A DNA stretch of 64,000 bases from Nesterenkonia sp. Act20 (lineage in GTDB: Bacteria > Actinomycetota > Actinomycetes > Actinomycetales > Micrococcaceae). The notes below the pieces were generated by a model. It saw only the letters and a list, made by a program, of their open reading frames with translations, had not been told where the DNA came from and did no database searches. Location: contig NZ_JADPQH010000001.1 of the NCBI RefSeq assembly GCF_019173455.1, forward strand, positions 1,116,001-1,180,000, read 5' to 3'. Position 1 is the first letter of the stretch; the number at the start of each line of letters is the position of its first letter. Positions 1-64,000 of this stretch are shown in pieces. The translations under genes and the position numbers were made by a program.

Positions 1-58
1 CATCGGCGATGATCCCGCGCTCATCCAGCCCGGCATGGTCCTGCTCCCGCCCACCTGA
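1..58 (+). CDS. LysM-domain protein, C-terminal tail (partial)
   Basis: The first bases read in frame as IGDDPALIQPGMVLLPPT followed by TGA at 56-58. This has the form of the end of a LysM peptidoglycan-binding repeat, whose last strand usually reads like PDLIxPGQxLxxP. The rest of the gene lies outside the window. A LysM protein upstream of an Rv3235-family gene and secA is a common actinobacterial arrangement, which supports the call. The role would be cell-wall attachment, but too little is visible to say more. Confidence 0.6.
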   Translation, partial: IGDDPALIQPGMVLLPPT

Positions 59-130
59 ACCTCAGAACCTGACCCTCTGACCTGGTCCGACACTTCAAGG
101 ACCCGTCATCCGCCCATCCAGGAGAATCCC

Positions 131-832
131 ATGTCTGCCAGCCCTGCAGGTCAACAACATTCGCCGACACCGTCCGAGACGCAGGAGGCGATCACGATGC
201 TGAGGTCACTCCTCGATGCCGACCCGCTCCTGCGCGGTCGGACCACAGTCATCCCGGCGCCACGGACCATGGGACCCTGGGCGACCGAGCCGTCCGACCA
301 GGACGGCGTCAGGTACCGACTGCGGCGTGAAGACGAAGTGCCGGCCCTCCTCCGACGACTCCGTGGCGCCCCTCGGGGAGAGCCTCAGCCATCGAGCCCT
401 ACTGAGCCGCCGACGACCCTGGCTACCTTTCGGGAGGAGCGGCGCCAGATCTGCGCCATCTCCAGAATCGTGTGTCAGGTGACCAGCGAGGTGCTTCTGG
501 GGCTTCGACCCGCGACCCAGTTGAGTCGCTGGATGGATCTCGAAGTCCAGCAGAAGGTGCAGGAGCGTGCTGCGGTGCTGGCGGAGGCGCGCCGGAGCCC
601 TACGCACAGACGCACCCCCGCATCACCACCTGAGCGAGCTGCGGCTGACCGTGGCGCAAGGGTGCCACGACCCCAGCCGCTGCGGTTCGGCACGGTCCGC
701 GCCCAACGCGCAGCCCGGGGTGCGTGGGAGGTCTCAGTGGTGTTCGGGGACGCCACACGCATCCGTGCCTGCGCCATGCGCCTGGAGGCGCACCGCCGTC
801 GCTGGCGCGTGGTCGCCATGGAACTCGGCTGA
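131..832 (+). CDS. Rv3235-family protein
   Basis: A 233-residue protein with a disordered, Pro/Ser-rich first half and a conserved second half. The core begins around residue 105 and contains the family signature VLLGLRPATQLSRWM (about 122-136). It ends with a beta-rich region (about 180-233, WEVSVVFGDATRIRACAMRLE) typical of the Rv3235 family. It has no signal peptide or membrane segment, so it is probably cytoplasmic. The biochemical function of the family is unknown. The ATG follows GGAGAA at good spacing. The gene sits next to secA and converges on it with a 32-bp gap, as in related Micrococcaceae. Confidence 0.75.
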   Translation: MSASPAGQQHSPTPSETQEAITMLRSLLDADPLLRGRTTVIPAPRTMGPWATEPSDQDGVRYRLRREDEVPALLRRLRGAPRGEPQPSSPTEPPTTLATFREERRQICAISRIVCQVTSEVLLGLRPATQLSRWMDLEVQQKVQERAAVLAEARRSPTHRRTPASPPERAAADRGARVPRPQPLRFGTVRAQRAARGAWEVSVVFGDATRIRACAMRLEAHRRRWRVVAMELG

Positions 833-864
833 GCGGACGAGACGACCGGAGTCAGCTGCGAGGA

Positions 865-3477
<2,613 letters not shown>

Positions 3478-3544
3478 AGCCAGTTCTCCATCGGTGTCTA
3501 CTGGTACGGCGGGGATTCATGACGGACATGAAACGCCAGCAACA

Positions 3545-3550
3545 AGTCTA
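3545..3550 (-). promoter_or_regulatory. candidate -10 element for secA
   Basis: On the minus strand TAGACT lies about 68 nt upstream of the secA GTG, between the hpf hairpin and the secA start. The hexamer fits the TAnnnT pattern seen upstream of several genes here. No convincing -35 was found. Confidence 0.4.
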
Positions 3551-3573
3551 CGCGCTCACCTTCACCCATACGT

Positions 3574-3639
3574 GAGCGGCGGATTCTCCGACCATATGGG
3601 GCTCATCTCCGCATGAGATGCCCCGAGAACCCGCCGCTC
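3574..3639 (-). terminator. hairpin downstream of hpf
   Basis: A 15-nt outer arm at 3574-3588 pairs with 3625-3639 with one mismatch. Nested inside, GGGG plus CATCTC (3598-3609) pairs with GAGATGCCCC (3615-3624) around a 5-nt loop. It begins 25 nt past the hpf stop codon and before the secA promoter candidate. It has no T-run, which is usual for actinobacterial terminators. Confidence 0.6.
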
Positions 3640-3664
3640 AACGCTGGGGTGGGGTGGTGACAGG

Positions 3665-4393
3665 TCAGAGGGCGTCGGCGTAGTGCGCCGGTGCGCCGTT
3701 GTCGGCGTGGTAGTCGCGCTCCTCCACCACCGGAGTCTCGGCTCCATCGGAGTGCTCGTCCAGCGAGATCACCCCGTAGGTCCATCCGCGACGGCGATAC
3801 ACGGCCGAAGGCTGACCGGTCTCCGCGTCGACGAACAGGTAAAAGTCGTGGCCGACCAGCTCCATGGCGTCCACTGCGGCATCCACACTGACCGGACGTG
3901 CCGGGAACACCTTGCGCCGGATCTTGACCGTGGACTGCGACTCCGCCTCTTCTTCGGTGGGCGGGACGTCATCGGCCTGCTCCGCGTCGAGGACCTGCTC
4001 GTAGAGCGGCCGATCAGTGGCTGCCGGGGCGACGCTCGCCATCGCTGCGGCCACGTCGGGGGCGCCATTATGTGACGCGTGGGCGCGGGACTTCTTCTTG
4101 TCTCGGGTGCGGCGAAGACGCTCAGTGAGCTTGTTGATGGCGATCTCAAAGGCGGCGAACTTGTCCCCCGCCTGCGCCTCAGAGCGAATGACCTTGCCGC
4201 GTCCGATGACCGTCAGCTCAACGGTGATGCTGGTATCGGCTCGGCGGTGGGAGTTCTCACTGGAAACCTTGATCTCAAGGCGGTGTCCCTTATCCGCGAG
4301 CTGCTCGATCTTGCCGAGCTTCTCTTCGACATGCTCCTTGAAAGTGGAGGGGATCGCGATATTTCGGCCAGTGTAGTTGACCTGCAGAGTCAT
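3665..4393 (-). CDS. hpf: ribosome hibernation-promoting factor (long form)
   Basis: Long-form HPF binds the 30S subunit and dimerises 70S ribosomes into inactive 100S particles in stationary phase. The N-terminal YfiA/HPF domain (residues 1 to about 105: MTLQVNYTGRNIAIP, then the ITVELTVIGRGKVIRSEA beta region) is joined by a charged linker to the C-terminal dimerisation domain (about 180-240: VGHDFYLFVDAETGQPSAVYRRR and TYGVISL). The chosen ATG has GGAGGACAG just upstream and matches the family N-terminus. An in-frame ATG at 4483 would add 30 residues but lies only 5 nt after a -10-like TAGTCT and lacks family support. The product is 242 residues. Confidence 0.93.
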   Translation of the reverse strand: MTLQVNYTGRNIAIPSTFKEHVEEKLGKIEQLADKGHRLEIKVSSENSHRRADTSITVELTVIGRGKVIRSEAQAGDKFAAFEIAINKLTERLRRTRDKKKSRAHASHNGAPDVAAAMASVAPAATDRPLYEQVLDAEQADDVPPTEEEAESQSTVKIRRKVFPARPVSVDAAVDAMELVGHDFYLFVDAETGQPSAVYRRRGWTYGVISLDEHSDGAETPVVEERDYHADNGAPAHYADAL

Positions 4394-4488
4394 TCTGTCC
4401 TCCTCGTATCCGATGTCAGACGCAACGGTGACGGGAGTGCTGTCCCCGTCGCCATCGCGATGGGACCGTATCGAAGTACCCATACCTC

Positions 4489-4494
4489 AGACTA
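4489..4494 (-). promoter_or_regulatory. candidate -10 element for hpf
   Basis: TAGTCT on the minus strand would start transcription near 4482, giving an approximately 90-nt leader before the hpf ATG. The leader is open in the hpf frame, but the Shine-Dalgarno sequence sits at the internal ATG. Confidence 0.4.
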
Positions 4495-4521
4495 GATGCA
4501 CGACGCGATTCACGTCACCCT

Positions 4522-5412
4522 TTATGCCTCGGGCGAAGCGCTCACCAGCAGAAACTCGTCATCAGCCCCAGGCGACGGCGCTGCGGCAATCACGGCGGCA
4601 CCGTGGACCGTGGCACCCGCAGCTTCGAGCACCCGGTAGAGCTCCCCCAGGGTCGATCCGCTGGTGAGCACGTCGTCGAGGAGCAGGACATCGGCGCCCG
4701 GAAGCACCCGGGCGCCTCGGGCAGTGATCTCGAACGAGCCGACGAGAGAACGACGCCGCGCGCGGGCACCCCGGGACTTCTGTCTCCCCCCGCGAGGATT
4801 CAACGAACGCAGGGACGACTTTCTCGACTGCCGAAGCACCCCAGGGGTATAGACGAGCTGTCGATGTCCACTCAGGACACCCCCTCCAGGAGACGACAGG
4901 GCGTGCTGGAGCAGCAGCTGCAGAGGATCGAATCCACGGCTGAGCCTCGATTTCAGCGAGGGCGGTGGAGTCACCAAAGTCCACCCAGCGGGTCCAGGGC
5001 CCGGCGTCCCGGGCCCGGTCCGCTCGATCGCGAGCTCCACCGAGCGCCGAAGCGCCGGCGCGAGATGGCGGGCGAGCGTGATGGCACCATGATCCTTGAA
5101 TGCCAGCAGAGCACGCGAGAGAAGACCCTCGTAGCGGCCAGCAGCGGTGACAGGCATCACCAGAACACCCTCGCCGTGGAACAGCAGCGGCAGAGCCAGC
5201 GCCTGCTGTTCTGCGGGGAACGGGTGGCGGGTCAGCGCATGGAGGTCTTCGGAGCACTCGAGGCAGAACACTGTTTCCTCGGCACCGCAGCCGTGACACC
5301 AGGTGGGACTGAGCAGGCCCAGGGCCCCGCTGGCCGCGGAACGCGCGGACCGCCCGGCGGCGGAGAACCAGGCTCGGTCCGCGGAGTCCGCAATATCAAC
5401 GGCACGAAGCAT
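4522..5412 (-). CDS. ComF family protein (phosphoribosyltransferase-like)
   Basis: ComF/GntX-type protein. The N-terminal part carries a four-cysteine zinc-binding pair (CHGC and CLEC, about 20 residues apart). The C-terminal part carries the phosphoribosyltransferase PRPP loop VLLLDDVLTSGSTLGEL. In naturally transformable bacteria ComF acts in DNA uptake, but most actinobacterial homologs have unknown roles. A basic Arg/Lys/Ser-rich stretch separates the two parts. The start is uncertain: ATG at 5412 was chosen because it begins just before the conserved region. A longer reading from 5511 is also open, and neither has a clear ribosome binding site. The gene follows lpqB in the same direction. 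Confidence 0.8.
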   Translation of the reverse strand: MLRAVDIADSADRAWFSAAGRSARSAASGALGLLSPTWCHGCGAEETVFCLECSEDLHALTRHPFPAEQQALALPLLFHGEGVLVMPVTAAGRYEGLLSRALLAFKDHGAITLARHLAPALRRSVELAIERTGPGTPGPGPAGWTLVTPPPSLKSRLSRGFDPLQLLLQHALSSPGGGVLSGHRQLVYTPGVLRQSRKSSLRSLNPRGGRQKSRGARARRRSLVGSFEITARGARVLPGADVLLLDDVLTSGSTLGELYRVLEAAGATVHGAAVIAAAPSPGADDEFLLVSASPEA

Positions 5413-5570
5413 GAACACAGTGTGGGCGCACCCTGGCCTCCGAGCGATCCAGACGCTGCGGCTGTGGAGAGCAGGACGTGCCCCCGACGCGGCGCCGGCT
5501 CTGGGGAACACTCACGGCGAGCGGGGCGCAGCGCCACTTGCCACTTGCCACCACACACCGAGGCAGGTCC

Positions 5571-7325
5571 TCAGCCCGGGTACGCCAGGTCCCGGATCTC
5601 GATGTCCTCGCTTGCCACCCAGGCGTCGCTGGCAAGGTTCTGGAAAGGCACATCCACCGTCTCTGCGAAAATGATGTCCTGACCCTCACCCACTGAGATG
5701 TTCAGCAGTCCCAGCAGCGCAGGGTCCACCCGATTGGCGCCGGTGAGCGTCACCCATTCCGGGGTCATCGGCTCTTCCTCGGAGCTGGCCCAGACGTAGA
5801 GGGCGTCCGGGCCCTGCCAGCGGACCTCCTCGAGCTCCACGGAGGTCTGCACGCGCATCGGCTGACCAAGCCCCTGGGGGACGCCGGCGGAGTTGCGGAT
5901 GACGCCTGCCACGTAGAGGCCACGTTCGCCGTCGTCGTCGAGGATCATGGCTGCCCGGGCGCCATCCTGTGAGATGCGCAGCGAGGTGATCGTCCGGTTT
6001 GCCAGCCAGTCGGCGCTGACCTCTGCGCGACCGGGCTCAAGGGACTCGTCATAGGCCACGGCGTGGACGATCGCTTCGCCCCCGGACTCGGAAGCGACCC
6101 AGGTCCAGCCGAAGTTATCCATGGAGGGCCGGGTGAGGTTCTCCTCCTCCAGCACCAGATCGGGCTCCCGGTTGGGGCGCAGATGGTAGAGCTCCTCTGC
6201 CTCGCCGTCGAGGAAGGCGAAGATATCACTGGCCTCATGGGGCACGGCAGGATCCTGCGGGTCGAGATCCGAAATGTCGGGAAGATTCGCGACGGTGAGG
6301 TTGACCTGGTCATTCTGCCGTCTGAGTTCCCCGTCCTCGATGCCGACCTGGGTGGAATCCACCTGCGGCGAGGCGTTGATGTCCAGCCTGTCCTCCTCCG
6401 GGAGATCGGCCTCCACGGGGATCTCCAACTCGCGCTGTTCCACCAAGAGCTCGACCTCCTGGACGCTGGTCAGTGAGCCCAGCGCAAGGTCCAGCTGCTC
6501 CTGCATCAGCGCCCGCTCAGCGGGTTCCGCAGCCGCGATGCCTTCGGCCGCGAAGTCCACGGCCGCGGTGCCTTCATCCACCGGCACCGAGGCACGTTCG
6601 AGCTCAGCTCCGTCCGGGAACGCCGAGACCACGGCGGGCTCCAGGTAGGGAGCCGGTCCTTCGAGCAGCGCCGCGACGATCGCGGAGGAGATGCCCGGAC
6701 GATTGAGGAACCAGCGCTGATCCGGCACGGCATAGCGCAGCTGCGGATCGAAGTAATACAGCGTGTGCGGCCGGAAGACCTGATCCACGGTGCCAGCGAG
6801 CAGCATCGTCCCGTCCGGCGCATCGGTGATGCGCCACTGGCTCCCGACCTGCTCCAGCGTGAAGTCAAGGCTCTCCGTGGAGCGTTCTGGAAGACGGGTC
6901 CGGATGCCGCTGGAATCGATGATCGACTCGACGGAAAGCTGGACGTTCCGGGTGTTCTCACCGGAGAACTGGATGGGAAACTGATCCTCCGTGAAGACGA
7001 CAGTGCGCGCGTCGGGCCGCCACTCCCTCGCGGCCTCCGGCGACATGAACTGCCGTGCCACGGCGTAGTCATCCTGGGGGCCCGCCCCGGCGCGGATGAA
7101 TCCATCGACGATCTCTTCCGGGGAGGCGTCGGGCTTCGGCGGCTCAGCCAGGGGCGCGTAGTTGAATCCGGGATCGGCATCGGGAGCCGAGGTCCCGACG
7201 GGGCCGTCTGTGGGCAGCATCGGAGAGCACGCACCGAGCATCAGCATCACCGCCGTCATGACAGCCACCAGACGGGCAGGCGCGGCGGGGCGCCCAGAGG
7301 CCGCAGCGGGACGACGACGACTCAT
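5571..7325 (-). CDS. lpqB: lipoprotein LpqB
   Basis: LpqB is the extracytoplasmic lipoprotein partner of the MtrB sensor kinase and modulates MtrAB signalling. The signal peptide (residues 1-33, Arg-rich N-region, then a hydrophobic stretch) ends in the lipobox LGAC, with Cys33 as the lipidation site. A GerMN domain spans about 185-330 (YYFDPQLRYAVPDQRWF, IVAALLEGPAPYLEPAV), followed by a beta-propeller-like C-terminal domain. The 584-residue length is normal. AAGGAGG precedes the ATG, and the start overlaps the mtrB stop as ATGA, so the genes are translationally coupled in the mtrA-mtrB-lpqB operon. Confidence 0.95.
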   Translation of the reverse strand: MSRRRPAAASGRPAAPARLVAVMTAVMLMLGACSPMLPTDGPVGTSAPDADPGFNYAPLAEPPKPDASPEEIVDGFIRAGAGPQDDYAVARQFMSPEAAREWRPDARTVVFTEDQFPIQFSGENTRNVQLSVESIIDSSGIRTRLPERSTESLDFTLEQVGSQWRITDAPDGTMLLAGTVDQVFRPHTLYYFDPQLRYAVPDQRWFLNRPGISSAIVAALLEGPAPYLEPAVVSAFPDGAELERASVPVDEGTAAVDFAAEGIAAAEPAERALMQEQLDLALGSLTSVQEVELLVEQRELEIPVEADLPEEDRLDINASPQVDSTQVGIEDGELRRQNDQVNLTVANLPDISDLDPQDPAVPHEASDIFAFLDGEAEELYHLRPNREPDLVLEEENLTRPSMDNFGWTWVASESGGEAIVHAVAYDESLEPGRAEVSADWLANRTITSLRISQDGARAAMILDDDGERGLYVAGVIRNSAGVPQGLGQPMRVQTSVELEEVRWQGPDALYVWASSEEEPMTPEWVTLTGANRVDPALLGLLNISVGEGQDIIFAETVDVPFQNLASDAWVASEDIEIRDLAYPG

Positions 7326-9100
7326 GACTCCTCCTTGTGCGGGTAGAGCGCCTGCTCATTGATCCGGTCATGTTCAGGGTCGCCCGTCACGGTGGCCTGC
7401 GGAATGGCCTCGATGCGGTGCCGGTCAGAGGCGCGGTAGACCGGCGGCAGCGCCATGGGCGAGGCACGGTAGGGCACGCTCTGCCGTCGCGGGAGGACGA
7501 GTCGGAAGCAGGAGCCCTGGCCCTTCTGGCCCCAGGCGTCCAGGGCGCCCTGGTGCAGACGTGTGTCCTCGGTGGCGATGGAGAGACCGAGCCCCGAGCC
7601 GCCGGTGGTGCGCGCCCGGGCGGGGTCTGCGCGCCAGAAGCGGTCGAAGACGTGCGCCACCTCGGAGGGGCTCATGCCGATGCCGTGGTCACGCACCGAG
7701 ATGCCGACGGCGGTCGGGCTGGACGCGATGATGAGATCCACCGGACGAGCCTCTGCATGCTCGATGGCGTTGTTCACCAGATTCCGCAGGATGCGACTGA
7801 TCCGGCGCGCATCCACCTCGGCCAAGAAGCCCTCTCCCTGGATCACCAGTCCCAGAGGCGTGTGCGAGCTCTCCGCCAGAGGCTTCGAGCTCACCAGCAC
7901 CTCGCGGCAGAGGGCCAGCAGGTCAATCTCCGCGGTGGCCAGTTCAGCGGCGCCGGCATCGAAGCGCGACATCTCCAGCAGATCCGAGAGCAGCGCCTGG
8001 AACCGCTCGACCTGGTGGTACAACAGCTCGGCGGAGCGCTGGTTGATGGGATCGAAATCGTCGCGTGATTCATGCAGCACCTCGGCAGCCATCCGCACCG
8101 TGGTCAGCGGTGTTCGCAGCTCGTGGGAGACATCGGAGACGAAGCGCTGCTGCATCTTGGAGAGATTCGCCAGCCGGGTGATCTGCTCCTGCAGATTCGA
8201 GGCCATGCGGTTGAAGGAGAGCCCCAGTCGGGCGATCTCGTCCTCACCCCGCACGGCGAGACGCTGATCAAGCTGGCCATCAGCGATGCGCTCCGAGACC
8301 TCAGCCGCCTGCGAGACCGGACGCACCACGGAGCGTGCCACCCAGGCGGCGATGGCCATATTGATCAACAGGATCGCGACCCCCGCTGCCAGCATGGTGC
8401 GGAAGACGAAGGAGACATTTTCCTGTACTGGGGAGAAGTCGTAGACGAAGTAGAGCGCATAGGGGTTGCCCTGAACATCCACCTGAGTGCCGAAGGCGAC
8501 CCCGGGCGCCACGCCGGCGCTCTCCTCATCCTCGAGTGCCACCGCCTGCCAGTACTGCCCCTGACCCTCGGCGATGGCATCACGCAGCTCCGGGGAGATC
8601 GCGGTGGAGAGGGCCTCGCTGCTGGAGATGCCATCGATATAGAGGTTCTCTCCACTCTCCAGGGGCAGGAGCATGGCGTCACGCCGAATGTCCGCACCGC
8701 TCTCGCCGACATCCTGGAGGACGGCCCCGATGTCCTGCTGAGCCTCAGAGCGGCTTCCGGCGTTTAGCGCAGAGATGTTGCTCCGCACCTCGTCGAGGCC
8801 AGCCGTGGCCTCGCGCTCCGCCTGATCAAAGCGCTCCTGAAAGAGACCAGAGGTGACCTGCTGCACCAGGAAGGCCGCCACTGCGAGCGTGCTGATCATG
8901 GTCAGCAGACCCGTGAAGAAGACCGCACGGATCAGCAGCGAACGCGCCCAGATCCTGGGGAACTCCGTGACCCGACGGATGCCGCGCGACACCCGGCCCC
9001 GGTCAGGCCCCGACGAATCAGCGTGGGCACGCCCGCCCGCTGCGCTGGTGTCCCCGCTTCCGGCCACAGCGTCCTGGTCACCGGCCTGCGGGGACCTCAC
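7322..9100 (-). CDS. mtrB: sensor histidine kinase MtrB
   Basis: MtrB is the membrane sensor kinase of the MtrAB system, which controls cell-wall hydrolase and division genes in Actinobacteria. Two membrane segments (about 52-80 and 240-265) flank an extracytoplasmic sensor region, followed by HAMP. The HisKA box is FVSDVSHELRTPLTTVRM, and the HATPase has an N-box (NLVNNAIEHAE) and G-boxes (VRDHGIGMSPSEV, GGSGLGLSI). The GTG start gives 592 residues. No clear Shine-Dalgarno precedes it, and the frame is open further up toward mtrA, so the first 40 or so disordered residues are uncertain. The C-terminal region after the kinase is Pro/Arg-rich. Confidence 0.94.
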   Translation of the reverse strand: MRSPQAGDQDAVAGSGDTSAAGGRAHADSSGPDRGRVSRGIRRVTEFPRIWARSLLIRAVFFTGLLTMISTLAVAAFLVQQVTSGLFQERFDQAEREATAGLDEVRSNISALNAGSRSEAQQDIGAVLQDVGESGADIRRDAMLLPLESGENLYIDGISSSEALSTAISPELRDAIAEGQGQYWQAVALEDEESAGVAPGVAFGTQVDVQGNPYALYFVYDFSPVQENVSFVFRTMLAAGVAILLINMAIAAWVARSVVRPVSQAAEVSERIADGQLDQRLAVRGEDEIARLGLSFNRMASNLQEQITRLANLSKMQQRFVSDVSHELRTPLTTVRMAAEVLHESRDDFDPINQRSAELLYHQVERFQALLSDLLEMSRFDAGAAELATAEIDLLALCREVLVSSKPLAESSHTPLGLVIQGEGFLAEVDARRISRILRNLVNNAIEHAEARPVDLIIASSPTAVGISVRDHGIGMSPSEVAHVFDRFWRADPARARTTGGSGLGLSIATEDTRLHQGALDAWGQKGQGSCFRLVLPRRQSVPYRASPMALPPVYRASDRHRIEAIPQATVTGDPEHDRINEQALYPHKEES

Positions 9101-9192
9101 CCGGTCACGGATGACCGGAATGCTGCCCGTCGAGGCCGCTGAGGCTCGAGAGGCGAGGTGATCTGTGGAGTTCTCCGATTCAGGAGGAATGA

Positions 9193-9882
9193 CTACCCCT
9201 GCCCTCCGGCCTTATAGCCCACGCCGCGCACGGTCTGCACGATCTCGGGGTTCTCCGGATCCTTCTCGATCTTGGAACGAAGTCGCTGCACGTGGACGTT
9301 GACCAGACGAGTATCCGCCTGGTGGCGGTAGCCCCAGACCTCCTCGAGGAGCATCTCGCGGTTCCACACCTGCCAGGGCTTCTTCGCCAAGGCAGTGAGC
9401 AGGTCGAATTCGAGCGGGGTTAGCGAGATGCGGCTCTCTCCCCGACGCACCTCGTGGCCGGCGACGTCGATGCTGAGGTCGCCGATGGACAGGGTCTCCC
9501 CCTCCGGACGGGCCCCGTGATCGGCCGGACGCAGCCGAGCCCGCACGCGAGCGACCAGCTCGGCAGGCTTGAACGGCTTGGGCACGTAGTCGTCGGCACC
9601 GGCTTCAAGTCCACGGACGACGTCGGCGGTGTCGGATTTGGCCGTCAGCATGATCACCGGAGTATCGGCCTCATCGCGGATCTGGCGGCATACCTCGATG
9701 CCGTCCTTGCCGGGAAGCATCAGGTCCAGCAGGACCACATCGGGCTTGGAGCTGTGGAAGGTCTCCAGGGCATCGTCACCGTTGAAGCAGAACGTCGGCT
9801 CGAATCCTTCATTGCGCAGCACAATGCCGATCATCTCGGCCAACGCTTCGTCGTCGTCGACGACCAGGATCCTGGCTTTCAT
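9193..9882 (-). CDS. mtrA: response regulator MtrA
   Basis: OmpR/PhoB-type response regulator, partner of MtrB. The receiver domain starts at KARILVVDDDEALAEM and contains the phosphoacceptor in VVLLDLMLPGKDG and the conserved Lys in YVPKPFKP. The winged-helix domain ends with DTRLVNVHVQRLRSKIEKD and VRGVGYKAG, matching mycobacterial MtrA closely. The start at 9882 was chosen because GGAGAGCAG precedes it. An in-frame ATG 15 nt upstream is an alternative. It is the first gene of the mtrA-mtrB-lpqB operon, with a 92-bp gap to mtrB. The product is 229 residues. Confidence 0.97.
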   Translation of the reverse strand: MKARILVVDDDEALAEMIGIVLRNEGFEPTFCFNGDDALETFHSSKPDVVLLDLMLPGKDGIEVCRQIRDEADTPVIMLTAKSDTADVVRGLEAGADDYVPKPFKPAELVARVRARLRPADHGARPEGETLSIGDLSIDVAGHEVRRGESRISLTPLEFDLLTALAKKPWQVWNREMLLEEVWGYRHQADTRLVNVHVQRLRSKIEKDPENPEIVQTVRGVGYKAGGQG

Positions 9883-9963
9883 CTGCTCTCCGTCCATTGA
9901 GGTCCTGCGGCACAGCGCCTCACGCGCGCAGGTTGGTGCGCGTTTCCACACAGCACCGCGTTC

Positions 9964-9986
9964 AGGATATATGAGAGCGGTAGGCT
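9964..9986. promoter_or_regulatory. divergent promoter region, mtrA and membrane-protein operon
   Basis: Two back-to-back -10 candidates lie here. TATCCT on the minus strand (9964-9969) would serve mtrA with a leader of about 75 nt. TAGGCT on the plus strand (9981-9986) would serve the operon beginning at 10029. They are only 11 nt apart, so the two transcription units probably compete for or share regulation. -35 elements are not clear. Confidence 0.4.
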
Positions 9987-10028
9987 GGGCGCGGAGGGCA
10001 CTCGCGCAGGCGCGCTTGAGGAGGGGCA

Positions 10029-11237
10029 ATGATCCGCACGGCGGCGACACACCGTGGTGCTCGACGTGCGTCGAGCACCACTTCTTCGCCGTCCTCCCCG
10101 GGCCTGTCCGACGGCTCACCCGACGCAGAGCTGTTGAGTCCAGGAAGCGTCTTCCCGTTGCGCCGGATGGTCGCCGACGAGCTCTTCAGCGCCGCCGTGG
10201 CGGTGATCCGACGCTCCCCACGGGCAGTGCTCGGCGTCCCGTTCCTGGCTGGCCTGCTGAACTTCGGCTTCACGCTCGCGCTGATGGTGCTGATGCCCTC
10301 ATCCTCCTTCATGCGCATGCTCACCGATCCCGCGGCATTCGAGGATCCGGACCTCGCTCTGGGCATAGCCTCCGACACAGCATTCATCTGGCTCACACTC
10401 GCCAGCGGAATGCTGACCTCGCTGGTGCTCACGACAGCCGCGGCCTTCATGATCCTTCCGACGCTGCGGGCCGCCTATGGCCTGCCCACCTCCATGGGGC
10501 AGACCATGCGACTTCGATGGGGCAGGATCGGCCCCGTCGTGGTCAACCTGATCGTGCTCGGCCTGCTGCTGAGCGTCTTCGCGCTGCCGGTGATCGTCGT
10601 CGCCGTGCTGCTGCTGGTCATCACGCTGTTCATCGGCGCCGTGGTGGTCTTCCCCGCGCTCTTCCTCGCCCTGTGCTGGGTCACGGCCGCGGTGATGTAC
10701 TCCCCTGCCGCGGTGATCGTGGAACGGCGGGGTCCGCTGGCGGCGATCGCACGGTCCTGGCGCCTCAACCGTGGCCGCTGGTGGAGGAACATCGGGCTGG
10801 TGGCGCTGCTCTACGTGATCCTGGGCATCGTGTTCACCATCGCCTCCGCCCCGCTGATGATCACCGTGGCCGCCGCCGACCTCCTGCAGGGCTCGGCGCT
10901 GCCCGCCGCCTCAGGCGAATGGGCCGGGTTCCTGGTCTTCGCGCTCACCGAGCTCTACGGCACCGTGGTGACCACGCTGTTCATCGGCGTCGTCGGGACC
11001 GTGGTCGCTCTGATGTACCTCAACGCCAGAATCCGGCAGGAGGCACTGGACGTGACGCTGCTCGCGGCCGCGGAGACCACGCCGAGCTGGCGAGAGCGGC
11101 CCCAGGAGGACCAGCTGGTCCCCGGTTCCATCGAGCACCTCCACCAGCACTTCCAGCAGCCCTCCCCGCAACAGCCCTCCCCGCAGCACCCGGCCACCCA
11201 GCATCAGGGGGTGGATCAGCATGCAGCTCGAACGTGA
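10029..11237 (+). CDS. multi-pass membrane protein (glycerophosphodiester phosphodiesterase membrane-domain-like)
   Basis: A 402-residue integral membrane protein. After a Ser-rich cytoplasmic start it has about six hydrophobic segments between residues 65 and 330, including VVVNLIVLGLLLSVFALPV and NIGLVALLYVILGIVFTIA. Between them is the loop PAAVIVERRGPLAAIARSW, which is typical of the YIP1/glycerophosphoryl-diester-phosphodiesterase membrane-domain group, whose function is unknown. The tail is Gln/Pro/His-rich. The start is well supported by GAGGAGG. It opens an operon with DUF4129, DUF4350, MoxR and DUF58 proteins and overlaps the next gene by 17 bp. Confidence 0.7.
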   Translation: MIRTAATHRGARRASSTTSSPSSPGLSDGSPDAELLSPGSVFPLRRMVADELFSAAVAVIRRSPRAVLGVPFLAGLLNFGFTLALMVLMPSSSFMRMLTDPAAFEDPDLALGIASDTAFIWLTLASGMLTSLVLTTAAAFMILPTLRAAYGLPTSMGQTMRLRWGRIGPVVVNLIVLGLLLSVFALPVIVVAVLLLVITLFIGAVVVFPALFLALCWVTAAVMYSPAAVIVERRGPLAAIARSWRLNRGRWWRNIGLVALLYVILGIVFTIASAPLMITVAAADLLQGSALPAASGEWAGFLVFALTELYGTVVTTLFIGVVGTVVALMYLNARIRQEALDVTLLAAAETTPSWRERPQEDQLVPGSIEHLHQHFQQPSPQQPSPQHPATQHQGVDQHAART

Positions 11238-11889
11238 TGAGGCCAGTCGGCTGCTCGAGGAGGAGCTCAGCGACCCACGATATCAGCGCGACGCGACGGG
11301 CCCGCTGCGCGAGACGGCGGACCGATTCTTCGCCTGGCTGGACCAGATGCAGCTGAACCTGGGACCGGTGGAGCTTCCGCTGGGTCCCATCCTGCTGCTG
11401 GGCCTGCTGCTGGCCGCCATCATCCTCTGCATCGTGCTGGTCCGTCCGCGGCTGCAGCGCGGGGCAGAGACCGAGGAGCTGGGCCTGAGTCCGGCGAGTG
11501 TCACCGCGGCGGCGCTGCGTGGGCAGGCAGAGGCCCACGCCGCCGTCGGCCGCTTCGATGAGGCCTGCCGCGAGCGCTTCCGCGCGATCATCCGCGCCGC
11601 CGAGGAGCGGCAGGACCTCGCGGAACAGGCCGGACGCACCGCCACCGAGGCCGGCCAGGCGCTGGCGCAGGTTCACCCGGAGGAGGCTGCACCCGCAGCG
11701 CGCGCCGCGGAGCTGTTCAATTACTCGCGCTACGGCGGCCGGTCTCTGCAACGAGCCGACTACGACACGCTGCTCGCCTTCGACCAGCGCCTCGAGCGGC
11801 CGGTGGGTCAACGTCCCGGGCAGCTCTCGGGCCAGCCCCGCGAAGAGCACTATGAAGAGCACGGCGCAGAGCAGGCGGTGAGCAGATGA
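11221..11889 (+). CDS. DUF4129 domain-containing membrane protein
   Basis: A 222-residue protein with one membrane segment (about 57-80, ILLLGLLLAAIILCIVLV) and a cytoplasmic C-terminal DUF4129 domain. That domain is recognisable by the helical DEACRERFRAIIRAAEER region and by AAELFNYSRYGGRSLQRADY. The molecular role is unknown. The family almost always occurs with MoxR, DUF58 and DUF4350 genes, as here. It overlaps the genes on both sides (17 bp upstream, ATGA downstream), so it is translationally coupled. Confidence 0.85.
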   Translation: MQLERDEASRLLEEELSDPRYQRDATGPLRETADRFFAWLDQMQLNLGPVELPLGPILLLGLLLAAIILCIVLVRPRLQRGAETEELGLSPASVTAAALRGQAEAHAAVGRFDEACRERFRAIIRAAEERQDLAEQAGRTATEAGQALAQVHPEEAAPAARAAELFNYSRYGGRSLQRADYDTLLAFDQRLERPVGQRPGQLSGQPREEHYEEHGAEQAVSR

Positions 11890-13235
11890 CGACGGCGACG
11901 CTGGGCTCCGCGGTGCGCTCCGGCTTCCAGCGCTGGCAGTTCTGGCTGCTCCTGCTGGTGCTCGGTCTTCTCTCCGTGATGCTGGTCCAGGCCATGGCCG
12001 AGGAGGATATGGACCGGTACGGCCTGGAGAACACCTCGCTGGACGGCTATGCCGCACTGGCGCAGGTCCTCGCAGACCAGGGAGTCACGCTGCACCCCGC
12101 CACCTCCGCACAGACCGCCGAGGAGCTCATGCAGCAGCACCCCGAGGCTGCGCTGGCGGTCCTCTCCCGGGGAGACGTGCCGGACGAGGAGTTCCTGGAA
12201 CGGCTGCGCCAGGGCCCGGATCGCCCGGTGGTGCTGCTGGATGAATCTGCGCAGCTGGTCAGCGCCCTGTTTCTCGAAGCAGAGGTCAGCTACGCCGGGG
12301 CCCACGCAGGGGGCGGCCCGATGGAGGAGGCGACCCTGGAGGCCGGCGCGCAGTGTTCCATTCCTGCGGCCGTCACAGCGCAAGACCTGCGCGCCCCGGG
12401 AGCACTCTTCTACAGCGAAGGCCCCGGATGCTTCACCGGATTCGAGGACGGCACAGGGCCGGCCCAGGCTCTCGTGGAGACTCCGGCAGGGCTGCTCTTC
12501 GGAGCCCCCGAGGCGTTCAGCAATCACGACATCACCCAAGTCGGCAACGCCGCACTGGCGCTCTCGCTGTTCGGCGAGCGCGAGGAGCTCATCTGGTACA
12601 CCCCGATGGGATTGGACGCGCTGGGCGCCGAGGACTGGGCCTCTCCCACCGAGCTGCTTCCCGGCTGGGTGTTTCCGCTGGCCTGGTGGCTGCTGCTGTG
12701 CGCCCTCGTGCTGATGCTCGTGATGGGTCGCCGTCCGGGCCCGGTGGTCGGTGAGCCGCTGCCGGTCCGGGTCCCCGGAGCGGAGACCGCCGAGGGACGC
12801 GGACGGATGTATCAGAGCGCCAATGCCGTGGAGGCCTCGGCGCAGACCCTGCGCAGCGCGCACCTGATCCGACTCGCCCGGCTGCTCCGTCTGGGCTCCG
12901 CTCCAGCTGAATCGAGCATCCTGGAGGCAGCCGCGCGGCAGGTGCGCCGCGATCCCGCCGAGGTTGCCGAGCTCTTCGGCCGGCGGCCGCGCAACAACGC
13001 CGAGCTGGTGGCCTATGCGCAGGCTTTGGGGACCTTGGAGGCAGACGCCGAGCATGCGGTGCTCACTGCGCACACCCGGTCCCGCACCGTACCCGCCCGG
13101 CCAGAGGCTCCACCAGACCCAGCAGCAGACCCATCGCCGGGACCAGCCGCAGACCCCCTGTCGGACTTCCAGCAGAATCCACCCCGGAACACCCAGCCCG
13201 ACTCTCAGCAAGGGAAGAACAGCAGCAATGACTGA
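11886..13235 (+). CDS. DUF4350 domain-containing protein
   Basis: A 449-residue protein. An N-terminal membrane segment (about 18-37) is followed by an extracytoplasmic DUF4350 domain that begins at NTSLDGYAALAQVLADQGV, resembling the GATase-like DUF4350 fold. A second membrane segment (about 258-280, PLAWWLLLCALVLMLVMG) leads to a cytoplasmic helical tail rich in Pro, Ala and Gln. The start overlaps the upstream stop as ATGA and the end overlaps the moxR start by 8 bp. It probably forms a membrane complex with the other products of the operon, but no activity is known. Confidence 0.85.
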   Translation: MTTATLGSAVRSGFQRWQFWLLLLVLGLLSVMLVQAMAEEDMDRYGLENTSLDGYAALAQVLADQGVTLHPATSAQTAEELMQQHPEAALAVLSRGDVPDEEFLERLRQGPDRPVVLLDESAQLVSALFLEAEVSYAGAHAGGGPMEEATLEAGAQCSIPAAVTAQDLRAPGALFYSEGPGCFTGFEDGTGPAQALVETPAGLLFGAPEAFSNHDITQVGNAALALSLFGEREELIWYTPMGLDALGAEDWASPTELLPGWVFPLAWWLLLCALVLMLVMGRRPGPVVGEPLPVRVPGAETAEGRGRMYQSANAVEASAQTLRSAHLIRLARLLRLGSAPAESSILEAAARQVRRDPAEVAELFGRRPRNNAELVAYAQALGTLEADAEHAVLTAHTRSRTVPARPEAPPDPAADPSPGPAADPLSDFQQNPPRNTQPDSQQGKNSSND

Positions 13236-14283
13236 ACCTCTTAACGGCTCCCCACACACCCAGGAAGCGTCCGCGCCCGGCTACCCCGCTGCGGGAGCCT
13301 CGCCTGGACACACCGGAACGTCTACGCAGGAGCAGCATCAGCTCCGCGACAGGTTTCAGCAGGTCCGCGTCGAGGTGGCGAAGGCCGTGGTCGGTCAGGA
13401 CACGGCGGTGACCAGCGTGCTGATCGGGCTGCTGGTGCGCGGCCACGTGCTGCTCGAAGGTGTCCCCGGCGTGGCCAAGACCCTTCTGGTCCGCGCGATC
13501 TCTGCCTCGCTGAGCCTGGACACGGCTCGGGTCCAGTTCACTCCGGATCTCATGCCCGGTGACGTCACCGGCTCCCTGGTCTATGACTCCACGACGGGAG
13601 ACTTCAGCTTCCGCGAGGGACCGGTGTTCACGAACCTGATGCTGGCTGATGAGATCAACCGCACGCCGCCGAAGACCCAGGCCTCGCTGCTCGAGGCCAT
13701 GGAGGAGCGTCAGGTCTCGGTGGACGGGATCAGCCGCCCGCTGCCGGATCCCTTCCTGGTGGCCGCCACGCAGAACCCCGTGGAGTATGAGGGCACCTAC
13801 CCGCTGCCGGAGGCCCAGCTGGACCGCTTCCTGTTGAAGGTGCACCTGGATCTGCCCCAGCGCGGTGAGGAGATCGAGGTCATTCGCCGCCACGCCGCAG
13901 GCTTCAACCCCTCGGACCTCGCCGGCGCCGGGGTCACCGCCGTGGCCGGCGCCGCCGATGTGATCGCCGCACGCGCGCAGGTCAGTCAGGTCTCGATCGC
14001 GCCCGAGGTGCTCGCGTACATCGTCGATCTCGCCCGAGCCACCCGGGAGACCCCCAGCTTCCAGCTGGGCGTCTCACCCCGCGGCGCCACGGCTCTGATG
14101 AACGCCTCCCGCGCTTGGGCCTGGCTCTCCGGGCGCGATTTCATCACCCCGGATGACATCAAGGCGCTGGCCCCGGCCTGTCTGCGCCACCGCGTCGCGC
14201 TGCGTCCCGAGGCCGCGATGGACGGGGTCAGCATCGATGATGTGCTGCAGTCCATCCTGGCCACCGTGCCGGTTCCGCGCTGA
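13228..14283 (+). CDS. MoxR family AAA+ ATPase
   Basis: A 351-residue AAA+ chaperone-like ATPase of the MoxR subfamily. After a roughly 30-residue disordered N-terminus the Walker A region reads HVLLEGVPGVAKTLLVRA. Walker B is LMLADEINRTPPKTQ and sensor 1 is FLVAATQNPVEYEGTYPLPE. The C-terminal lid has the arginine-containing GVSPRGATALMNASRAWAW motif. MoxR proteins are thought to remodel or insert metal into partner complexes, usually together with a VWA/DUF58 protein such as the next gene. ATG at 13228 was chosen because it overlaps the upstream stop codon and matches the family length. Confidence 0.93.
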   Translation: MTEPLNGSPHTQEASAPGYPAAGASPGHTGTSTQEQHQLRDRFQQVRVEVAKAVVGQDTAVTSVLIGLLVRGHVLLEGVPGVAKTLLVRAISASLSLDTARVQFTPDLMPGDVTGSLVYDSTTGDFSFREGPVFTNLMLADEINRTPPKTQASLLEAMEERQVSVDGISRPLPDPFLVAATQNPVEYEGTYPLPEAQLDRFLLKVHLDLPQRGEEIEVIRRHAAGFNPSDLAGAGVTAVAGAADVIAARAQVSQVSIAPEVLAYIVDLARATRETPSFQLGVSPRGATALMNASRAWAWLSGRDFITPDDIKALAPACLRHRVALRPEAAMDGVSIDDVLQSILATVPVPR

Positions 14284-14292
14284 GGCGTCCCG

Positions 14293-15600
14293 ATGGTGCT
14301 GACCCGACGCTTCCTGTACGTGACGCTGGGACTCAGCGCCGTCGTCGTCGTGCTGCCTGGATGGGAGACCCTGCTCGGCTGCGCGGTGCTGCTGGTGCTG
14401 CTCGCGGCTCTCGATATGGCGCTGGCAGGGTCTCCGCGCCGCGTGAGCGTGGAGCGGCTGCCGAGCACACCCGTGCGGCTCGGACAGCCGACGACGGCGA
14501 GCACCGCGCTGCACCATCACGGCTCACGTCGGCTGCGCGGGCAGGTCAAGGACGGCTGGCAGCCCTCGGCCGGAGCACGGCGACCGATCGCTCCTGTGGA
14601 CCTGGACCCGGGTCGGACCCGACGGATCGAGACCCCGCTGCGGCCCTCACGCCGCGGAGACCTGCACAGCGAGCACGTCAGCGTGCGCTCGATCGGACCG
14701 CTGGGTCTGGCTGGCCGTCAGGTGGTCCACCGGGTGCCGCACACCCTGCGCGTGCTGCCGCCCTTCCACTCCCGGAGACATCTGCCCTCGAAGCTGCAGC
14801 GGCTGAGGGAGCTCGACGGCGCCACCGCGGTTCAGATCCGCGGCGCGGGGCACGAGTTCGATTCGCTGCGGGACTACGTGCGCGGCGATGACGTCCGCTC
14901 CATCGACTGGCGGGCCACCGCGCGCCGTCAGTCCTCACAGGGTCAACATCTGGTGGTGCGGACGTGGCGTCCCGAGCGGGATCGCCGGGTGATCCTCGCC
15001 CTGGACTCCTCCCGCACCTCCGCGGTCCGGATCGAGGACGAGCCGCGGCTGGACTCGGGAATGGAGGCGGCGCTGCTGCTCGGCGCCCTGGCCTCCGGAG
15101 CCGGTGACCGAGTGGACTTCTTCGCCTTTGACCGAGGGCTGAGCGGCCAGGCTCGGTCGGGGATGCGCGGTGACCTGCTGCACCGGATGGCCGATGCGAT
15201 GTCTTCAGTTCAGCCGCGGCTGGTCGAGGCGGACTTCTCTCAGCTGCCGGCCCAGGTGCGCGCGGTCACCGCTCAGCGCAGCCTGCTCGTGGTGCTGACC
15301 TCGCTGGACTCCGGTTCCCTGGAAGAGGGTCTGCTGCCGGTGCTGCCCGCCCTCGTGCAAAGGCACCTCGTCGTCCTGGCGGCGGTGCGCGACCCCGAGC
15401 TCGACCGCCGAGCTCGGGCGCGGGAGACCACCAGCGAGGTCTATCGAGCGGCGGCCGCAGAACGTGGACTGATCGAGAAGGAGGCGCTGCGGCGCCAGCT
15501 GAGCTCGCTCGGCGTGGAGGTCGTCGAGGCCACGCCCCACCAGCTGCCGCCCCAGCTCGCCGACACTTATATCCGTCTCAAGGCTTCCGGTCGGCTGTGA
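14293..15600 (+). CDS. DUF58 domain-containing protein
   Basis: A 435-residue protein with two short N-terminal membrane segments (residues 5-22 and 28-46) and a beta-sandwich region. The DUF58 core follows, marked by GHEFDSLRDYVRGDDVRSIDWRATAR (about 197-222), and then a VWA-like region (VILALDSSRTSAVRIEDEP) in which Ser/Thr residues replace a full MIDAS. It usually works with a MoxR ATPase, here encoded 9 bp upstream. It is likely membrane anchored with the domain in the cytoplasm. It is the last gene of the five-gene operon. Confidence 0.9.
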   Translation: MVLTRRFLYVTLGLSAVVVVLPGWETLLGCAVLLVLLAALDMALAGSPRRVSVERLPSTPVRLGQPTTASTALHHHGSRRLRGQVKDGWQPSAGARRPIAPVDLDPGRTRRIETPLRPSRRGDLHSEHVSVRSIGPLGLAGRQVVHRVPHTLRVLPPFHSRRHLPSKLQRLRELDGATAVQIRGAGHEFDSLRDYVRGDDVRSIDWRATARRQSSQGQHLVVRTWRPERDRRVILALDSSRTSAVRIEDEPRLDSGMEAALLLGALASGAGDRVDFFAFDRGLSGQARSGMRGDLLHRMADAMSSVQPRLVEADFSQLPAQVRAVTAQRSLLVVLTSLDSGSLEEGLLPVLPALVQRHLVVLAAVRDPELDRRARARETTSEVYRAAAAERGLIEKEALRRQLSSLGVEVVEATPHQLPPQLADTYIRLKASGRL

Positions 15601-15704
15601 GACCGTCCTGACCGGCGGGAATGCGCCGACCCCCTGGGTTGCTGAATACTGGGCACCAGCCTCGGCACGGCCGCCGAGCGCATCCTCGAACTGAAAGTCA
15701 TCTC

Positions 15705-16850
15705 ATGAAGGTATTGGCAGCCATGTCCGGCGGAGTCGACTCCGCCGTGGCCGCGGCCCGCGCCGTCGACGCCGGCCACGAGGTGGTCGGCGTGCATCTG
15801 GCGCTGAGCCGCATGCCCGGCACCCTGCGCACCGGTTCCCGCGGCTGCTGCACGATCGAGGACTCCTCCGACGCCTGGCGAGCCTGCGAGAAGCTCGGCA
15901 TCCCCTTCTACGTATGGGACTTCTCCGAACGCTTCAAGGCCGACGTCGTCGATGACTTCATCAGTGAATATGCCGCCGGCCGGACCCCCAACCCCTGCAT
16001 GCGCTGCAACGAGAAGATCAAGTTCGAGGCGCTGCTCGACAAGGCGATCGCGCTGGGCTTCGACGCCGTGGCCACCGGGCACTACGCCAAGGTCTTCCGG
16101 GACGCTGAGGGCAACCCTGAACTCCACCGCGCCGCGACCTGGACCAAGGACCAGTCCTATGTGCTCGGCGTGCTCACCACCGAGCAGCTGGAGCACTGCA
16201 TGTTCCCGCTCGGTGAGACCCCGTCGAAGGACCTGGTCCGTGCCGAGGCCGCCGAGCGCGGGCTCTCCGTGGCCAAGAAGCCGGACTCCCATGACATCTG
16301 CTTCATCCCCGACGGTGACACCCGCGGCTGGCTCGCCGAGCAGATCGAGCTGCGCAACGGCCCCATCCTGGACGCCGAGGGTCAGCAGATCGGTGAGCAT
16401 GAGGGGTCCGAGGCGTACACCGTCGGGCAGCGGCGCGGCCTCAAGCTCGGACATCCCGCCCCGGACGGCAAGCCCCGGTTCGTGCTGGAGATCAGGCCGA
16501 AGGAGAACACCGTCGTCGCCGGTCCTCGCGAGCTGCTCGAGATCGACCGGCTCTCCGGCATCCGGCTCTCCTGGGCGGGCGCCCCGGTGGCGGAGTCCTC
16601 CACGGGCGAATGGTTCGACCTGGACCTGCAGATCCGCGCCCATGCGGATCCGGTCCCGGCCCGCGCACGAGTCGAGACGCTGGACCCGGAGACCGAGGAC
16701 GGCGCCCCGCGGCTGATGGTCGAGCTGCAGGAGGCTCTCCAGGGGGTCGCCCCGGGCCAGACGGCCGTGATGTACCAGGGAACCCGCGTGCTGGGACAGG
16801 CCACCATCGACACCGCCCGCTCGAAGAACTACCACCCCGTGGCCAGCTGA
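15705..16850 (+). CDS. mnmA: tRNA-specific 2-thiouridylase MnmA
   Basis: MnmA makes the 2-thio group of wobble uridine 34 in tRNA-Lys, -Glu and -Gln. The 381-residue protein has the PP-loop SGGVDSA at residues 8-14, which adenylates U34. The nucleophile Cys101 is in [11 protein letters not shown] and the persulfide-carrying Cys199 is in [11 protein letters not shown]. The central [18 protein letters not shown] and the C-terminal beta-barrel are normal. The chosen ATG matches the family N-terminus; an upstream in-frame ATG at 15621 would add 28 poorly conserved residues. The sulfur donor is probably the cysteine desulfurase at 19.1-20.3 kb. Confidence 0.95.
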
Positions 16851-16870
16851 ACCGACCGGTGCCCGGCAAG

Positions 16871-16876
16871 TAGGCT
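16871..16876 (+). promoter_or_regulatory. -10 element of a leaderless promoter (chorismate mutase)
   Basis: TAGGCT ends exactly 6 nt before the ATG at 16883, the spacing expected when transcription begins at the start codon. A weak -35-like TGAACC lies at 16848-16853, 17 nt upstream. Confidence 0.6.
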
Positions 16877-16882
16877 GGAGGC

Positions 16883-17332
16883 ATGAGCACAGATCCCCGC
16901 GCCGGCGAGGCCGCAGCCTATGTAGAGCCCGAGATCCTCGACGAGCTGGTGTCCATGCGCGCCAGCATCGACAACATCGACGCGACCCTGGTCTATCTGC
17001 TCGCTGAGCGTTTCAAGGCCACCCAGCGCGTGGGAGTGCTCAAGGCCAAGCACCGGCTCCCCGCGGCCGACCCGGCTCGCGAGAAGAAGCAGATCGAACG
17101 GCTCAAGCGGCTCTCCGACGACGCCCAGCTGGACCCCGAGTTCGCGGAGAAGTTCCTGAACTTCATCATCGAAGAGGTCATCCGCCACCATCAGGCGATC
17201 TCCGCCTCGGCCGGGGCCACCACCGGCGACCTCGACGCGGCTGCCGACACTCCCACCGCCCACGGCACCGCGGCAGCGGCTCAGTCCGGGCCCGATTCTG
17301 CACCCGATGCGGCGGAGACCGAGAACCGATGA
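16883..17332 (+). CDS. chorismate mutase (AroQ type)
   Basis: All-helical AroQ-type chorismate mutase, converting chorismate to prephenate for Phe and Tyr synthesis. The 149-residue protein has the CM domain at about 18-110: MRASIDNIDATLVYLLAERF, then the ATQRVGVLKAKHRLPAADPAREKK segment with the Arg and Lys residues typical of the active site, and FLNFIIEEVIRHHQAIS. The last 40 residues are a disordered Ala/Thr-rich tail. There is no signal peptide, so it acts in the cytoplasm. It appears to be transcribed from a leaderless promoter and overlaps the next gene as ATGA. Confidence 0.92.
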   Translation: MSTDPRAGEAAAYVEPEILDELVSMRASIDNIDATLVYLLAERFKATQRVGVLKAKHRLPAADPAREKKQIERLKRLSDDAQLDPEFAEKFLNFIIEEVIRHHQAISASAGATTGDLDAAADTPTAHGTAAAAQSGPDSAPDAAETENR

Positions 17333-18432
17333 CGCTGCGTTCTGCCGCGGCCGGGGTCATGCCCGGCACCGATCTGATGCGCAGCGCCAGACTTCAGGCC
17401 GCCGAGCTGCCCGCACCGCACCTGCCAGGCCTGCCCGAGCTTCCCGACCGCGGCCTGCACTCGGGCCTGCTCGCCCGCGGCCTGGCCCAGCTCTCCGAGC
17501 TCTCCGCCGAGCTGACCTCATACGGCTGGCGGCTGACCCAGCGCCCCGGCGCCGATGATCAGCGCATCCGCGGCTGGCTGCGCTCGGATGTGGACACGCT
17601 CGCCGATGTGCGCGGGCACCGTGCCGAAACCGGCGCAGACCCCGACGACGACGGCCTCGCCCCTCCCCTGGTGCTCGAGCTGATGGGCCCGATCAGCCTC
17701 ATGGCGGGGCTTGCGCTGCCTTCCGGTGAGAAGGTCCTGATCGATCACGGGGCGCGCCGCGATCTGGCCGCCTCCCTGGCGAACGGGACCGCAGAACATG
17801 TCGCCCATGTCAGACGGGCCTGCGCGCCGTCGTCGTTGACCGTGATCATCACCGAACCCGATTACGCCCGCGCCCGAGGCGGGAAGATTCCCACGGTCAG
17901 CGGTTACCGGACCATTCGCTCGCTGGACCGCGATGAGACCCGGGGGCATATCGGGCTGATGATCGAGGCCCTGCAGAGTTCAGGCGTGGAAGAGGTCCTG
18001 CTGGACCTCGGCGGCGTCGTGGAGTCCGAACATCTCGAAGACTTCCGCGCAGGACGCGGCCCCTCGGTGCATGGTTTCGGCGTGGACCTGCCCGTCATGG
18101 AGGCGGCCGGATGGGAGCGCACCGCCGAGCTGGTCGAATCCGGGGCCACGGTGCTCGCCTCGATGCTGACCGGCGCGGAGACCGCGGCGGCTGCGACCAC
18201 GGGGCTGCCCCAGGTCAGCGAGCTGTCCAGGCGTGTGCAGCAGCCCTGGCATCGGCTCGGGATGCCGCTGGACGGGCTGGAGAACTTCCTACTCGTCGGC
18301 TCCTCGGATCGACACCGAGGAGAGCCCGCTCGGTCCCATGTCGCCTCACTGGGTGAACCCTCCGCCATGCGGGTGCTCACCCGCGTCCGGGACACCTCCG
18401 AGGCGCTGCGCGAGCAGATCCGCGAAGCCTGA
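17329..18432 (+). CDS. MetE-like (B12-independent methionine synthase / uroporphyrinogen decarboxylase superfamily) protein
   Basis: A 367-residue protein resembling the short actinobacterial proteins annotated as vitamin-B12-independent methionine synthase. The sequence PGTDLMRSARLQAAELPAPHLPGLPELPDRG matches the MetE C-terminal barrel start, and the VLELMGPISLMAGLALPSGEK and VEEVLLDLGGVV segments fit a TIM barrel. The classical HCxxN and later zinc-binding Cys residues of MetE are not evident, and the protein is half the length of MetE, so catalysis of methionine synthesis is doubtful. It overlaps the chorismate mutase gene by ATGA. In M. tuberculosis similar genes occur near trmU and iscS. 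Confidence 0.7.
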   Translation: MTLRSAAAGVMPGTDLMRSARLQAAELPAPHLPGLPELPDRGLHSGLLARGLAQLSELSAELTSYGWRLTQRPGADDQRIRGWLRSDVDTLADVRGHRAETGADPDDDGLAPPLVLELMGPISLMAGLALPSGEKVLIDHGARRDLAASLANGTAEHVAHVRRACAPSSLTVIITEPDYARARGGKIPTVSGYRTIRSLDRDETRGHIGLMIEALQSSGVEEVLLDLGGVVESEHLEDFRAGRGPSVHGFGVDLPVMEAAGWERTAELVESGATVLASMLTGAETAAAATTGLPQVSELSRRVQQPWHRLGMPLDGLENFLLVGSSDRHRGEPARSHVASLGEPSAMRVLTRVRDTSEALREQIREA

Positions 18433-18440
18433 CCCCCTCT

Positions 18441-18480
18441 CCCGCTTTCATCTTCCCGCTTTCATCTTCCCGCTTTCATC
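18441..18480 (+). repeat. 14-bp tandem repeat, about 3 copies
   Basis: CCCGCTTTCAT begins at 18441, 18455 and 18469 with period 14. It lies just after the MetE-like gene stop and just before the TAATCT promoter element of the VOC gene. There is no coding role. Confidence 0.8.
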
Positions 18481-18489
18481 CATTGGGCA

Positions 18490-18495
18490 TAATCT
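18490..18495 (+). promoter_or_regulatory. candidate -10 element for the VOC gene
   Basis: TAATCT lies 6 nt before an in-frame ATG at 18502. Transcription would start at or near that ATG, so the mRNA may be leaderless for a longer protein or have a 72-nt leader for the domain start at 18574. Confidence 0.5.
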
Positions 18496-18573
18496 GTCGG
18501 AATGAGTCCGCGGGAGAGCCGCATTCCGACGATTCTCGCCCAATCGATGTTAGTACTCCGAGGGGACCGCACC

Positions 18574-18999
18574 ATGGATCAGCGACTGTCGCTGGTGACC
18601 CTGGCAGTGGAAGATCTGCCCGCTACTCGGGCCTTCTACATCGAGGGCCTCGGATGGGAGCCCGCAGTGGAGGCACCGGGAGTCCTGATGCTGCGCGCGG
18701 GAGAACACCTGCTGCTCTCCTTCTGGGATCGCCGCGAGTTCGAGGCCGAGGTGGGACCGATCGGCTCAGGGATCGCGCCGCTGACCCTGGCGCACAACGT
18801 GGGATCCGCGCGGGAGGTCGATCAGGTCTTGGACCAGGCGCGTGCCGCCGGCGCGGAGCAGGTCCTCCCCGCTGAGGACCGCGCGTGGGGCGGCTACACC
18901 GGGTACTTTGCGGATCCCGGTGGATTCCGCTGGGAGATCGCGTGGGCTCCGGGTGAGGTCAACGAGATCGTGCTGCCGCAGGCTCCCCGCGCGAGCTGA
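18574..18999 (+). CDS. VOC family protein (glyoxalase/dioxygenase superfamily)
   Basis: A 141-residue protein of two beta-alpha-beta-beta-beta modules. The first module begins LSLVTLAVEDLPATRAFYIEGLGW. The second ends with GYTGYFADPGGFRWEIAWAP, the usual metal-side motif in which a Glu near the end is a likely ligand. Substrate is unknown; such proteins include lyases, dioxygenases and resistance proteins. The chosen ATG follows GAGGGGACC and fits the domain boundary. A 165-residue version from ATG 18502 is also possible because a -10 element sits 6 nt before it. It is followed by a 102-bp gap to the convergent cysteine desulfurase gene, with no obvious features. Confidence 0.8.
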   Translation: MDQRLSLVTLAVEDLPATRAFYIEGLGWEPAVEAPGVLMLRAGEHLLLSFWDRREFEAEVGPIGSGIAPLTLAHNVGSAREVDQVLDQARAAGAEQVLPAEDRAWGGYTGYFADPGGFRWEIAWAPGEVNEIVLPQAPRAS

Positions 19000-19101
19000 C
19001 TCGCCCGCTCCCCGCGGCGCGCTCCGTCACCTCGCGACCCCGCCACCTCACTCCCCGCCTCTCCTGCCCGATTCTCCATCGGTGGGGCGCGAAGACTGAA
19101 C

Positions 19102-20328
19102 TCAGCGGCGGCCGGCGGCCATCCCCGCGGTGCGCGCCTGGGCGATGACCCCCGGCAGCGCCTCGGCGAGCGCCTCGACCTCGCGCCGGGTGGTGGTCCA
19201 GCCCAGGGTGAAGCGTTGCGCGCCGCGTGCCTGCTCTTCGCTCAGGCCCATCGCCAGCAGCACCTGCGAAGGACGCGGCACGCCCGCCGTGCAGGCGGAG
19301 CCCGTGGCGGTGTCGAAGCCCGCCATGTCCAGCATGAACAGCAGCGAATCCCCCTCCGCCGCATCCACGGTGATGTGCAGGTTGTTCGGCAGCCGCAGCT
19401 CCGGGTGCGTCCTGGGGTCCGGGCCGCGCAGGGTCACACCCTCGAGTCCGACGACGGCGGCCAGCAGCTGGTCTCGCAGCTGCGCCAGCCGCTGGGACTC
19501 CTCCACCTGAGAGGCCACCAGCTCCTCGGCCACCGCCGCGAAGGCGCAGATCCCTGCCACGTCCAGGGTCCCGGAACGGATGTCGCGCTCCTGCCCGCCA
19601 CCATGAAGCACAGGGGTCAGCACCACGTCCCGGCGCACCAGCAGCGCGCCGACGCCCACCGGGGCGCCGATCTTATGCCCGCTGATCGCCATGGTGGCGG
19701 CGCCGGACTCACGAAAGCTCATCGGCGCGGCACCGGCGGGCACGGACCCGAGGGCCTGGACCGCGTCGGTGTGCAGCGGCACGTCGAAACGGGCGCAGAG
19801 CTCGCCGATCTGCGCCACAGGCTGGACGGCGCCGGTCTCATTATTGGCCCACATCACGGTCACCAGGGCCACGCGCGGTGCAGACTCGGTGAGCATGGCC
19901 TCCAGCTGCACCAGATCCACGATCCCGTCGGCGTCCACCGGGATGATTCCCAGCTCGGCCTCTTCGTGGGCTTCCAACCACTCGGCGGTCTCGAGCACCG
20001 CGTGGTGCTCGATCCCGGGGAGCAGCACCCGCGTCCGAGCGGGGTTCTGCTCGCGGCGCTGCCAGTAGAGGCCTTTGACCGCGAGGTTGTCAGCCTCGGT
20101 GCCGCCGGAGGTGAAGATCACCTCAGAGGCGTGAGCCCCGACTGCGTGGGCCAGCTGTTCGCGGGCCGAATCGACTGCGAGCCGGGCACGCCGTCCGGAT
20201 CCATGCAGCGAGGAGGGGTTGGAGAGCGCGGGCATGACCTCGGTGAGCACGCGCATGGCGGTGGGCTTCACCGGCGTGGTGGCCGCGTGGTCGAAGTAGG
20301 AGCTCAGGGCGTGGTCTGCAGATGACAT
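19102..20328 (-). CDS. cysteine desulfurase (NifS/IscS class V aminotransferase)
   Basis: PLP-dependent enzyme that removes sulfur from cysteine as a persulfide for Fe-S clusters and tRNA thiolation. The N-terminus has YFDHAATTPVKPTA. SGGTEADNLAV and the ANNETGAVQPV motif are present. The PLP Lys is in SGHKIGAPVG, and the persulfide Cys is in GSACTAGVPRPSQVL, a group I-like loop. The 408-residue reading starts at ATG 20328; a GTG 9 nt upstream is equally possible. It is divergent from the J-domain gene. No Fe-S scaffold genes adjoin it, and mnmA 2.3 kb away is a plausible recipient of its sulfur. Confidence 0.93.
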   Translation of the reverse strand: MSSADHALSSYFDHAATTPVKPTAMRVLTEVMPALSNPSSLHGSGRRARLAVDSAREQLAHAVGAHASEVIFTSGGTEADNLAVKGLYWQRREQNPARTRVLLPGIEHHAVLETAEWLEAHEEAELGIIPVDADGIVDLVQLEAMLTESAPRVALVTVMWANNETGAVQPVAQIGELCARFDVPLHTDAVQALGSVPAGAAPMSFRESGAATMAISGHKIGAPVGVGALLVRRDVVLTPVLHGGGQERDIRSGTLDVAGICAFAAVAEELVASQVEESQRLAQLRDQLLAAVVGLEGVTLRGPDPRTHPELRLPNNLHITVDAAEGDSLLFMLDMAGFDTATGSACTAGVPRPSQVLLAMGLSEEQARGAQRFTLGWTTTRREVEALAEALPGVIAQARTAGMAAGRR

Positions 20329-20371
20329 CGTGTCCACGATTCTACGCTTTTGGGGATATCGTGAATCCTCG

Positions 20372-21430
20372 ATGAGCAGTCAACCCACAGATCTCTACAG
20401 CGTCCTGGGCATCGGCCCCGACGCCGACGCGCAGGCCGTTCGCGCGGCCTACCGCAGGCAGGCGCGACGTGCCCACCCCGATGCCGGGGGCACTGCCGAG
20501 AGGTTCCACGAGGTGCAGTCCGCCTGGGAGGTGCTCGGCGATACCGAGGCCCGGGCCGCCTATGATCGCGAACTGCGCCGCCCCGCACGTGGAGCCGACT
20601 CTGCCGAGGACGCAGACCAGGCGGAGGACGCACCCCACTACGGGCGCGGCTCCAGCTTCGGCGGCTTCAGGACCACCGCGGCAGGAAGCACCTCCCCCAC
20701 ACGAGGCAGCTCTGACTCAGCGCGCACGCCCTCCGGTGCGGCGCACCTCGCACCGGTCTACATCCCCGATCTCTCCAGCCCTGAGCCGCTCTCGCTTCCG
20801 CTGACCAGTCAGCGCACCCACGGGGGCTTCCGGTCAGCTGGTCTCTTTGGGGGTGGCCGCGCGCTGCGCCGGGCCCAGCAGACCGCGGACCTGCTGGAGA
20901 AGCACGTCCTCTCGGACCTTCCCACAGCCCGTCTGTTCAACACGGTGGCGCTGCAGCCCTCCGTTCGCGATCGCCGGGGCCAGGCTCGACCCCCGAAGGG
21001 ACGAGCAGCAGATCACGTGCTGGTCTGCGGCGACACGCTCGTCGTCGTCTCTTCGCTGGAGGTCCACGCCGCCACCGCATCCTTCGACGGACGCTCCCTG
21101 CACGCGGCCGGCCGTTCGCTCGCCATGCCGGACCTCACCGGGCAGTCCCGCGCACTGCGCACACTCCTGGAGGCGGCGATGCGCGAGACCGGGCGCGAGA
21201 CGAGTCTGAGTCTGGGCCAGCAGGTCGTGTTGTACGCGCCGGACCAGAGCATGCAGAGTCCTGTGGTGGAGACGCGCGGCACGCCCTCCGGTGGCGTGCG
21301 CACCCCGCTGGCTCCTGCGCGGGCCTTCCGCAGCATCCGCGAGCAGCTCGCCGCCTCGGAGCAGGCCAACGTGATCGACCGGCACCTGCTCGCCGCGCTC
21401 CGCGCTCAGCTTCAGCACCCGCAGGACTGA
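20372..21430 (+). CDS. J-domain (DnaJ-like) protein with C-terminal NERD-like/unknown domain
   Basis: A 352-residue protein with an N-terminal J domain (residues 5-70: DLYSVLGIGPDADAQAVRAAYR, the HPD tripeptide in RRAHPDAGG, and SAWEVLGDTEARAAYDREL). HPD is the residue set that stimulates DnaK ATPase. It lacks the Gly/Phe and zinc-finger regions of DnaJ. A disordered linker follows. The C-terminal 170 residues (from ADLLEKHVLSDLPTARLFN) look like a NERD-like nuclease-related domain, recognisable by VLVCGDTLVVVSSLEVHA, but that assignment is tentative. The ATG at 20372 fits the domain start. TATCGT ends 9 nt before it. Confidence 0.75.
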   Translation: MSSQPTDLYSVLGIGPDADAQAVRAAYRRQARRAHPDAGGTAERFHEVQSAWEVLGDTEARAAYDRELRRPARGADSAEDADQAEDAPHYGRGSSFGGFRTTAAGSTSPTRGSSDSARTPSGAAHLAPVYIPDLSSPEPLSLPLTSQRTHGGFRSAGLFGGGRALRRAQQTADLLEKHVLSDLPTARLFNTVALQPSVRDRRGQARPPKGRAADHVLVCGDTLVVVSSLEVHAATASFDGRSLHAAGRSLAMPDLTGQSRALRTLLEAAMRETGRETSLSLGQQVVLYAPDQSMQSPVVETRGTPSGGVRTPLAPARAFRSIREQLAASEQANVIDRHLLAALRAQLQHPQD

Positions 21431-21441
21431 ACAAACCCCAC

Positions 21442-21513
21442 CAGGGGCGAAGACGCCCGACGGCCTGCTGATGTCTCATCGCCTGAGCCGTCAGGGACGA
21501 GGACACCCGACGG
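21442..21513 (+). repeat. direct repeat upstream of trmL
   Basis: A 22-nt stretch at 21442-21463 recurs at 21492-21513 with three mismatches, offset exactly 50 bp. The second copy ends immediately before the TAGGAT -10 element of trmL, so it covers the -35 region. It may be a duplicated regulator site or a simple duplication. Confidence 0.6.
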
Positions 21514-21519
21514 TAGGAT
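21514..21519 (+). promoter_or_regulatory. -10 element of a leaderless promoter (trmL)
   Basis: TAGGAT ends 7 nt before the GTG at 21527. It overlaps an in-frame ATG at 21518, which argues against that ATG as the start. Confidence 0.55.
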
Positions 21520-21526
21520 GACCGGC

Positions 21527-22000
21527 GTGAAGACTCCGATTCGTGTGCTGGTGGACCAGCCTGAAATCCCCGGCAATACCGGTAACCTGATCCGACTGGC
21601 GGCGGTCACCGGGGTTGAGCTGCACCTCGCGGAACCGTTGGGCTTCGACTTCGCCGACGCGAAGCTGCGCCGGGCTGGCCTGGATTATCACGACCTCGCG
21701 GTGATGACGGTGCACCCAAGCCTGGAGGCCGCCTACGCCGCTCTCTCACCGGAGCGGATCTTCGCCTTCACCGGGGACGGCTCGGTCTCGCACACCTCCA
21801 TCAGCTACCGGGCCGGCGATGTGCTGCTCTTCGGACGGGAGTCGACCGGGCTGGACGACACGGTGAAGGCTGATCCGCGCATCACGGAACGCGTGCGGAT
21901 TCCCATGCTGGCGTCCCGACGATCGCTGAATCTGGCGAATTCGGTCTCCATCGCCGTCTACGAGGCCTGGCGTCAGGACGGTTTCACCGGCTCCGTCTGA
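21527..22000 (+). CDS. trmL: tRNA (cytidine(34)-2'-O)-methyltransferase TrmL
   Basis: SPOUT-family methyltransferase that 2'-O-methylates the wobble nucleotide of certain tRNA-Leu. The 157-residue protein has the family N-terminus VDQPEIPGNTGNLIRLA, the AGLDYHD segment, and the trefoil-knot SAM site LLFGRESTGLDD with RIPMLASRRSLNLANSVSIAVYEAW. Length equals E. coli TrmL. The GTG start at 21527 was chosen because it is 7 nt after a -10 element. An in-frame ATG at 21518 would lie inside that promoter element. Confidence 0.88.
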   Translation: MKTPIRVLVDQPEIPGNTGNLIRLAAVTGVELHLAEPLGFDFADAKLRRAGLDYHDLAVMTVHPSLEAAYAALSPERIFAFTGDGSVSHTSISYRAGDVLLFGRESTGLDDTVKADPRITERVRIPMLASRRSLNLANSVSIAVYEAWRQDGFTGSV

Positions 22001-22044
22001 TTCCCGTGAGGGTGTTGGTGGCGCTGGGACCAGCTGAGCATCGC

Positions 22045-22050
22045 TAAACT
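22045..22050 (+). promoter_or_regulatory. candidate -10 element for the sigma/anti-sigma gene
   Basis: TAAACT ends 8 nt before ATG 22059, consistent with a leaderless or nearly leaderless transcript. Confidence 0.45.
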
Positions 22051-22058
22051 CAGCAATC

Positions 22059-23723
22059 ATGGACACCGCCTCTGACCGCCCCGCATCGGACCGCCCCGAG
22101 GACCGTCCTGACGGTGCCGCGACACCCTCGGATCACACCGAAGATGAGCACGTCGAATACGTCGATTCCGAGGATGAGACGTTCCCGGAGGACATGCCGG
22201 ACCAGGATGCCCCGGAGCAGCTCAGCGATCCCACGCTCAGTGAGCTGCTCGCCGGTTCGGCGCGCGGAGACCAGCCCTCCTTCGCCACGTTCTATGAGGC
22301 GACCTCCGACGTCGTCTATGGTCTTGCGCTGCTCATGCACGCCGACGCCGAAGGCGCCCAGGACTCGACCCTCGCCGTCTACCACCAGCTGTGGGACCAG
22401 GCGGAGGAGCGCGCCCAGGATCTGCGTCTGCAGTCGCAGGCCTCGGAGCTGCTCACCGATGAGCACGCCGCCGACGAGGTGGATCCCGAGAACGCCTACC
22501 GGCCCACGGAGTACGAGCTCGTGCTGGAATGGCTCATTCCCCTGGCGCACCAGATCATGGTGGAGCGCTTTCGCGAGGGTATGGCCACCCCGATCACGCT
22601 TTCAGCAGTGCCCCCCGAACAAGGTGGAGGGGTGGCGGGTCTGCCCGAGGAGATCATCGAGGACATCGACTCACTCTCGGACTCGCAGACCCAGGCCCTC
22701 GCGCTGAGCTACCTGGCCGGCGGCACCCACCAGCAGGTCGCCGAGGCTGTCGGTGCGGCCGTCCCCGCCGTGAAGTCCCGGCTGCGCGACGGCATGACCC
22801 GTATGCACGCCCAACGCACGACGCGGGAATCGGAGCTTGATCCGATCCTGCGCGCTGCGGTGACCAAGCGAGACGTCGAACGCTCCGGAGGGGTGAACCG
22901 CAACTTCACCGAGGACATCAGCTCCGACGTGGAGCACGGACTGCTCGTGGAGCTCGCCGAGATCCACGCGCTGGACGCGATCGACACCCGCGAACGTGCG
23001 CTGCTCGATGAGGCGGCGCTCACCGCCGACGAGGCGACCTCACGCGCCTGGGACACCCGGGTGCTGGCCGCTCGACGCACGCTTGCCGAGATCTTCACCG
23101 CCCATCCGGTGGTCCCGCCCAGCCACCTGCTCGATGAGGTCCTGCACAACCTCTCCGACCAGGAGGTCGGGATGGGAATGGTGGAATCGATCTCCAGCCA
23201 TACCGAAGAGGCGCCGAAGCGCGAGCCGCTCATGAAGCGGTGGATGATCCTGACGGGCCTCGCCGTCGTCGTGCTGGCCGCGGTGCTCCTGATCTGGGGG
23301 TTCACCGCAGGTCAGGACATCGAGGCCACCGCTGATGGGGACCCCGAGGCTCGCGTCACCGAGGACATCGAACTCTCCCAGGGCGGCACCGCCCGAGCAG
23401 TGATGTCCTCCGCCGAGGACGTCGGCTACGTGGACTTCTCCGACGTCGGCGAACTCGAGGGTGAGGACACCTACCAGCTGTGGCTGATGCCGCATGAGAC
23501 GGGTCAGCCCAGCTCGCTGGGCAACTTCACCGCGGAGGAGTTGGAAGAGGAGGTCGTCACCGTGGACGGCATCTCCTCGCACCGCGCCCTGCAGATCACG
23601 GTGGAGGACATCCGCGGGGTCGAAAGGCCCATGGGCGAGACCGTGGCCGAGGTCCAGCTGCGCGAGAGGATCACCGACGGCCCCCAGTACGGCGGATCAC
23701 CGGAGGACGAGGAGCAGAACTGA
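22059..23723 (+). CDS. fused ECF sigma factor / RskA-like anti-sigma membrane protein
   Basis: A single 554-residue chain holding both halves of an ECF switch. After an acidic disordered N-terminus, residues 59-118 resemble sigma region 2 (LSELLAGSARGDQPSFATFY). Residues 205-250 resemble region 4, with a helix-turn-helix in LALSYLAGGTHQQVAEAVG and AVKSRLRDGM. Residues 285-350 resemble the cytosolic domain of RskA-type anti-sigma factors (ELAEIHALDAIDTRERALLDE). One membrane segment lies at about 394-416. Residues 430-545 match the extracytoplasmic RskA domain (TYQLWLMPHETGQPSSLGNF, then ITVEDIRGVERPMGETVAEV). It is normal in families such as SigK/RskA for the two parts to be separate genes. 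Here no stop or frameshift separates them. The region-2 part is degenerate, so promoter recognition is unproven. Confidence 0.75.
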   Translation: MDTASDRPASDRPEDRPDGAATPSDHTEDEHVEYVDSEDETFPEDMPDQDAPEQLSDPTLSELLAGSARGDQPSFATFYEATSDVVYGLALLMHADAEGAQDSTLAVYHQLWDQAEERAQDLRLQSQASELLTDEHAADEVDPENAYRPTEYELVLEWLIPLAHQIMVERFREGMATPITLSAVPPEQGGGVAGLPEEIIEDIDSLSDSQTQALALSYLAGGTHQQVAEAVGAAVPAVKSRLRDGMTRMHAQRTTRESELDPILRAAVTKRDVERSGGVNRNFTEDISSDVEHGLLVELAEIHALDAIDTRERALLDEAALTADEATSRAWDTRVLAARRTLAEIFTAHPVVPPSHLLDEVLHNLSDQEVGMGMVESISSHTEEAPKREPLMKRWMILTGLAVVVLAAVLLIWGFTAGQDIEATADGDPEARVTEDIELSQGGTARAVMSSAEDVGYVDFSDVGELEGEDTYQLWLMPHETGQPSSLGNFTAEELEEEVVTVDGISSHRALQITVEDIRGVERPMGETVAEVQLRERITDGPQYGGSPEDEEQN

Positions 23724-23766
23724 GCAGCAGCGGCTGATCAGCCACGAACCTAGGGCGGGAGACTTC

Positions 23767-24240
23767 ATGGACACCGATTTCACCACCTGCGACCTCTACG
23801 ACGCCGATGAGTCGCTGCAGTCGCTGTCGCTGCAGCTGCTCAACCTCGGCGGTCGAGAACGCTTCACCGGACGGGTGCGCACCATCAGCTGCTTCCGTGA
23901 CAACGGCCTGGTCAAAGAGCTGCTGAACTCCCCCGGCGACGGTTCGGTGCTGGTCGTCGACGGCGCTGGATCCGTCGACTCCGCGCTGATGGGAGACCTG
24001 ATGGCAGCCTCCGCGATCAAGAACGGCTGGTCCGGGGTGGTCGTCCACGGCGCCATCCGCGACCGCGTGGACCTTGCGAAGATGGATCTCGGCGTGCGCG
24101 CGCTGGGGTCCAATCCACGCAAGTCCGTCAAGGACGGACTGGGGCAGATCGACGTTCCGCTGCAGTTCGGTGGGGTCACCTTCGTCCCGGGAGCCACGCT
24201 GTGGTCCGATGAGGATGGGGTGCTGGTCACCCCCGCCTGA
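23767..24240 (+). CDS. rraA: RraA family protein (RNase E activity regulator / HMG aldolase fold)
   Basis: A 157-residue RraA-fold protein. Family features include DLYDADESLQ near the start, GDGSVLVVDGAGSVDSALMG, GWSGVVVHGAIRDRVDLAKMDLGVRALG (the conserved region around the Arg-Asp pair) and DVPLQFGGVTFVPG. Proteins of this fold either bind and inhibit RNase E in proteobacteria or act as 4-hydroxy-4-methyl-2-oxoglutarate aldolases. The sequence alone does not decide which applies here. GGGAG precedes the ATG at 23767. It follows the sigma/anti-sigma gene by 43 bp in the same direction. Confidence 0.88.
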   Translation: MDTDFTTCDLYDADESLQSLSLQLLNLGGRERFTGRVRTISCFRDNGLVKELLNSPGDGSVLVVDGAGSVDSALMGDLMAASAIKNGWSGVVVHGAIRDRVDLAKMDLGVRALGSNPRKSVKDGLGQIDVPLQFGGVTFVPGATLWSDEDGVLVTPA

Positions 24241-24300
24241 CCCGGCCGGAGGGACGACCCAGCTCCCTGGAAGAGGCTGATCCGAACCCGCCGGGCCGGG
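24241..24300. terminator. GC-rich inverted repeat between convergent genes
   Basis: CCCGGCCGG (24241-24249) can pair with CCGGGCCGGG (24291-24300) with one bulge, right between the rraA stop and the PIG-L gene stop. It is a plausible bidirectional terminator, without a T-run. Confidence 0.35.
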
Positions 24301-24303
24301 AGA

Positions 24304-25074
24304 TCAGAATCCGCTGATCGTGTCCGCAGCGTTGACGGTGACCCAGTGGAACTCCTCGGCGAATCCGTCCCCGGCATGGATCTGGCGCATCTGATCCAGC
24401 ACGAATCCCTCCATGCGTGCGGCGTCCGGGTGCTGGCTGAAATGCTGGCGCAGGGCAGCCATCTTCACGGCTTCTTGCCCGGTCACGTCCAGGCGCAGGT
24501 TCACCTGGTGCTGCGGCGCTGTGGTCAGCAGCAGATGCCGGATCTTGAACGCCTCCAGACCCGCGGCCTGCAGCTCCGGGTAGGCGAAGGGATTCTCCAC
24601 GAACGGGTACGCCGCCCGGACCACGGCCTCCCCGCAGGCCATATGGTCCGGGTGGGACTTCTGCAGCCGGTCCCAGGCCCGCTCGGGATGCGGTGCAATG
24701 ACCACTTCGGGCCGGACCTGACGCATCACCCGCACGATCTTGCCGACGAGCTCGTCGGTGGGTGCCACGAACCCGTCGCGCTCGTCGAGCATGATCACGT
24801 CGTGCACTCCGAGCAGGGCCGAGGCTTCGCGCTGCTCGATCTCTCGCAGCCGGGCCATCTCGGCGGAGTCGCGTCCCAGCTCGAAGCCGCCGGCATCCCC
24901 GGAGGTCAGCAGACACACCGTGACCTGGACGCCGGAGGCGGTGAGACCGGCGATCGTGCCTGCCGCCCCGAAATCAATGTCATCGGGGTGTGCGCCGAAG
25001 GCCAGGACCCGGGTGATCCCATGCTGCTGGACGAGCTGATCGGGGGTCTTCAGCGCCGACTCAGATGGTGCCAA
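24304..25074 (-). CDS. PIG-L family deacetylase
   Basis: Zinc-dependent deacetylase of the LmbE/MshB/Mca family, 256 residues. The metal site is formed by AFGAHPDDIDFGAAG near the start and KSHPDHMACGEAV later. Relatives include enzymes of mycothiol synthesis and detoxification, so a thiol-conjugate or N-acetylglucosaminyl substrate is possible but not shown. The start is TTG at 25074, preceded by GAGGTGA, and overlaps the upstream HtrA-like gene by 14 bp, suggesting translational coupling. The C-terminal LDQMRQIHAGDGFAEEFHWV is typical of the family. Confidence 0.88.
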   Translation of the reverse strand: MAPSESALKTPDQLVQQHGITRVLAFGAHPDDIDFGAAGTIAGLTASGVQVTVCLLTSGDAGGFELGRDSAEMARLREIEQREASALLGVHDVIMLDERDGFVAPTDELVGKIVRVMRQVRPEVVIAPHPERAWDRLQKSHPDHMACGEAVVRAAYPFVENPFAYPELQAAGLEAFKIRHLLLTTAPQHQVNLRLDVTGQEAVKMAALRQHFSQHPDAARMEGFVLDQMRQIHAGDGFAEEFHWVTVNAADTISGF

Positions 25075-26851
25075 GGGTCACCTCGACCTCGTCCTGCTGG
25101 CCGTCGCGCTGGTAGGTCACGGTGACGGACTCATCGGCGGCATATTCGCGGATGGTGGCCGTCAGCGCGATGGAGTCCTCGATCCGGCGATCGTTGACCG
25201 CGGTGATGATGTCTCCCGCCTGGAGGCCGGCCTCCTGCGCCGGTGACCCGTCCGGCACATCATCGATCAGCGCGCCCACTGTGAAGCCAGACATCGTGGG
25301 CGCACCGGACTCGTTCTGCTCGGCACCGGACTGGGACCCGGCGGCCGCGACGGTCACGCCGAGGAGCCCATGGGAGACCTCGCCGTTGGCGATGATCTCC
25401 TCGGCGACCCGCTGCGCATAGTCGATGGGTACCGCGAAACCGACACCGATCGATCCCGCGTCGGTCTCGGCCGAACCGCCGGAGGAGGCGATGGCCACGT
25501 TGACGCCGATCACGCGACCCTGATCATCGACCAGGGCGCCACCGGAGTTTCCGCGGTTGATCGCGGCGTCGGTCTGGATGACGTTCAGGTGGATGGAGCC
25601 CTGAGTGGGTGAGCCCTCCATGTCGGGGAAGTAGAACTCGAAGCCCTCGCTGTCCGGGGCCTCCTCCGGCGCGTCGGGGGCGTCGGCTGCCTCATCCTCC
25701 ACCGCGGAGGATGCCACGGAGATCGTGCGGTTCAGCGTCGAGACGATGCCGTCGGTGACGGTGCCGGTGAGGCCCAGTGGGGAGCCGATGGCGATGGTCT
25801 GGTTGCCCACATTGAGGTCTGCGGAGGAGCCGAGCTCGGCGGGCTGGATGCCCTCGATGTCTTCGAGCTGGACCACTGCCAGGTCGCTGAGCGGATCAGT
25901 GCCCACGACCTCCGCACTGGTGACCGAGCCATCATCCATCCGCACCTGGATCTCTGGGTCGGCCGCCGCGCCGCCGAGGGTCACCACGTGGGTGTTCGTC
26001 AGGACATGGCCCTGGTCATCGAGGATGATTCCGGAGCCGGAGCCGCCCTGACCGCCCTCGCTGACCGCCAGAGTCACCACCGAGGGCGATGCCTTGGCCG
26101 CAGCCGCTGTCACGACGGTGGCACTCTCAGGATTGTTGATCTCCACTCCCCCCGCCGAGGAGGTGGTCACCCCATCGTCATCGAGCAGGGCCGCGGTGCC
26201 GGCTCCGACTCCCCCGCCCAACAGACCCGCGAGGACGACGGCGAGCGCCAGTCCGCCAACGCCTACGGTGCGCTTGGCGCGTGGCGGCCGCTGTCCGGGA
26301 GGCGTCTGCGCGCCCCCCGGAGCCTGGCCATAGGCGTAGGGGCTGAACCCTGCCTGCTGACCGTGTGCGTTCTGCCCATAGGTTGGCTGGCCATACTGGT
26401 CGTTGCCATGCGGCTCATGACCATAGGACTGCTGGCCATACGGCTGCTGCCCGTACTGATTCTGGCCGTAGGGCTGCTGGCCATACTGTTCCTGCCCATA
26501 GGTCTGCTGACCGTAGAAGGGCTGAGCCTGCTCATATGCCGGGGGCGGCGTCGGCTCACCCTGCGGCGAGGTCGGGTCATAGGCCGGGGGCTGAGCACGC
26601 TCAGCGTCTGCCTGGTGCTGCGGCGTGGACGCGGCGGCGGGCCACCCTGCGGAGTAGGTCTCCTGCGCGGCTTCCGGAGCAGGGACCTGCGGGACGCTGT
26701 GCTCACCGCCGGCAGCGGGGTCCTGCGCGGGGCCCTGCGCAGCGTGCTGCGGGGAGTCCTGCGCGGAGGAGACCGGGTCAATCCGCTGCGTGGCATCCTC
26801 AGCGGGATGGATCGGATCGCGATCTCCGGTGTGATTCGGATCTGAGCTCAT
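25061..26851 (-). CDS. HtrA/DegP-like trypsin-type serine protease with PDZ domain
   Basis: A 596-residue S1C protease. The first 195 residues are cytoplasmic, disordered and Tyr/Gly/Gln-rich with repeated YGQ units. One membrane segment follows (VGVGGLALAVVLAGLLGGGV), placing the protease domain outside. The catalytic triad is visible: His in HVLTNTHVVTLGG, Asp in DPLSDLAVVQL and Ser in NRGNSGGALVDDQG. An acidic insertion (about 35 residues, EDEAADAPDAPEEAPDSEG) lies within the protease domain. A PDZ domain closes the protein (GSPAQEAGLQAGDIITAV). It probably handles misfolded envelope proteins. ATG at 26851 was chosen over one 33 nt upstream because AAAGGTAGG precedes it. Confidence 0.92.
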   Translation of the reverse strand: MSSDPNHTGDRDPIHPAEDATQRIDPVSSAQDSPQHAAQGPAQDPAAGGEHSVPQVPAPEAAQETYSAGWPAAASTPQHQADAERAQPPAYDPTSPQGEPTPPPAYEQAQPFYGQQTYGQEQYGQQPYGQNQYGQQPYGQQSYGHEPHGNDQYGQPTYGQNAHGQQAGFSPYAYGQAPGGAQTPPGQRPPRAKRTVGVGGLALAVVLAGLLGGGVGAGTAALLDDDGVTTSSAGGVEINNPESATVVTAAAAKASPSVVTLAVSEGGQGGSGSGIILDDQGHVLTNTHVVTLGGAAADPEIQVRMDDGSVTSAEVVGTDPLSDLAVVQLEDIEGIQPAELGSSADLNVGNQTIAIGSPLGLTGTVTDGIVSTLNRTISVASSAVEDEAADAPDAPEEAPDSEGFEFYFPDMEGSPTQGSIHLNVIQTDAAINRGNSGGALVDDQGRVIGVNVAIASSGGSAETDAGSIGVGFAVPIDYAQRVAEEIIANGEVSHGLLGVTVAAAGSQSGAEQNESGAPTMSGFTVGALIDDVPDGSPAQEAGLQAGDIITAVNDRRIEDSIALTATIREYAADESVTVTYQRDGQQDEVEVTLGTI

Positions 26852-27093
26852 GATGAAACCTACCTTTGCGGTCTTGCGAAGCAATAGAGCGGGAGTGTGA
26901 TGCGAGCACTCAATGATTGGTCTGCCTGCTATTGTCTGCGCTCACCCTGTACCGATGACGATAGCCTCCTGGACGCCTGCTGGACGATTCCAGTGGACGC
27001 ATAATTCATCACCGCCGCCGGCGTCAGTCAGCCTCACGGGGCCTCGTTCGAGGGTGTCACAGCTTCTCAATGGACGGTGTCAGGGGGCACTTA

Positions 27094-27099
27094 TACACT
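27094..27099 (+). promoter_or_regulatory. -10 element of a leaderless promoter (coiled-coil membrane protein)
   Basis: TACACT (also readable as TATACA at 27092) ends 6 nt before the ATG at 27106. No Shine-Dalgarno is seen. Confidence 0.5.
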
Positions 27100-27105
27100 C
27101 GGTCC

Positions 27106-28623
27106 ATGGTGCCCGACGCAGTCCTCAATCCACCCATCACCCTCGGCGCGATCTTCATCGGCCCGCTGCTGATCGGCGCAGTGATCCTCGGCCTGATCGG
27201 ACTCGGCGCAGTATGGCTCTCCGGCGGCAAGAAACAGACCCGCCGCCTCCAGGGCGCCGCGGGCGGACAGGAGTTCGGCGGTCGCCGCGAGGCAGCTCGC
27301 CAGCTCACCGCCGAGCAGCGGCGTCTGCAGCAGATGAGTCTCGAGGAGCTGCGGCGCGAGGCGGGGTCGCTGCTGATCGCCGCGGACAATGCAGTGAACT
27401 CCTCAGAGCAGGAGATCCTCTTCGCCAGCGCCGCCTACGGAGATGACCAGGTGGCGCCGTTCCAACGTGATGTCGAAGAGGCTCGCGAGCACCTCCAGGA
27501 GTCCTTCCGGATGCAGCATCAGGTGGACCGTGATCCGCCGGAGTCCGAGGATGAGGCGCGCGAGCTGCTGCGCAACGTCATCGCCAACTGCCAGCGGGTC
27601 AGCGAGACGCTGGAATCCCACCGTCAGGACTTCGAATCGCTGCGAAGCCTGGAGCTTGATCCACGACCCGCGCTGAGCCAGCTGCGAACACGCATCGAGG
27701 AGCTGAACCAGCGCCGCGCCCAGGCACAGAAACGCCTCCCCGACCTGCAGTCCAAGTACGACGACGAGGCACTCACGTCCTTCATCGAGGGTCTGGAGCA
27801 CTCCGCACACAGTCTGCAGGCGGCGTCCGCTGCGGCCGACACGGCGGAGTCCGCGCTCGACTCCGCCGAACCTTCAGAGGCGGTGGTCGCCATCCACGCC
27901 GGCGAGGAATCCGCCGGCGAGGCAGGAAAACTGATCGAGTCACTCGAAGAGACCCAGCTGCGGCTGCGCAGCGCTGAACAGAACCTCAGCATCGGTCTGG
28001 ACCAGACCGAGCAGGACATCGCCCAGGCGCGCGCCACCCTGGAGGCGGGCCAGTCACACGATCTTGCCGGGCCCATCGCCGCAGCCCAGGCGGCGGTCAC
28101 CCAGGTGCGCCGGGATCTGGATTCCGGTCAGAAGATCAACCCGCTGGATCTCTTGAACTCCCTGGAGGTCGCCCACCGGGAGCTGGACGAACCGCTCAAC
28201 GCCGTCCGCGATCAGCAGGCACGAGACCGCCGCGCCCGGGAAGTGCTGCAGACCGAGATCCTCACCGCCCGGCACCAGGTCCAGTCCTCGCGGGACTATC
28301 TCCGCGCCCGACGCGGCGGCTCGACCTCCCGGACCCGCATGGCCGAGGCCGAGCGCAGCCTCGCCGAAGCCGAGTCCCTCGGCGACACCCAACCCGCGAA
28401 AGCCCTGGAGCTGGCCACCCAGGCGAAGACTCTTGGAGTCCAGGCCGCACAGATCGCCCGACAGGAGTCCGCCGAGGATGCCCTGATGGGAGGCGGCAGC
28501 GGGGGCGGCTATGGAGGTGGTTTCGGCGGCTTCGGCATGCCCGGCGGCTACGGGCATATGGGACGCGGAGGTTTTGGCCGCGGCTCGATGGGCGGCTTCG
28601 GGCGCCGTCGTCGGATGTTCTGA
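27106..28623 (+). CDS. membrane-anchored coiled-coil protein, TPM-family-like but lacking the TPM domain
   Basis: A 505-residue protein. A membrane segment (about 8-40, IFIGPLLIGAVILGLIGLGAVWL) is followed by about 400 residues of alternating helices with coiled-coil character, and a Gly-rich C-terminus (GGGSGGGYGGGFGGFG and similar). This is the arrangement of the second half of actinobacterial TPM_phosphatase proteins: membrane helix, then a helical region starting LRREAGSLLIAADNAVNSSEQE, then a Gly-rich tail. The usual signal peptide and TPM domain in front are absent, and the 250 bp upstream do not encode them. It sits directly before pspA. Function is unknown, but membrane stress is plausible. 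Confidence 0.7.
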   Translation: MVPDAVLNPPITLGAIFIGPLLIGAVILGLIGLGAVWLSGGKKQTRRLQGAAGGQEFGGRREAARQLTAEQRRLQQMSLEELRREAGSLLIAADNAVNSSEQEILFASAAYGDDQVAPFQRDVEEAREHLQESFRMQHQVDRDPPESEDEARELLRNVIANCQRVSETLESHRQDFESLRSLELDPRPALSQLRTRIEELNQRRAQAQKRLPDLQSKYDDEALTSFIEGLEHSAHSLQAASAAADTAESALDSAEPSEAVVAIHAGEESAGEAGKLIESLEETQLRLRSAEQNLSIGLDQTEQDIAQARATLEAGQSHDLAGPIAAAQAAVTQVRRDLDSGQKINPLDLLNSLEVAHRELDEPLNAVRDQQARDRRAREVLQTEILTARHQVQSSRDYLRARRGGSTSRTRMAEAERSLAEAESLGDTQPAKALELATQAKTLGVQAAQIARQESAEDALMGGGSGGGYGGGFGGFGMPGGYGHMGRGGFGRGSMGGFGRRRRMF

Positions 28624-28737
28624 ACCTGCCCCGCGCCTTCACCCGCCCCTGCGCCCAAACCACCGTCCCGCACGCCAGCCCCTACTCCCTGGGAGAACTT
28701 CTGCGCCAGTGTCATGGCCGTGACCAGGAGCCGTGAC

Positions 28738-28743
28738 TAGTAT
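28738..28743 (+). promoter_or_regulatory. candidate -10 element upstream of pspA
   Basis: TAGTAT lies 52 nt before the pspA start. Transcription from it would begin near 28750, at a GTG that opens a 4-codon frame (GTG AGC AAT TCA TAG, 28751-28765). No clear -35 is present. Confidence 0.35.
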
Positions 28744-28794
28744 CGACACCGTGAGCAATTCATAGAACCTGACGCCTGAGGAAAGGTGAGCACC

Positions 28795-29616
28795 GTGAGC
28801 AAGCAGTCCATTTTAGGTCGCATGTCCCAGCTGGTACGCGCGAACGTCAACGCCATGCTGGATCGCTCCGAGGACCCGGAGAAGATGCTCGACCAGATGG
28901 TCCGAGACTTCACCAACAACATCTCGGAGGCCGAAGAAGCGATCGCTCAGACCATCGGCAACCTGCGCATGATGGAGGACGACTACAGCGAGGATCTCGA
29001 GAACTCGCGCTCCTGGGGCCAGAAGGCCCTCGCCGCCTCCCGCAAGGCCGACGAGTTCCGCGACAGCGGCAACACCGAGAACGCGCAGAAGTTCGACAAC
29101 CTGGCCAAGGTCGCGATCCAGCGCCAGATGGAGGCTGAGTCCTCGGCGAAGTCCGCCGAGCCGACTATCACCTCCCAGCGCGAGATCGTGGACCGGCTCA
29201 AGACCGGTCTTGAGCAGATGAAGACCAAGCGTCAGCAGCTCGTGTCCAAGCGTGATGAGCTCATCGCTCGCTCCCGCGCCGCCCACGCCCAGTCCCAGGT
29301 CCACGACGCCGTGAAGTCCATCGACGTGATGGACCCGACCTCGGAGGTCGGACGCTTCGAAGAGAAGATCCGTCGCGAAGAGGCCCGGGTGCGCGGGCGC
29401 AACGAGCTCGCCGCCTCCTCCCTGGATGCGCAGTTCGAGTCCCTGGAGGACCTGGGCGAGCAGGCCGAGGTCGATGCGCGCCTCGCAGCGCTGAAGAGCG
29501 GCAGCTCCTCACAGGGCGCCCTCGGCGCAGGCACCGGCAGCGCCGACAGCGCCGATACCGGAGTCGACGAGCGAGACTTTGCCCAGCTTGAAGCCGAGGA
29601 CCGCGAGCGCGGCTGA
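28795..29616 (+). CDS. pspA: PspA/IM30 (Vipp1) family protein
   Basis: A 273-residue coiled-coil protein of the PspA/IM30 family, which forms oligomers on the inner face of the membrane and protects it under envelope stress. Family features are MSKQSILGRMSQLVRANVN at the amphipathic N-terminus, DPEKMLDQMVRDFTNNI, AIAQTIGNLRMMED and long heptad helices to about residue 220. The tail is flexible and Gly/Ser-rich. The GTG at 28795 was chosen because GAGGAAAGG lies 8 nt upstream and the N-terminus matches homologs. A GTG 9 nt earlier is inside that site. Confidence 0.92.
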   Translation: MSKQSILGRMSQLVRANVNAMLDRSEDPEKMLDQMVRDFTNNISEAEEAIAQTIGNLRMMEDDYSEDLENSRSWGQKALAASRKADEFRDSGNTENAQKFDNLAKVAIQRQMEAESSAKSAEPTITSQREIVDRLKTGLEQMKTKRQQLVSKRDELIARSRAAHAQSQVHDAVKSIDVMDPTSEVGRFEEKIRREEARVRGRNELAASSLDAQFESLEDLGEQAEVDARLAALKSGSSSQGALGAGTGSADSADTGVDERDFAQLEAEDRERG

Positions 29617-29659
29617 ACAGAGTATGACGTGCGGGCGATGAGCCCGCCGAAGTGATGAA

Positions 29660-29696
29660 ACAATGGGGGGTGAACTCGACGTTCACTCCCCATTGT
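29660..29696 (+). terminator. hairpin between pspA and pdxS
   Basis: ACAATGGGGGGTGAAC (29660-29675) pairs with the complementary 29681-29696 over 16 bp with one G-T wobble and a 5-nt loop. It lies 44 nt after the pspA stop. There is no T-run. Confidence 0.65.
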
Positions 29697-29766
29697 CGTC
29701 GCCGCCGTCGTTCATCATCCCGGCACTCCGTCGACACCGCAGCATCCAACACTTCAGGAGATATCC

Positions 29767-30678
29767 GTGACCACTGAGGCCACCACGCCCGCCACCGAGG
29801 CCACCGGCGCCACCGCCGTCAACACCGGGCTCGCCCAGATGCTCAAGGGCGGCGTGATCATGGACGTGGTCACCCCCGAACAGGCACGCATCGCCGAAGA
29901 GGCCGGCGCCGTCGCCGTCATGGCTCTCGAGCGCGTGCCCGCCGACATCCGCGCCACCGGCGGTGTCGCCCGGATGTCCGACCCGGATCTGATCAGCGGC
30001 ATCATCGAGACGGTGTCCATCCCCGTGATGGCCAAGGCCCGCATCGGCCACTTCGTCGAGGCGCAGATCCTGGAGCACCTCAAGGTCGACTACATCGACG
30101 AGTCCGAGGTCCTCTCCCCCGCCGACTATGTCCACCACATCGACAAGTCCAAGTTCAAGGTGCCCTTCGTCTGCGGCGCCACCAACCTGGGCGAAGCGCT
30201 GCGCCGCATCACCGAAGGCGCCTCGATGATCCGCTCCAAGGGTGAGGCTGGCACCGGGGATGTCTCTGAGGCGATGAAGCACATCCGCACCATCAACGCC
30301 GAGATCGCCCGGCTGACCTCCTTGGCCGAGGATGAGCTCTACCTCGCCGCCAAGGATCTTCAGGCACCCTACGCCCTGGTGAAGCAGGTCGCCCGCGAAG
30401 GACGCCTCCCGGTGGTGCTCTTCGTCGCCGGCGGCGTGGCCACCCCTGCCGACGCCGCCATGATGATGCAGATGGGCGCCGACGGCGTGTTCGTCGGCTC
30501 GGGCATCTTCAAGGCCGGCAACCCGGCGGAGCGCGCGGCGGCCATCGTCAAGGCCACCACGTACTTCGACGACCCCGCCGTGATCACCGAGGCCTCCAAG
30601 GGCCTGGGAGAAGCCATGGTGGGCATCAACGTGGCTGACCTTCCCGCACCACACCGCCTCGCCGAGCGCGGCTGGTGA
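29767..30678 (+). CDS. pdxS: pyridoxal 5'-phosphate synthase, lyase subunit PdxS
   Basis: PdxS joins ribose 5-phosphate, glyceraldehyde 3-phosphate and ammonia into pyridoxal 5'-phosphate. The 303-residue TIM barrel has [20 protein letters not shown], the catalytic Lys in [29 protein letters not shown], and the second Lys in [16 protein letters not shown]. The phosphate-binding [10 protein letters not shown] is also present. The GTG start follows AGGAGA. The last 4 bp overlap pdxT (GTGA), so the synthase and amidase subunits are made together. Confidence 0.97.
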
Positions 30679-31286
30679 GCACACCGCGCATCGGGGTCCT
30701 GGCGCTTCAGGGAGCTGTGGCAGAACATGCCCGCGCCCTGCAGGCCGCCGGGGCAGAAGTCTCCACGGTGCGCCGGCCGACCGAGCTTCAGGGTCTTGAC
30801 GGACTGATCGTCCCCGGGGGTGAGTCCACCACGATGGCCCGGCTGGCCGCCCCGGTGCACCTGATGGAAGCCATTCGCGAACGCCATGCCGAGGGGATGG
30901 CCATGTTCGGCACCTGCGCCGGCATGATCCTGATGGCCGATCAGATCCTCGACGCGGAGGCGCTCACCGGCTTCGAGCGGATCGGCGGGCTCGATGTGGT
31001 CGTGCGCCGCAACGGCTACGGCAGCCAGCTCGATTCCTTCACCGGTGCGCTGCCCGTGAGCGGGCTGCCCGAAGACGACCTCAGCCCGCTGCAGGCGGTG
31101 TTCATCCGGGCTCCCGTCATCGAATCCGTGGGCTCCGCGGTCGAGGTCATCGCCTCCTGGCAGGACCGACCGGTGGCGGTGCGACAGGGCCGGGTGCTGG
31201 CCGCCAGCTTCCACCCGGAGCTGACTCCAGATCATCGCCTGCACCAGCATTTCGTCCAGCTCGCCGGCGCTCGGCTCAACAGCTGA
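30675..31286 (+). CDS. pdxT: pyridoxal 5'-phosphate synthase, glutaminase subunit PdxT
   Basis: Class I glutamine amidotransferase that supplies ammonia to PdxS. The 203-residue protein has [17 protein letters not shown] at the N-terminus, [13 protein letters not shown], the nucleophile Cys in [12 protein letters not shown], and the His-Glu pair in [11 protein letters not shown]. These are all active-site elements of the family. It begins with GTG overlapping the pdxS stop. In many relatives yebC and ruvC follow; here the gene order changes after this point. Confidence 0.96.
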
Positions 31287-31366
31287 CCTGAAAACTGGGC
31301 CGGGGTCAGGCATGATGTCTCAGGGATGCTGAACGGACCCACGGGACCCTCGATATAGGAGAGACC

Positions 31367-32494
31367 ATGACTGACGGACCAGAGAATGGGCAGAGTTCAA
31401 CGGGGCCAGCGGCCCGCGCCGCCGATCCGAACACGCCTCAGGTCCAGCTGCACATGCTCGCCGGGGACCATCCCGAGCTGCGCCCGCTGATCGCCGAGAA
31501 CCCCAACACCTACCCCGAGCTGCTCGAATGGCTCGCCGGTCTCGATGACCCAGCCGTCGACGCCGCCCTGGCGCGCCGCGCCGGCAATGGCGGGGGAATC
31601 GACCCCGCCGAGCAGAACACCACGATGCTCCCTGCCACCGGACCAGGCCAGGGCGGTGGCACTGAGGAGTTCTCCGCAGTGCAGCAGGGCCGCCCCGCAG
31701 ACTATGAGCAGTCGACAGAGCCTGCCGGCAACGAGTCCGAGTATCCCCAGGGCTACGGCCAGCCCCAGCCGGGAGCCGGCTACTATCCCTCGGCCCCCGC
31801 GCAGGGCGCGCCCTGGCAGACACCGCATCCGGCGGCGTCGTACCCTGCCGGCGCCTACCCTGCCGACGCCTACCCCGCCGAACGCGAGGAGGAGCCGCGC
31901 CGTCGCGGTGGGGGCACCTGCGCCATCGTCTTCCTGATCATCCTGCTTGCAGTGGCCGCAGTGGTAGCCGCTTACTTCCTGATCTTCGGCGGCGTGTTCA
32001 GCGGGGACGACGACGCCGACCAGGACACCGTCTCCCAGGGCGAGGTCCAGGAGGGTGAACAGGAGCAGGCCCCCGAAGAGGATCCGAACGCGGAGGAGAG
32101 CACCCCCGCAGAGGAAGATTCTGACGCAGACATCGAGGAGGGGACGACGCGTCCAGCACCCGAGGGCGCCCAGGACATTCCCGCCTTCACCGCTCCCTCC
32201 GGAAACATCAACTGCGCCATGGACGCCGAGGAGCTCGAGTGCAGCATCCTCGACTACACCTTCGACACCCCCGAGGACTGCGAAGGCCCTGCCCGCTTCT
32301 CGCTGGCCGCCGAGGAGGCCCAGCTGGGCTGCGGAGAGTCCGGCGCCGCCGAGTCCGCCACGCTGCAGTACGGTCAGTCCGCCAGCAACGGACGCTTCGC
32401 CTGCGTCTCTTCGGAGTCAGGCTTCGAATGCTGGAACACCGAGACCGGAAGCGGCTTCTTCATGGCCCGGCAGAGCTACCAGCTCCAGGACTGA
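31367..32494 (+). CDS. LRV-domain membrane protein with C-terminal Cys-rich domain (paralog A)
   Basis: A 375-residue protein. Residues 23-75 form a leucine-rich-repeat-variant segment (HMLAGDHPELRPLIAENPN and YPELLEWLAGLDDPAVD). A Tyr/Pro/Gly-rich linker follows, then one membrane segment (about 184-208, CAIVFLIILLAVAAVVAAYF), an acidic linker and an extracytoplasmic domain (about 268-375). That domain begins APSGNINCAMDAEELECSI and has six Cys, likely in disulfides. The same architecture occurs in the gene at 33492, with matching repeat and C-terminal motifs. Function is unknown; LRV segments suggest protein binding in the cytoplasm linked to an outside sensor or ligand domain. Start supported by AGGAGAG. 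Confidence 0.7.
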   Translation: MTDGPENGQSSTGPAARAADPNTPQVQLHMLAGDHPELRPLIAENPNTYPELLEWLAGLDDPAVDAALARRAGNGGGIDPAEQNTTMLPATGPGQGGGTEEFSAVQQGRPADYEQSTEPAGNESEYPQGYGQPQPGAGYYPSAPAQGAPWQTPHPAASYPAGAYPADAYPAEREEEPRRRGGGTCAIVFLIILLAVAAVVAAYFLIFGGVFSGDDDADQDTVSQGEVQEGEQEQAPEEDPNAEESTPAEEDSDADIEEGTTRPAPEGAQDIPAFTAPSGNINCAMDAEELECSILDYTFDTPEDCEGPARFSLAAEEAQLGCGESGAAESATLQYGQSASNGRFACVSSESGFECWNTETGSGFFMARQSYQLQD

Positions 32495-32496
32495 GC

Positions 32497-33339
32497 GTGG
32501 GAGATCCGCGTGCACTGACTTCGACGGCACGGACTTCGACTGCACGGACTTCGACGGCGCTCTCCGCAGGCTCCCTGGCCTGTGTGCTGATGCTGACCGG
32601 CTGCGGGGAGGTCGTGCAGTCAGAGTCGGATCAGGACCAGAAGAGTGTGCTGGTGCTGGATCGGGGTCCGCATACGGAGTCCGATGAGCCTCCGGCGGAG
32701 TCGGGGGCCTCCAACGGACCGCGTGGAGGTGCGCAGGCCGAGGAATTCAGCCTGGCTGAGCTCCAGGACATGCCCTACGAGCAGTTCCGCTCCGGTGAGG
32801 TCCGCCGGGAGCAGCGGTTTCAGCTGCTCTGGCACTACGCGGAGCTCAGCAGCGATTACGCCGAGCATTTCGCCCCGGAGGAGGGGCTCGACGCCTACAA
32901 CCCGGTGGAGACCGCCAGCGCCGAGGACGAACCCCGGGAGATCCTGGACCAGTATTGGTACCTCAATCAGCTGTACCACCTGGGTGAGCTGCTCGCGGAG
33001 CAGCATGGCGGCACGGACATCGCGATGAAGCTTGCCCGCGTGGTGGATCGCGGCAATGTCCGTGAACTTGAATCGATGCTCGATTCCACGGAGCTCGAGG
33101 CACCGGCCTGGCTGATGGAGAGCCGCTACGAGCTGGTGGAGGCCGATGAGTGCCTGCGGCCCCCGGAGGGAACCGAGACGGCGATCCCCCGGGATGAGCA
33201 GGTCTGTTGGGAACTCGACTTCGAGATCACCCAGGGTGCGGCCACCAGTCTCATGCCTTATTTCCACTGGACGGAGTTCGAGACCGCCGAGGGCGACACG
33301 GTCGGCTTCTGGAACCGTTCGGCGCTGCACTGGCTCTGA
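32497..33339 (+). CDS. putative lipoprotein of unknown function
   Basis: A 280-residue predicted lipoprotein. GTG at 32497 lies 3 nt after the preceding stop, with AGGA 6 nt upstream, so translation is coupled to the LRV gene. The N-terminus contains three TSTAR-like units encoded by a 15-bp repeat, then a hydrophobic stretch ending in lipobox LTGC with Cys36. The mature part is mostly helical and rich in acidic residues, with motifs such as WHYAELSSDYAEHFAPEEG and QYWYLNQLYHLGELLAEQ. No known family was recognised. Its position between two paralogous membrane proteins suggests it acts with them at the cell surface. Confidence 0.6.
   Translation: MGDPRALTSTARTSTARTSTALSAGSLACVLMLTGCGEVVQSESDQDQKSVLVLDRGPHTESDEPPAESGASNGPRGGAQAEEFSLAELQDMPYEQFRSGEVRREQRFQLLWHYAELSSDYAEHFAPEEGLDAYNPVETASAEDEPREILDQYWYLNQLYHLGELLAEQHGGTDIAMKLARVVDRGNVRELESMLDSTELEAPAWLMESRYELVEADECLRPPEGTETAIPRDEQVCWELDFEITQGAATSLMPYFHWTEFETAEGDTVGFWNRSALHWL
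32518..32557 (+). repeat. 15-bp tandem repeat in lipoprotein signal sequence
   Basis: Three near-identical 15-bp units (ACTTCGACGGCACGG at 32518, 32533 and a shortened one at 32548) encode TSTAR units in front of the hydrophobic signal region. The period is a multiple of three, so the frame is kept. Confidence 0.75.
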
Positions 33340-33362
33340 ACACACGAGCCCGTGACTCCTGA

Positions 33363-33401
33363 CTCGAAGCACTCATTCGAAGCACCGGCTCGAGGCACTC
33401 A
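33363..33401 (+). repeat. 13-bp tandem repeat, three copies
   Basis: CTCGAAGCACTCA, TTCGAAGCACCGG and CTCGAGGCACTCA lie head to tail (period 13) in the 152-bp gap between the lipoprotein gene and the second LRV gene. The rest of this gap holds a -10-like TAAGCT at 33418 and the AAGGA ribosome binding site. Confidence 0.65.
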
Positions 33402-33491
33402 GCGGCTGTGATCTGAGTAAGCTTCCCCTGATGTGAACTGTCCACCCAGCACGGGGCTCGGCGCGCCACCGACGGGACCGAAAAGGAACGC

Positions 33492-34835
33492 ATGGCTTCG
33501 ATCTATGACGAGCTCGGGGCGATCGCCGCGGACCCTCACACTGACTGGGACACGCTGCATTGGATCGCGGAGAACTATCCCGAGCTTCGCCCCGCCGTGG
33601 CGGAGAATCCAGCCGCGTATCCCGAACTGCTCGATGCGCTGAGTGCCATCGGCGACCCCGAGATCGACGCGGCACTCGCTCGGCGTCGCAGCCAGCCCCG
33701 GGCTTCGGTGAATCCGCCGACTGCCGCGAGCTCTGCAGAACGGACAGGCCTTGCAGGAGAGTCGGGTTCCGGAGGACCGGCGAGATCCGCGAGAGGCGGA
33801 TCGTCGTCCTGGTGGATCGCGACACCGGATGAGGAGACCCCCTCGCCCCCGATCGAGACCGCTTCGGACACGCAGGAGGAGTGGTTTGGCTCTCGACCCT
33901 CGGACACGGCTGCCTCCACGGCAGCCGCTCCCGGTCCGGCTGGTCGACCCTCGACCACACCGCCTCGGCGCAGCCGGCCCTCCACCCGCCGGCTCATGCT
34001 CGCGCTGGTGCTGCCCCTCATCGCCCTGGTCGCGGTGGGCGCTATGGTGCTCGCGCTGCTGGACGTGAATCAGGGCGACTCCACCGCGACGGAGGCTACG
34101 GCTCCAGCTTCACCCAGTGCGCAGGAGGATGCCGCTGAGGGAAGCCCCGGGGAGGAAGACGCGGACCCGGACGAGGGTGCCGCCAGCTCCACCACCGAAC
34201 CTGCGACGCTGCAGGAGCTCCGCGCCGCCGTGACCTCCCTGCCGGAGGAGTCCACCTGTGCCTCCGTCGCCGACGACGCCGCCACCTTCGCGGAATTCGG
34301 CACGGCGGTGACGACGGACGGCGGCGGTTTGGAGCCCTCGGACTCGATTTTGGTCCAGGAGACGCTGCTCGGACTTCAGGAAAGCTGTGGCAGCGTCCAC
34401 GCGGCTGCGCTGTACCTTGACCTGCGCGGATCCGAGGAGGCCACTGCGCTGGCCGGCACTGTGCAGGAGATGGGCTCCGCCTGGATCCAGACGTCGTTCC
34501 CTGCGCAGGGACAGCCACTGGAGAGCTTCGCCGCACCGGGAGGCAACGTGGTCTGCGAGCTCGGAGAGGCGATGCGCTGCACGGTTCTGGAGCACAGCTT
34601 CTCTGCTCCGGAGGGCTGCACCGGCGGCGTCACCTACGCGATCGAGGTCGACCGACCGGCAGAGCCTGCGTGTGGGGATCCGGTCGAGCCCGCGGGTCAG
34701 CCGGTGCTCGGCTACGGTCAGACAGCCTCGAATGAGTTCTATGCCTGCTCGTCCTTTCAGTCGCAGATGTCCTGCTGGAACCAGCTCACCGGTGAGGGGA
34801 TCAACCTTTCGGCCAGCCGGAACGCCACCTACTGA
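33492..34835 (+). CDS. LRV-domain membrane protein with C-terminal Cys-rich domain (paralog B)
   Basis: A 447-residue paralog of the protein at 31367. The LRV segment is at about 15-65 (LHWIAENYPELRPAVAENPA, YPELLDALSAIGDPEIDAAL). A Ser/Pro-rich linker, one membrane segment (about 163-187, LMLALVLPLIALVAVGAMVL), and an acidic linker follow. An extra extracytoplasmic segment with two Cys spans about 235-330. The C-terminal domain (about 340-447) has the same order of motifs as paralog A: APGGNVVCELGEAMRCTVL, GYGQTASNEFYACSS and SCWNQLTGEG. Start supported by AAGGA. Function unknown; see paralog A. Confidence 0.7.
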   Translation: MASIYDELGAIAADPHTDWDTLHWIAENYPELRPAVAENPAAYPELLDALSAIGDPEIDAALARRRSQPRASVNPPTAASSAERTGLAGESGSGGPARSARGGSSSWWIATPDEETPSPPIETASDTQEEWFGSRPSDTAASTAAAPGPAGRPSTTPPRRSRPSTRRLMLALVLPLIALVAVGAMVLALLDVNQGDSTATEATAPASPSAQEDAAEGSPGEEDADPDEGAASSTTEPATLQELRAAVTSLPEESTCASVADDAATFAEFGTAVTTDGGGLEPSDSILVQETLLGLQESCGSVHAAALYLDLRGSEEATALAGTVQEMGSAWIQTSFPAQGQPLESFAAPGGNVVCELGEAMRCTVLEHSFSAPEGCTGGVTYAIEVDRPAEPACGDPVEPAGQPVLGYGQTASNEFYACSSFQSQMSCWNQLTGEGINLSASRNATY

Positions 34836-34842
34836 CGCGGTC

Positions 34843-36333
34843 TCAGCTCTGGTGTGGGCGAGCCTCGATCGCGCCGGGCGCCGCTGGCGGCCCCTCGACC
34901 GCGCAATGCGCCGGATGTGCCACTGCGGAGGGACTCGCGGGTGCCGGTCCTGGATCGCGGATGGTGAAGGCCGCGAGAAGCCCGCCGAGGACGAGGACGA
35001 CCGCCCCGATGATGCAGGCGGCGTCGAACCCCGCCGCGAACTGGACCGGATCGCTGTAGACCTCACCGCTGAGCCCGACTGCCGCGGGCAGGACGGCGAT
35101 GGCGATCAGCCCAGCGGCACGAGCGACGGCGTTGTTCACACCCGACGCCAGGCCGACCTGCCGCTCGGGCACGGAAGACAGCGCGGTGGCCGTCAGTGGT
35201 GCGACCAGCAGCGACAGTCCCAGGCCCAGGATGATCACGGGCGGCAGGACGTCGAGGAGGTAGGACGCGTCCTGGTCGATGCGCAGCATCAGTCCCAGGG
35301 AGACGGCGCAGACCAGCGGTCCGACTGTCATCGGCAGGCGCGGGCCGATCCGCGAACTCAGGGCGCCGGCCGATGGGGAGAGGACGAGCATCAGAGCAGT
35401 GACCGGCAGCATCGCGATGCCAGAAGCGAGCGGACTGAAGTCTGCCACCACCTGCAGGTGGAGGACGAGGAGGAAGAAGATGCCGCCGAACACCGCGTAG
35501 ATCAGGAATGTCACGGCGTTCGTGGCGCTGAACTGTCGATTCCTGAAGATCCGCAGCGGCAGCATCGGGTGCTCTGTGCCTCGCTCCACGAGGAGGAACA
35601 GCGCAGCGGCGACGACGCCGATAACCGCTGAACCAAGGACCGCCGGAGCTGTCACGCCCTGCACGGGTGCCTCGATGAGCGCATAGGTGGTTCCGGCGAG
35701 GGCGAGGGCACCGAGGACGGCGCCGAGGATGTCGAGTCGGCCCGTCGCCTCGGCGTCGCGCGTCTCCGGCACGTGGCGGGCCGCGATCCAGACGACGGCG
35801 AGAGCGATCGGCACGTTGATCAGGAACACCCAGCGCCAGGACACGCTTTCGACGAGCCAGCCGCCCAGGAACGGGCCGATCGCGGTGGCGACCCCGCCCA
35901 GGCCGGACCAGGCGCCGATCGCCCGAGCCCGATCCTCGCCCGAGAAGCTGGCCTGAATGATGGCGAGGCTTCCCGGGGTCAGCAGCGCCCCGCCGACCCC
36001 TTGCAGAGCCCGAGCGGCGATGAGCAGTCCCGCATCTGGTGCCAAGCCGCAGAGCAAGGAGGCCACCGCGAACCACACGACTCCGATCACGAAGATGCGT
36101 CGGCGACCGTACCGGTCCCCCAGCGAACCACCGAGCAGGATGAACGAGGCAAGCGTCAGTGTGTAACCCGTGACCATCCACTGTAGGGCCGCGAAGTCGG
36201 TGCCGAGGTCCGCCCCGATGGTCGGCAGAGCGACGTTGACCACGGTTGCGTCGATCCCAGCGATGCCTGAGCCGAGGACTGTGGCGAGCAGGATCCACCG
36301 CCCCGCTGCTGTCTTCATCCGGATCTCGCTCAT
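34843..36333 (-). CDS. MFS transporter, DHA2 (EmrB/QacA-like) family
   Basis: A 496-residue drug:proton antiporter-type permease with about 14 hydrophobic segments. Motif A is GGSLGDRYGRRRIFVIG, motif C is GGVATAIGPFLGGWLVES, and TM1 has IAGIDATVVNVALPTIGADL, which is diagnostic of DHA2. It probably exports antimicrobials or dyes, but the substrate cannot be read from sequence. The start overlaps the stop of the DUF1801 gene as ATGA, so the two form one operon. The end lies 7 bp from the convergent LRV gene stop. Confidence 0.9.
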   Translation of the reverse strand: MSEIRMKTAAGRWILLATVLGSGIAGIDATVVNVALPTIGADLGTDFAALQWMVTGYTLTLASFILLGGSLGDRYGRRRIFVIGVVWFAVASLLCGLAPDAGLLIAARALQGVGGALLTPGSLAIIQASFSGEDRARAIGAWSGLGGVATAIGPFLGGWLVESVSWRWVFLINVPIALAVVWIAARHVPETRDAEATGRLDILGAVLGALALAGTTYALIEAPVQGVTAPAVLGSAVIGVVAAALFLLVERGTEHPMLPLRIFRNRQFSATNAVTFLIYAVFGGIFFLLVLHLQVVADFSPLASGIAMLPVTALMLVLSPSAGALSSRIGPRLPMTVGPLVCAVSLGLMLRIDQDASYLLDVLPPVIILGLGLSLLVAPLTATALSSVPERQVGLASGVNNAVARAAGLIAIAVLPAAVGLSGEVYSDPVQFAAGFDAACIIGAVVLVLGGLLAAFTIRDPGPAPASPSAVAHPAHCAVEGPPAAPGAIEARPHQS

Positions 36334-36755
36334 ATCGCCCCCGGGTGCAGCTCGGCCGCGCGAGAGATCATGCTGCGAAACTCTGCCTGATCAAGCTTCT
36401 CAAGCGTGGTGAAGGTCAGCGCGGCGGCCCCCACCTTGACCCGTCCCAGCCGTGCCGCGCGCTTCTTCAGCAGGTACCCGCCGTCCTCGATGGCATTGAC
36501 GTAGACGGAGAGGTGTTTCGACTGCTCGGCCAGGCCGATGAGGAACCAGTCGACGTCGGCGCCGCGCGGTCGTGGCTGACGCATTCTGCCGTAGCCGATG
36601 ACGGCCTGTTCGGTGCCGCCCCACATGGTCCCGCGCCACAGCACCCTGCTCAGTTGAGACAGTTCCGCCCTGATCAGGGCGTCCAGTGCCGTCAGCTCCT
36701 CGGCCCGGTGGGTGGTGCGGAGGAATGCGTCTACGTCGTCATCGACCGGTGTCAT
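36330..36755 (-). CDS. DUF1801 domain-containing protein
   Basis: A 141-residue protein matching the DUF1801/YdhG-like fold: MTPVDDDVDAFLRTTHRAEE, the ALIRAELSQLSRVLWRGTMW segment, VIGYGRMR, DWFLIGLAEQSKHLSVYVNA and a final helix with EKLDQAEFRSMI. The function of this family is not known. It precedes and overlaps the DHA2 transporter gene (ATGA). A strong hairpin lies 22 nt upstream of its start. Confidence 0.8.
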   Translation of the reverse strand: MTPVDDDVDAFLRTTHRAEELTALDALIRAELSQLSRVLWRGTMWGGTEQAVIGYGRMRQPRPRGADVDWFLIGLAEQSKHLSVYVNAIEDGGYLLKKRAARLGRVKVGAAALTFTTLEKLDQAEFRSMISRAAELHPGAI

Positions 36756-36776
36756 GGCGAGAGCCTAGCGGACACG

Positions 36777-36812
36777 AGAGAACCCCCAGCACCTGAGTGC
36801 TGGGGGTTCTCT
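36777..36812. terminator. perfect 16-bp hairpin
   Basis: AGAGAACCCCCAGCAC (36777-36792) and its exact reverse complement (36797-36812) flank a 4-nt loop CTGA. It lies between the PepSY gene stop at 36941 and the DUF1801 start at 36755, both on the minus strand. It is a likely terminator for the two-component/PepSY operon. Lying 22 nt before a start codon, it could also act as an attenuator. No T-run follows. Confidence 0.75.
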
Positions 36813-36940
36813 GTCCTCTTGCGGGCGACCGGGTGAGTAGGCGGCCCGGTGGGGCGTGCAGCCTGTCGGTCCGCCAAGCGCCGCGAGGGGTGTTCCTCGT
36901 TGGACAGCGTGTGGCACCACCACCGACGTCACGTGATCGG

Positions 36941-37714
36941 TCAGCGGTCCTGTCGCTGGTCCACGACATCGAAGGCGGCGTCGAGGTCGACGTGCCACTC
37001 CACGCCGTCGGCGTCGACGACTTCGACCTCGTAGGTCGCATCCCGGTCGTCGCTGGCCTCAACGTCGGTCGTAGTGCCGCTGCCGACGGCCTCGAGCGCG
37101 GCCTGCTCGGCGCGTTCACGCTCGCCGGCGTCCAGCACGCGGTCGTCGTCGGTCTCTTGACGGTCATCGCGGTCATTGCGGTCATCGTCCACGCGGGAGA
37201 CCACTGCGAAGTTTTCGTCGAGGGCGAGGTCCACTTCGCTGCCGTCGGGCAGGCGGACCTCGACGTCGTAGGCCTCACCCGGGTCGTCGCTGGCCTCGAC
37301 GTCGGTCATAGTGCCGCTGCCGACGGCCTCGAGCGCGGCCTGCTCGGCGCGTTCACGCGCGCCGGCGTCCAGCACGCGGTCGTAGTCACGGTCGTCGTCG
37401 CGGTCATCGTCGTCGTCGCGGTTCTCGTCCTCGCGGGAGACCACGGCGAGGTCCTGGTTGAGAGCGAGGTCCACTTCGCTGCCGTTGGGCAGTCGGACCT
37501 CGACGTCATAGGCCTCACCCGGGTCGTCGCTGGTCTCGACGTCGGTGACCTGGCCGTCGGTGACGGCGTCGGCCACGGCGGACACGACCTGGTCGCGCTC
37601 GGAGCCACGCACGTCGTCGGTCTGGGCGGCGGCAGTCCAGGCGCCGGCTCCGACAGCCGTCACGGCGACGGCGAGGGCGGGGACGAGGACGCGCTTGCTG
37701 CGGAGGTTACTCAT
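36941..37714 (-). CDS. exported protein with three PepSY-like repeats
   Basis: A 257-residue protein with an N-terminal signal-type segment (RVLVPALAVAVTAVGAGAWT). Three similar PepSY-like units follow (about 39-93, 115-168 and 193-245). The units share ERAEQAALEAVGSG, TDVEASDDPGEAYDVEVRL and GSEVDLAL motifs, and Asp/Arg-rich linkers separate them. PepSY domains often bind or inhibit proteases or sense small molecules. It is the last gene of the regulator-kinase-PepSY operon, so it is probably the stress-induced output or an accessory sensor of that system. The DNA of the repeats is itself nearly identical in places. Start: ATG at 37714 after GAGG. Confidence 0.85.
   Translation of the reverse strand: MSNLRSKRVLVPALAVAVTAVGAGAWTAAAQTDDVRGSERDQVVSAVADAVTDGQVTDVETSDDPGEAYDVEVRLPNGSEVDLALNQDLAVVSREDENRDDDDDRDDDRDYDRVLDAGARERAEQAALEAVGSGTMTDVEASDDPGEAYDVEVRLPDGSEVDLALDENFAVVSRVDDDRNDRDDRQETDDDRVLDAGERERAEQAALEAVGSGTTTDVEASDDRDATYEVEVVDADGVEWHVDLDAAFDVVDQRQDR
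36944..37600 (-). repeat. three direct repeats encoding PepSY units
   Basis: Blocks of about 60-85 bp recur almost unchanged, for example 37085 versus 37322 (offset 237) and 37224 versus 37464 (offset 240). A third more diverged copy lies at 36950-37110. Offsets are multiples of three. Linkers vary in length by Asp/Arg codons. Confidence 0.8.
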
Positions 37715-37803
37715 GGTGATGCCTCATTTCGGTGTCGTTGTCTGTGTTCCACCACCATGCGACACCTCCGCTGAAGCCGACCTGAACGCTCCTGAAAGTG
37801 GGT

Positions 37804-39144
37804 TCAGCCGGCCGGCAACACGACCGTGAACGCCGCGCCGCCGAGCCGGCCGTCGCGGACCGTGACCGTTCCGCCGTGGGCATGCACGATCTCGGCGACG
37901 ATCGCGAGCCCGAGCCCGCTGCCTCCGGCGTCGCGGCCGCGCGCCTCGTCGAGCCGGACGAAGCGTTCGAAGATTCGCTCACGGTCCTCGGGCGCCACTC
38001 CGCGCCCGTCGTCCTCGACGACCAGCTCGACGGCCCCAGGACGCTCCTGCACCGTCAGGGCGATCTGGCCGTCGGCGTGACGAACGGCATTGTCGACGAG
38101 GTTGCGCGTGACCTGCCCCAGCGCGCTGGGGTCGCCGCGGACACGACCCGGCGCCACGGCGTGGGTATCGACGCGCAGGCCGGAGCGACGAACGCGGGCG
38201 CTCTCGGCGAGCGCGAGGTCGTCGATGTCCACATCTCGGGGCGTCGCTACCAGCGCGCCCTCGTCGGCCCGGGTCAGCATCAGCAGCTGTCCGACGAGGC
38301 GCTCCATGCGGGCCGACTCCTCGAGGACGGCCTCACTAAGCTCGCCTTCCCCCAGCGCCCCGGGGTGGGCTCGCGCAACCTCGGCGGTCTGACGGATGCT
38401 CGCCAGCGGGGAGCGCAGCTCGTGGGAAGCGTCGGCGACGAACTGCTGCTGGCGCTCACGCGCGTGCTGGAGCCGGCCGAGCATGCGGTTCATCGTCTCG
38501 GCCAGCCGCTGCACCTCGTCGCGGCTGCCGGGCTCGGGCACCCGGCGCTCCAGACGATCGCTGGTGATGCCGTCGACCTCGGCGCGGATCCTCTCGACCG
38601 GGGCCAGCGCGCGCCCGGTCATCAGCCAGGTCGTGCCGCCGACGACGAGCAGCAGCACCGGCAGGCCGAGGAGGAGCAGCGGCACCAGCGCTCCGACCGA
38701 GTCGTCGACCTCCTCACGGCTCACCGCGACAGAGATGACCGAGCCATCCTCCGTGTCCTCCGTCTCGACCAGGTAGGCGCTCTCGGCACCGGAGAGCGCG
38801 AAGCTCTCGACGTTGTCCGTCGGCAGCGCCTCGACGAGCGGCTGGGAGGACTCCCGCACCTGCCCGTCGGGGCCGAGAACCTGCCAGACTTCGTCCTCGG
38901 GCTCGGTGTCGGGGTCCTCCTCGGGCTCGTCGGCGGGATCCTCAACGCCGGTCGGGGTGCGGCCGTCCTCAAGCTCGTCGGCGATCGCCGAGGCGCGCTG
39001 CTCGGCGCTCGCCTCCAGCCCGTCGAGCAGCGAGGCACGCAGCAGCAGCACCAGGATCACGCTCCCGACCACCAGGGCTATTGCGACGACGGCGACGGCT
39101 GCGGTGGTCGTGCGCAGCCGCACCGAGGTGAGGCGGCTACCCAC
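37804..39144 (-). CDS. sensor histidine kinase
   Basis: A 446-residue membrane kinase. TM1 is at about 13-36 and TM2 at about 155-180, flanking an acidic sensor region of about 120 residues. HAMP precedes the HisKA box FVADASHELRSPLASIRQ. The HATPase has NLVDNAVRHADGQIAL, VEDDGRGVAPEDRERIF and GGSGLGLAIVAEIVHAHGG. The GTG start overlaps the response regulator stop by 8 bp, so expression is coupled. The signal it senses is unknown, although the neighbouring PepSY protein may take part. Confidence 0.92.
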   Translation of the reverse strand: MGSRLTSVRLRTTTAAVAVVAIALVVGSVILVLLLRASLLDGLEASAEQRASAIADELEDGRTPTGVEDPADEPEEDPDTEPEDEVWQVLGPDGQVRESSQPLVEALPTDNVESFALSGAESAYLVETEDTEDGSVISVAVSREEVDDSVGALVPLLLLGLPVLLLVVGGTTWLMTGRALAPVERIRAEVDGITSDRLERRVPEPGSRDEVQRLAETMNRMLGRLQHARERQQQFVADASHELRSPLASIRQTAEVARAHPGALGEGELSEAVLEESARMERLVGQLLMLTRADEGALVATPRDVDIDDLALAESARVRRSGLRVDTHAVAPGRVRGDPSALGQVTRNLVDNAVRHADGQIALTVQERPGAVELVVEDDGRGVAPEDRERIFERFVRLDEARGRDAGGSGLGLAIVAEIVHAHGGTVTVRDGRLGGAAFTVVLPAG

Positions 39145-39814
39145 CGTCGCTGCTCAGCCGGTAGCCCGCGCCACGGACGGTCTGGATCGCCTCGCGGCCG
39201 AAGGGGCGGTCGATCTTGTTGCGCAGGTGGCGCACGTAGACCTCGACGATGTTGGGGTCGCCCTCGAAGTCGACGTCCCAGACCGCGTCCAGGACCTGCA
39301 GCTTGGAGACCACGTCACCGACGTGACGCATCAGGAAGGCCAGCAAGGAGAACTCTCGGCTGGTCAGTTCGATCTCATCCTCGCCGCGCCAGGCTCGGCG
39401 CGCCGCCGGGTCCAGCCGCAGGTCGCCAGCCTCGAGGAGCGTGGGCCGCTCTCGGGCGCCGCGACGCGCGACCGCACGCAGCCGGGCAAGCAGCACCGGG
39501 AAGGAGAACGGCTTCGTGAGGTAGTCATCAGCCCCCGTGTCGAGGCCCTCGACCTGGTCCCACTCACCGTCTTTGGCTGTCAGCATCAGCACCGGCGTCC
39601 AGTTCCGCTCGCCGCGCAGCGTCTCGCAGACCTTATAGCCGTTGATCCCGGGCAGCATCAGGTCGAGCACGATCGCGTCGTAGGGGTGCTCCCGCGCCAG
39701 CCACAGGCCGTCGGTGCCGTCGTGGGCCACGTCGACGGCGAACCCTTCGGCCTCCAGCCCTACCCGCAGCGACGACGCTAGACGCCGCTCGTCGTCGACC
39801 ACGAGCACTCGCAT
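39137..39814 (-). CDS. response regulator transcription factor (OmpR/PhoB family)
   Basis: A 225-residue regulator. The receiver has MRVLVVDDERRLASSLRVGL, the phosphoacceptor in AIVLDLMLPGINGYKV, and the conserved Lys in YLTKPFSFPVLLARLR. The winged-helix domain has ELTSREFSLLAFLMRHVGDV, NIVEVYVRHLRNKIDRPFG and TVRGAGYRLSSDGG. The ATG at 39814 is preceded by GAGGACAGG, and a longer frame from 39895 has no support. It is the first gene of a three-gene operon with the kinase and the PepSY protein. The 218 bp upstream toward pcs hold no feature I could support. Confidence 0.94.
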   Translation of the reverse strand: MRVLVVDDERRLASSLRVGLEAEGFAVDVAHDGTDGLWLAREHPYDAIVLDLMLPGINGYKVCETLRGERNWTPVLMLTAKDGEWDQVEGLDTGADDYLTKPFSFPVLLARLRAVARRGARERPTLLEAGDLRLDPAARRAWRGEDEIELTSREFSLLAFLMRHVGDVVSKLQVLDAVWDVDFEGDPNIVEVYVRHLRNKIDRPFGREAIQTVRGAGYRLSSDGG

Positions 39815-40032
39815 GCCTGTCCTCTCACTCAATTGTCCTGTCAGTCTCCCAGGCCGCGCTGAAACTGGGCTGAAAGGCGCCCACCTGCATGGCATGAAGC
39901 GTGGTGAGTGCAGGCCGCGTCACGTCTCGGTCGAACGACCGGCAGTCAATCGGCAGACGGAGTTGCGTCGACGAACAGAATCCCGCGTTGGGACGCTGCT
40001 TGTCCCTCATGGAACCGTCCTGGTGTCCTGAC

Positions 40033-40848
40033 TCAGAGTTCCTTGGCGTCTTGCGGGGGTTTCTGCAGAATCCCTTTGCCGCCCGCGGCTGAGGAACTGT
40101 CGGCGGGGCTGGCTGAGCCCGCCGCGCCGCCATCCTGACTGCGGCGATTCAGGGTGAGACGCAGGCTCAGAACTGCGTAATAGACCAAGTAGCCGCCGGA
40201 CAAGACGATCAACCACAGGCTCGGTGAGGGGTACTGCGCAAGAATCAGCGCGTACAGGCCCAACCAGAGCGTGGTGAGCGTCATGGTCAACCACCACGCG
40301 GTCTCGGTGCGGGAGGGGTAGACGTACTTGATAGGAACGAACACGAGCACTGTCAGGACCAGCAGCGTGGTCGTGGTCGCGGCAACGCTGGCGCCGAGCA
40401 CGATGAGATAGAACGCCGCGATGTTCCAGTAGCTGGGGAACCCCAGGAAGAAGTGGTCATCGGTCTTGGCGTCGCTTCGGCAGAACTGATAGCACGACGC
40501 GAGCAGAGGCACGGAGGCCACAACACCGCCTAGCCACCCGTCCGGCAGATAGCCTGCGCTCCACAAGAGCACCATCGGCGCGAAGGCATAGGTGATGTAG
40601 TCGATGATGTTGTCCAGAAGTGCACCGTCGAAGCCCGGCATCACCTCTTTGACGCGGAAGCGGCGCGCCAGGAAGCCGTCAGACCCGTCGATGATCATTG
40701 CGGCGAGAAAGAGCCACAGCACAATTTCGACTTCACCGGCATAGGACATATGCACCATCAGCAGCGCAAGGACGACACCCATGGCGGTATAGGCATGGAC
40801 CGACATCGCTTTCAGGCGATGCCCGGAGCCGGATTGCGGTGCAGACAT
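40033..40848 (-). CDS. pcs: phosphatidylcholine synthase (CDP-alcohol phosphatidyltransferase family)
   Basis: Pcs condenses CDP-diacylglycerol with choline to give phosphatidylcholine in the membrane. The 271-residue protein has about eight hydrophobic segments. The Pcs-type active-site motif is at about 54-84 (IIDGSDGFLARRFRVKEV, then PGFDGALLDNIIDY), with the Asp residues that bind metal and CDP. DDHFFLGFPSYWN is also typical of Pcs and PssA relatives. A leaderless promoter appears to start it. Other members of the family use different alcohols, so choline is a reasoned inference from the motif details. The tail is Ser/Ala-rich. Confidence 0.85.
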   Translation of the reverse strand: MSAPQSGSGHRLKAMSVHAYTAMGVVLALLMVHMSYAGEVEIVLWLFLAAMIIDGSDGFLARRFRVKEVMPGFDGALLDNIIDYITYAFAPMVLLWSAGYLPDGWLGGVVASVPLLASCYQFCRSDAKTDDHFFLGFPSYWNIAAFYLIVLGASVAATTTTLLVLTVLVFVPIKYVYPSRTETAWWLTMTLTTLWLGLYALILAQYPSPSLWLIVLSGGYLVYYAVLSLRLTLNRRSQDGGAAGSASPADSSSAAGGKGILQKPPQDAKEL

Positions 40849-40854
40849 GACTCC

Positions 40855-40860
40855 ACCCTA
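40855..40860 (-). promoter_or_regulatory. -10 element of a leaderless promoter (pcs)
   Basis: TAGGGT on the minus strand ends 6 nt before the pcs ATG, matching the spacing seen at several other genes here. The rest of the gap up to the tRNA terminator (40861-41013) holds nothing I could identify. Confidence 0.5.
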
Positions 40861-41013
40861 GTTTGCCCAATGTGCGCACCGCCACATTGGCCTGACACAC
40901 CCCCACCGGCAGGCTCGTCGTTGCGTCGACAGAGATGCCGGACCTGTGTGGCTTCAACAACACACATTGCTGCCTATAACCCCGGGTTGAAGATCTTCTA
41001 GGTCAAGCAAAAA

Positions 41014-41048
41014 GGCCCCTGACCTGGTTTATCCCCAGGTCAGGGGCC
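41014..41048 (-). terminator. rho-independent terminator of the initiator tRNA
   Basis: A 14-bp perfect stem (41014-41027 with 41035-41048) with a 7-nt loop, followed on the minus strand by TTTTTG. It lies directly downstream of the tRNA gene. Confidence 0.9.
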
Positions 41049-41056
41049 TCATCTCG

Positions 41057-41130
41057 TTGCGGGGGCAAGATTTGAACTTGCGACCTCCGGGTTATGAGCC
41101 CGGCGAGCTACCGAACTGCTCCACCCCGCG
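41057..41130 (-). tRNA. initiator tRNA-Met (CAU)
   Basis: A complete 74-nt cloverleaf on the minus strand. The acceptor stem has a mismatch at the first pair (C1 with A72), and the anticodon stem ends in three G-C pairs (GGG and CCC) around a CTCATAA loop. These two features mark the initiator tRNA rather than the elongator. The D-loop and T-loop (TTCAAAT) are normal, and the 3' CCA is not encoded. It has its own promoter (TTGCAC, 16 bp, TAGACT) and a strong terminator. Confidence 0.95.
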
Positions 41131-41143
41131 TTGCGACTTGTTT

Positions 41144-41171
41144 AGTCTACGCACACATATCTGCTGTGCAA
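41144..41171 (-). promoter_or_regulatory. promoter of the initiator tRNA gene
   Basis: On the minus strand -35 TTGCAC (41166-41171) and -10 TAGACT (41144-41149) are separated by 16 nt. The tRNA 5' end lies 13 nt further on. This is among the best sigma-70-type promoters in the window. Confidence 0.7.
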
Positions 41172-41205
41172 AATCGAGATGCACTCAGTGGTGGGTGACC
41201 TCCGA

Positions 41206-41259
41206 CACCCGCTGTCCCCGCCCTGACCTGGAAGGTTCGGGCGGGGACGGCGGCGGGTG
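41206..41259 (-). terminator. GC-rich hairpin downstream of the UPF0182 gene
   Basis: GTCCCCGCCC (41214-41223) pairs with 41239-41248, extended by CACCCGC (41206-41212) with GCGGGTG (41253-41259) across a small internal loop. It follows the UPF0182 stop on the minus strand by about 30 nt. Confidence 0.6.
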
Positions 41260-41290
41260 CTGCGGGGTCAGGACCACCGCGGCGGAGTCT

Positions 41291-44200
41291 TTACTCCTCC
41301 AAGTCGGCCTCGGCCTGCAGGGCATCATCGATGGCCTGCTGCAGCTGCTCCTGGGCCTCGCCGTAGGCGGCGAAGTCTCCCTCGGAGAGTGCGGCGTCGG
41401 AGTCCCGGATCGCCTGGCCTGCACGATTCAGTGCGTCGGTCAGGCGCTCTTGGGCGGGACCAGTGGGAGCGGCGGGAGCTTCCGCCTCTTCTGCGGGCTC
41501 CTCCTCGGTCGTGGCGTCCTCTTCAGGGGCCTCTTCCTCGGCGGGCTCCTGGTCAGAGGGCGCCTCGCCCTCTGGGACGTCGAGCTCGTCATCCACGGCC
41601 TCACCCTGGACGCCGGCACCTTCAGCCACCGCGGCACCTGAGTCGCCGCCGAAGACCTGGTCCAGCGCCTCGTCGAGGGTGTCAGCGAAGCCGACCTCCT
41701 CGCCGTAGGCCACCAGCACCTTGCGCAGCGCGGGGTAGGCGGCCTCGGTTCCAGTGGACTGCACGTAGACCGGCTGGACGTAGAGGATGCCGTCGCCGGC
41801 GGGCAGAGTGATCATGTTGCCGTTGATCACCTCGGAGGCGCCCTGACGCAGCAGGTTCAGCTCCTGGGAGATCTGCGAGTTCGAGTCGAAGTTCGCCTGT
41901 GTCTGACCAGGTCCGGGAATCACCGTGTCGCGCGGCAGTTCGAGCAGCCGCAGCTGGCCATAGTCCTCAGCCTTGACCCCGTCCTCGCCGGTTCCTGCGT
42001 CGCCAGCGGCGGCGAGGAAGCCATAGAGCACGTTGCGCTGCTGAGCACCTTCGGCGATCTGCGGGATGAACGTACCGGTCAGCGAGAACGCCGGCTCCTC
42101 CTGGCCCGGCATCTGCAGGGTCATGTAGTACGGAGGCTGCGTCTGGGCCGTCTCCTCATCCGCGGTGGGATCCGAGGGGACGGACCAGGCGTCGTTGTTC
42201 TCGTAGAACGTGCCTGGATCGGTCACGTGGTAGCGGCCGAGCAGCTCACGCTGCACGCGGAACATGTCTTCTGGGTAGCGGACATGGTCCATCAGTTCAG
42301 CGGACATGTTCTCGTAGGGCTGCAGCGCCTCGGGGAAGACCTGCTGCCAGGCACGAAGGATCGGGTCCTCGGTGTCCCAGGCGTACAGCTCCACGGAGCC
42401 GTCGTAGGCATCCACGGTGGCCTTGACCGAGTTGCGGATGTAGTTGACCTGTCCGGCGAGCGTGGGCGCTCCCTGGGTCAGGGCATCTGTGGTGGCCTGC
42501 TCGAGCTGCTGCTGGTCCGAGTACGGGAAGTCGTTGGAGGTGGTGTAACCCTCCACGATCCACTTGACCCGTCCGTCAACGATCGCCGGGTAGGCGTTCT
42601 GGTCGACATCGAGGAACGGAGCCACTTCTTCCACACGTTCGCGCGGCTGGCGCTCGTAGAGGATCTGGGATTCCTCGGTCATGTCTCCGGAGAGCAGGAT
42701 CTCCGGGGACTGGAACTGGATCGCGTAGACCAGTCGGTTGAACAGTCCGCCGACGTCGGGACCGCCGTCGCCTTCGAAGGTGTAGACGGTCTCAGCCTCG
42801 GAGTCTGCGGCTGCCGGGCGGTCGAGCTCGAGCGGCTCATCATCTTCCGGAGCGCCGACGATGGAGTACTCCGGGGAGTTCTCGCCGAAGTAGATGCGCG
42901 GCTCGTAGTCCTCATCGGACGCGAGCTCACCACGCGTGGGGATTCCCTGCAGGGTGAAGCTCGGCCGGCCCTCGGGCGTGACGGTGTTGGCGTTGGCCGC
43001 GACCAGTCCGTAGCCGTGGGTGTAGACGAGGTGCCGGTTGACCCAGGAGGCATCGTCAGGAATGTTGAGCTCACGGGCAGCGATCACAGTGTCCTGACGC
43101 TCGCCGTCGATCTCGTAGCGGTCGAAGCTCAGGGTGTCTGGGAAGGAGTAGTACTGGCGGAACTGCTGGAACTGACCGAACGCCGCGGAGACCAGGTTCG
43201 GGTCCAGCAGGCGAATGTTCTCAGTGTTTCCAGCGTCCTCCGACAGCGCTCCCTCGGTGGCGGCGGAGTCGGCGTCGTAACTTTCCTGCTCAAGGTCCTG
43301 CAGCCCGTAGGCGTAGCGGGTCAGCTCCATGTTGCGCTCGATATAGGGCATCTCCAGGGTCCGCTCCGAAGGCTGGACCTGGTACTCCTGCACGAGGAAG
43401 GGGTAGAGCCCGCCGCCGATGATCGCGGTGATCAGCAGCATGGCCGAACCGATGATGGAGAAGCGCCAGCGTCCGGTCACGGCAGTCACGATGAAGACCA
43501 GCGCCACCAGCACGGCGGCGGCGGCGAGGATCGCCTGAGCCGGAATGACGGCGTTGACATCGGTGTACAGCGCGCCGGCCCAGTTGCCGCTCTGGTTCTG
43601 CAGGGTGGCGTAGCGATCAAGCCACCAGTTCACGGCCTGCAGCAGCAGGAAGATGGCGGCAGTCACCGCGATGTGCCACCGGGCGGCGGTCTCGACGACG
43701 AACTTGCCGCTGGGCTCGATCCGGATGCCGCCGAAGAGGTAGTGGGTGAGGATGCCGGCGATGCCTGCCACCAGGACGGCGGAGACCAGGAAGCCGTTGA
43801 GCAGCCCCAGGAAGGGCAGCGTGAAGACGAAGAAGCCGAAGTCCATGCCGAACTCGGGGTCGGTCATGCCGAAGGGCTGCTGGTTGATGAACAGCAGCAC
43901 CGTCTCCCAGCTGCCCTGCGCGGCGGTGCCTGCGAAGAAGCCCATCAGCGCGGGCAGGCCGATCATGAAGAGTCGACGCATCGAGTTCAGCGTGCGCTGA
44001 TACCGGATGACTGATTCGTTCATCTGGCTCTGCACCGACATCGGCCGGTTGCGGAACGCCAGGAACAGGCTGAGCCAGACCAGAGCGGCCATCAGCACGA
44101 ACGCCACCAGGAAGATCACACCGCGTGCGATCCGCTCAGTCCAGAAGACGTCCTCATACCCCAGCTGGTTGAACCAGAGGATCTCGGCGTAGAAGCCGGA

Positions 44201-44401
44201 AGATGCCACAAAGGCGCCGATCAGCACGGCGATGATGATGATCGTCAGCACCAGTGCTGACGGACGCCGCGGTCCTGACCCTCGTTCCTGCCGCTCGGAC
44301 CCGGACCCGCCGGAGTTATCGCCGTCATCCCCGCCCGAGCCGGAGCCGAACAGGCCCCCGCCGAACGGGTTCGCGGACCCGAATCCCTGAGAGAAACTCA
44401 C
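41291..44401 (-). CDS. UPF0182 family membrane protein
   Basis: A 1036-residue protein of the UPF0182 family (Rv3193c-like). After a Gly/Ser-rich start it has about seven membrane segments between residues 48 and 345. A long extracytoplasmic domain follows, with family motifs such as LPFLGLLNGFLVSAVL in the membrane part, and SYPD/FDRYEIDGERQDTVI, VNRHLVYTHGYGLVAANAN and QFQSPEILLSGDMTEES outside. The C-terminus is a Glu/Ala-rich acidic tail. No function is established. The start is GTG at 44401, with GAGGGA at 7 nt; an in-frame TTG two codons earlier is possible. It ends a conserved block that continues in the genes above it. Confidence 0.92.
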   Translation of the reverse strand: MSFSQGFGSANPFGGGLFGSGSGGDDGDNSGGSGSERQERGSGPRRPSALVLTIIIIAVLIGAFVASSGFYAEILWFNQLGYEDVFWTERIARGVIFLVAFVLMAALVWLSLFLAFRNRPMSVQSQMNESVIRYQRTLNSMRRLFMIGLPALMGFFAGTAAQGSWETVLLFINQQPFGMTDPEFGMDFGFFVFTLPFLGLLNGFLVSAVLVAGIAGILTHYLFGGIRIEPSGKFVVETAARWHIAVTAAIFLLLQAVNWWLDRYATLQNQSGNWAGALYTDVNAVIPAQAILAAAAVLVALVFIVTAVTGRWRFSIIGSAMLLITAIIGGGLYPFLVQEYQVQPSERTLEMPYIERNMELTRYAYGLQDLEQESYDADSAATEGALSEDAGNTENIRLLDPNLVSAAFGQFQQFRQYYSFPDTLSFDRYEIDGERQDTVIAARELNIPDDASWVNRHLVYTHGYGLVAANANTVTPEGRPSFTLQGIPTRGELASDEDYEPRIYFGENSPEYSIVGAPEDDEPLELDRPAAADSEAETVYTFEGDGGPDVGGLFNRLVYAIQFQSPEILLSGDMTEESQILYERQPRERVEEVAPFLDVDQNAYPAIVDGRVKWIVEGYTTSNDFPYSDQQQLEQATTDALTQGAPTLAGQVNYIRNSVKATVDAYDGSVELYAWDTEDPILRAWQQVFPEALQPYENMSAELMDHVRYPEDMFRVQRELLGRYHVTDPGTFYENNDAWSVPSDPTADEETAQTQPPYYMTLQMPGQEEPAFSLTGTFIPQIAEGAQQRNVLYGFLAAAGDAGTGEDGVKAEDYGQLRLLELPRDTVIPGPGQTQANFDSNSQISQELNLLRQGASEVINGNMITLPAGDGILYVQPVYVQSTGTEAAYPALRKVLVAYGEEVGFADTLDEALDQVFGGDSGAAVAEGAGVQGEAVDDELDVPEGEAPSDQEPAEEEAPEEDATTEEEPAEEAEAPAAPTGPAQERLTDALNRAGQAIRDSDAALSEGDFAAYGEAQEQLQQAIDDALQAEADLEE

Positions 44402-44467
44402 GGACAATCCCTCGTCTCTATATGTGGTGCTTGGATACGTCTGTACTGCTGGTTCTGCTGGGTCGTT

Positions 44468-45562
44468 CTACTGTGATCCGCAGGACGCTAGTCCTGCGAG
44501 AAAGTCTTCGTCCTCGTCGCGGACCGCCTCGACGATCTGCCGTGCCTCGGAGACGTTCGCTACCGGATATGTCTGCAGCCCCTCTGGGACTCGTCCCTGA
44601 AGGTCGGCGCAGTTCTCATTCGGCACCAGGAAGTTTTCGATGCCCTGGGAGCGGGCGCCCACGACCTTCTGGGCGATCCCGCCGATGGGTCCCACTGTCC
44701 CGTCGGGATCCACTGTTCCGGTTCCGGCCCAGTTCACGCCGCCGGTCATGGATTCCTCGGTCATCTCATCGACGAGCCCGAGGGTGAACATGAGCCCGGC
44801 GCTGGGCCCACCGACACCGTCCAACTTGATCTCTACGTCCACGGGAAAGGAGAACTCGTTCTGAAGCATGATTCCCACGTAGTAGGCCCCGTCAGCCTCC
44901 TGGTAGGTGGGGACCTCGTACTCGAGCTCCTCACCTTCGCGGCGCACGGTCAATTCTACCGGCTGACCTGCGGCGGTGTTGACTGCGTCACGCAGTCCTT
45001 CGAGACCGGTGATGTCGCTTCCGGCGGCGGCGGTGACCGTGTCACCGGGACGCAGCTGCTCGTCGGTGCCGACTTCGTCGGCCTCGGGCGTGAAGTCCAC
45101 CACCGAGAGCTGCTGGCTGTAGTCGATGCCGAGCTCCTGCAGCGCCGCTGCCACCGCCAGGTCCTGCGAGCTGGTCATCGCGGCGCTGTTCTGCTCCTGC
45201 ACCTGTTCAGCGGTGGTCCCGGAGGGGTAGATGAGTTCGTGCGGCTGGATGTCGGTGCCGGGGTTGACCCAGCCCAGGACCGCCTCGGGGACGCGCACCG
45301 TGGAGGTGGGCTCGCCGCTGACGTAGACCGTGGTCAGATTCAGCGCACCCTCAGTGGGGTAGGTCGGCTCTCCCGTCACGGAGATCACCGCTTCGTCCTC
45401 GATCTCGCCGATGGTGTTGAACACCGGCCCCGGGGTTTCGATCAGGTAGGGACTGGGCAGCAACAGGCTGAGCAGCCCGATGATGAGCGCTGAGGTGCCG
45501 GCCACGGCTTGCAGACTTCTCCGCAGGCGGGGCTTGGGGGATTTCGGCGGGTGCTCAGTCAT
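44468..45562 (-). CDS. PDZ domain / Lon-like (S16) protease, YlbL family
   Basis: A 364-residue membrane-anchored protease-like protein (Rv3194c-like). One N-terminal membrane segment (about 18-40) leads to an extracytoplasmic PDZ-like domain (around TDEQLRPGDTVTAAAGSDI) and a Lon-type proteolytic domain. Its catalytic dyad is visible: Ser in LDGVGGPSAGLMFTLG and Lys in GGIAQKVVGARSQG. There is no ATPase domain, as expected for the YlbL group. ATG at 45562 was preferred to a GTG 12 nt upstream. It lies between the UPF0182 and DUF2342 genes, as in other actinobacteria. Confidence 0.92.
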   Translation of the reverse strand: MTEHPPKSPKPRLRRSLQAVAGTSALIIGLLSLLLPSPYLIETPGPVFNTIGEIEDEAVISVTGEPTYPTEGALNLTTVYVSGEPTSTVRVPEAVLGWVNPGTDIQPHELIYPSGTTAEQVQEQNSAAMTSSQDLAVAAALQELGIDYSQQLSVVDFTPEADEVGTDEQLRPGDTVTAAAGSDITGLEGLRDAVNTAAGQPVELTVRREGEELEYEVPTYQEADGAYYVGIMLQNEFSFPVDVEIKLDGVGGPSAGLMFTLGLVDEMTEESMTGGVNWAGTGTVDPDGTVGPIGGIAQKVVGARSQGIENFLVPNENCADLQGRVPEGLQTYPVANVSEARQIVEAVRDEDEDFLAGLASCGSQ

Positions 45563-45613
45563 GATGATCGTCACTCATCATCTCATCTGGGCTGAGCAGG
45601 CACGAAAAGTGTG

Positions 45614-47170
45614 TCAGGACTCAGGAGACTTGCCGTCATATCCGCCGTCGAGCAGCTTCTGCAGCTCCTCGTCGATCTTGGCCGTCTCCTCCTGGCGCTC
45701 GGCGCGGCGCTGCTGGAAGCCGGTCGGATCGTCGAGGTCCTGCTCGTCGGGCTGAACGTCGGGGTGGCCCCAGACGTCGTCGCGTCCGGCCATGCCCTCG
45801 GTCTCGCGCAGGTGCGCCCAGAGCGCGGCGGCGTCCCGGAGTCGGCGTGGGCGCAGCTCCAGTCCGACCAGGGCGGCGAAGGTGTCTTCTGCCGGTCCCC
45901 CCGAGGCACGACGACGGTTCATCGTCTCGCGCAGCCGGGACAGGGACTCCAGGTGTTCGGCCGCCTGGGTCACCACATCATCGACCCAGCCTTCGACCAG
46001 GGCCAGGGTGGTCTCGATGCGCTTGAGCGCGGCCTCCTGCATGGGAGTCCGCTCCTCGGGGAAGAGCCCCTCCCCCAGGATGGAGTTCATCGACTCGGGG
46101 TTGCTGGGGTCCATCTGGCTCGCGGCCTCTTCGATCCGGCCCATGTCGATGTGGATGCCCGCGGCGTACTGGCCCACGGCGTTGAACAGGTCCTGCTCGA
46201 GCCAGGGGGCGTGGATGAACAGCCGCATCCTGGCAGCTTCGCGCAGCGCCAGGTAAAGCAGCACCTCACGGCTGTCCACGCTGAGGTCTTTGCCGAAATC
46301 TCGGACGTTCTTGGGCAGCAGCGCCGTGGTGTGACCGGCCAGTGGGAGCCCGGTGTCGGAGGAGGAGACGACCTCTTTGGCCAGTTCACCGATGGCCTGC
46401 CCCAGCTGCACACCGAAGGCCATGCCGCCCATGGACTCGACCATGCCGGTGATCTGCTGCGCGCCTGCTCCGCCCATCATGGATTCCAGCTCGGGGGGCA
46501 GGCCGGAGCCCTCCTCGCCGAGCTGGTCTTTGATGGCGCCGGAGAGTGCCTTGGACACCGATTCCGCCACGGGTTCGGTCAGCCGCTTCCAGGAGTCAAA
46601 GGTCTCTTCGACCCACTGCGCGCGGGACCAGGCCTTGCCGATCTGGCCTGCGGACTCGAAGGCGGTGGCGCCGTCGAGCCACATGTCTGCCAGGCGCAGC
46701 GCATCGTCGATCTCTTTGCGCTCAGCGGCCGAGACGCTGGGATCGTCCCCGGCGGCTGCCTGACGGGCGGCCTGGCGTGCCATGGACCAGTTGACCGGTC
46801 CCTGGTCCTCCTCGGAGGGGTTCTGCATGGCCGAGAACATCGACTGCACCTGCCCCATGATCTGCTGCATCATCTGCGGGTTCATATCCGCCATGCCGGG
46901 GATCTGGGAGGGGTCGAAGCCGGGTGGGAATCCGGGGAATCCGCCCTGGCCACCCGTTCCGGACTGGTTGCCCTGACCCGCTCCGGGGGTCCCGGTGAAT
47001 CCGATGCTGGGGCCGCGGCCTCCGGCGTCGTTCTTGTCCTTGGCGTCATCGCCGTCGGCCTCCTGGCCGGGCATCTGACCGCCGAAGAGCTGTTTGAAGA
47101 ACTCCTCCATGGGGTCACGTGGGTCATCCCCGTTGCCCTGATTGTTGTTGCCGGAGTTGTTCTCGCTCAT
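45614..47170 (-). CDS. zinc-dependent metalloprotease-like protein (DUF2342)
   Basis: A 518-residue protein of the DUF2342 family (Rv3195-like). The first 120 residues are disordered and Gly/Gln/Met-rich. The core has MARQAARQAAAGDDPSVSAAE, ALRLADMWLDGATAFESAG, LGQAIGELAKEVVSS and LLYLALREAARMRLFIHAPW, the region corresponding to the zincin-like motif. Where many relatives have a His in REAAH, this protein shows Arg, so metal binding and activity are uncertain. The C-terminal DVQPDEQDLDDPTGF is characteristic. GGGAG precedes the ATG. Confidence 0.88.
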   Translation of the reverse strand: MSENNSGNNNQGNGDDPRDPMEEFFKQLFGGQMPGQEADGDDAKDKNDAGGRGPSIGFTGTPGAGQGNQSGTGGQGGFPGFPPGFDPSQIPGMADMNPQMMQQIMGQVQSMFSAMQNPSEEDQGPVNWSMARQAARQAAAGDDPSVSAAERKEIDDALRLADMWLDGATAFESAGQIGKAWSRAQWVEETFDSWKRLTEPVAESVSKALSGAIKDQLGEEGSGLPPELESMMGGAGAQQITGMVESMGGMAFGVQLGQAIGELAKEVVSSSDTGLPLAGHTTALLPKNVRDFGKDLSVDSREVLLYLALREAARMRLFIHAPWLEQDLFNAVGQYAAGIHIDMGRIEEAASQMDPSNPESMNSILGEGLFPEERTPMQEAALKRIETTLALVEGWVDDVVTQAAEHLESLSRLRETMNRRRASGGPAEDTFAALVGLELRPRRLRDAAALWAHLRETEGMAGRDDVWGHPDVQPDEQDLDDPTGFQQRRAERQEETAKIDEELQKLLDGGYDGKSPES

Positions 47171-47254
47171 CGGACGCTCCCTGTGGTGATCCTGGTTCGG
47201 CCTGAGAACCTCCAGCGTATCCAGCGCGGCTCGGTGCTGTCTGTATGAGCGCCG

Positions 47255-48226
47255 TCAGTTCGCCACAGGATGAAGTCGGGAGGTTCTCGTCGCCCGCAGG
47301 CGGCACTCACATTCGGGGTGCGGGGTGACGGGTTCGAAGCTGACGTGGCCGGCCGGGCCGGAGAGGCACAGCATGCCGCCCGAGGTCTGCGGCGTGTACT
47401 GACCGTCCACGGCAAGCTGGACCTCGCGGGCGACGAGACTCGCGACCACCCACGCAGGCTCCTCGCACGCGGAGGCGGCACGGTCTGTCTCTCCGGGTCC
47501 GGCGAGCGCGGTCTGCAGCGTCTCCCAGTGCGGGTCCCGGTCCTGGCCGTGCAGCAGAAGACATTGCGGGCAGGGACCGGGATCCCGGCTCAGCAGCGGT
47601 CCGATCCGCCACCCGTGCCGCGTGTGGACCACCGGCAGCAGCACCTGGGTGCGCCCCGCGGCGTCTGCCAGTCGAGCAGGGGCGATCCCCCTCTCCGCGA
47701 AGATGACATGGACGTCGACGACGTCGCCGCGGACCTCCTCCCCGGGCACCTCCTCATCGCGCTGCGATGTCCGCGCCGCGATGGTGGCATCCGGGCGCAG
47801 CCGCAGGCACGTTCTCCGCACGGCGGCAGTGCGGGCCAGGCCGAGCGAGGACGCGGGGTACCCCGCCGCGGTGTCCTGGGGTGAGACCAGGCGTTCGTCG
47901 CTGAGCAGCAGCATGCCGATGTTCAACCGGGTGAGTTCTTCGGCCACCAGCTTCGCGGGGGCCGGGAGCCCGTCAAGGTGCACTGCGGCGAGCCGCCGGC
48001 GCGCGTCCGCCTGGATGCGCAGCTCAGCGGCCGGGGATTCTGCGTGGGCCTCGTCGTCGGAATCCTCCCCTGCGTGGGCGAGGCCGAAATGTGGCCGCAG
48101 CTGCTCCACCAGGCGCTGAGCAGGCCCGATGATGCGCACCGCCTCCTCATCATCACCGAGCTGCACCGTGCGCTCATCAAGCATGAGCAGCCGCTGCCAG
48201 CTGGCGGGGAGTCGAGCGGGATCCAT
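47255..48226 (-). CDS. degenerate E1/ThiF-like zinc-tetracysteine protein
   Basis: A 323-residue protein (Rv3196-like position). Residues 80-150 resemble the Rossmann part of ThiF/E1 enzymes: VHLDGLPAPAKLVAEELTR, LLLSDERLVSPQDTAAGYP and SSLGLARTAAVRR. The Gly-rich nucleotide loop is lost (GLPAPAK). The zinc tetracysteine typical of the fold is intact: Cys219/Cys222 in GPCPQCLLLHGQDRDPHW and Cys306/Cys308 in HPECECR. Such E1-like or TOMM-cyclodehydratase-like proteins can bind leader peptides or modify small proteins. No partner peptide or YcaO gene was seen nearby. ATG at 48226 was chosen at the start of the conserved region. Confidence 0.65.
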   Translation of the reverse strand: MDPARLPASWQRLLMLDERTVQLGDDEEAVRIIGPAQRLVEQLRPHFGLAHAGEDSDDEAHAESPAAELRIQADARRRLAAVHLDGLPAPAKLVAEELTRLNIGMLLLSDERLVSPQDTAAGYPASSLGLARTAAVRRTCLRLRPDATIAARTSQRDEEVPGEEVRGDVVDVHVIFAERGIAPARLADAAGRTQVLLPVVHTRHGWRIGPLLSRDPGPCPQCLLLHGQDRDPHWETLQTALAGPGETDRAASACEEPAWVVASLVAREVQLAVDGQYTPQTSGGMLCLSGPAGHVSFEPVTPHPECECRLRATRTSRLHPVAN

Positions 48227-48286
48227 GCACCTATGGTGCCAAGCCCCCGCGCGACTGCCGGAGTTTTCCACAGATCAGGGCCGGGC

Positions 48287-48292
48287 TAGGCT
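48287..48292 (+). promoter_or_regulatory. -10 element of a leaderless promoter (YgjP-like gene)
   Basis: TAGGCT ends 6 nt before the ATG at 48299. A weak -35-like TTTTCC lies 17 nt upstream at 48264-48269. Confidence 0.6.
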
Positions 48293-48298
48293 CCTGCT

Positions 48299-48838
48299 AT
48301 GGCGACGCGGCAGCTCCAGCAGCAGATCACAGTGGATGACCAGCCGGTGCTGGTGATCCGCTCGGCCCGCCGCACCCGCACGGTCAGCGCCGATCAGGTC
48401 GCGGGCACGCTGCGCCTGCGGGTCCCGCTGCGGCTGAGTCAGCGCGAGGTGGAGAAACATGCTCGGGCCTTCCAGAAGAAGCTCAGCCAGCGGGCGGCGC
48501 GAAAGCCGCGCAGCGATGCTGACCTTCTGCAGCGGGCACGCGCACTCTCGGCTCGATACTTGGACGGCGTTCCGCAGCCCGAGTCCGTGACCTGGTCCGC
48601 TCAGCAGAATCAGCGCTGGGGGTCGACCACCTCCACCACCGGCACCATCCGTCTCTCCTGGCGGCTGCGCGAGATGCCGGTCTGGGTGCAGGATTCGGTG
48701 CTGGTCCATGAGCTGGCGCACCTGATCGAACCCGGACACGGTCCACGGTTCAAAGCGCTGACGGCGAACTACCCGCGCACCGCGGAGGCAGATGCGTTCC
48801 TGGCCGGGGTGAGCTGGGCCGACCACCACTCAGCCTGA
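48299..48838 (+). CDS. YgjP-like metallopeptidase (DUF45, M48-related)
   Basis: A 179-residue protein of the YgjP/DUF45 group. The zinc motif is HELAH in VQDSVLVHELAHLIEPGHG, with a downstream His/Glu region ending FKALTANYPRTAEAD. The segment WSAQQNQRWGSTTSTTGTI (about 101-119) is the family signature (QKxRWGSC-like, with Ser-Thr-Thr here instead of the usual Ser-Cys). Substrates are unknown. It is divergent from the E1-like gene and converges on uvrD2. It appears leaderless. Confidence 0.88.
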   Translation: MATRQLQQQITVDDQPVLVIRSARRTRTVSADQVAGTLRLRVPLRLSQREVEKHARAFQKKLSQRAARKPRSDADLLQRARALSARYLDGVPQPESVTWSAQQNQRWGSTTSTTGTIRLSWRLREMPVWVQDSVLVHELAHLIEPGHGPRFKALTANYPRTAEADAFLAGVSWADHHSA

Positions 48839-48845
48839 CCCCCAC

Positions 48846-48932
48846 TCCCTCGCGTTTTACCTGGCTTACGTGATCTACCGGGGCGACCGTCCGGCGGGTA
48901 ATCCACGGACGGGGAGGTAAAACGCGTGAGGG
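48846..48932. repeat. inverted repeat between convergent genes (terminator-like)
   Basis: CGCGTTTTACCT (48851-48862) is repeated in inverse orientation at 48915-48926. The outer bases extend the pairing with a small bulge. An inner stem CCGTCC (48887-48892) with GGACGG (48907-48912) nests inside. It occupies almost the whole 103-bp gap between the YgjP-like and uvrD2 stops, so it may end both transcripts. Each arm also carries a T/A run next to its GC part. Confidence 0.6.
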
Positions 48933-48941
48933 ACAGGCCGC

Positions 48942-51134
48942 TCAGGTTTCGTTGAGGATCTCGCGCAGCCGCTCCCCGTGCTTCTCGAGCTTGCGCTCTC
49001 CGATGCCGGGGACCTTCAGCAGCTCCTCATCCGTGCTGGGCTTGCGCTCGGCGATGACCTCGAGCGTGGCATCGGTGAACACCACGAACGCCGGCACCTC
49101 CAGCTCCTTGGCGTACTCCATCCGCCAGGCGCGCAGCTTGTCGAAGAGCTCCTCGTCATACCGGGCGGGGCAGTCCTCGCAGCGGCGCCGCTTGACCTCG
49201 GTGGCCACGGTCAGCACCTTCCCGCAGGTGGAGCAGGTGGAGGCCTTCTTCTTGCGCGCGGCGGCATTGGGGCTCAGCCCGCCCGCCGAGGGAGCGATCT
49301 TGCGGCCGGGTTCCTCCAGCCCCATCTCGCGGCGCAGCGGGCGCAGGAACCGAGACGGGGTACGTCGGCCGCGGCCGCCTGTGTGACGGGAGGAAGAGGA
49401 GCTCAGGAACAGGTACTTCCGCGCACGGGTGATGCCCACGTAGAAGAGGCGGCGCTCCTCATCCACCTCCTTCTGCGTCTTGGCGAAGGTGATCGGCATC
49501 AGCCCTTCGGAGAGCCCGGCGAGGAACACCGCCTCCCACTCCAGACCCTTGGCGGAGTGCAGCGAGGCCAGCGTGACACCCTCCACCGTGGGAGCGTGCT
49601 GCGCGGCCGAGCGTTCCTCCAGCTCCGTGATGAACCCGCGCATGGTGAAGCCCTCGCGTTCGGTGGAGAGCTGATCCGCCAGCGCCACCAGGGCGGACAT
49701 GGACTCCCAGCGTTCACGCACCGCGCCGGTGGCCTGCGGGGCCTTGTCCGAATATCCGTGGGAGGAGAGGATGTCGCGCACGCTCTTGGACACCTCGTCC
49801 CCGGCGTCGACCACCAGCGAGGAGGTGCGCAGGGCCGCGAGCGCCTCGCGGACCTCGCGGCGGGAGAAGAACCGCTCCGAGCCGCGCAGCTGATACGAGA
49901 TCCCCGCGGTGGCCAGCGCCTGCTCAAAGGCCTGGGACTGTCCGTTGGTGCGGTAGAGCACCGCCATCTCCGAGAGCGGCACACCCTGTTCCTGCATCGC
50001 GGCGATCTCGGAGGCCACCCATGCGGCCTCCGCGTCGTCGTCGGAGTGCTGGATCAGCTTCGGCATCGGGCCGTGCTCGCGCTGGGAGATCAGCTGCAGA
50101 GGCTCGGGCCAGGGAGCTGGATCGGAGAGTCGAGGCGCTTCCCGGGTGCGGTCCGCCAGCAGGCCGTTGGCCAGCTTCACCACCTCGGGGGTGGAGCGGT
50201 AGTCGCGGACCAGCTTGACCAGGTTCGCCTCCGGGTGGCGGCGCTTGAAGCCGAGCAGGAAATCCGGGGTGGCGCCGGTGAAGGAATAGATGGTCTGCGC
50301 GGCGTCGCCCACCACGCAGATCTCATCGCGTCCGCCGAGCCACAGGTCCAGCAGCCGCTGCTGCAGCGGGGAGACGTCCTGGTACTCGTCCACCACGAAG
50401 TGCCGATACTGCTGGCGGACCTGGGCGGCGACCCGCTCGTCGTCCTCGAGGATGCCCACGATCAGCAGCAGCACGTCCTCGAAGTCGATCAGGTGCTTGT
50501 CCAGCTTCACGTCCTCATAGGACTGATAGAGCTTGGCGAAGGTGCGGTGGTCCACTCCTCCGGGTTCGGGGCGGCCCGCCCCCTCGGCGGTGGCGACCTC
50601 CAGATACGACTCCGGGGTCAGCGTCGAGACCTTCGCCCATTCGATCTCGCTGGCGAGGTCGCGCAGGGTGGCGCGGTCAGTCGTGATGTGCAGCCGGCGG
50701 GCGGCCTCGGCGAGGAGGCGGACCTTGTGGTCCAGGATCTGCGGCATGGTCCCACCGATCGACATCGGCCAGAAGTACTGCAGCTGGCGCAGCGCGGCGG
50801 CGTGGAAGGTTCGCGCCTGCACCCCGGGGGCGCCCAGCGCGGAGAGCCGCGAGCGCATCTCGGCCGCGGCGCGCGCGGTGAAGGTCACCGCCAACAGTCG
50901 GTGCGGATCATAGACCCCGGCGCGGACCCCATAGGCGATCCGGTGCGTGATGGCGCGGGTCTTGCCGGTGCCGGCGCCGGCGAGGATGCACAGCGGGCCG
51001 TTCAGCGTGGAGGCGGCCAGTCGCTGTTCCTCGTCGAGCCCGTCGAGGATCGCCTCGGGTGGGGAGGCGGCCAGCTGGGCAGCGGTCAGCGCCGACCCAG
51101 GAGTCGAGGTGGAGGTGAACGCGGGCCTGCTCAT
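48942..51134 (-). CDS. uvrD2: ATP-dependent DNA helicase UvrD2
   Basis: Superfamily 1A 3'-5' helicase, 730 residues, of the actinobacterial UvrD2 type (Rv3198c-like). Walker A is ILAGAGTGKTRAITHRI (about 50-66), Walker B FVVDEYQDVSPLQQRLL, motif III VVGDAAQTIYSFTGA, motif V LHSAKGLEWEAVFLAG and motif VI VGITRARKYLF. UvrD2-specific features are the four-Cys zinc motif CSTCGKVL with CEDC (about 637-661) and a C-terminal HRDC domain (about 670-730). It probably acts in DNA repair. The start overlaps the nudC stop by ATGA. Confidence 0.94.
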   Translation of the reverse strand: MSRPAFTSTSTPGSALTAAQLAASPPEAILDGLDEEQRLAASTLNGPLCILAGAGTGKTRAITHRIAYGVRAGVYDPHRLLAVTFTARAAAEMRSRLSALGAPGVQARTFHAAALRQLQYFWPMSIGGTMPQILDHKVRLLAEAARRLHITTDRATLRDLASEIEWAKVSTLTPESYLEVATAEGAGRPEPGGVDHRTFAKLYQSYEDVKLDKHLIDFEDVLLLIVGILEDDERVAAQVRQQYRHFVVDEYQDVSPLQQRLLDLWLGGRDEICVVGDAAQTIYSFTGATPDFLLGFKRRHPEANLVKLVRDYRSTPEVVKLANGLLADRTREAPRLSDPAPWPEPLQLISQREHGPMPKLIQHSDDDAEAAWVASEIAAMQEQGVPLSEMAVLYRTNGQSQAFEQALATAGISYQLRGSERFFSRREVREALAALRTSSLVVDAGDEVSKSVRDILSSHGYSDKAPQATGAVRERWESMSALVALADQLSTEREGFTMRGFITELEERSAAQHAPTVEGVTLASLHSAKGLEWEAVFLAGLSEGLMPITFAKTQKEVDEERRLFYVGITRARKYLFLSSSSSRHTGGRGRRTPSRFLRPLRREMGLEEPGRKIAPSAGGLSPNAAARKKKASTCSTCGKVLTVATEVKRRRCEDCPARYDEELFDKLRAWRMEYAKELEVPAFVVFTDATLEVIAERKPSTDEELLKVPGIGERKLEKHGERLREILNET

Positions 51135-52180
51135 CGTGCCTGCTGTCCCCGTGGTGCTGGCGCGGCAGAGCCGGCGCGTGGCGGCTGCGCATCGGAGGCA
51201 GCCTCGATCGGTGAGCCGTGCCAGTCCTCGATCAGCGCTCGGGAGATGGAGGACCGCGTGGGCAGCGAGACATCACCGGCGGCGGCCGCAGTGGCGAGCT
51301 CCTCACGGGTGAACCAGCGCACCTCGCGGATCTCATCGCCATCAGGGCGCGCCATCGACGGGTCCTCGGTCAGGGCGAAGTGCCCCAGCATCAGCGAGCG
51401 TGGGAAGGGCCAGGACTGCGAGCCCATGTATTGGATCTCGGAGACGACGACGCCGGCCTCCTCCTCGACCTCACGGGCCAGTGCCGCTTCCACCGACTCC
51501 CCGGCCTCCACGAACCCGGCGAAGGTGGAGAAGCGATCGGGTCCCCAGCGGAAGGCCGAGCCGAGCAGGATTCGATCCTCGGCGTCGAGCACCGCGGTGA
51601 TCACGGCGGGGTCCGTGCGCGGGAAGGTCTGCGCGCCGCAGTTCGGGCAGGTGCGCATCCATCCGGAGACCTCCACCTCGGTGGCGGAGCCGCAGGCGGC
51701 GCAGAAGGCGCTGCGGGCATGCCAGGTGGTGATGGCCAGCGCCTGGGTGAGCAGGGCGGCGTCGACCGGGGTCAGCTGGGAGCCGGCGAAGGCCAGATCG
51801 GCCCAGCTGGTGCCGGTGGTGTCCGCCGGCTCGGCGACCCCATTCGCGGCTCCGTTCTCCTCCGGCTTCGGATGCGCGACCGTCACGACGTGCACGCGGC
51901 CGTTCTGCGTGTCCTCGCCGCCGGGAAGATCCGCCGCATCCACGGCGCCGAGAGTCACGGCACCTGCGGGCAGCTCCCCCGCCGCCACGTCATACTTGAG
52001 CCGGTCTCCGCTGAGCTGGGCACGGCGGCCGTAGAGGTTCAGCACCCGCGTGCCCGGGGTGGCCCAGACCTCGCTGAGCCATTCCGGACGCTTGCGCTCG
52101 GCGTCGAGACGGTCGATACGAGCCCCGTCCTGGGGAAGTGTGAGCAGAGTTTCACCCGGGTCGCGGCGGCGCATATGCAT
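51131..52180 (-). CDS. nudC: NAD(+)/NADH diphosphatase NudC
   Basis: Nudix hydrolase that splits NADH or NAD into NMN(H) and AMP and can remove NAD caps from RNA. A 349-residue protein. The zinc ribbon is CAAC with CPNC (about 163-181). The Nudix box is GFVEAGESVEAALAREVEEE and the following AGV. The downstream SQSWPFPRSLMLGHF is the NADH-specific SQPWPFPxS motif. Two starts compete: ATG 52180 lies 7 nt after a TACGGT -10 (leaderless), while ATG 52174 two codons later has AGGAGG at good spacing. The gene overlaps uvrD2 by 4 bp. Confidence 0.93.
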   Translation of the reverse strand: MHMRRRDPGETLLTLPQDGARIDRLDAERKRPEWLSEVWATPGTRVLNLYGRRAQLSGDRLKYDVAAGELPAGAVTLGAVDAADLPGGEDTQNGRVHVVTVAHPKPEENGAANGVAEPADTTGTSWADLAFAGSQLTPVDAALLTQALAITTWHARSAFCAACGSATEVEVSGWMRTCPNCGAQTFPRTDPAVITAVLDAEDRILLGSAFRWGPDRFSTFAGFVEAGESVEAALAREVEEEAGVVVSEIQYMGSQSWPFPRSLMLGHFALTEDPSMARPDGDEIREVRWFTREELATAAAAGDVSLPTRSSISRALIEDWHGSPIEAASDAQPPRAGSAAPAPRGQQAR

Positions 52181-52187
52181 ACCTCCT

Positions 52188-52193
52188 ACCGTA
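52188..52193 (-). promoter_or_regulatory. candidate -10 element for nudC
   Basis: TACGGT on the minus strand ends 7 nt before ATG 52180. The 7 nt between them contain an AGGAGG that would be a perfect ribosome binding site for the ATG at 52174 if transcription started further up. Confidence 0.45.
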
Positions 52194-52254
52194 ACCGGCC
52201 CACGCGCGCGGCGAGCACCGCCCAGGTCGCTGTGGAGAGTGACCTTCAGCGCGC

Positions 52255-52280
52255 CGGCCCAGAGGTTCGGCCCAGAGGTT
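52255..52280 (+). repeat. 13-bp direct repeat, two copies
   Basis: CGGCCCAGAGGTT occurs twice head to tail in the 181-bp intergenic region between nudC and the phosphotransferase gene. No function is evident. Confidence 0.7.
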
Positions 52281-52348
52281 CAGAGTCGAAATCCGCGTGA
52301 TTTCTGGAAAACGCCGTGGCTCAGCACGGGCGGAGGGCTCCGACCCCA

Positions 52349-52354
52349 TACGCT
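52349..52354 (+). promoter_or_regulatory. -10 element of a leaderless promoter (phosphotransferase)
   Basis: TACGCT ends 7 nt before GTG 52362, the start used here. This spacing fits leaderless initiation. Confidence 0.5.
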
Positions 52355-52361
52355 GGTCCTC

Positions 52362-53951
52362 GTGCGATGGACTTCGATGGAACTTGCGGCCCTGGCGACC
52401 GCGGCAGTGCCGGGCCTTTCCCCCACCGGCGTGGCCGTGGCGGCTGATGATGCCCGCGACTTCACGTCCGCCGTCGTCATCGACTCCGAAGGTCACCGCT
52501 GGCGGATCCGCTCCCCTCAGCACCAGGAGGCAGCGATGCGCCTGGAGACCGAGCTGCAGGTGCTGCGCGGCTTCTCCACCGGCATCCGCGCCGAACTGCC
52601 TTTCCGGGTGCCCTCCGTGGCCGGCGCCGTTCGCCGCGGCGAGATGCGCACCTTCGTGTACAACCACCTGCCCGGCACCTCCCTGGAGCTCAGCGAGCTC
52701 ACCACCCAGTCCGAAGCCGTCATCGACGACATCGGACGCACCATCGCCGCCATCCACGACCTCGATGACGCAGTCGTGGACAACGCCGATCTGCCGCGCT
52801 ACTCCGCCGAGCGCTACCGCCAGCGCCGACTCAACGAGCTCGATCAGGCTGCCACCACGGGAGAGATCCCCGCGCTGCTGCTGCGCCGCTGGGAGCACGC
52901 CATGGAGGACCGTGAACTGTGGCGGTTCTCCCCAGCCGTGACTCACGGGGACCTGCACGAGGACTCACTGCTGATCGAAGGCGAGCGCGTCGTCGCGGTC
53001 ACCGGCTGGACCGATCTGCACAGCGGGGACCCGGCTGATGACTTCGCCTGGCTGACCGCCGCTGGCGATGCCGAGTTCACCGAGAAGGTGCTCGCCGCGT
53101 ATCACCGGCACCGCACCGGCCAGGCCGACGAGCACCTGATGCGGCGCGCCGCGCTCACCGCGGAGTTCGCGCTGGCCCAGTGGCTGGTTCGTGGCCATGC
53201 GAGTGAGAACCCGGAGATGGTCACCGAAGCGAAGGTGTTGCTGGAGCAGCTCAAGGTCGACATCGAGACCTACGGCGGGCAACCGATCTCCTTGACTCCG
53301 ATGGAGGGCGAGGAGCCAGCGGCACCTGCTGAGGTGCAGGATTCCCGGCCCGTGGCCCGTGCGGGAGCGGCTGCGACCGTGGCGGACACCGGTGAGTGGG
53401 CGGAGTCCGGAGAGGACGACGACGAGCCCGCCGTGATCACCGATTCCCCTGCCCCCGGGGCGGGACCCACCGCCACCGCAGACCATGAAGAGGTCGTCGA
53501 CGACCCGGACGCCACCGGCAAGGTGCCGGCCTTCCATCCGCGCCCGCAGCCAGCCGATGACGCGACCGGGGCCATCCCGATGGTGAATGGCACGACCGCT
53601 GATGAGGACTCGGATCTGCCCATCCACCCGGATGAGACCTCCGAGCGGCGGGCCAAGCAGAAGAACTTCTTCCCCACCTCGGCCAGCTCTGCTGCCTCCG
53701 TGGATTCAGCGGCTTCGGCCCAGTCGGTGGCCTCTGCGCATTCCGCCGATTCAGCGGGCTCGGCGGATTCTGCCCCGTCAGCCCCCTCAGCTGATTCGCC
53801 GGCCTCCTCTGCCGAGCCTGCCAGCTCTGCGGGCCCCGGCACGACGGGCGAGACCGAGCGCCCTGGTCAGACTCAGGGCACGCAGCAGGACGAGAACGGG
53901 GACGAGTCGATCTACCAGCGGCACCCCGGTCTGCGCCCACCGTCCTCCTGA
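52362..53951 (+). CDS. aminoglycoside-phosphotransferase-fold protein, probably inactive kinase
   Basis: A 529-residue protein. Residues 1-300 have the APH/choline-kinase fold: MELAALATAAVPGLSPTGV near the start, RTFVYNHLPGTSLELSEL, the catalytic-loop region AVTHGDLHEDSLLIEG, and VTGWTDLHSGDPADDFAWL. In active enzymes the loop reads HGDxxxxN and the later motif IDW. Here Ser replaces the Asn and Gly replaces the Asp, so it may be a pseudokinase. The last 230 residues are disordered: acidic, then Ser/Ala repeats, ending ESIYQRHPGLRPPSS. GTG 52362 was preferred because a -10 element precedes it by 7 nt; ATG 52377 is an alternative. Confidence 0.78.
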   Translation: MRWTSMELAALATAAVPGLSPTGVAVAADDARDFTSAVVIDSEGHRWRIRSPQHQEAAMRLETELQVLRGFSTGIRAELPFRVPSVAGAVRRGEMRTFVYNHLPGTSLELSELTTQSEAVIDDIGRTIAAIHDLDDAVVDNADLPRYSAERYRQRRLNELDQAATTGEIPALLLRRWEHAMEDRELWRFSPAVTHGDLHEDSLLIEGERVVAVTGWTDLHSGDPADDFAWLTAAGDAEFTEKVLAAYHRHRTGQADEHLMRRAALTAEFALAQWLVRGHASENPEMVTEAKVLLEQLKVDIETYGGQPISLTPMEGEEPAAPAEVQDSRPVARAGAAATVADTGEWAESGEDDDEPAVITDSPAPGAGPTATADHEEVVDDPDATGKVPAFHPRPQPADDATGAIPMVNGTTADEDSDLPIHPDETSERRAKQKNFFPTSASSAASVDSAASAQSVASAHSADSAGSADSAPSAPSADSPASSAEPASSAGPGTTGETERPGQTQGTQQDENGDESIYQRHPGLRPPSS

Positions 53952-54179
53952 CCGAATTCTCCACGGGACTCCGACGCCTCACTGCTGAGCCGCCCGGGTC
54001 TCCCAAGCACCTCTCTGTTTGACCCTCAGTGCCGAGGTGCCGCGTGATGACGGGAATGATTCCCCGTGCCGCGCAGTTGTCGGGTGGGTGTCTTCTCCCG
54101 GCTCGTCAGACTCTGGGGGTACATCTGCGCCGTGACAGGCGCACGTTCACTCGACCGGCTGCAGCACAGGATGACAATC

Positions 54180-55397
54180 ATGACCACCGCGGAACAGACC
54201 CCGACCAAGCGCAGATACACGCGCAAGCAGGTGGCGATGGCCATCCTCGCGTTGTCCATCGGCGGCTTCGCCGTTGGCGTCACCGAGTTTGCGATCATGG
54301 GCCTCCAGCTCGAGGCCGTGGAAGACCTGGGCATCACCATCCCCCAGGCAGGGATGCTGATCAGCGCCTACGCGATCGGCGTGGTGATCGGTGCCCCGGT
54401 GCTGTCCATCCTGGGCGCCAAGCGTGAGCGGAAGTTCTACGCGCTGCTGCTGCTGGGAATCTTCGTCCTGGGCCATGTGCTGAGCTTCTTCGCCCCGAAC
54501 TACGAGACCATGCTGGTGGCGCGGTTCCTCTCCGGACTCCCCCACGGCGCCTACTTCGCCGTGGCGGCGCTGATGGCGGCCGAGATGGCGGGACCCGCCA
54601 AGCGCAGCCGGGCGATCGCCGTCGTCCTGGGTGGTTTGGCGATCTCGAATGTGCTCGGCGTCCCGGTGGTGACGGCGATGGGCCAGCAGTTCGGCTGGCG
54701 CTGGATGTTCATCAGCGTGATCGTGCTCGCCCTGATCACCATGGCGGCAGTGGCGCGCTATGCCCCACGGCAGATGCCCCCGGCGAAGGCCACGATGCGC
54801 TCCGAGATCAAGGGGCTGAAGAACAAGCGGCTCTGGGTGGGCATCATGCTCGCCGTGGTCGGCTTCTCCGGGATGTTCGCGCTGTACTCCTATATCGCCC
54901 CGGTCAGCACAGAGATCACCGGCTTCAGTGAAAGCTCCCTGCCCTGGATCGTGGGGCTCTTCGGCTCCGGTATGGTGGTCGGCAACTTCGTCGGCGGCTG
55001 GGCGGCGGACAAGTCCGTGCTGGGCACCGTGGTCATTGCGATGGGCCTCGTAGCGGTGTTCATGGTGCTCTTCGCCTACACGGCACACATTCCTGCTCTG
55101 ATGCTGGTCTTCCTCTTCCTGGTGGGCGTCTCCGCCAGCGCCCTGGGCCCGTCCATGCAGACCCACCTGATCGATACCGCACCCGATGCGCCGCAGCTGG
55201 CAGCCTCATTGCATCATTCGGCCTTCAATGCCGCCAATGCCCTCGGCGCACTGGTGGGCGGCCAGGTCATCGCCGCGGACCTCGGCCTGCGCGCCCCGAG
55301 CTATGTGGGGGCGTTCGCTGCCGTCCTGGGTGTGATGGTCGCGCTGTACGCGATCCGCTTGACCCGTCTGATGAAGACTCCTCGCCAAGCGATCTGA
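54180..55397 (+). CDS. MFS transporter, DHA1 (AraJ-like) family
   Basis: A 405-residue permease with 12 hydrophobic segments, of the AraJ/YdhP sugar-efflux and drug-efflux group. The N-terminus has SIGGFAVGVTEFAIMGLQ, a DHA1 signature, and LISAYAIGVVIGAPVLSILG. Motif A is represented by GAKRERKFYALLLLG. FLSGLPHGAYFAVAALMAA is typical of the group. The substrate is unknown. ATG at 54180 was chosen because AGGA precedes it and a frame upstream of it is not conserved. The 228 bp before the gene hold no clear promoter. It follows the phosphotransferase gene in the same direction. Confidence 0.88.
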   Translation: MTTAEQTPTKRRYTRKQVAMAILALSIGGFAVGVTEFAIMGLQLEAVEDLGITIPQAGMLISAYAIGVVIGAPVLSILGAKRERKFYALLLLGIFVLGHVLSFFAPNYETMLVARFLSGLPHGAYFAVAALMAAEMAGPAKRSRAIAVVLGGLAISNVLGVPVVTAMGQQFGWRWMFISVIVLALITMAAVARYAPRQMPPAKATMRSEIKGLKNKRLWVGIMLAVVGFSGMFALYSYIAPVSTEITGFSESSLPWIVGLFGSGMVVGNFVGGWAADKSVLGTVVIAMGLVAVFMVLFAYTAHIPALMLVFLFLVGVSASALGPSMQTHLIDTAPDAPQLAASLHHSAFNAANALGALVGGQVIAADLGLRAPSYVGAFAAVLGVMVALYAIRLTRLMKTPRQAI

Positions 55398-55432
55398 GTC
55401 GCGCGCTGCCCCAGCTTCTGAACGCCCTTGAT

Positions 55433-55438
55433 TAGGCT
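55433..55438 (+). promoter_or_regulatory. -10 element of a leaderless promoter (tenA)
   Basis: TAGGCT ends 6 nt before the ATG at 55445, the same hexamer and spacing as upstream of the chorismate mutase and YgjP-like genes. Confidence 0.6.
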
Positions 55439-55444
55439 GATGCC

Positions 55445-56149
55445 ATGACTTCAGTCAAGCCCTTCAACACGACAGCCGACGTCGACCCAGAAAGTTTCGC
55501 GGGCCAGCTTCGGCTGTCCACCGGTGCAGACTGGGACGCCTCGGTGCATCACCGGTTCGTCGAGGAGCTCTTTGCCGGGACCGTCAGCGATGAAGTTTTA
55601 GCCCGGTACCTGGTCCAGGACTATCAGTTCTTCGACGCGTTCGTTGCGATGCTCGGCGCCTGCGTGGCCACCACCGACTCGAAGCCTGCCCGGCTGCGCT
55701 TCGCCGCCCAGCTTGGGATGCTGGCAGCGGATGAGGACGGCTACTTCCAGCAGACCTTCGCCGAGCTGGAGGTGCCTGATTCCGAGGTCACCTCGCCTCA
55801 GCTCACGACCCCGACTCAGGAGTTCGTCGCCCAGATGTGGGAGGTGGCGCGGTCCCGAGACTATGCGGATCTGCTCGTGGTGCTGGTCATCGCCGAATGG
55901 CTGTACCTGGACTGGGGAGAGCGCGACAAGCCACTTCCCGAAGCGCAAAAGCACCGGGAGTGGGTTGAGCTGCACCGGGGCGATGAGTTCCGTGCGTGGA
56001 CTCAGTTCCTGATCGACGAGCTCAACCGTGTGGCCCCGCCGCTGGATTCCGACGACGGCGCCCAATTGTCCGAACGGTGGAATCGGGTGGTGGGGATCGA
56101 GCGGGCGTTCTTTGACGCAGCGTATTCAGATGCCCCGTTTCGGGACTAG
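55445..56149 (+). CDS. tenA: TenA family protein
   Basis: A 234-residue all-helical TenA/THI-4 family protein. Recognisable segments are VHHRFVEELFAGTVSDEVLARYLVQDYQF (first helices), FVAMLGACVATTDSK, and WEVARSRDYADLLVVLVIAEWLYLDW. TenA enzymes hydrolyse aminopyrimidines for thiamin salvage using a Cys in the last segment. That Cys is absent here, which points to the TenA_E group with a Glu-based mechanism or another substrate. It is expressed from its own leaderless-type promoter, 47 bp after the MFS gene. Its stop codon shares CTAG with the convergent HNH gene. Confidence 0.85.
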   Translation: MTSVKPFNTTADVDPESFAGQLRLSTGADWDASVHHRFVEELFAGTVSDEVLARYLVQDYQFFDAFVAMLGACVATTDSKPARLRFAAQLGMLAADEDGYFQQTFAELEVPDSEVTSPQLTTPTQEFVAQMWEVARSRDYADLLVVLVIAEWLYLDWGERDKPLPEAQKHREWVELHRGDEFRAWTQFLIDELNRVAPPLDSDDGAQLSERWNRVVGIERAFFDAAYSDAPFRD

Positions 56150-57075
56150 GTGGCCGACCGAAATTCTTCGAATCGAGCGGCGAGGTACTCGCGATTCGGT
56201 GAGAACTCCTTGTTCGACGGGATGACTCGCAACAACTCACGGTGACGCTTCTGGAATCCGTGCTCCAGAACAGGGCCTCCCGCTTCTTGCAAGATGTCCT
56301 CCCGAACGTGAACCCGATGGTCAGAGTCAACGCCCATAATGTTTGAGTCATAGGCGGCGTGATGAATTTTACAAAGCGCTAACCCATTACTAATTTCTGG
56401 CAATCCACCCCGGGAGTCAGCAAGTATGTGAGCCGCATCCAGCAACTGAGCGTGCCCCAAGGAGCACACGGAGCATCTGGATGTGTACGCGAACATCACG
56501 TTCGACCTGAAGTCACGCTGGTGCAATCTGCGTTTGACGACTTGTCCGCGATACTTAACTTCGATTTCTCCCAAACGAGGTGCGACGTCAACGTCGATAC
56601 GACCGTAAGGCTCAAGAGGCCCGGCAAGGTCCAGAAGTGCGACGCGGCGGTCTTCGTCAATACCCACAACACTTACAGGGAAATACGCGTCGAAGACAGA
56701 TTTCCGCACGGCTCGAAAATAGATAATTGGCAATCCGTGGGTGCTTGCCAATCGGAGGCCGTCGTTTTGGTACTGCTTTTTCGGGGCCTCGGTGAACGCG
56801 TACTCGACCAAACCACCCTCAGTAACTCGGTCGACATAGGGATTGTGACGGCTGTTCGTGAGTCCCGAGGTCACTGACAGCGTCGCAACTAATGATGCTG
56901 GCTTCCAGATGCCTTCTTGGTTCATTAATCTGTGGCGTGCTTCGGGCACATTTCCTTGGAATGCCTCTATATCCTGGCGCGTGAGAGATCGGCTTCCATT
57001 CGCCGAATTTGTAGCAAGCCAATCGAAGGCGAGTTGCCGGAATTTAAGATCCTGCGCGAGATCCAATGTGCCCAT
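56146..57075 (-). CDS. HNH endonuclease with N-terminal SRA/PUA-like domain
   Basis: A 309-residue protein with a C-terminal HNH_2-type nuclease: CSVCSLGHAQLLDAAHILAD, GLPEISNGLALCKIHHAAYD. The catalytic His is in DAAH, followed by the later Asn and His, with zinc-binding Cys pairs. The N-terminal 150 residues (NPYVDRVTEGGLVEYAFTE, GLRLASTHGLPIIYFRAVRK) resemble the SRA/PUA-like DNA-recognition part of modification-dependent McrA-type restriction enzymes. It is probably a type IV-like restriction or DNA-damage nuclease. Base composition is visibly lower in GC than its neighbours. The start has a weak Shine-Dalgarno. It is convergent with tenA with a shared CTAG. Confidence 0.75.
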   Translation of the reverse strand: MGTLDLAQDLKFRQLAFDWLATNSANGSRSLTRQDIEAFQGNVPEARHRLMNQEGIWKPASLVATLSVTSGLTNSRHNPYVDRVTEGGLVEYAFTEAPKKQYQNDGLRLASTHGLPIIYFRAVRKSVFDAYFPVSVVGIDEDRRVALLDLAGPLEPYGRIDVDVAPRLGEIEVKYRGQVVKRRLHQRDFRSNVMFAYTSRCSVCSLGHAQLLDAAHILADSRGGLPEISNGLALCKIHHAAYDSNIMGVDSDHRVHVREDILQEAGGPVLEHGFQKRHRELLRVIPSNKEFSPNREYLAARFEEFRSAT

Positions 57076-57130
57076 ATGGCGTTGCCATCCGCTCGAGGTT
57101 TATTCGAAGTTGAGTACTCCTTTATACCTC

Positions 57131-60100
57131 CTAGGAGAAGTAGTGGCGCGCACTCCTGATATATGTTTCCAACGCGCCATCCTCAGGCAGATCTGATCCC
57201 GGCACCGTCTCACCGTGCTCGACGTAGAAGAACGATGCTTCGATCTGCTCCAGGGGAACCCCATAGAGCCGGTGGAAAGCCAGCCGGTAGACCGCCAGCT
57301 GGATCTGTTTCTCACGCAGGTCCTTGCCGGTGGGCACCATTCCGGTCTTCCAGTCGACCAGGTCCCAGGTGCATTGCTGCATCTGGGCATTGCGCTCTTC
57401 GGCCGGCTTCAGCTCCCACCGCTCAAAGTCTTCAGCGGTGAGGTTCCGGCCGGCGTCGTCCTTTCCGAAGATGGCGTCGATCCGTCCACGAATGACCACA
57501 CCATCCAGCGTGGTCTCCACCGGAATCTCGGCGGCGTAGAGACGGCGCTGGGCCCATTCGGTCTGGGTGAAGCGCTCCTTCACCGTGGCCAGGTCGAAGG
57601 TGTCGTCGAGGTCCTCATCACCGCGGTTGGGTTCCTCGATCCCGGGTAGACGACTGCGGGTCTCGTAGAACTCTTCGATCCACTCGTGCATCACCGTGCC
57701 ACGACGGGCAGCCTGAGAGGGCTTGACCGGCACGGGACGACGGGCGAATTCCGCCATGGATTCAGCATTGCGTGCCATGCCCACCACTCCGGAGACGCTG
57801 ATGTGGCCGGGGAACCGGGGCTTCCCGGTGCCGCGCTGCTGGGTGCGCGCCCGATCCACCACCCACTCCGCCTCCTGCTCCCACGAGGTCAGCGGCGGTG
57901 CTTCCTCACCGAAGGCAGAGGACCGTTCCGCGAGCGCTTGTTCCACCAGTTCTGCAGCTCGGGTCAGCGCCTCGCGGCGTCCGGGCCGGCTCTGCGGTGC
58001 CTCCACAGCGATCATCTGCGGCAAGCGGGTCTCCCCCTCTGGCGCGCCCTGCTTCCGATACCGGCCGATGGGCAGCGGAGCCAGGGGGTCGTAGGGCCAC
58101 TGCGCACCGAAGAGGTCGTTGCCGACGGGGTTGTCCTTCATGTCTGGGATCTCGGCCCATTCCAGCGCGGCTGATGCGTCCCCGAACCTGTCGGCGATCT
58201 CACGGATCTCCAGGAGGAACTCTGAGGGGTCCTTGCCGGCGGCGGTCCCATAGAAGCAGGCGCCGGTGCACAGCAGCAGCGTCCTGGCTCGGGTCACCGC
58301 GACATAGGCGAGGCGGCGTTCCTCCTCGCGGCTGAAATCCTGGACATCCTGGGTATAGACGCGGTTTTCCTCGGTGAACTGCTTCCAGCTGCCGACCCCA
58401 GCGGCCACCGCCCAGGACCGCATGTCGGGCTGGTCGGATTCCCACTGCGGGATGCTGTGACGGTCTCCACGCAGCGGGGCGGGCAGCATCCCGTTGCTGC
58501 CGGTCCATCGGTCGGCTTTCTTGCTGGGGAACTTCTCCTCGCGCAGTCCGGCCACCACCACGACATCCCATTCGAGCCCCTTGGAGGCGTGGATGGTCAG
58601 CAGCTGGATGGCCCCGGGGGTGGGTTCGATGTCCGCCTGCTCCAGGCCACGTTCCTTCTCCTCCGCAGCGTCGAGCCAGTCCAGGAAACTGCGCAGGTCA
58701 GGTGTGGTCTCGGTCGCGGCGTAGCTCTCCGCCTGATCGATCAGGGCATCCAGCTGCCGCGCTGCGTAGTGCTGCTCCTCCCAGGGGCGCGCGGCGACCT
58801 CGATGTCCAGGCCCGTGTCGCTGACGATGCGCTGGATCAGCACGCCCAGATCCAAGGTGGCCCATTGGCGCAGTCGCCGGATCTGGTCCCTGGCCAGAAG
58901 CAGCCGACGGTGACCCTCCGCCGAGAGCCCCAGGTGCTGGGCCTGCTCGGGATCGTCCTTCAGCCGTTCCAAGGCCTCCACCAGAGAGGCGCGCTCGTCC
59001 ATCTCCAGTTCCGTGGACTCGTAGCGGTCCTCAGCGTCGGTCTCGCTTGAAGCCTGCGCCTGAGACTCTTCCGGTGCCGCCGCATTCTCAGACTCCGGCC
59101 CCGAGGGGGTGCGTTTGCGCAGCCCCTCGAGATCTCGCGCTGACTGCTGCAGACGCATCAGGTCCCGGGGCCCGATCCGGTAGCGCGCTCCCCCCAGGAT
59201 GCGAATTAGCGCGTCGGAGCGGCCCGGATCGGAGATCACGCGCAGGTAGGCCAGCACCTCGGCGACCTCGGGGGTGCTCAGCAGTCCAGAGAGTCCAACC
59301 AGCTCGTAGTCCAGACCGGCCACGCGCAGGTGCTCAGCGATCGTCTCCAACTGGGCGCGGGTGCGGGCCAGCACCGCGCAGCTGGGGACATTGCCTTGAG
59401 GGTCAGGCTCTAAGACCGATGCCAGTTGTTCGGTGATCGCCAGGGATTCCTCCACCTCGGAGGTGAACCACCCGTAGCGCACGGTGGCAGTGTGCGCCCC
59501 TTCCGGTGGACTCAGCGGCTTCAGCTGGGCGCGCAGATGGGCATTGTGCTGGCGCCACGGCTTGTCCTGAGAATCTGCGGTGTTCGGTTGGAAGGGGGTG
59601 ACCAGCCGGTTCGCCACATCGAGGATCCGCTCGCCATTGCGCCAGGCCACGGTGAGCTGCAGCAGGTCGGCGGGGCGCCGGTGCCCGAGGCCGGGGTCGC
59701 GGTCGGCGGCGTCACGGTCGGCGTCGGCATTTCTGTCCAGGGCGGGGAAGGACTGCGGGAAGTCGAAGAGCTGACCGGCCGAGGCGCCGCGGAATCCATA
59801 GATGGACTGGTTCGGGTCGCCCACCGCGGTGACGGCATAACCGAGCCCGCCGGCGGAACCGCCCGCCCCGTAGAGGCTGCTGAAGAGCGCCAGCTGCGCG
59901 TAGGAGGTGTCTTGGAACTCATCGAGCAGGACGACCTTGTACTTCTCCCGCTCGGCCTCTCCTGCGCTGGGGACCTCGAGTGCGATCTGCGCGGCGAAGC
60001 GCAGCAGGTCTCCGTAGTCCATGAGACCTTCGCTGAGTTTCCTGCGCTGATAGCGACGTACCAGCTCGGTCATCTCCCGTCGGACCTGGAGGCTGCGGAT

Positions 60101-60841
60101 CAGTTTGGCCTGTTCGCTGCTGGGTTTCGTGCCTGCTGCCTTCCAGGCCTCGACCCGCGACAGCTCAGCATCGAGGTGGGCTTCCACATCCTCGGGGGTC
60201 TGCAGGTGCTCGGCGCAGTCCCCCGCCAGACGCATCACGTATCCGGCGAGGCTCCCCGCGGATTGATCCGCTTCCACGAGCACCTCGGCCCGGTCATAGG
60301 CGCTGACCAGCTGGTGGACCAGCTGCCAGGCCTTGGCCTCTCCGATGAGCTGGGTCTCCGGCTCCAGACCGATCTGCAGGCCGTATTCGCTCACGAGCGT
60401 GTTCGCATAGGAGTGGTAAGTGGAGACCGACGGTGCCAGCAGCTCGGAGATGTCGGCATGCTCCACGGCGGTGGCGACCTCCGCGGGCATGACGTCCTCG
60501 GGGGAGATCAGCTCGGCCTCGAGCAGCTGCTCAAGCTTGCGGGTGATCCGTTCGCGGAGCTCTCCGGCCGCTTTGCGGGTGAAGGTCACCCCGAGTATCT
60601 GATCCGGGCGCACAATTCCGTTGGCCACCAGCCAGACCACCCGGTCAGCCATGGTGGCGGTCTTGCCTGAACCGGCCCCGGCGACGACGAGCATCGGGTC
60701 CAGTCCGGATTCGATGACGGCCTGCTGCTCGGATGTCGGGTACTGCCGCTTCTCAGCGGGGGTCTCGCGCTGCAGCGCGTCGACGATGTCCCGGGCGGTG
60801 TACCTCACGGTGGGCATCTGATCAGCGGCTTCGGAGGTCAT
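57131..60841 (-). CDS. adnB: DNA helicase-nuclease AdnB (UvrD/RecB-like)
   Basis: A 1236-residue helicase-nuclease, the AdnB subunit type of actinobacterial AdnAB (Rv3201c-like), which resects double-strand breaks. The N-terminal motor has Walker A LVVAGAGSGKTATMADRV, motif Ia VTFTRKAAGELRERI, Walker B VVLLDEFQDTSYAQLALF, motif III VGDPNQSIYGFRGASAGQ, motif V TIHASKGLEWDVVVVAG and motif VI YVAVTRARTLLL. The C-terminal RecB-like nuclease has GRIDAIFGKDDAGR and WDLVDWKTGMVPTGKDLRE with the Asp-x-Lys catalytic core. The start at 60841 overlaps the adnA stop as ATGA; an ATG at 60871 is an alternative. Confidence 0.92.
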   Translation of the reverse strand: MTSEAADQMPTVRYTARDIVDALQRETPAEKRQYPTSEQQAVIESGLDPMLVVAGAGSGKTATMADRVVWLVANGIVRPDQILGVTFTRKAAGELRERITRKLEQLLEAELISPEDVMPAEVATAVEHADISELLAPSVSTYHSYANTLVSEYGLQIGLEPETQLIGEAKAWQLVHQLVSAYDRAEVLVEADQSAGSLAGYVMRLAGDCAEHLQTPEDVEAHLDAELSRVEAWKAAGTKPSSEQAKLIRSLQVRREMTELVRRYQRRKLSEGLMDYGDLLRFAAQIALEVPSAGEAEREKYKVVLLDEFQDTSYAQLALFSSLYGAGGSAGGLGYAVTAVGDPNQSIYGFRGASAGQLFDFPQSFPALDRNADADRDAADRDPGLGHRRPADLLQLTVAWRNGERILDVANRLVTPFQPNTADSQDKPWRQHNAHLRAQLKPLSPPEGAHTATVRYGWFTSEVEESLAITEQLASVLEPDPQGNVPSCAVLARTRAQLETIAEHLRVAGLDYELVGLSGLLSTPEVAEVLAYLRVISDPGRSDALIRILGGARYRIGPRDLMRLQQSARDLEGLRKRTPSGPESENAAAPEESQAQASSETDAEDRYESTELEMDERASLVEALERLKDDPEQAQHLGLSAEGHRRLLLARDQIRRLRQWATLDLGVLIQRIVSDTGLDIEVAARPWEEQHYAARQLDALIDQAESYAATETTPDLRSFLDWLDAAEEKERGLEQADIEPTPGAIQLLTIHASKGLEWDVVVVAGLREEKFPSKKADRWTGSNGMLPAPLRGDRHSIPQWESDQPDMRSWAVAAGVGSWKQFTEENRVYTQDVQDFSREEERRLAYVAVTRARTLLLCTGACFYGTAAGKDPSEFLLEIREIADRFGDASAALEWAEIPDMKDNPVGNDLFGAQWPYDPLAPLPIGRYRKQGAPEGETRLPQMIAVEAPQSRPGRREALTRAAELVEQALAERSSAFGEEAPPLTSWEQEAEWVVDRARTQQRGTGKPRFPGHISVSGVVGMARNAESMAEFARRPVPVKPSQAARRGTVMHEWIEEFYETRSRLPGIEEPNRGDEDLDDTFDLATVKERFTQTEWAQRRLYAAEIPVETTLDGVVIRGRIDAIFGKDDAGRNLTAEDFERWELKPAEERNAQMQQCTWDLVDWKTGMVPTGKDLREKQIQLAVYRLAFHRLYGVPLEQIEASFFYVEHGETVPGSDLPEDGALETYIRSARHYFS

Positions 60842-63800
60842 GGCTGGGTCACCTGTTTCGTGTTCTCGCATAGGGGGCAGAGCGCCCCCACCAGGCAGCG
60901 CTGCTGGTTGGGCGCGTGATAGGCGGCGAACTGGGATCCGGACATCGCGCGCGCCGCCTGGGTCAGCTGCTCCAGCGGCCAGCTGTCATCGGCGCCCAGC
61001 GGGGGCTGTTCCTGGAGATCCAGCTTGGCCACGGTGGTGCCCACATGCAGCAGGGCCGCCCCGCGTCCCGGTGAGGGCGTGGAGGCACCCTCTGCGCTTG
61101 CTCCCTCGGTCGCGCCGTCAGCGTCGGCGAGTGCCCGGTCCACCGCCCCCAACGCCACCAGCAGCTGGTAGGAGCCGAGCTGGCCATGGGTGGGGATCTC
61201 GGTCTTGGCTGGTTTGTGCTTGCCGGTCTTCAGATCGATCACGAAGAGCTCGCCGTCCTCGGTGCGCTCCACCCGGTCGATCACGCCGCGGATCAGCACC
61301 GTTCGTGTGCTCGCCTCTCCCCAGGAGCCAGTCTCGGCTCCGGCGTCGGACCCTGTTGCGGCACCGGCTTCGGCCACGGGGATCGTCAGCTCGGCCTCCA
61401 CCTGCAGCTCCCGGGCAATGACCCGGCGGCCCTCACGCTCAGCCTGGCCGAAGTAGCCAGCAAGCTTCTTCAACATCACCTGAGCACGACTGCGGTCCTT
61501 CTCGGTCTCCCACCCTTCGTCCCGACCCAGGCCCTCCCAGCGCTCGTCGAGCTCCTCGTTCAGCACCTCGACCCGGGTCTCAGTGGGGTGGTGTTCAGCG
61601 ATCTCGTGGATCAGCGATCCAAGCATCCGGCTGAAGTCTGTGGCCTCCACTCCCCCGGCCGCTGAGGTGAACCACTGCAGCGGAGACTCGATGGCGTTCT
61701 GCACCGAGGAGGGAGACACGCGCACGGTGTCCTCCGGGTCCAGCAGCGGCTCGGTGGTGCTGAGCTCGAGCAGGCCCCACCAGGTGCTGGGCTCTGCTCC
61801 GGTGAGTCCTCCCTCGGCCAGCACCGCAAGGGCGCGCGCTGCGGCTTCCCGCTGGGTCTGCGTGCTCGCGTTCTGGGTGGTGGCGTCTCGAGCGGTGGCA
61901 TCCGGGGCCTGCGCGGATCCGCTGGGAGCCGGATGGGCGTCGTCGTCGAGCTCGGCCTGAATGCTGATCTCCAGGTGACGGCGCAGCTCCGCGATCAGCC
62001 GGGGGGCGGTGATGGGCCGCGGAATCGCCGCGCTGCGCGCCTCGCGCTCACCGGGAGGGACCACCAGATCCAGCAGCAGCGAGGGGCTCTCCTCCTGAGC
62101 ATGCACGGCCACTGCGTAGAGCCGGTTCTTGGCCCGTGAGACCGCGGAGGCGAAGAGCCGATACTCGTCCTGCAGCACGTTCATTCGCTTCACCAACAGG
62201 GACTGGGCGGAGGCCTCCGCCCGTCCCTCGACGACGTCGACCAGGTGTCCGCTGCCGAGCAGCTGACCGCGCGGATTCAGGTTGGGCCAGGCACCCTCCT
62301 GGAGTCCGGTGAGGATGACGGTGTCGAATTCGCGGCCCGCGGCGCTGGCAGGGGTGAGCACCTCGATGGCGGAGTCCCCGGCAGAGGTCTTCGCCAAGGT
62401 GTCCATCGGCAGCTCCAGGCGTTCGATATGGTCCACGAAGCTCAGCGCGGAGGCTCCAGGGTTCTGATCCGAGAACCGTTCGGCGGCCTGGAAGAGCGCC
62501 ATCACCGCATCGAGGTCCTGATCGGCGCGGCGGCCCTCGGCGCTGGCGCGGCGGGTCAGTCCTGCCCAGTGGCGGCTGACATCGGCGGCGTTCCAGATCT
62601 CCCAGAGCAGCTCCTCCGGTCCCGCTGAGGGGGTGGAAGCGGCCCGTCCTGCCGCGAGCATGGCGGCCACCCGCTCCAGGCCCCGGGTCAGGTGCTGGAA
62701 ACGGCCCTGCGAGCTGACGGCGTGGAAGACCGGATCCGTGGCGTCGTTCGCAGCGGCGACCAGCAGCTCATCGGAGCTGCGGGGCTCCGTCGAAGCGTCC
62801 CGATCAGCACCTGCATCCTCTGGTGCCTCCCGGAGCCGACGGCGTTCCTGTCCGCGCAGCACCTGGCGGAGGCTGCGCAGGGTCATCGAATCGGTCTCCC
62901 CGTAGCGGCTGGTCAGCAGGGCCAGTACCTCGGGGAGCGTGACGGCCTGACGAGCCTCTGGGCTACCGACGTCAAGATCTTCGGCCTCGGGGGCTTCTGC
63001 GGCGGGCTCGCGGTGATCAGCGACCAGCCGGAGCACCCGCAGAAGCGGCGCCACGGCCGGTTCCTGGTTGAGGATGACGTCACTCATGGACTGACGCACG
63101 GGAACGCCCTGGGTCTGGAACATCCGGACCAGGCGCTGCAGCAGGGCGCCGTTGCGTGCGATCACGGCGATCTGGTCGAAGGGCACCTCGTGACGGTGAT
63201 GCCGGTCCAGCACCTCCTGCAGGACGAACTGCTCGGCGAGGTAGTCCCCGGGCACGATCTCCACGGCACAGGAGCCCCGCATCTCCGGGGTCTCCTGAGC
63301 TTGCTGGACCTCTTGGGCTTCCGGGTTCTGAGTCTTCTGCGCCGCGTGGTCTTCCTCTGCGGGAGGCTCGTGGAGCAGCTCCAGCCAACGCTGCCTCGGC
63401 TGCTGCGGACCCGCCGGAGCGATCCTTCGCAGGGCCCTGGCGTAGGCCTTGCCGACCTCGGGAGCGATCCGGTGATTGTGCTCGAGGACCATCACATGCG
63501 GTTCGACGCCGGGCAGTCCCCCATGGGGGTCAGGGGTCATGGACCCGGAGATGCTGCGTCGGATGATGCCGTCGATCTCCGCGTCGGTCTCCGGATTGAG
63601 CCCCAGTACGCTGTCGGCGGTGACGCGGCGCGGGGGCACGGTCCAGCTGCGCAGCTTGTCCGGCCGGGCTCCGCGGAAGCCCTGGACGGCGGTCTCAGCA
63701 TTGGCGAAGGCCAGCACATCGGCACCCGCACCGATCAGCCGCAGCAGCCGGTAGACCGAGGGGGTGGCCTCCTGGAGGTCATCGACCACGATGCGGCGCA

Positions 63801-64000
63801 GCCGCTGCCGTTCGGTCGCGAGGAACTCGGGGTTCTCCTCCAGCAGGTTGCAGGCCTCGTTGATCAGCCCCGCCGGGTCGAAGGCGTCAGCGTTCGCGCC
63901 CGCGTCCAGATCCTCGCGGTAGCGCTCATAGAGCTCCGCCGCCGAGGCCCATTCAGGACGGCGGCACTGTTCGGCGAGGCCGCGCATCTGCTCCGGGGAG
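60838..64000 (-). CDS. adnA: DNA helicase-nuclease AdnA (UvrD/RecB-like), 5' end outside window
   Basis: The window contains the last 1053 residues, and the frame is open through base 64000. It is the AdnA subunit type (Rv3202c-like). Visible motor features include the Walker B-like IVVDDLQEATPSVYRLL, FANAETAVQGFRGARPDKL, VMVLEHNHRI and VILTGLQEGAWPNLNPRG. The N-terminal Walker A lies beyond the window. The C-terminal RecB-like nuclease has IRGVIDRVERTEDGELFVID followed by LKTGKHKP with the Asp-x-Lys catalytic core. The extreme C-terminus has three Cys (RCLVGALCPLC), which in some relatives bind a metal or Fe-S cluster. The stop overlaps the adnB start. Confidence 0.9.
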   Translation of the reverse strand, partial: SPEQMRGLAEQCRRPEWASAAELYERYREDLDAGANADAFDPAGLINEACNLLEENPEFLATERQRLRRIVVDDLQEATPSVYRLLRLIGAGADVLAFANAETAVQGFRGARPDKLRSWTVPPRRVTADSVLGLNPETDAEIDGIIRRSISGSMTPDPHGGLPGVEPHVMVLEHNHRIAPEVGKAYARALRRIAPAGPQQPRQRWLELLHEPPAEEDHAAQKTQNPEAQEVQQAQETPEMRGSCAVEIVPGDYLAEQFVLQEVLDRHHRHEVPFDQIAVIARNGALLQRLVRMFQTQGVPVRQSMSDVILNQEPAVAPLLRVLRLVADHREPAAEAPEAEDLDVGSPEARQAVTLPEVLALLTSRYGETDSMTLRSLRQVLRGQERRRLREAPEDAGADRDASTEPRSSDELLVAAANDATDPVFHAVSSQGRFQHLTRGLERVAAMLAAGRAASTPSAGPEELLWEIWNAADVSRHWAGLTRRASAEGRRADQDLDAVMALFQAAERFSDQNPGASALSFVDHIERLELPMDTLAKTSAGDSAIEVLTPASAAGREFDTVILTGLQEGAWPNLNPRGQLLGSGHLVDVVEGRAEASAQSLLVKRMNVLQDEYRLFASAVSRAKNRLYAVAVHAQEESPSLLLDLVVPPGEREARSAAIPRPITAPRLIAELRRHLEISIQAELDDDAHPAPSGSAQAPDATARDATTQNASTQTQREAAARALAVLAEGGLTGAEPSTWWGLLELSTTEPLLDPEDTVRVSPSSVQNAIESPLQWFTSAAGGVEATDFSRMLGSLIHEIAEHHPTETRVEVLNEELDERWEGLGRDEGWETEKDRSRAQVMLKKLAGYFGQAEREGRRVIARELQVEAELTIPVAEAGAATGSDAGAETGSWGEASTRTVLIRGVIDRVERTEDGELFVIDLKTGKHKPAKTEIPTHGQLGSYQLLVALGAVDRALADADGATEGASAEGASTPSPGRGAALLHVGTTVAKLDLQEQPPLGADDSWPLEQLTQAARAMSGSQFAAYHAPNQQRCLVGALCPLCENTKQVTQP

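What the first reader, a model, noticed from the sequence alone, without database searches (positions are those of the whole stretch)
22059..23723. Single-chain sigma factor plus RskA-type anti-sigma factor
Regions resembling sigma region 2 (residues 59-118) and region 4 (205-250) are followed in one uninterrupted frame by an RskA-like cytosolic domain, one membrane helix and an RskA extracytoplasmic domain. In known SigK/RskA-type systems these are two proteins held together non-covalently, and the sigma factor is freed by regulated proteolysis. Here release would need a cut between residues about 255 and 390. The region 2 part is degenerate, so it could be a membrane-tethered decoy rather than a working sigma factor.
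Basis: partly seen in the sequence, partly recalled or inferred. Interest (0 to 1): 0.7.

Follow-up and report, generated by a model that had tools for sequence, protein, structure and literature searches.

The report
Membrane-bound single-chain pseudo-sigma factor
A gene-switching protein (sigma factor) and the membrane protein that normally holds it back are joined in one chain in a group of bacteria, and the sigma half seems to have lost its grip on RNA polymerase while still being kept by natural selection.

Summary
ORF 22059-23723 (554 aa, a Nesterenkonia) is one chain: sigma2, sigma4, RskA-type anti-sigma domain (ASD), one membrane helix, RskA_C. Sequence and predicted fold match SigK/RskA (4NQW); the sigma2-ASD-sigma4 core is predicted closed on itself (pTM 0.86).

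It is not a fluke: the fusion sits beside trmL in six Micrococcaceae genera (32 of 40 such genomes read: 31 whole, one lacking RskA_C). At the same site, with one genome per genus, 6 genera keep separate sigK and rskA, 9 keep only a membrane helix plus RskA_C, and 11 show nothing.

The six same-site split sigmas are canonical; the fused ones are not. The region 2.2 Gln is present in 56 of 56 split sigmas and 0 of 30 fused, a region 2.1 Arg in 55 of 56 against 0 of 30. Yet sigma2 and sigma4 evolve under purifying selection in three of four genera tested; in the fourth, Micrococcus, selection is relaxed.

I read it as a conserved membrane-tethered pseudo-sigma, not a working sigma waiting to be cut free. 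A released single-chain sigma (IutY-like) is the main rival. Nothing here shows function.

The parts
22045..22050 (+). TAAACT, -10-like box (TANNCT) 8 nt before the start codon; suggests a leaderless or near-leaderless mRNA
   Evidence: TANNCT 7-9 nt before ATG in 27 of 27 fused loci examined and 6 of 6 same-site split sigK genes; 2.6% in shuffled 75-mers
22059..23723 (+). single-chain sigma/anti-sigma protein, 554 aa
   Evidence: orthologs
22059..22223 (+). acidic, probably disordered N-terminal tail (aa 1-55)
   Evidence: pLDDT below 50; variable in length between orthologs
22230..22598 (+). degenerate sigma2 (aa 58-180), with an insert after region 2.2
   Evidence: 4nqw_A match; model helices 60-172; residue losses
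22347..22397 (+). region 2.2 helix (aa 97-113); Leu105-Ala106 stand where split sigmas have Gln-Glu
   Evidence: window protein; 30 fused and 56 split sigmas
22647..22829 (+). sigma4 (aa 197-257), helix-turn-helix largely kept (K239, R241, R243, D244)
   Evidence: Pfam; counts; model
22830..22922 (+). linker between sigma4 and ASD (aa 258-288), DPILRAAVT...RNF, recognisable in five of the six fused genera (not Micrococcus)
   Evidence: alignment; profile hits in g2, g4, g16, g21 and none in g14 or the split genes; omega
22923..23174 (+). RskA-type anti-sigma domain (aa 289-372)
   Evidence: RskA_N; 4nqw_B by sequence and by fold, rmsd 1.6-1.7 A over 69-70 columns (Foldseek E 0.41 and 1.2, prob 0.98-0.99)
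23160..23189 (+). juxtamembrane motif QEVGMGMVES (aa 368-377), similar to that of the sigma-less proteins in most of the other genera, not seen in split RskA
   Evidence: alignment
23232..23306 (+). membrane helix (aa 392-416)
   Evidence: sequence; model
23319..23663 (+). extracytoplasmic RskA_C domain (aa 421-535; Pfam 402-524), beta sandwich in the model
   Evidence: Pfam E 2.7e-13
21518..22000 (+). trmL-like tRNA methyltransferase: upstream neighbour at every fused locus read
   Evidence: gene name assigned from recall of the family
24304..25074 (-). PIG-L-type deacetylase: usual downstream neighbour
   Evidence: family name from recall

Best explanation
The protein descends from a SigK-RskA operon next to trmL whose two genes fused. 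The cytosolic half folds as sigma2-ASD-sigma4 closed on itself. In this lineage the sigma part lost features that a sigma needs to join RNA polymerase and open promoters, but its fold and most of sigma4 are still selected. It most likely works as a membrane-tethered pseudo-sigma: a permanently closed cytosolic module on an envelope protein whose core is the juxtamembrane segment, the membrane helix and RskA_C. Signals reaching RskA_C would act by holding or releasing a partner of that module (protein, or DNA through sigma4), not by releasing a sigma factor. Shown: architecture, shared site, residue losses, selection. Predicted: the closed fold. Inferred: loss of sigma activity, the partner, the signal.
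Against: No activity was measured; a sigma might bind polymerase with other residues. Sigma4 is well kept (column 216 Arg 30/30, column 212 Lys 27/30 plus 3 Arg), which fits a DNA-binding output. Part of region 2.4 is kept too: His117 25/30, Arg118 19/30, Arg123 21/30, Arg125 24/30, and the lost Asp122 is Glu in 16 of 30. The fused sequences are related to each other (15 of the 30 are Nesterenkonia), so the counts are not independent events. The closed fold is also what a switchable, inhibited sigma would show. A fused chain may need different inhibitory contacts, so some changes in region 2.2 could be adaptation to binding in cis. All seven fused-clade genomes tested have site-2-protease homologs, but so do all 14 control genomes.
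Confidence: 0.57

Rival explanations
1. A working one-protein sigma factor: proteolysis at the membrane (site-1 cut, then a Rip1-like site-2 protease) and trimming of the ASD release the sigma part, as in IutY of Pseudomonas putida.
For: Single-chain precedents: IutY is cut by Prc and RseP to release its sigma domain (PMC5411451, abstract and passages); ECF48, ECF52 and ECF53 are expected to act this way (PMC8999054, passages). M50 proteases in 7 of 7 genomes tested. Sigma4 and part of region 2.4 kept, sigma under purifying selection. The conserved linker could be a cutting site (inference).
Against: The region 2.2 Gln, the region 2.1 Arg, one region 2.4 basic position and part of the sigma2-sigma4 linker are lost in all 30 fused sigmas compared. 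The sigma part is missing altogether at the same site in nine genera. In two Micrococcus pairs its constraint is relaxed.
Confidence: 0.23
2. A decoy: the tethered sigma part titrates something that acts on real sigma factors (another RskA, the beta-flap of polymerase, or -35 DNA).
For: The window's genome also has two separate pairs of an ECF sigma and an RskA_C protein (the sigma frames read by eye). Sigma4 surfaces are kept.
Against: The fused protein is the only RskA_C protein found in 20 of 40 fused genomes, among them 8 of 8 of g21, where the sigma part is under strong selection in three pairs. Its own ASD is predicted in the place an outside RskA would take. Titration of polymerase or DNA is not excluded.
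Confidence: 0.1
3. A slowly decaying remnant with no function in the sigma part; only the membrane helix and RskA_C matter.
For: Sigma and ASD missing at the same site in nine genera. Two Micrococcus pairs: omega 0.51-0.62 in sigma4 and 0.58-1.09 in the linker. One Micrococcus MAG (L110) has an in-frame stop in the sigma part.
Against: Omega 0.00-0.28 in sigma2 and sigma4 across pairs of three genera, in the range of RskA_C (0.03-0.29); the fold is predicted with high confidence. One Micrococcus genome (G139) lost RskA_C instead and kept the rest.
Confidence: 0.09
4. An assembly or annotation artefact that joins two neighbouring genes.
For: Split pairs do lie adjacent or overlapping at the same site in six genera.
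Against: Uninterrupted frame in 30 of 30 loci and in 25 of the 26 trmL-site loci; a conserved linker that gives no profile hit in the split genes.
Confidence: 0.01

Closest known systems
SigK-RskA of Mycobacterium tuberculosis (PDB 4NQW; ECF19 with AS19-1 type ASD)
   Same: Same order sigma2-sigma4-ASD-membrane helix-RskA_C; same closed arrangement predicted (2.7 A over 144 residues); ASD helix 1 'ELAEIHALDAI' resembles the AS19-1 consensus given in PMC7406223 (passages).
   Different: Two proteins there, one here; residues of regions 2.1, 2.2 and 2.4 and part of the linker lost; long acidic tail and sigma2 insert in Nesterenkonia.
IutY of Pseudomonas putida (ECF243), sigma/anti-sigma in one chain
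   Same: Cytosolic sigma, one membrane helix and an outer anti-sigma part in one polypeptide (PMC5411451, abstract and passages).
   Different: IutY belongs to an iron cell-surface-signalling system and its sigma is active. I did not compare sequences.
ECF52 (SCO4117), ECF48, ECF53 and some ECF36: sigmas with membrane anti-sigma-like extensions
   Same: Sigma fused to an anti-sigma-like part with membrane helices (PMC8999054, passages).
   Different: Those are described with zinc-finger C-terminal (ECF48/52/53) or N-terminal DUF2275 (ECF36) extensions, here RskA_N/RskA_C; whether their sigma parts are intact was not tested.
Sigma-less membrane helix plus RskA_C proteins at the trmL site of other Micrococcaceae
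   Same: Same chromosomal site, in most genera a related juxtamembrane motif, the helix and the outer domain.
   Different: No sigma, no ASD.

Membership tests
Active ECF sigma factor of the SigK (ECF19) kind | sigma2 and sigma4 domains with SigK-like sequence and fold | tested here: met
Active ECF sigma factor of the SigK (ECF19) kind | canonical region 2.2 (Gln-Glu), region 2.1 and 2.4 residues, sigma2-sigma4 linker | tested here: not met
   Gln 0 of 30 fused against 56 of 56 split; part of region 2.4 is kept; window protein read
Active ECF sigma factor of the SigK (ECF19) kind | Pfam Sigma70_r2 match | tested here: not met
   none listed for the window protein at E<=10 (filters drop most weak matches); 2 of 15 members at E<=0.01
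Active ECF sigma factor of the SigK (ECF19) kind | binds core RNA polymerase and starts transcription | not testable with these tools
   -
RskA-type class I anti-sigma factor | RskA_N (ASD), one membrane helix, RskA_C | tested here: met
   RskA_N in 10 and RskA_C in 15 of 15 members at E<=0.01
RskA-type class I anti-sigma factor | a separate protein from its cognate sigma | tested here: not met
   one uninterrupted frame
Single-chain sigma/anti-sigma regulators released by proteolysis (IutY type) | sigma, membrane helix and anti-sigma part in one polypeptide | tested here: met
Single-chain sigma/anti-sigma regulators released by proteolysis (IutY type) | release of an active sigma fragment by a site-2 protease | not testable with these tools
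   M50 proteases exist, which is not specific

The most novel reading that the evidence does not exclude
In one branch of the Micrococcaceae a sigma/anti-sigma pair fused, the sigma was turned into a permanently closed, non-transcribing module, and in sister genera it was then thrown away, leaving a small RskA_C membrane protein that must do a job of its own. RskA_C with its juxtamembrane segment would be a sigma-independent membrane system, and the fused proteins its half-way stage.
Probability: 0.45. Interest if true: 0.75.

Novelty: new variant of a known kind. Interest (0 to 1): 0.6.

Why it matters
Proteins carrying RskA_C are readily taken for anti-sigma factors because of the domain's name. 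Here one locus shows the pair, the fusion with a disabled-looking sigma, and the bare membrane protein, in related bacteria. That makes two questions testable: can a sigma factor be kept by selection for something other than transcription, and what does RskA_C do without any sigma.

Tried and rejected
Artefact of joined genes: rejected. Decoy for another RskA as a general explanation: rejected, because in 20 of 40 fused genomes the fused protein is the only RskA_C protein at E<=0.001, and one more (G139) has none; an RskA-like partner without RskA_C would have been missed. Autoregulated ECF promoter: the conserved upstream element is TANNCT 7-9 nt before ATG in fused and split genes alike; a common -35 was not tested. 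Redox cysteines as a marker: dropped, since 30 of 56 split sigmas also have none. Neighbour-gene clue from the nearby HtrA-like protease: not used, as it also sits near trmL in genomes without any such gene. Structure: coordinates and inter-domain errors were not available, so contacts between region 2.2 and the ASD were not measured; only the overall arrangement against 4NQW was.

Limits. The species tree has weak deep nodes (0.56 for joining Nesterenkonia to the other fused genera). The RskA_C tree was rooted at the midpoint. The site survey has one genome per genus except Micrococcus; one search suggests that states vary within at least one genus (g32). Profiles used there were built from the fused proteins. 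Omega values are simple Nei-Gojobori estimates and dS is high or undefined in g21 pairs; g2 and g16 were not tested. In sigma4 the pattern 'core kept, polar lost' does not hold: conserved polar columns are retained at 0.63 and non-polar ones at 0.49. One search read minus-strand loci in the wrong direction and is replaced.

Rows dropped. L005, L012 and L016 were left out of the promoter count (two near-copies and one whose ATG I had not fixed). L110 was left out of the residue counts. The 30 fused sigmas are L034-L058 plus five of g2 and g21; the window's own sequence is not among them (L034 is 97% identical to it), and was read. Of 40 fused genomes I read 32 at sequence level (L004-L033, L140, L141); the other 8 were seen only as rows, one of which (G189) gives different frame lengths in the two calls and was not examined.

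Literature. The listings (most of them capped: for example 20 of 95 papers shown and 10 of 163) showed no title describing a SigK/RskA fusion or this gene; the two Nesterenkonia papers were not opened. The large ECF reclassification paper (10.1093/nar/gkaa1229) is not held, so such proteins may be listed there. The equivalence of the region 2.2 Gln-Glu with sigma70 Q406/E407 is recalled; none of the 8 papers listed (of 16) holds 'Q406'.

Full report
What is there. The frame 22059-23723 encodes 554 residues without a stop. Pfam finds sigma region 4 (203-249), RskA_N (296-343) and RskA_C (402-524) above their cut-offs, but no region 2. NCBIfam and the PDB recover region 2: SigK 4nqw_A matches in two stretches, 51-142 and 156-248, and RskA 4nqw_B at 296-362. 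The protein therefore has the whole order of SigK followed by RskA. The genome also holds two separate pairs of an ECF sigma and an RskA_C protein (sigma frames read by eye).

It is an old, shared fusion. In 197 genomes of the family, the best matches run through both halves in one frame in all 11 same-genus genomes (the window's included) and in five other genera, 40 genomes in all. I read 30 of these loci and all 30 are one open frame; two more were read later: L141, whole, and L140 from G139, which ends after the membrane helix and lacks RskA_C. In a second, named collection, 25 of 80 loci are fused, from Nesterenkonia, Citricoccus, Micrococcus or Auritidibacter; one Micrococcus MAG (L110) has an in-frame stop in the sigma part; the other 54 carry an unfused sigma, 52 of them with a separate RskA-like frame and two (L109, L112) with none found at E<0.01. 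The two sets overlap in genomes. All 55 fused loci and L110 have trmL next door; none of the 54 others has it in the stretch held.

One site, four states. I took the trmL region from 32 other genomes: 31 genera, with a second Micrococcus. Six have separate sigK and rskA there, six have the fused gene (five genera, counting G139), nine have only a short frame with a membrane helix and RskA_C, and eleven have nothing recognisable in the stretch fetched. I then picked 36 further genomes from eight of the nine short-frame genera (not all of those on hand). Each has a short RskA_C frame, and all 36 of these lie beside trmL with no sigma and no ASD hit in the stretch. A strict pattern for the juxtamembrane motif (G-[LMIV]-[DEGSA]-[LMF]-[VIL]-[DEGN]) matches 20 of these 36. 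Six more, all g23, are close variants such as GLDLVS; the ten of g8 and g12 differ more. In the RskA_C tree the fused domains form a group (0.98) that joins the short form of eight genera at 0.90 (the eight alone have 0.60). The short form of g8 falls on the side of the split type and the pairs elsewhere (0.90), which suggests that the sigma was lost at least twice. In g8 the short protein of G007 still starts MDTP behind a TAGACT box, like the split sigK genes. The species tree agrees loosely.

The sigma part is altered where a sigma must work. I compared 30 fused sigmas (15 of them Nesterenkonia) with 56 unfused ones (54 loci, 4NQW and L001). The fused ones keep a tryptophan core (columns W61 and W111 in 30 of 30) but lose the region 2.2 Gln (0 vs 56), the acidic residue after it (5 vs 56), the region 2.1 Arg (0 vs 55), the region 2.4 basic residue at column 119 (0 vs 54) and the Asp at column 122 (1 vs 56; Glu in 16). 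A ten-column stretch of the linker has letters in all 56 and in none of the 30. Other region 2.4 residues are partly kept (Arg118 19, Arg123 21, Arg125 24 of 30). Among columns at least 85% conserved in split sigmas, polar ones in sigma2 are retained at 0.34 on average (15 columns) and non-polar ones at 0.61 (16 columns); in sigma4 the figures are 0.63 (10) and 0.49 (13). Sigma4 keeps its recognition residues: column 216 Arg 30 of 30, column 212 Lys 27 of 30. The six split sigmas from the very same site are canonical, so this is not a trait of the locus. Region 2.2 is a main contact with the beta' coiled-coil (PMC4598750, passages). Region names and the match to sigma70 residues are recalled.

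Yet it is kept. Nei-Gojobori omega for 13 pairs in Nesterenkonia, g4 and g21 is 0.03-0.28 in sigma2 and 0.00-0.18 in sigma4 (12 defined values), against 0.03-0.29 in RskA_C (12 defined). In two Micrococcus pairs it is 0.27-0.47 in sigma2, 0.51-0.62 in sigma4 and 0.58-1.09 in the linker, with ASD 0.18-0.30 and RskA_C 0.15-0.28. So the sigma part is a selected domain in three genera tested and a relaxed one in Micrococcus.

Expression. All 27 fused loci examined (of 30) and all 6 split sigK genes have TANNCT ending 7-9 nt before ATG; shuffled sequence gives 2.6%. That looks like a housekeeping -10 box with a leaderless start (recalled for actinobacteria), and argues against strict dependence on its own ECF promoter.

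How it may work. I think the sigma part can no longer start transcription and serves as a closed module on a membrane protein, with sigma4 as the likeliest surface for a partner. The rival is a one-chain sigma released by proteolysis, as shown for IutY (PMC5411451, abstract and passages) and proposed for ECF52 and others (PMC8999054, passages). A decoy for another RskA cannot be general: in 20 of 40 fused genomes the fused protein is the only RskA_C protein found, counting 8 of 8 of g21, 9 of 11 Micrococcus (of the other two one has a second and one has none), the one Auritidibacter and 2 of 11 Nesterenkonia.

Novelty. Single-chain sigma/anti-sigma proteins are known. What I did not find described (capped listings; a key paper not held) is an RskA-type fusion with a conserved but disabled-looking sigma, and relatives at the same site that kept only the membrane part.

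Noticed in passing
L117, L118, L121, L123, L125, L126, L130, L136, L139 and L176-L211 (trmL regions): Short proteins with one membrane helix and RskA_C, without sigma or ASD, at the trmL site of nine genera; most have a D-L-G-[LM]-D-L-V-D-like juxtamembrane motif. Function unknown.
   Followed up: partly
L140 (G139, a Micrococcus): The opposite loss: a 418-residue open frame with sigma-like part, ASD and membrane helix but no RskA_C, and no RskA_C match at E<=0.001 in that genome.
   Followed up: partly
L110:3932-5464 (Micrococcus MAG contig JAUNTT010000032.1): The fused gene is interrupted by one in-frame stop inside the sigma part.
   Followed up: no
L001 and L003 (elsewhere in the window's genome): Two pairs of an ECF sigma and an RskA_C protein in separate frames.
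   Followed up: no
window 25061-26884, minus strand: Trypsin-like (HtrA/DegP type, by eye) membrane protease with a long Pro/Gln-rich N-terminal part near the fused gene at most of the fused loci; a possible site-1 protease, but it lies there in genomes without the fused gene too.
   Followed up: partly
window 22410-22499: Nesterenkonia sigma2 carries an insert of roughly 20-26 residues after region 2.2 that the other fused genera lack.
   Followed up: no
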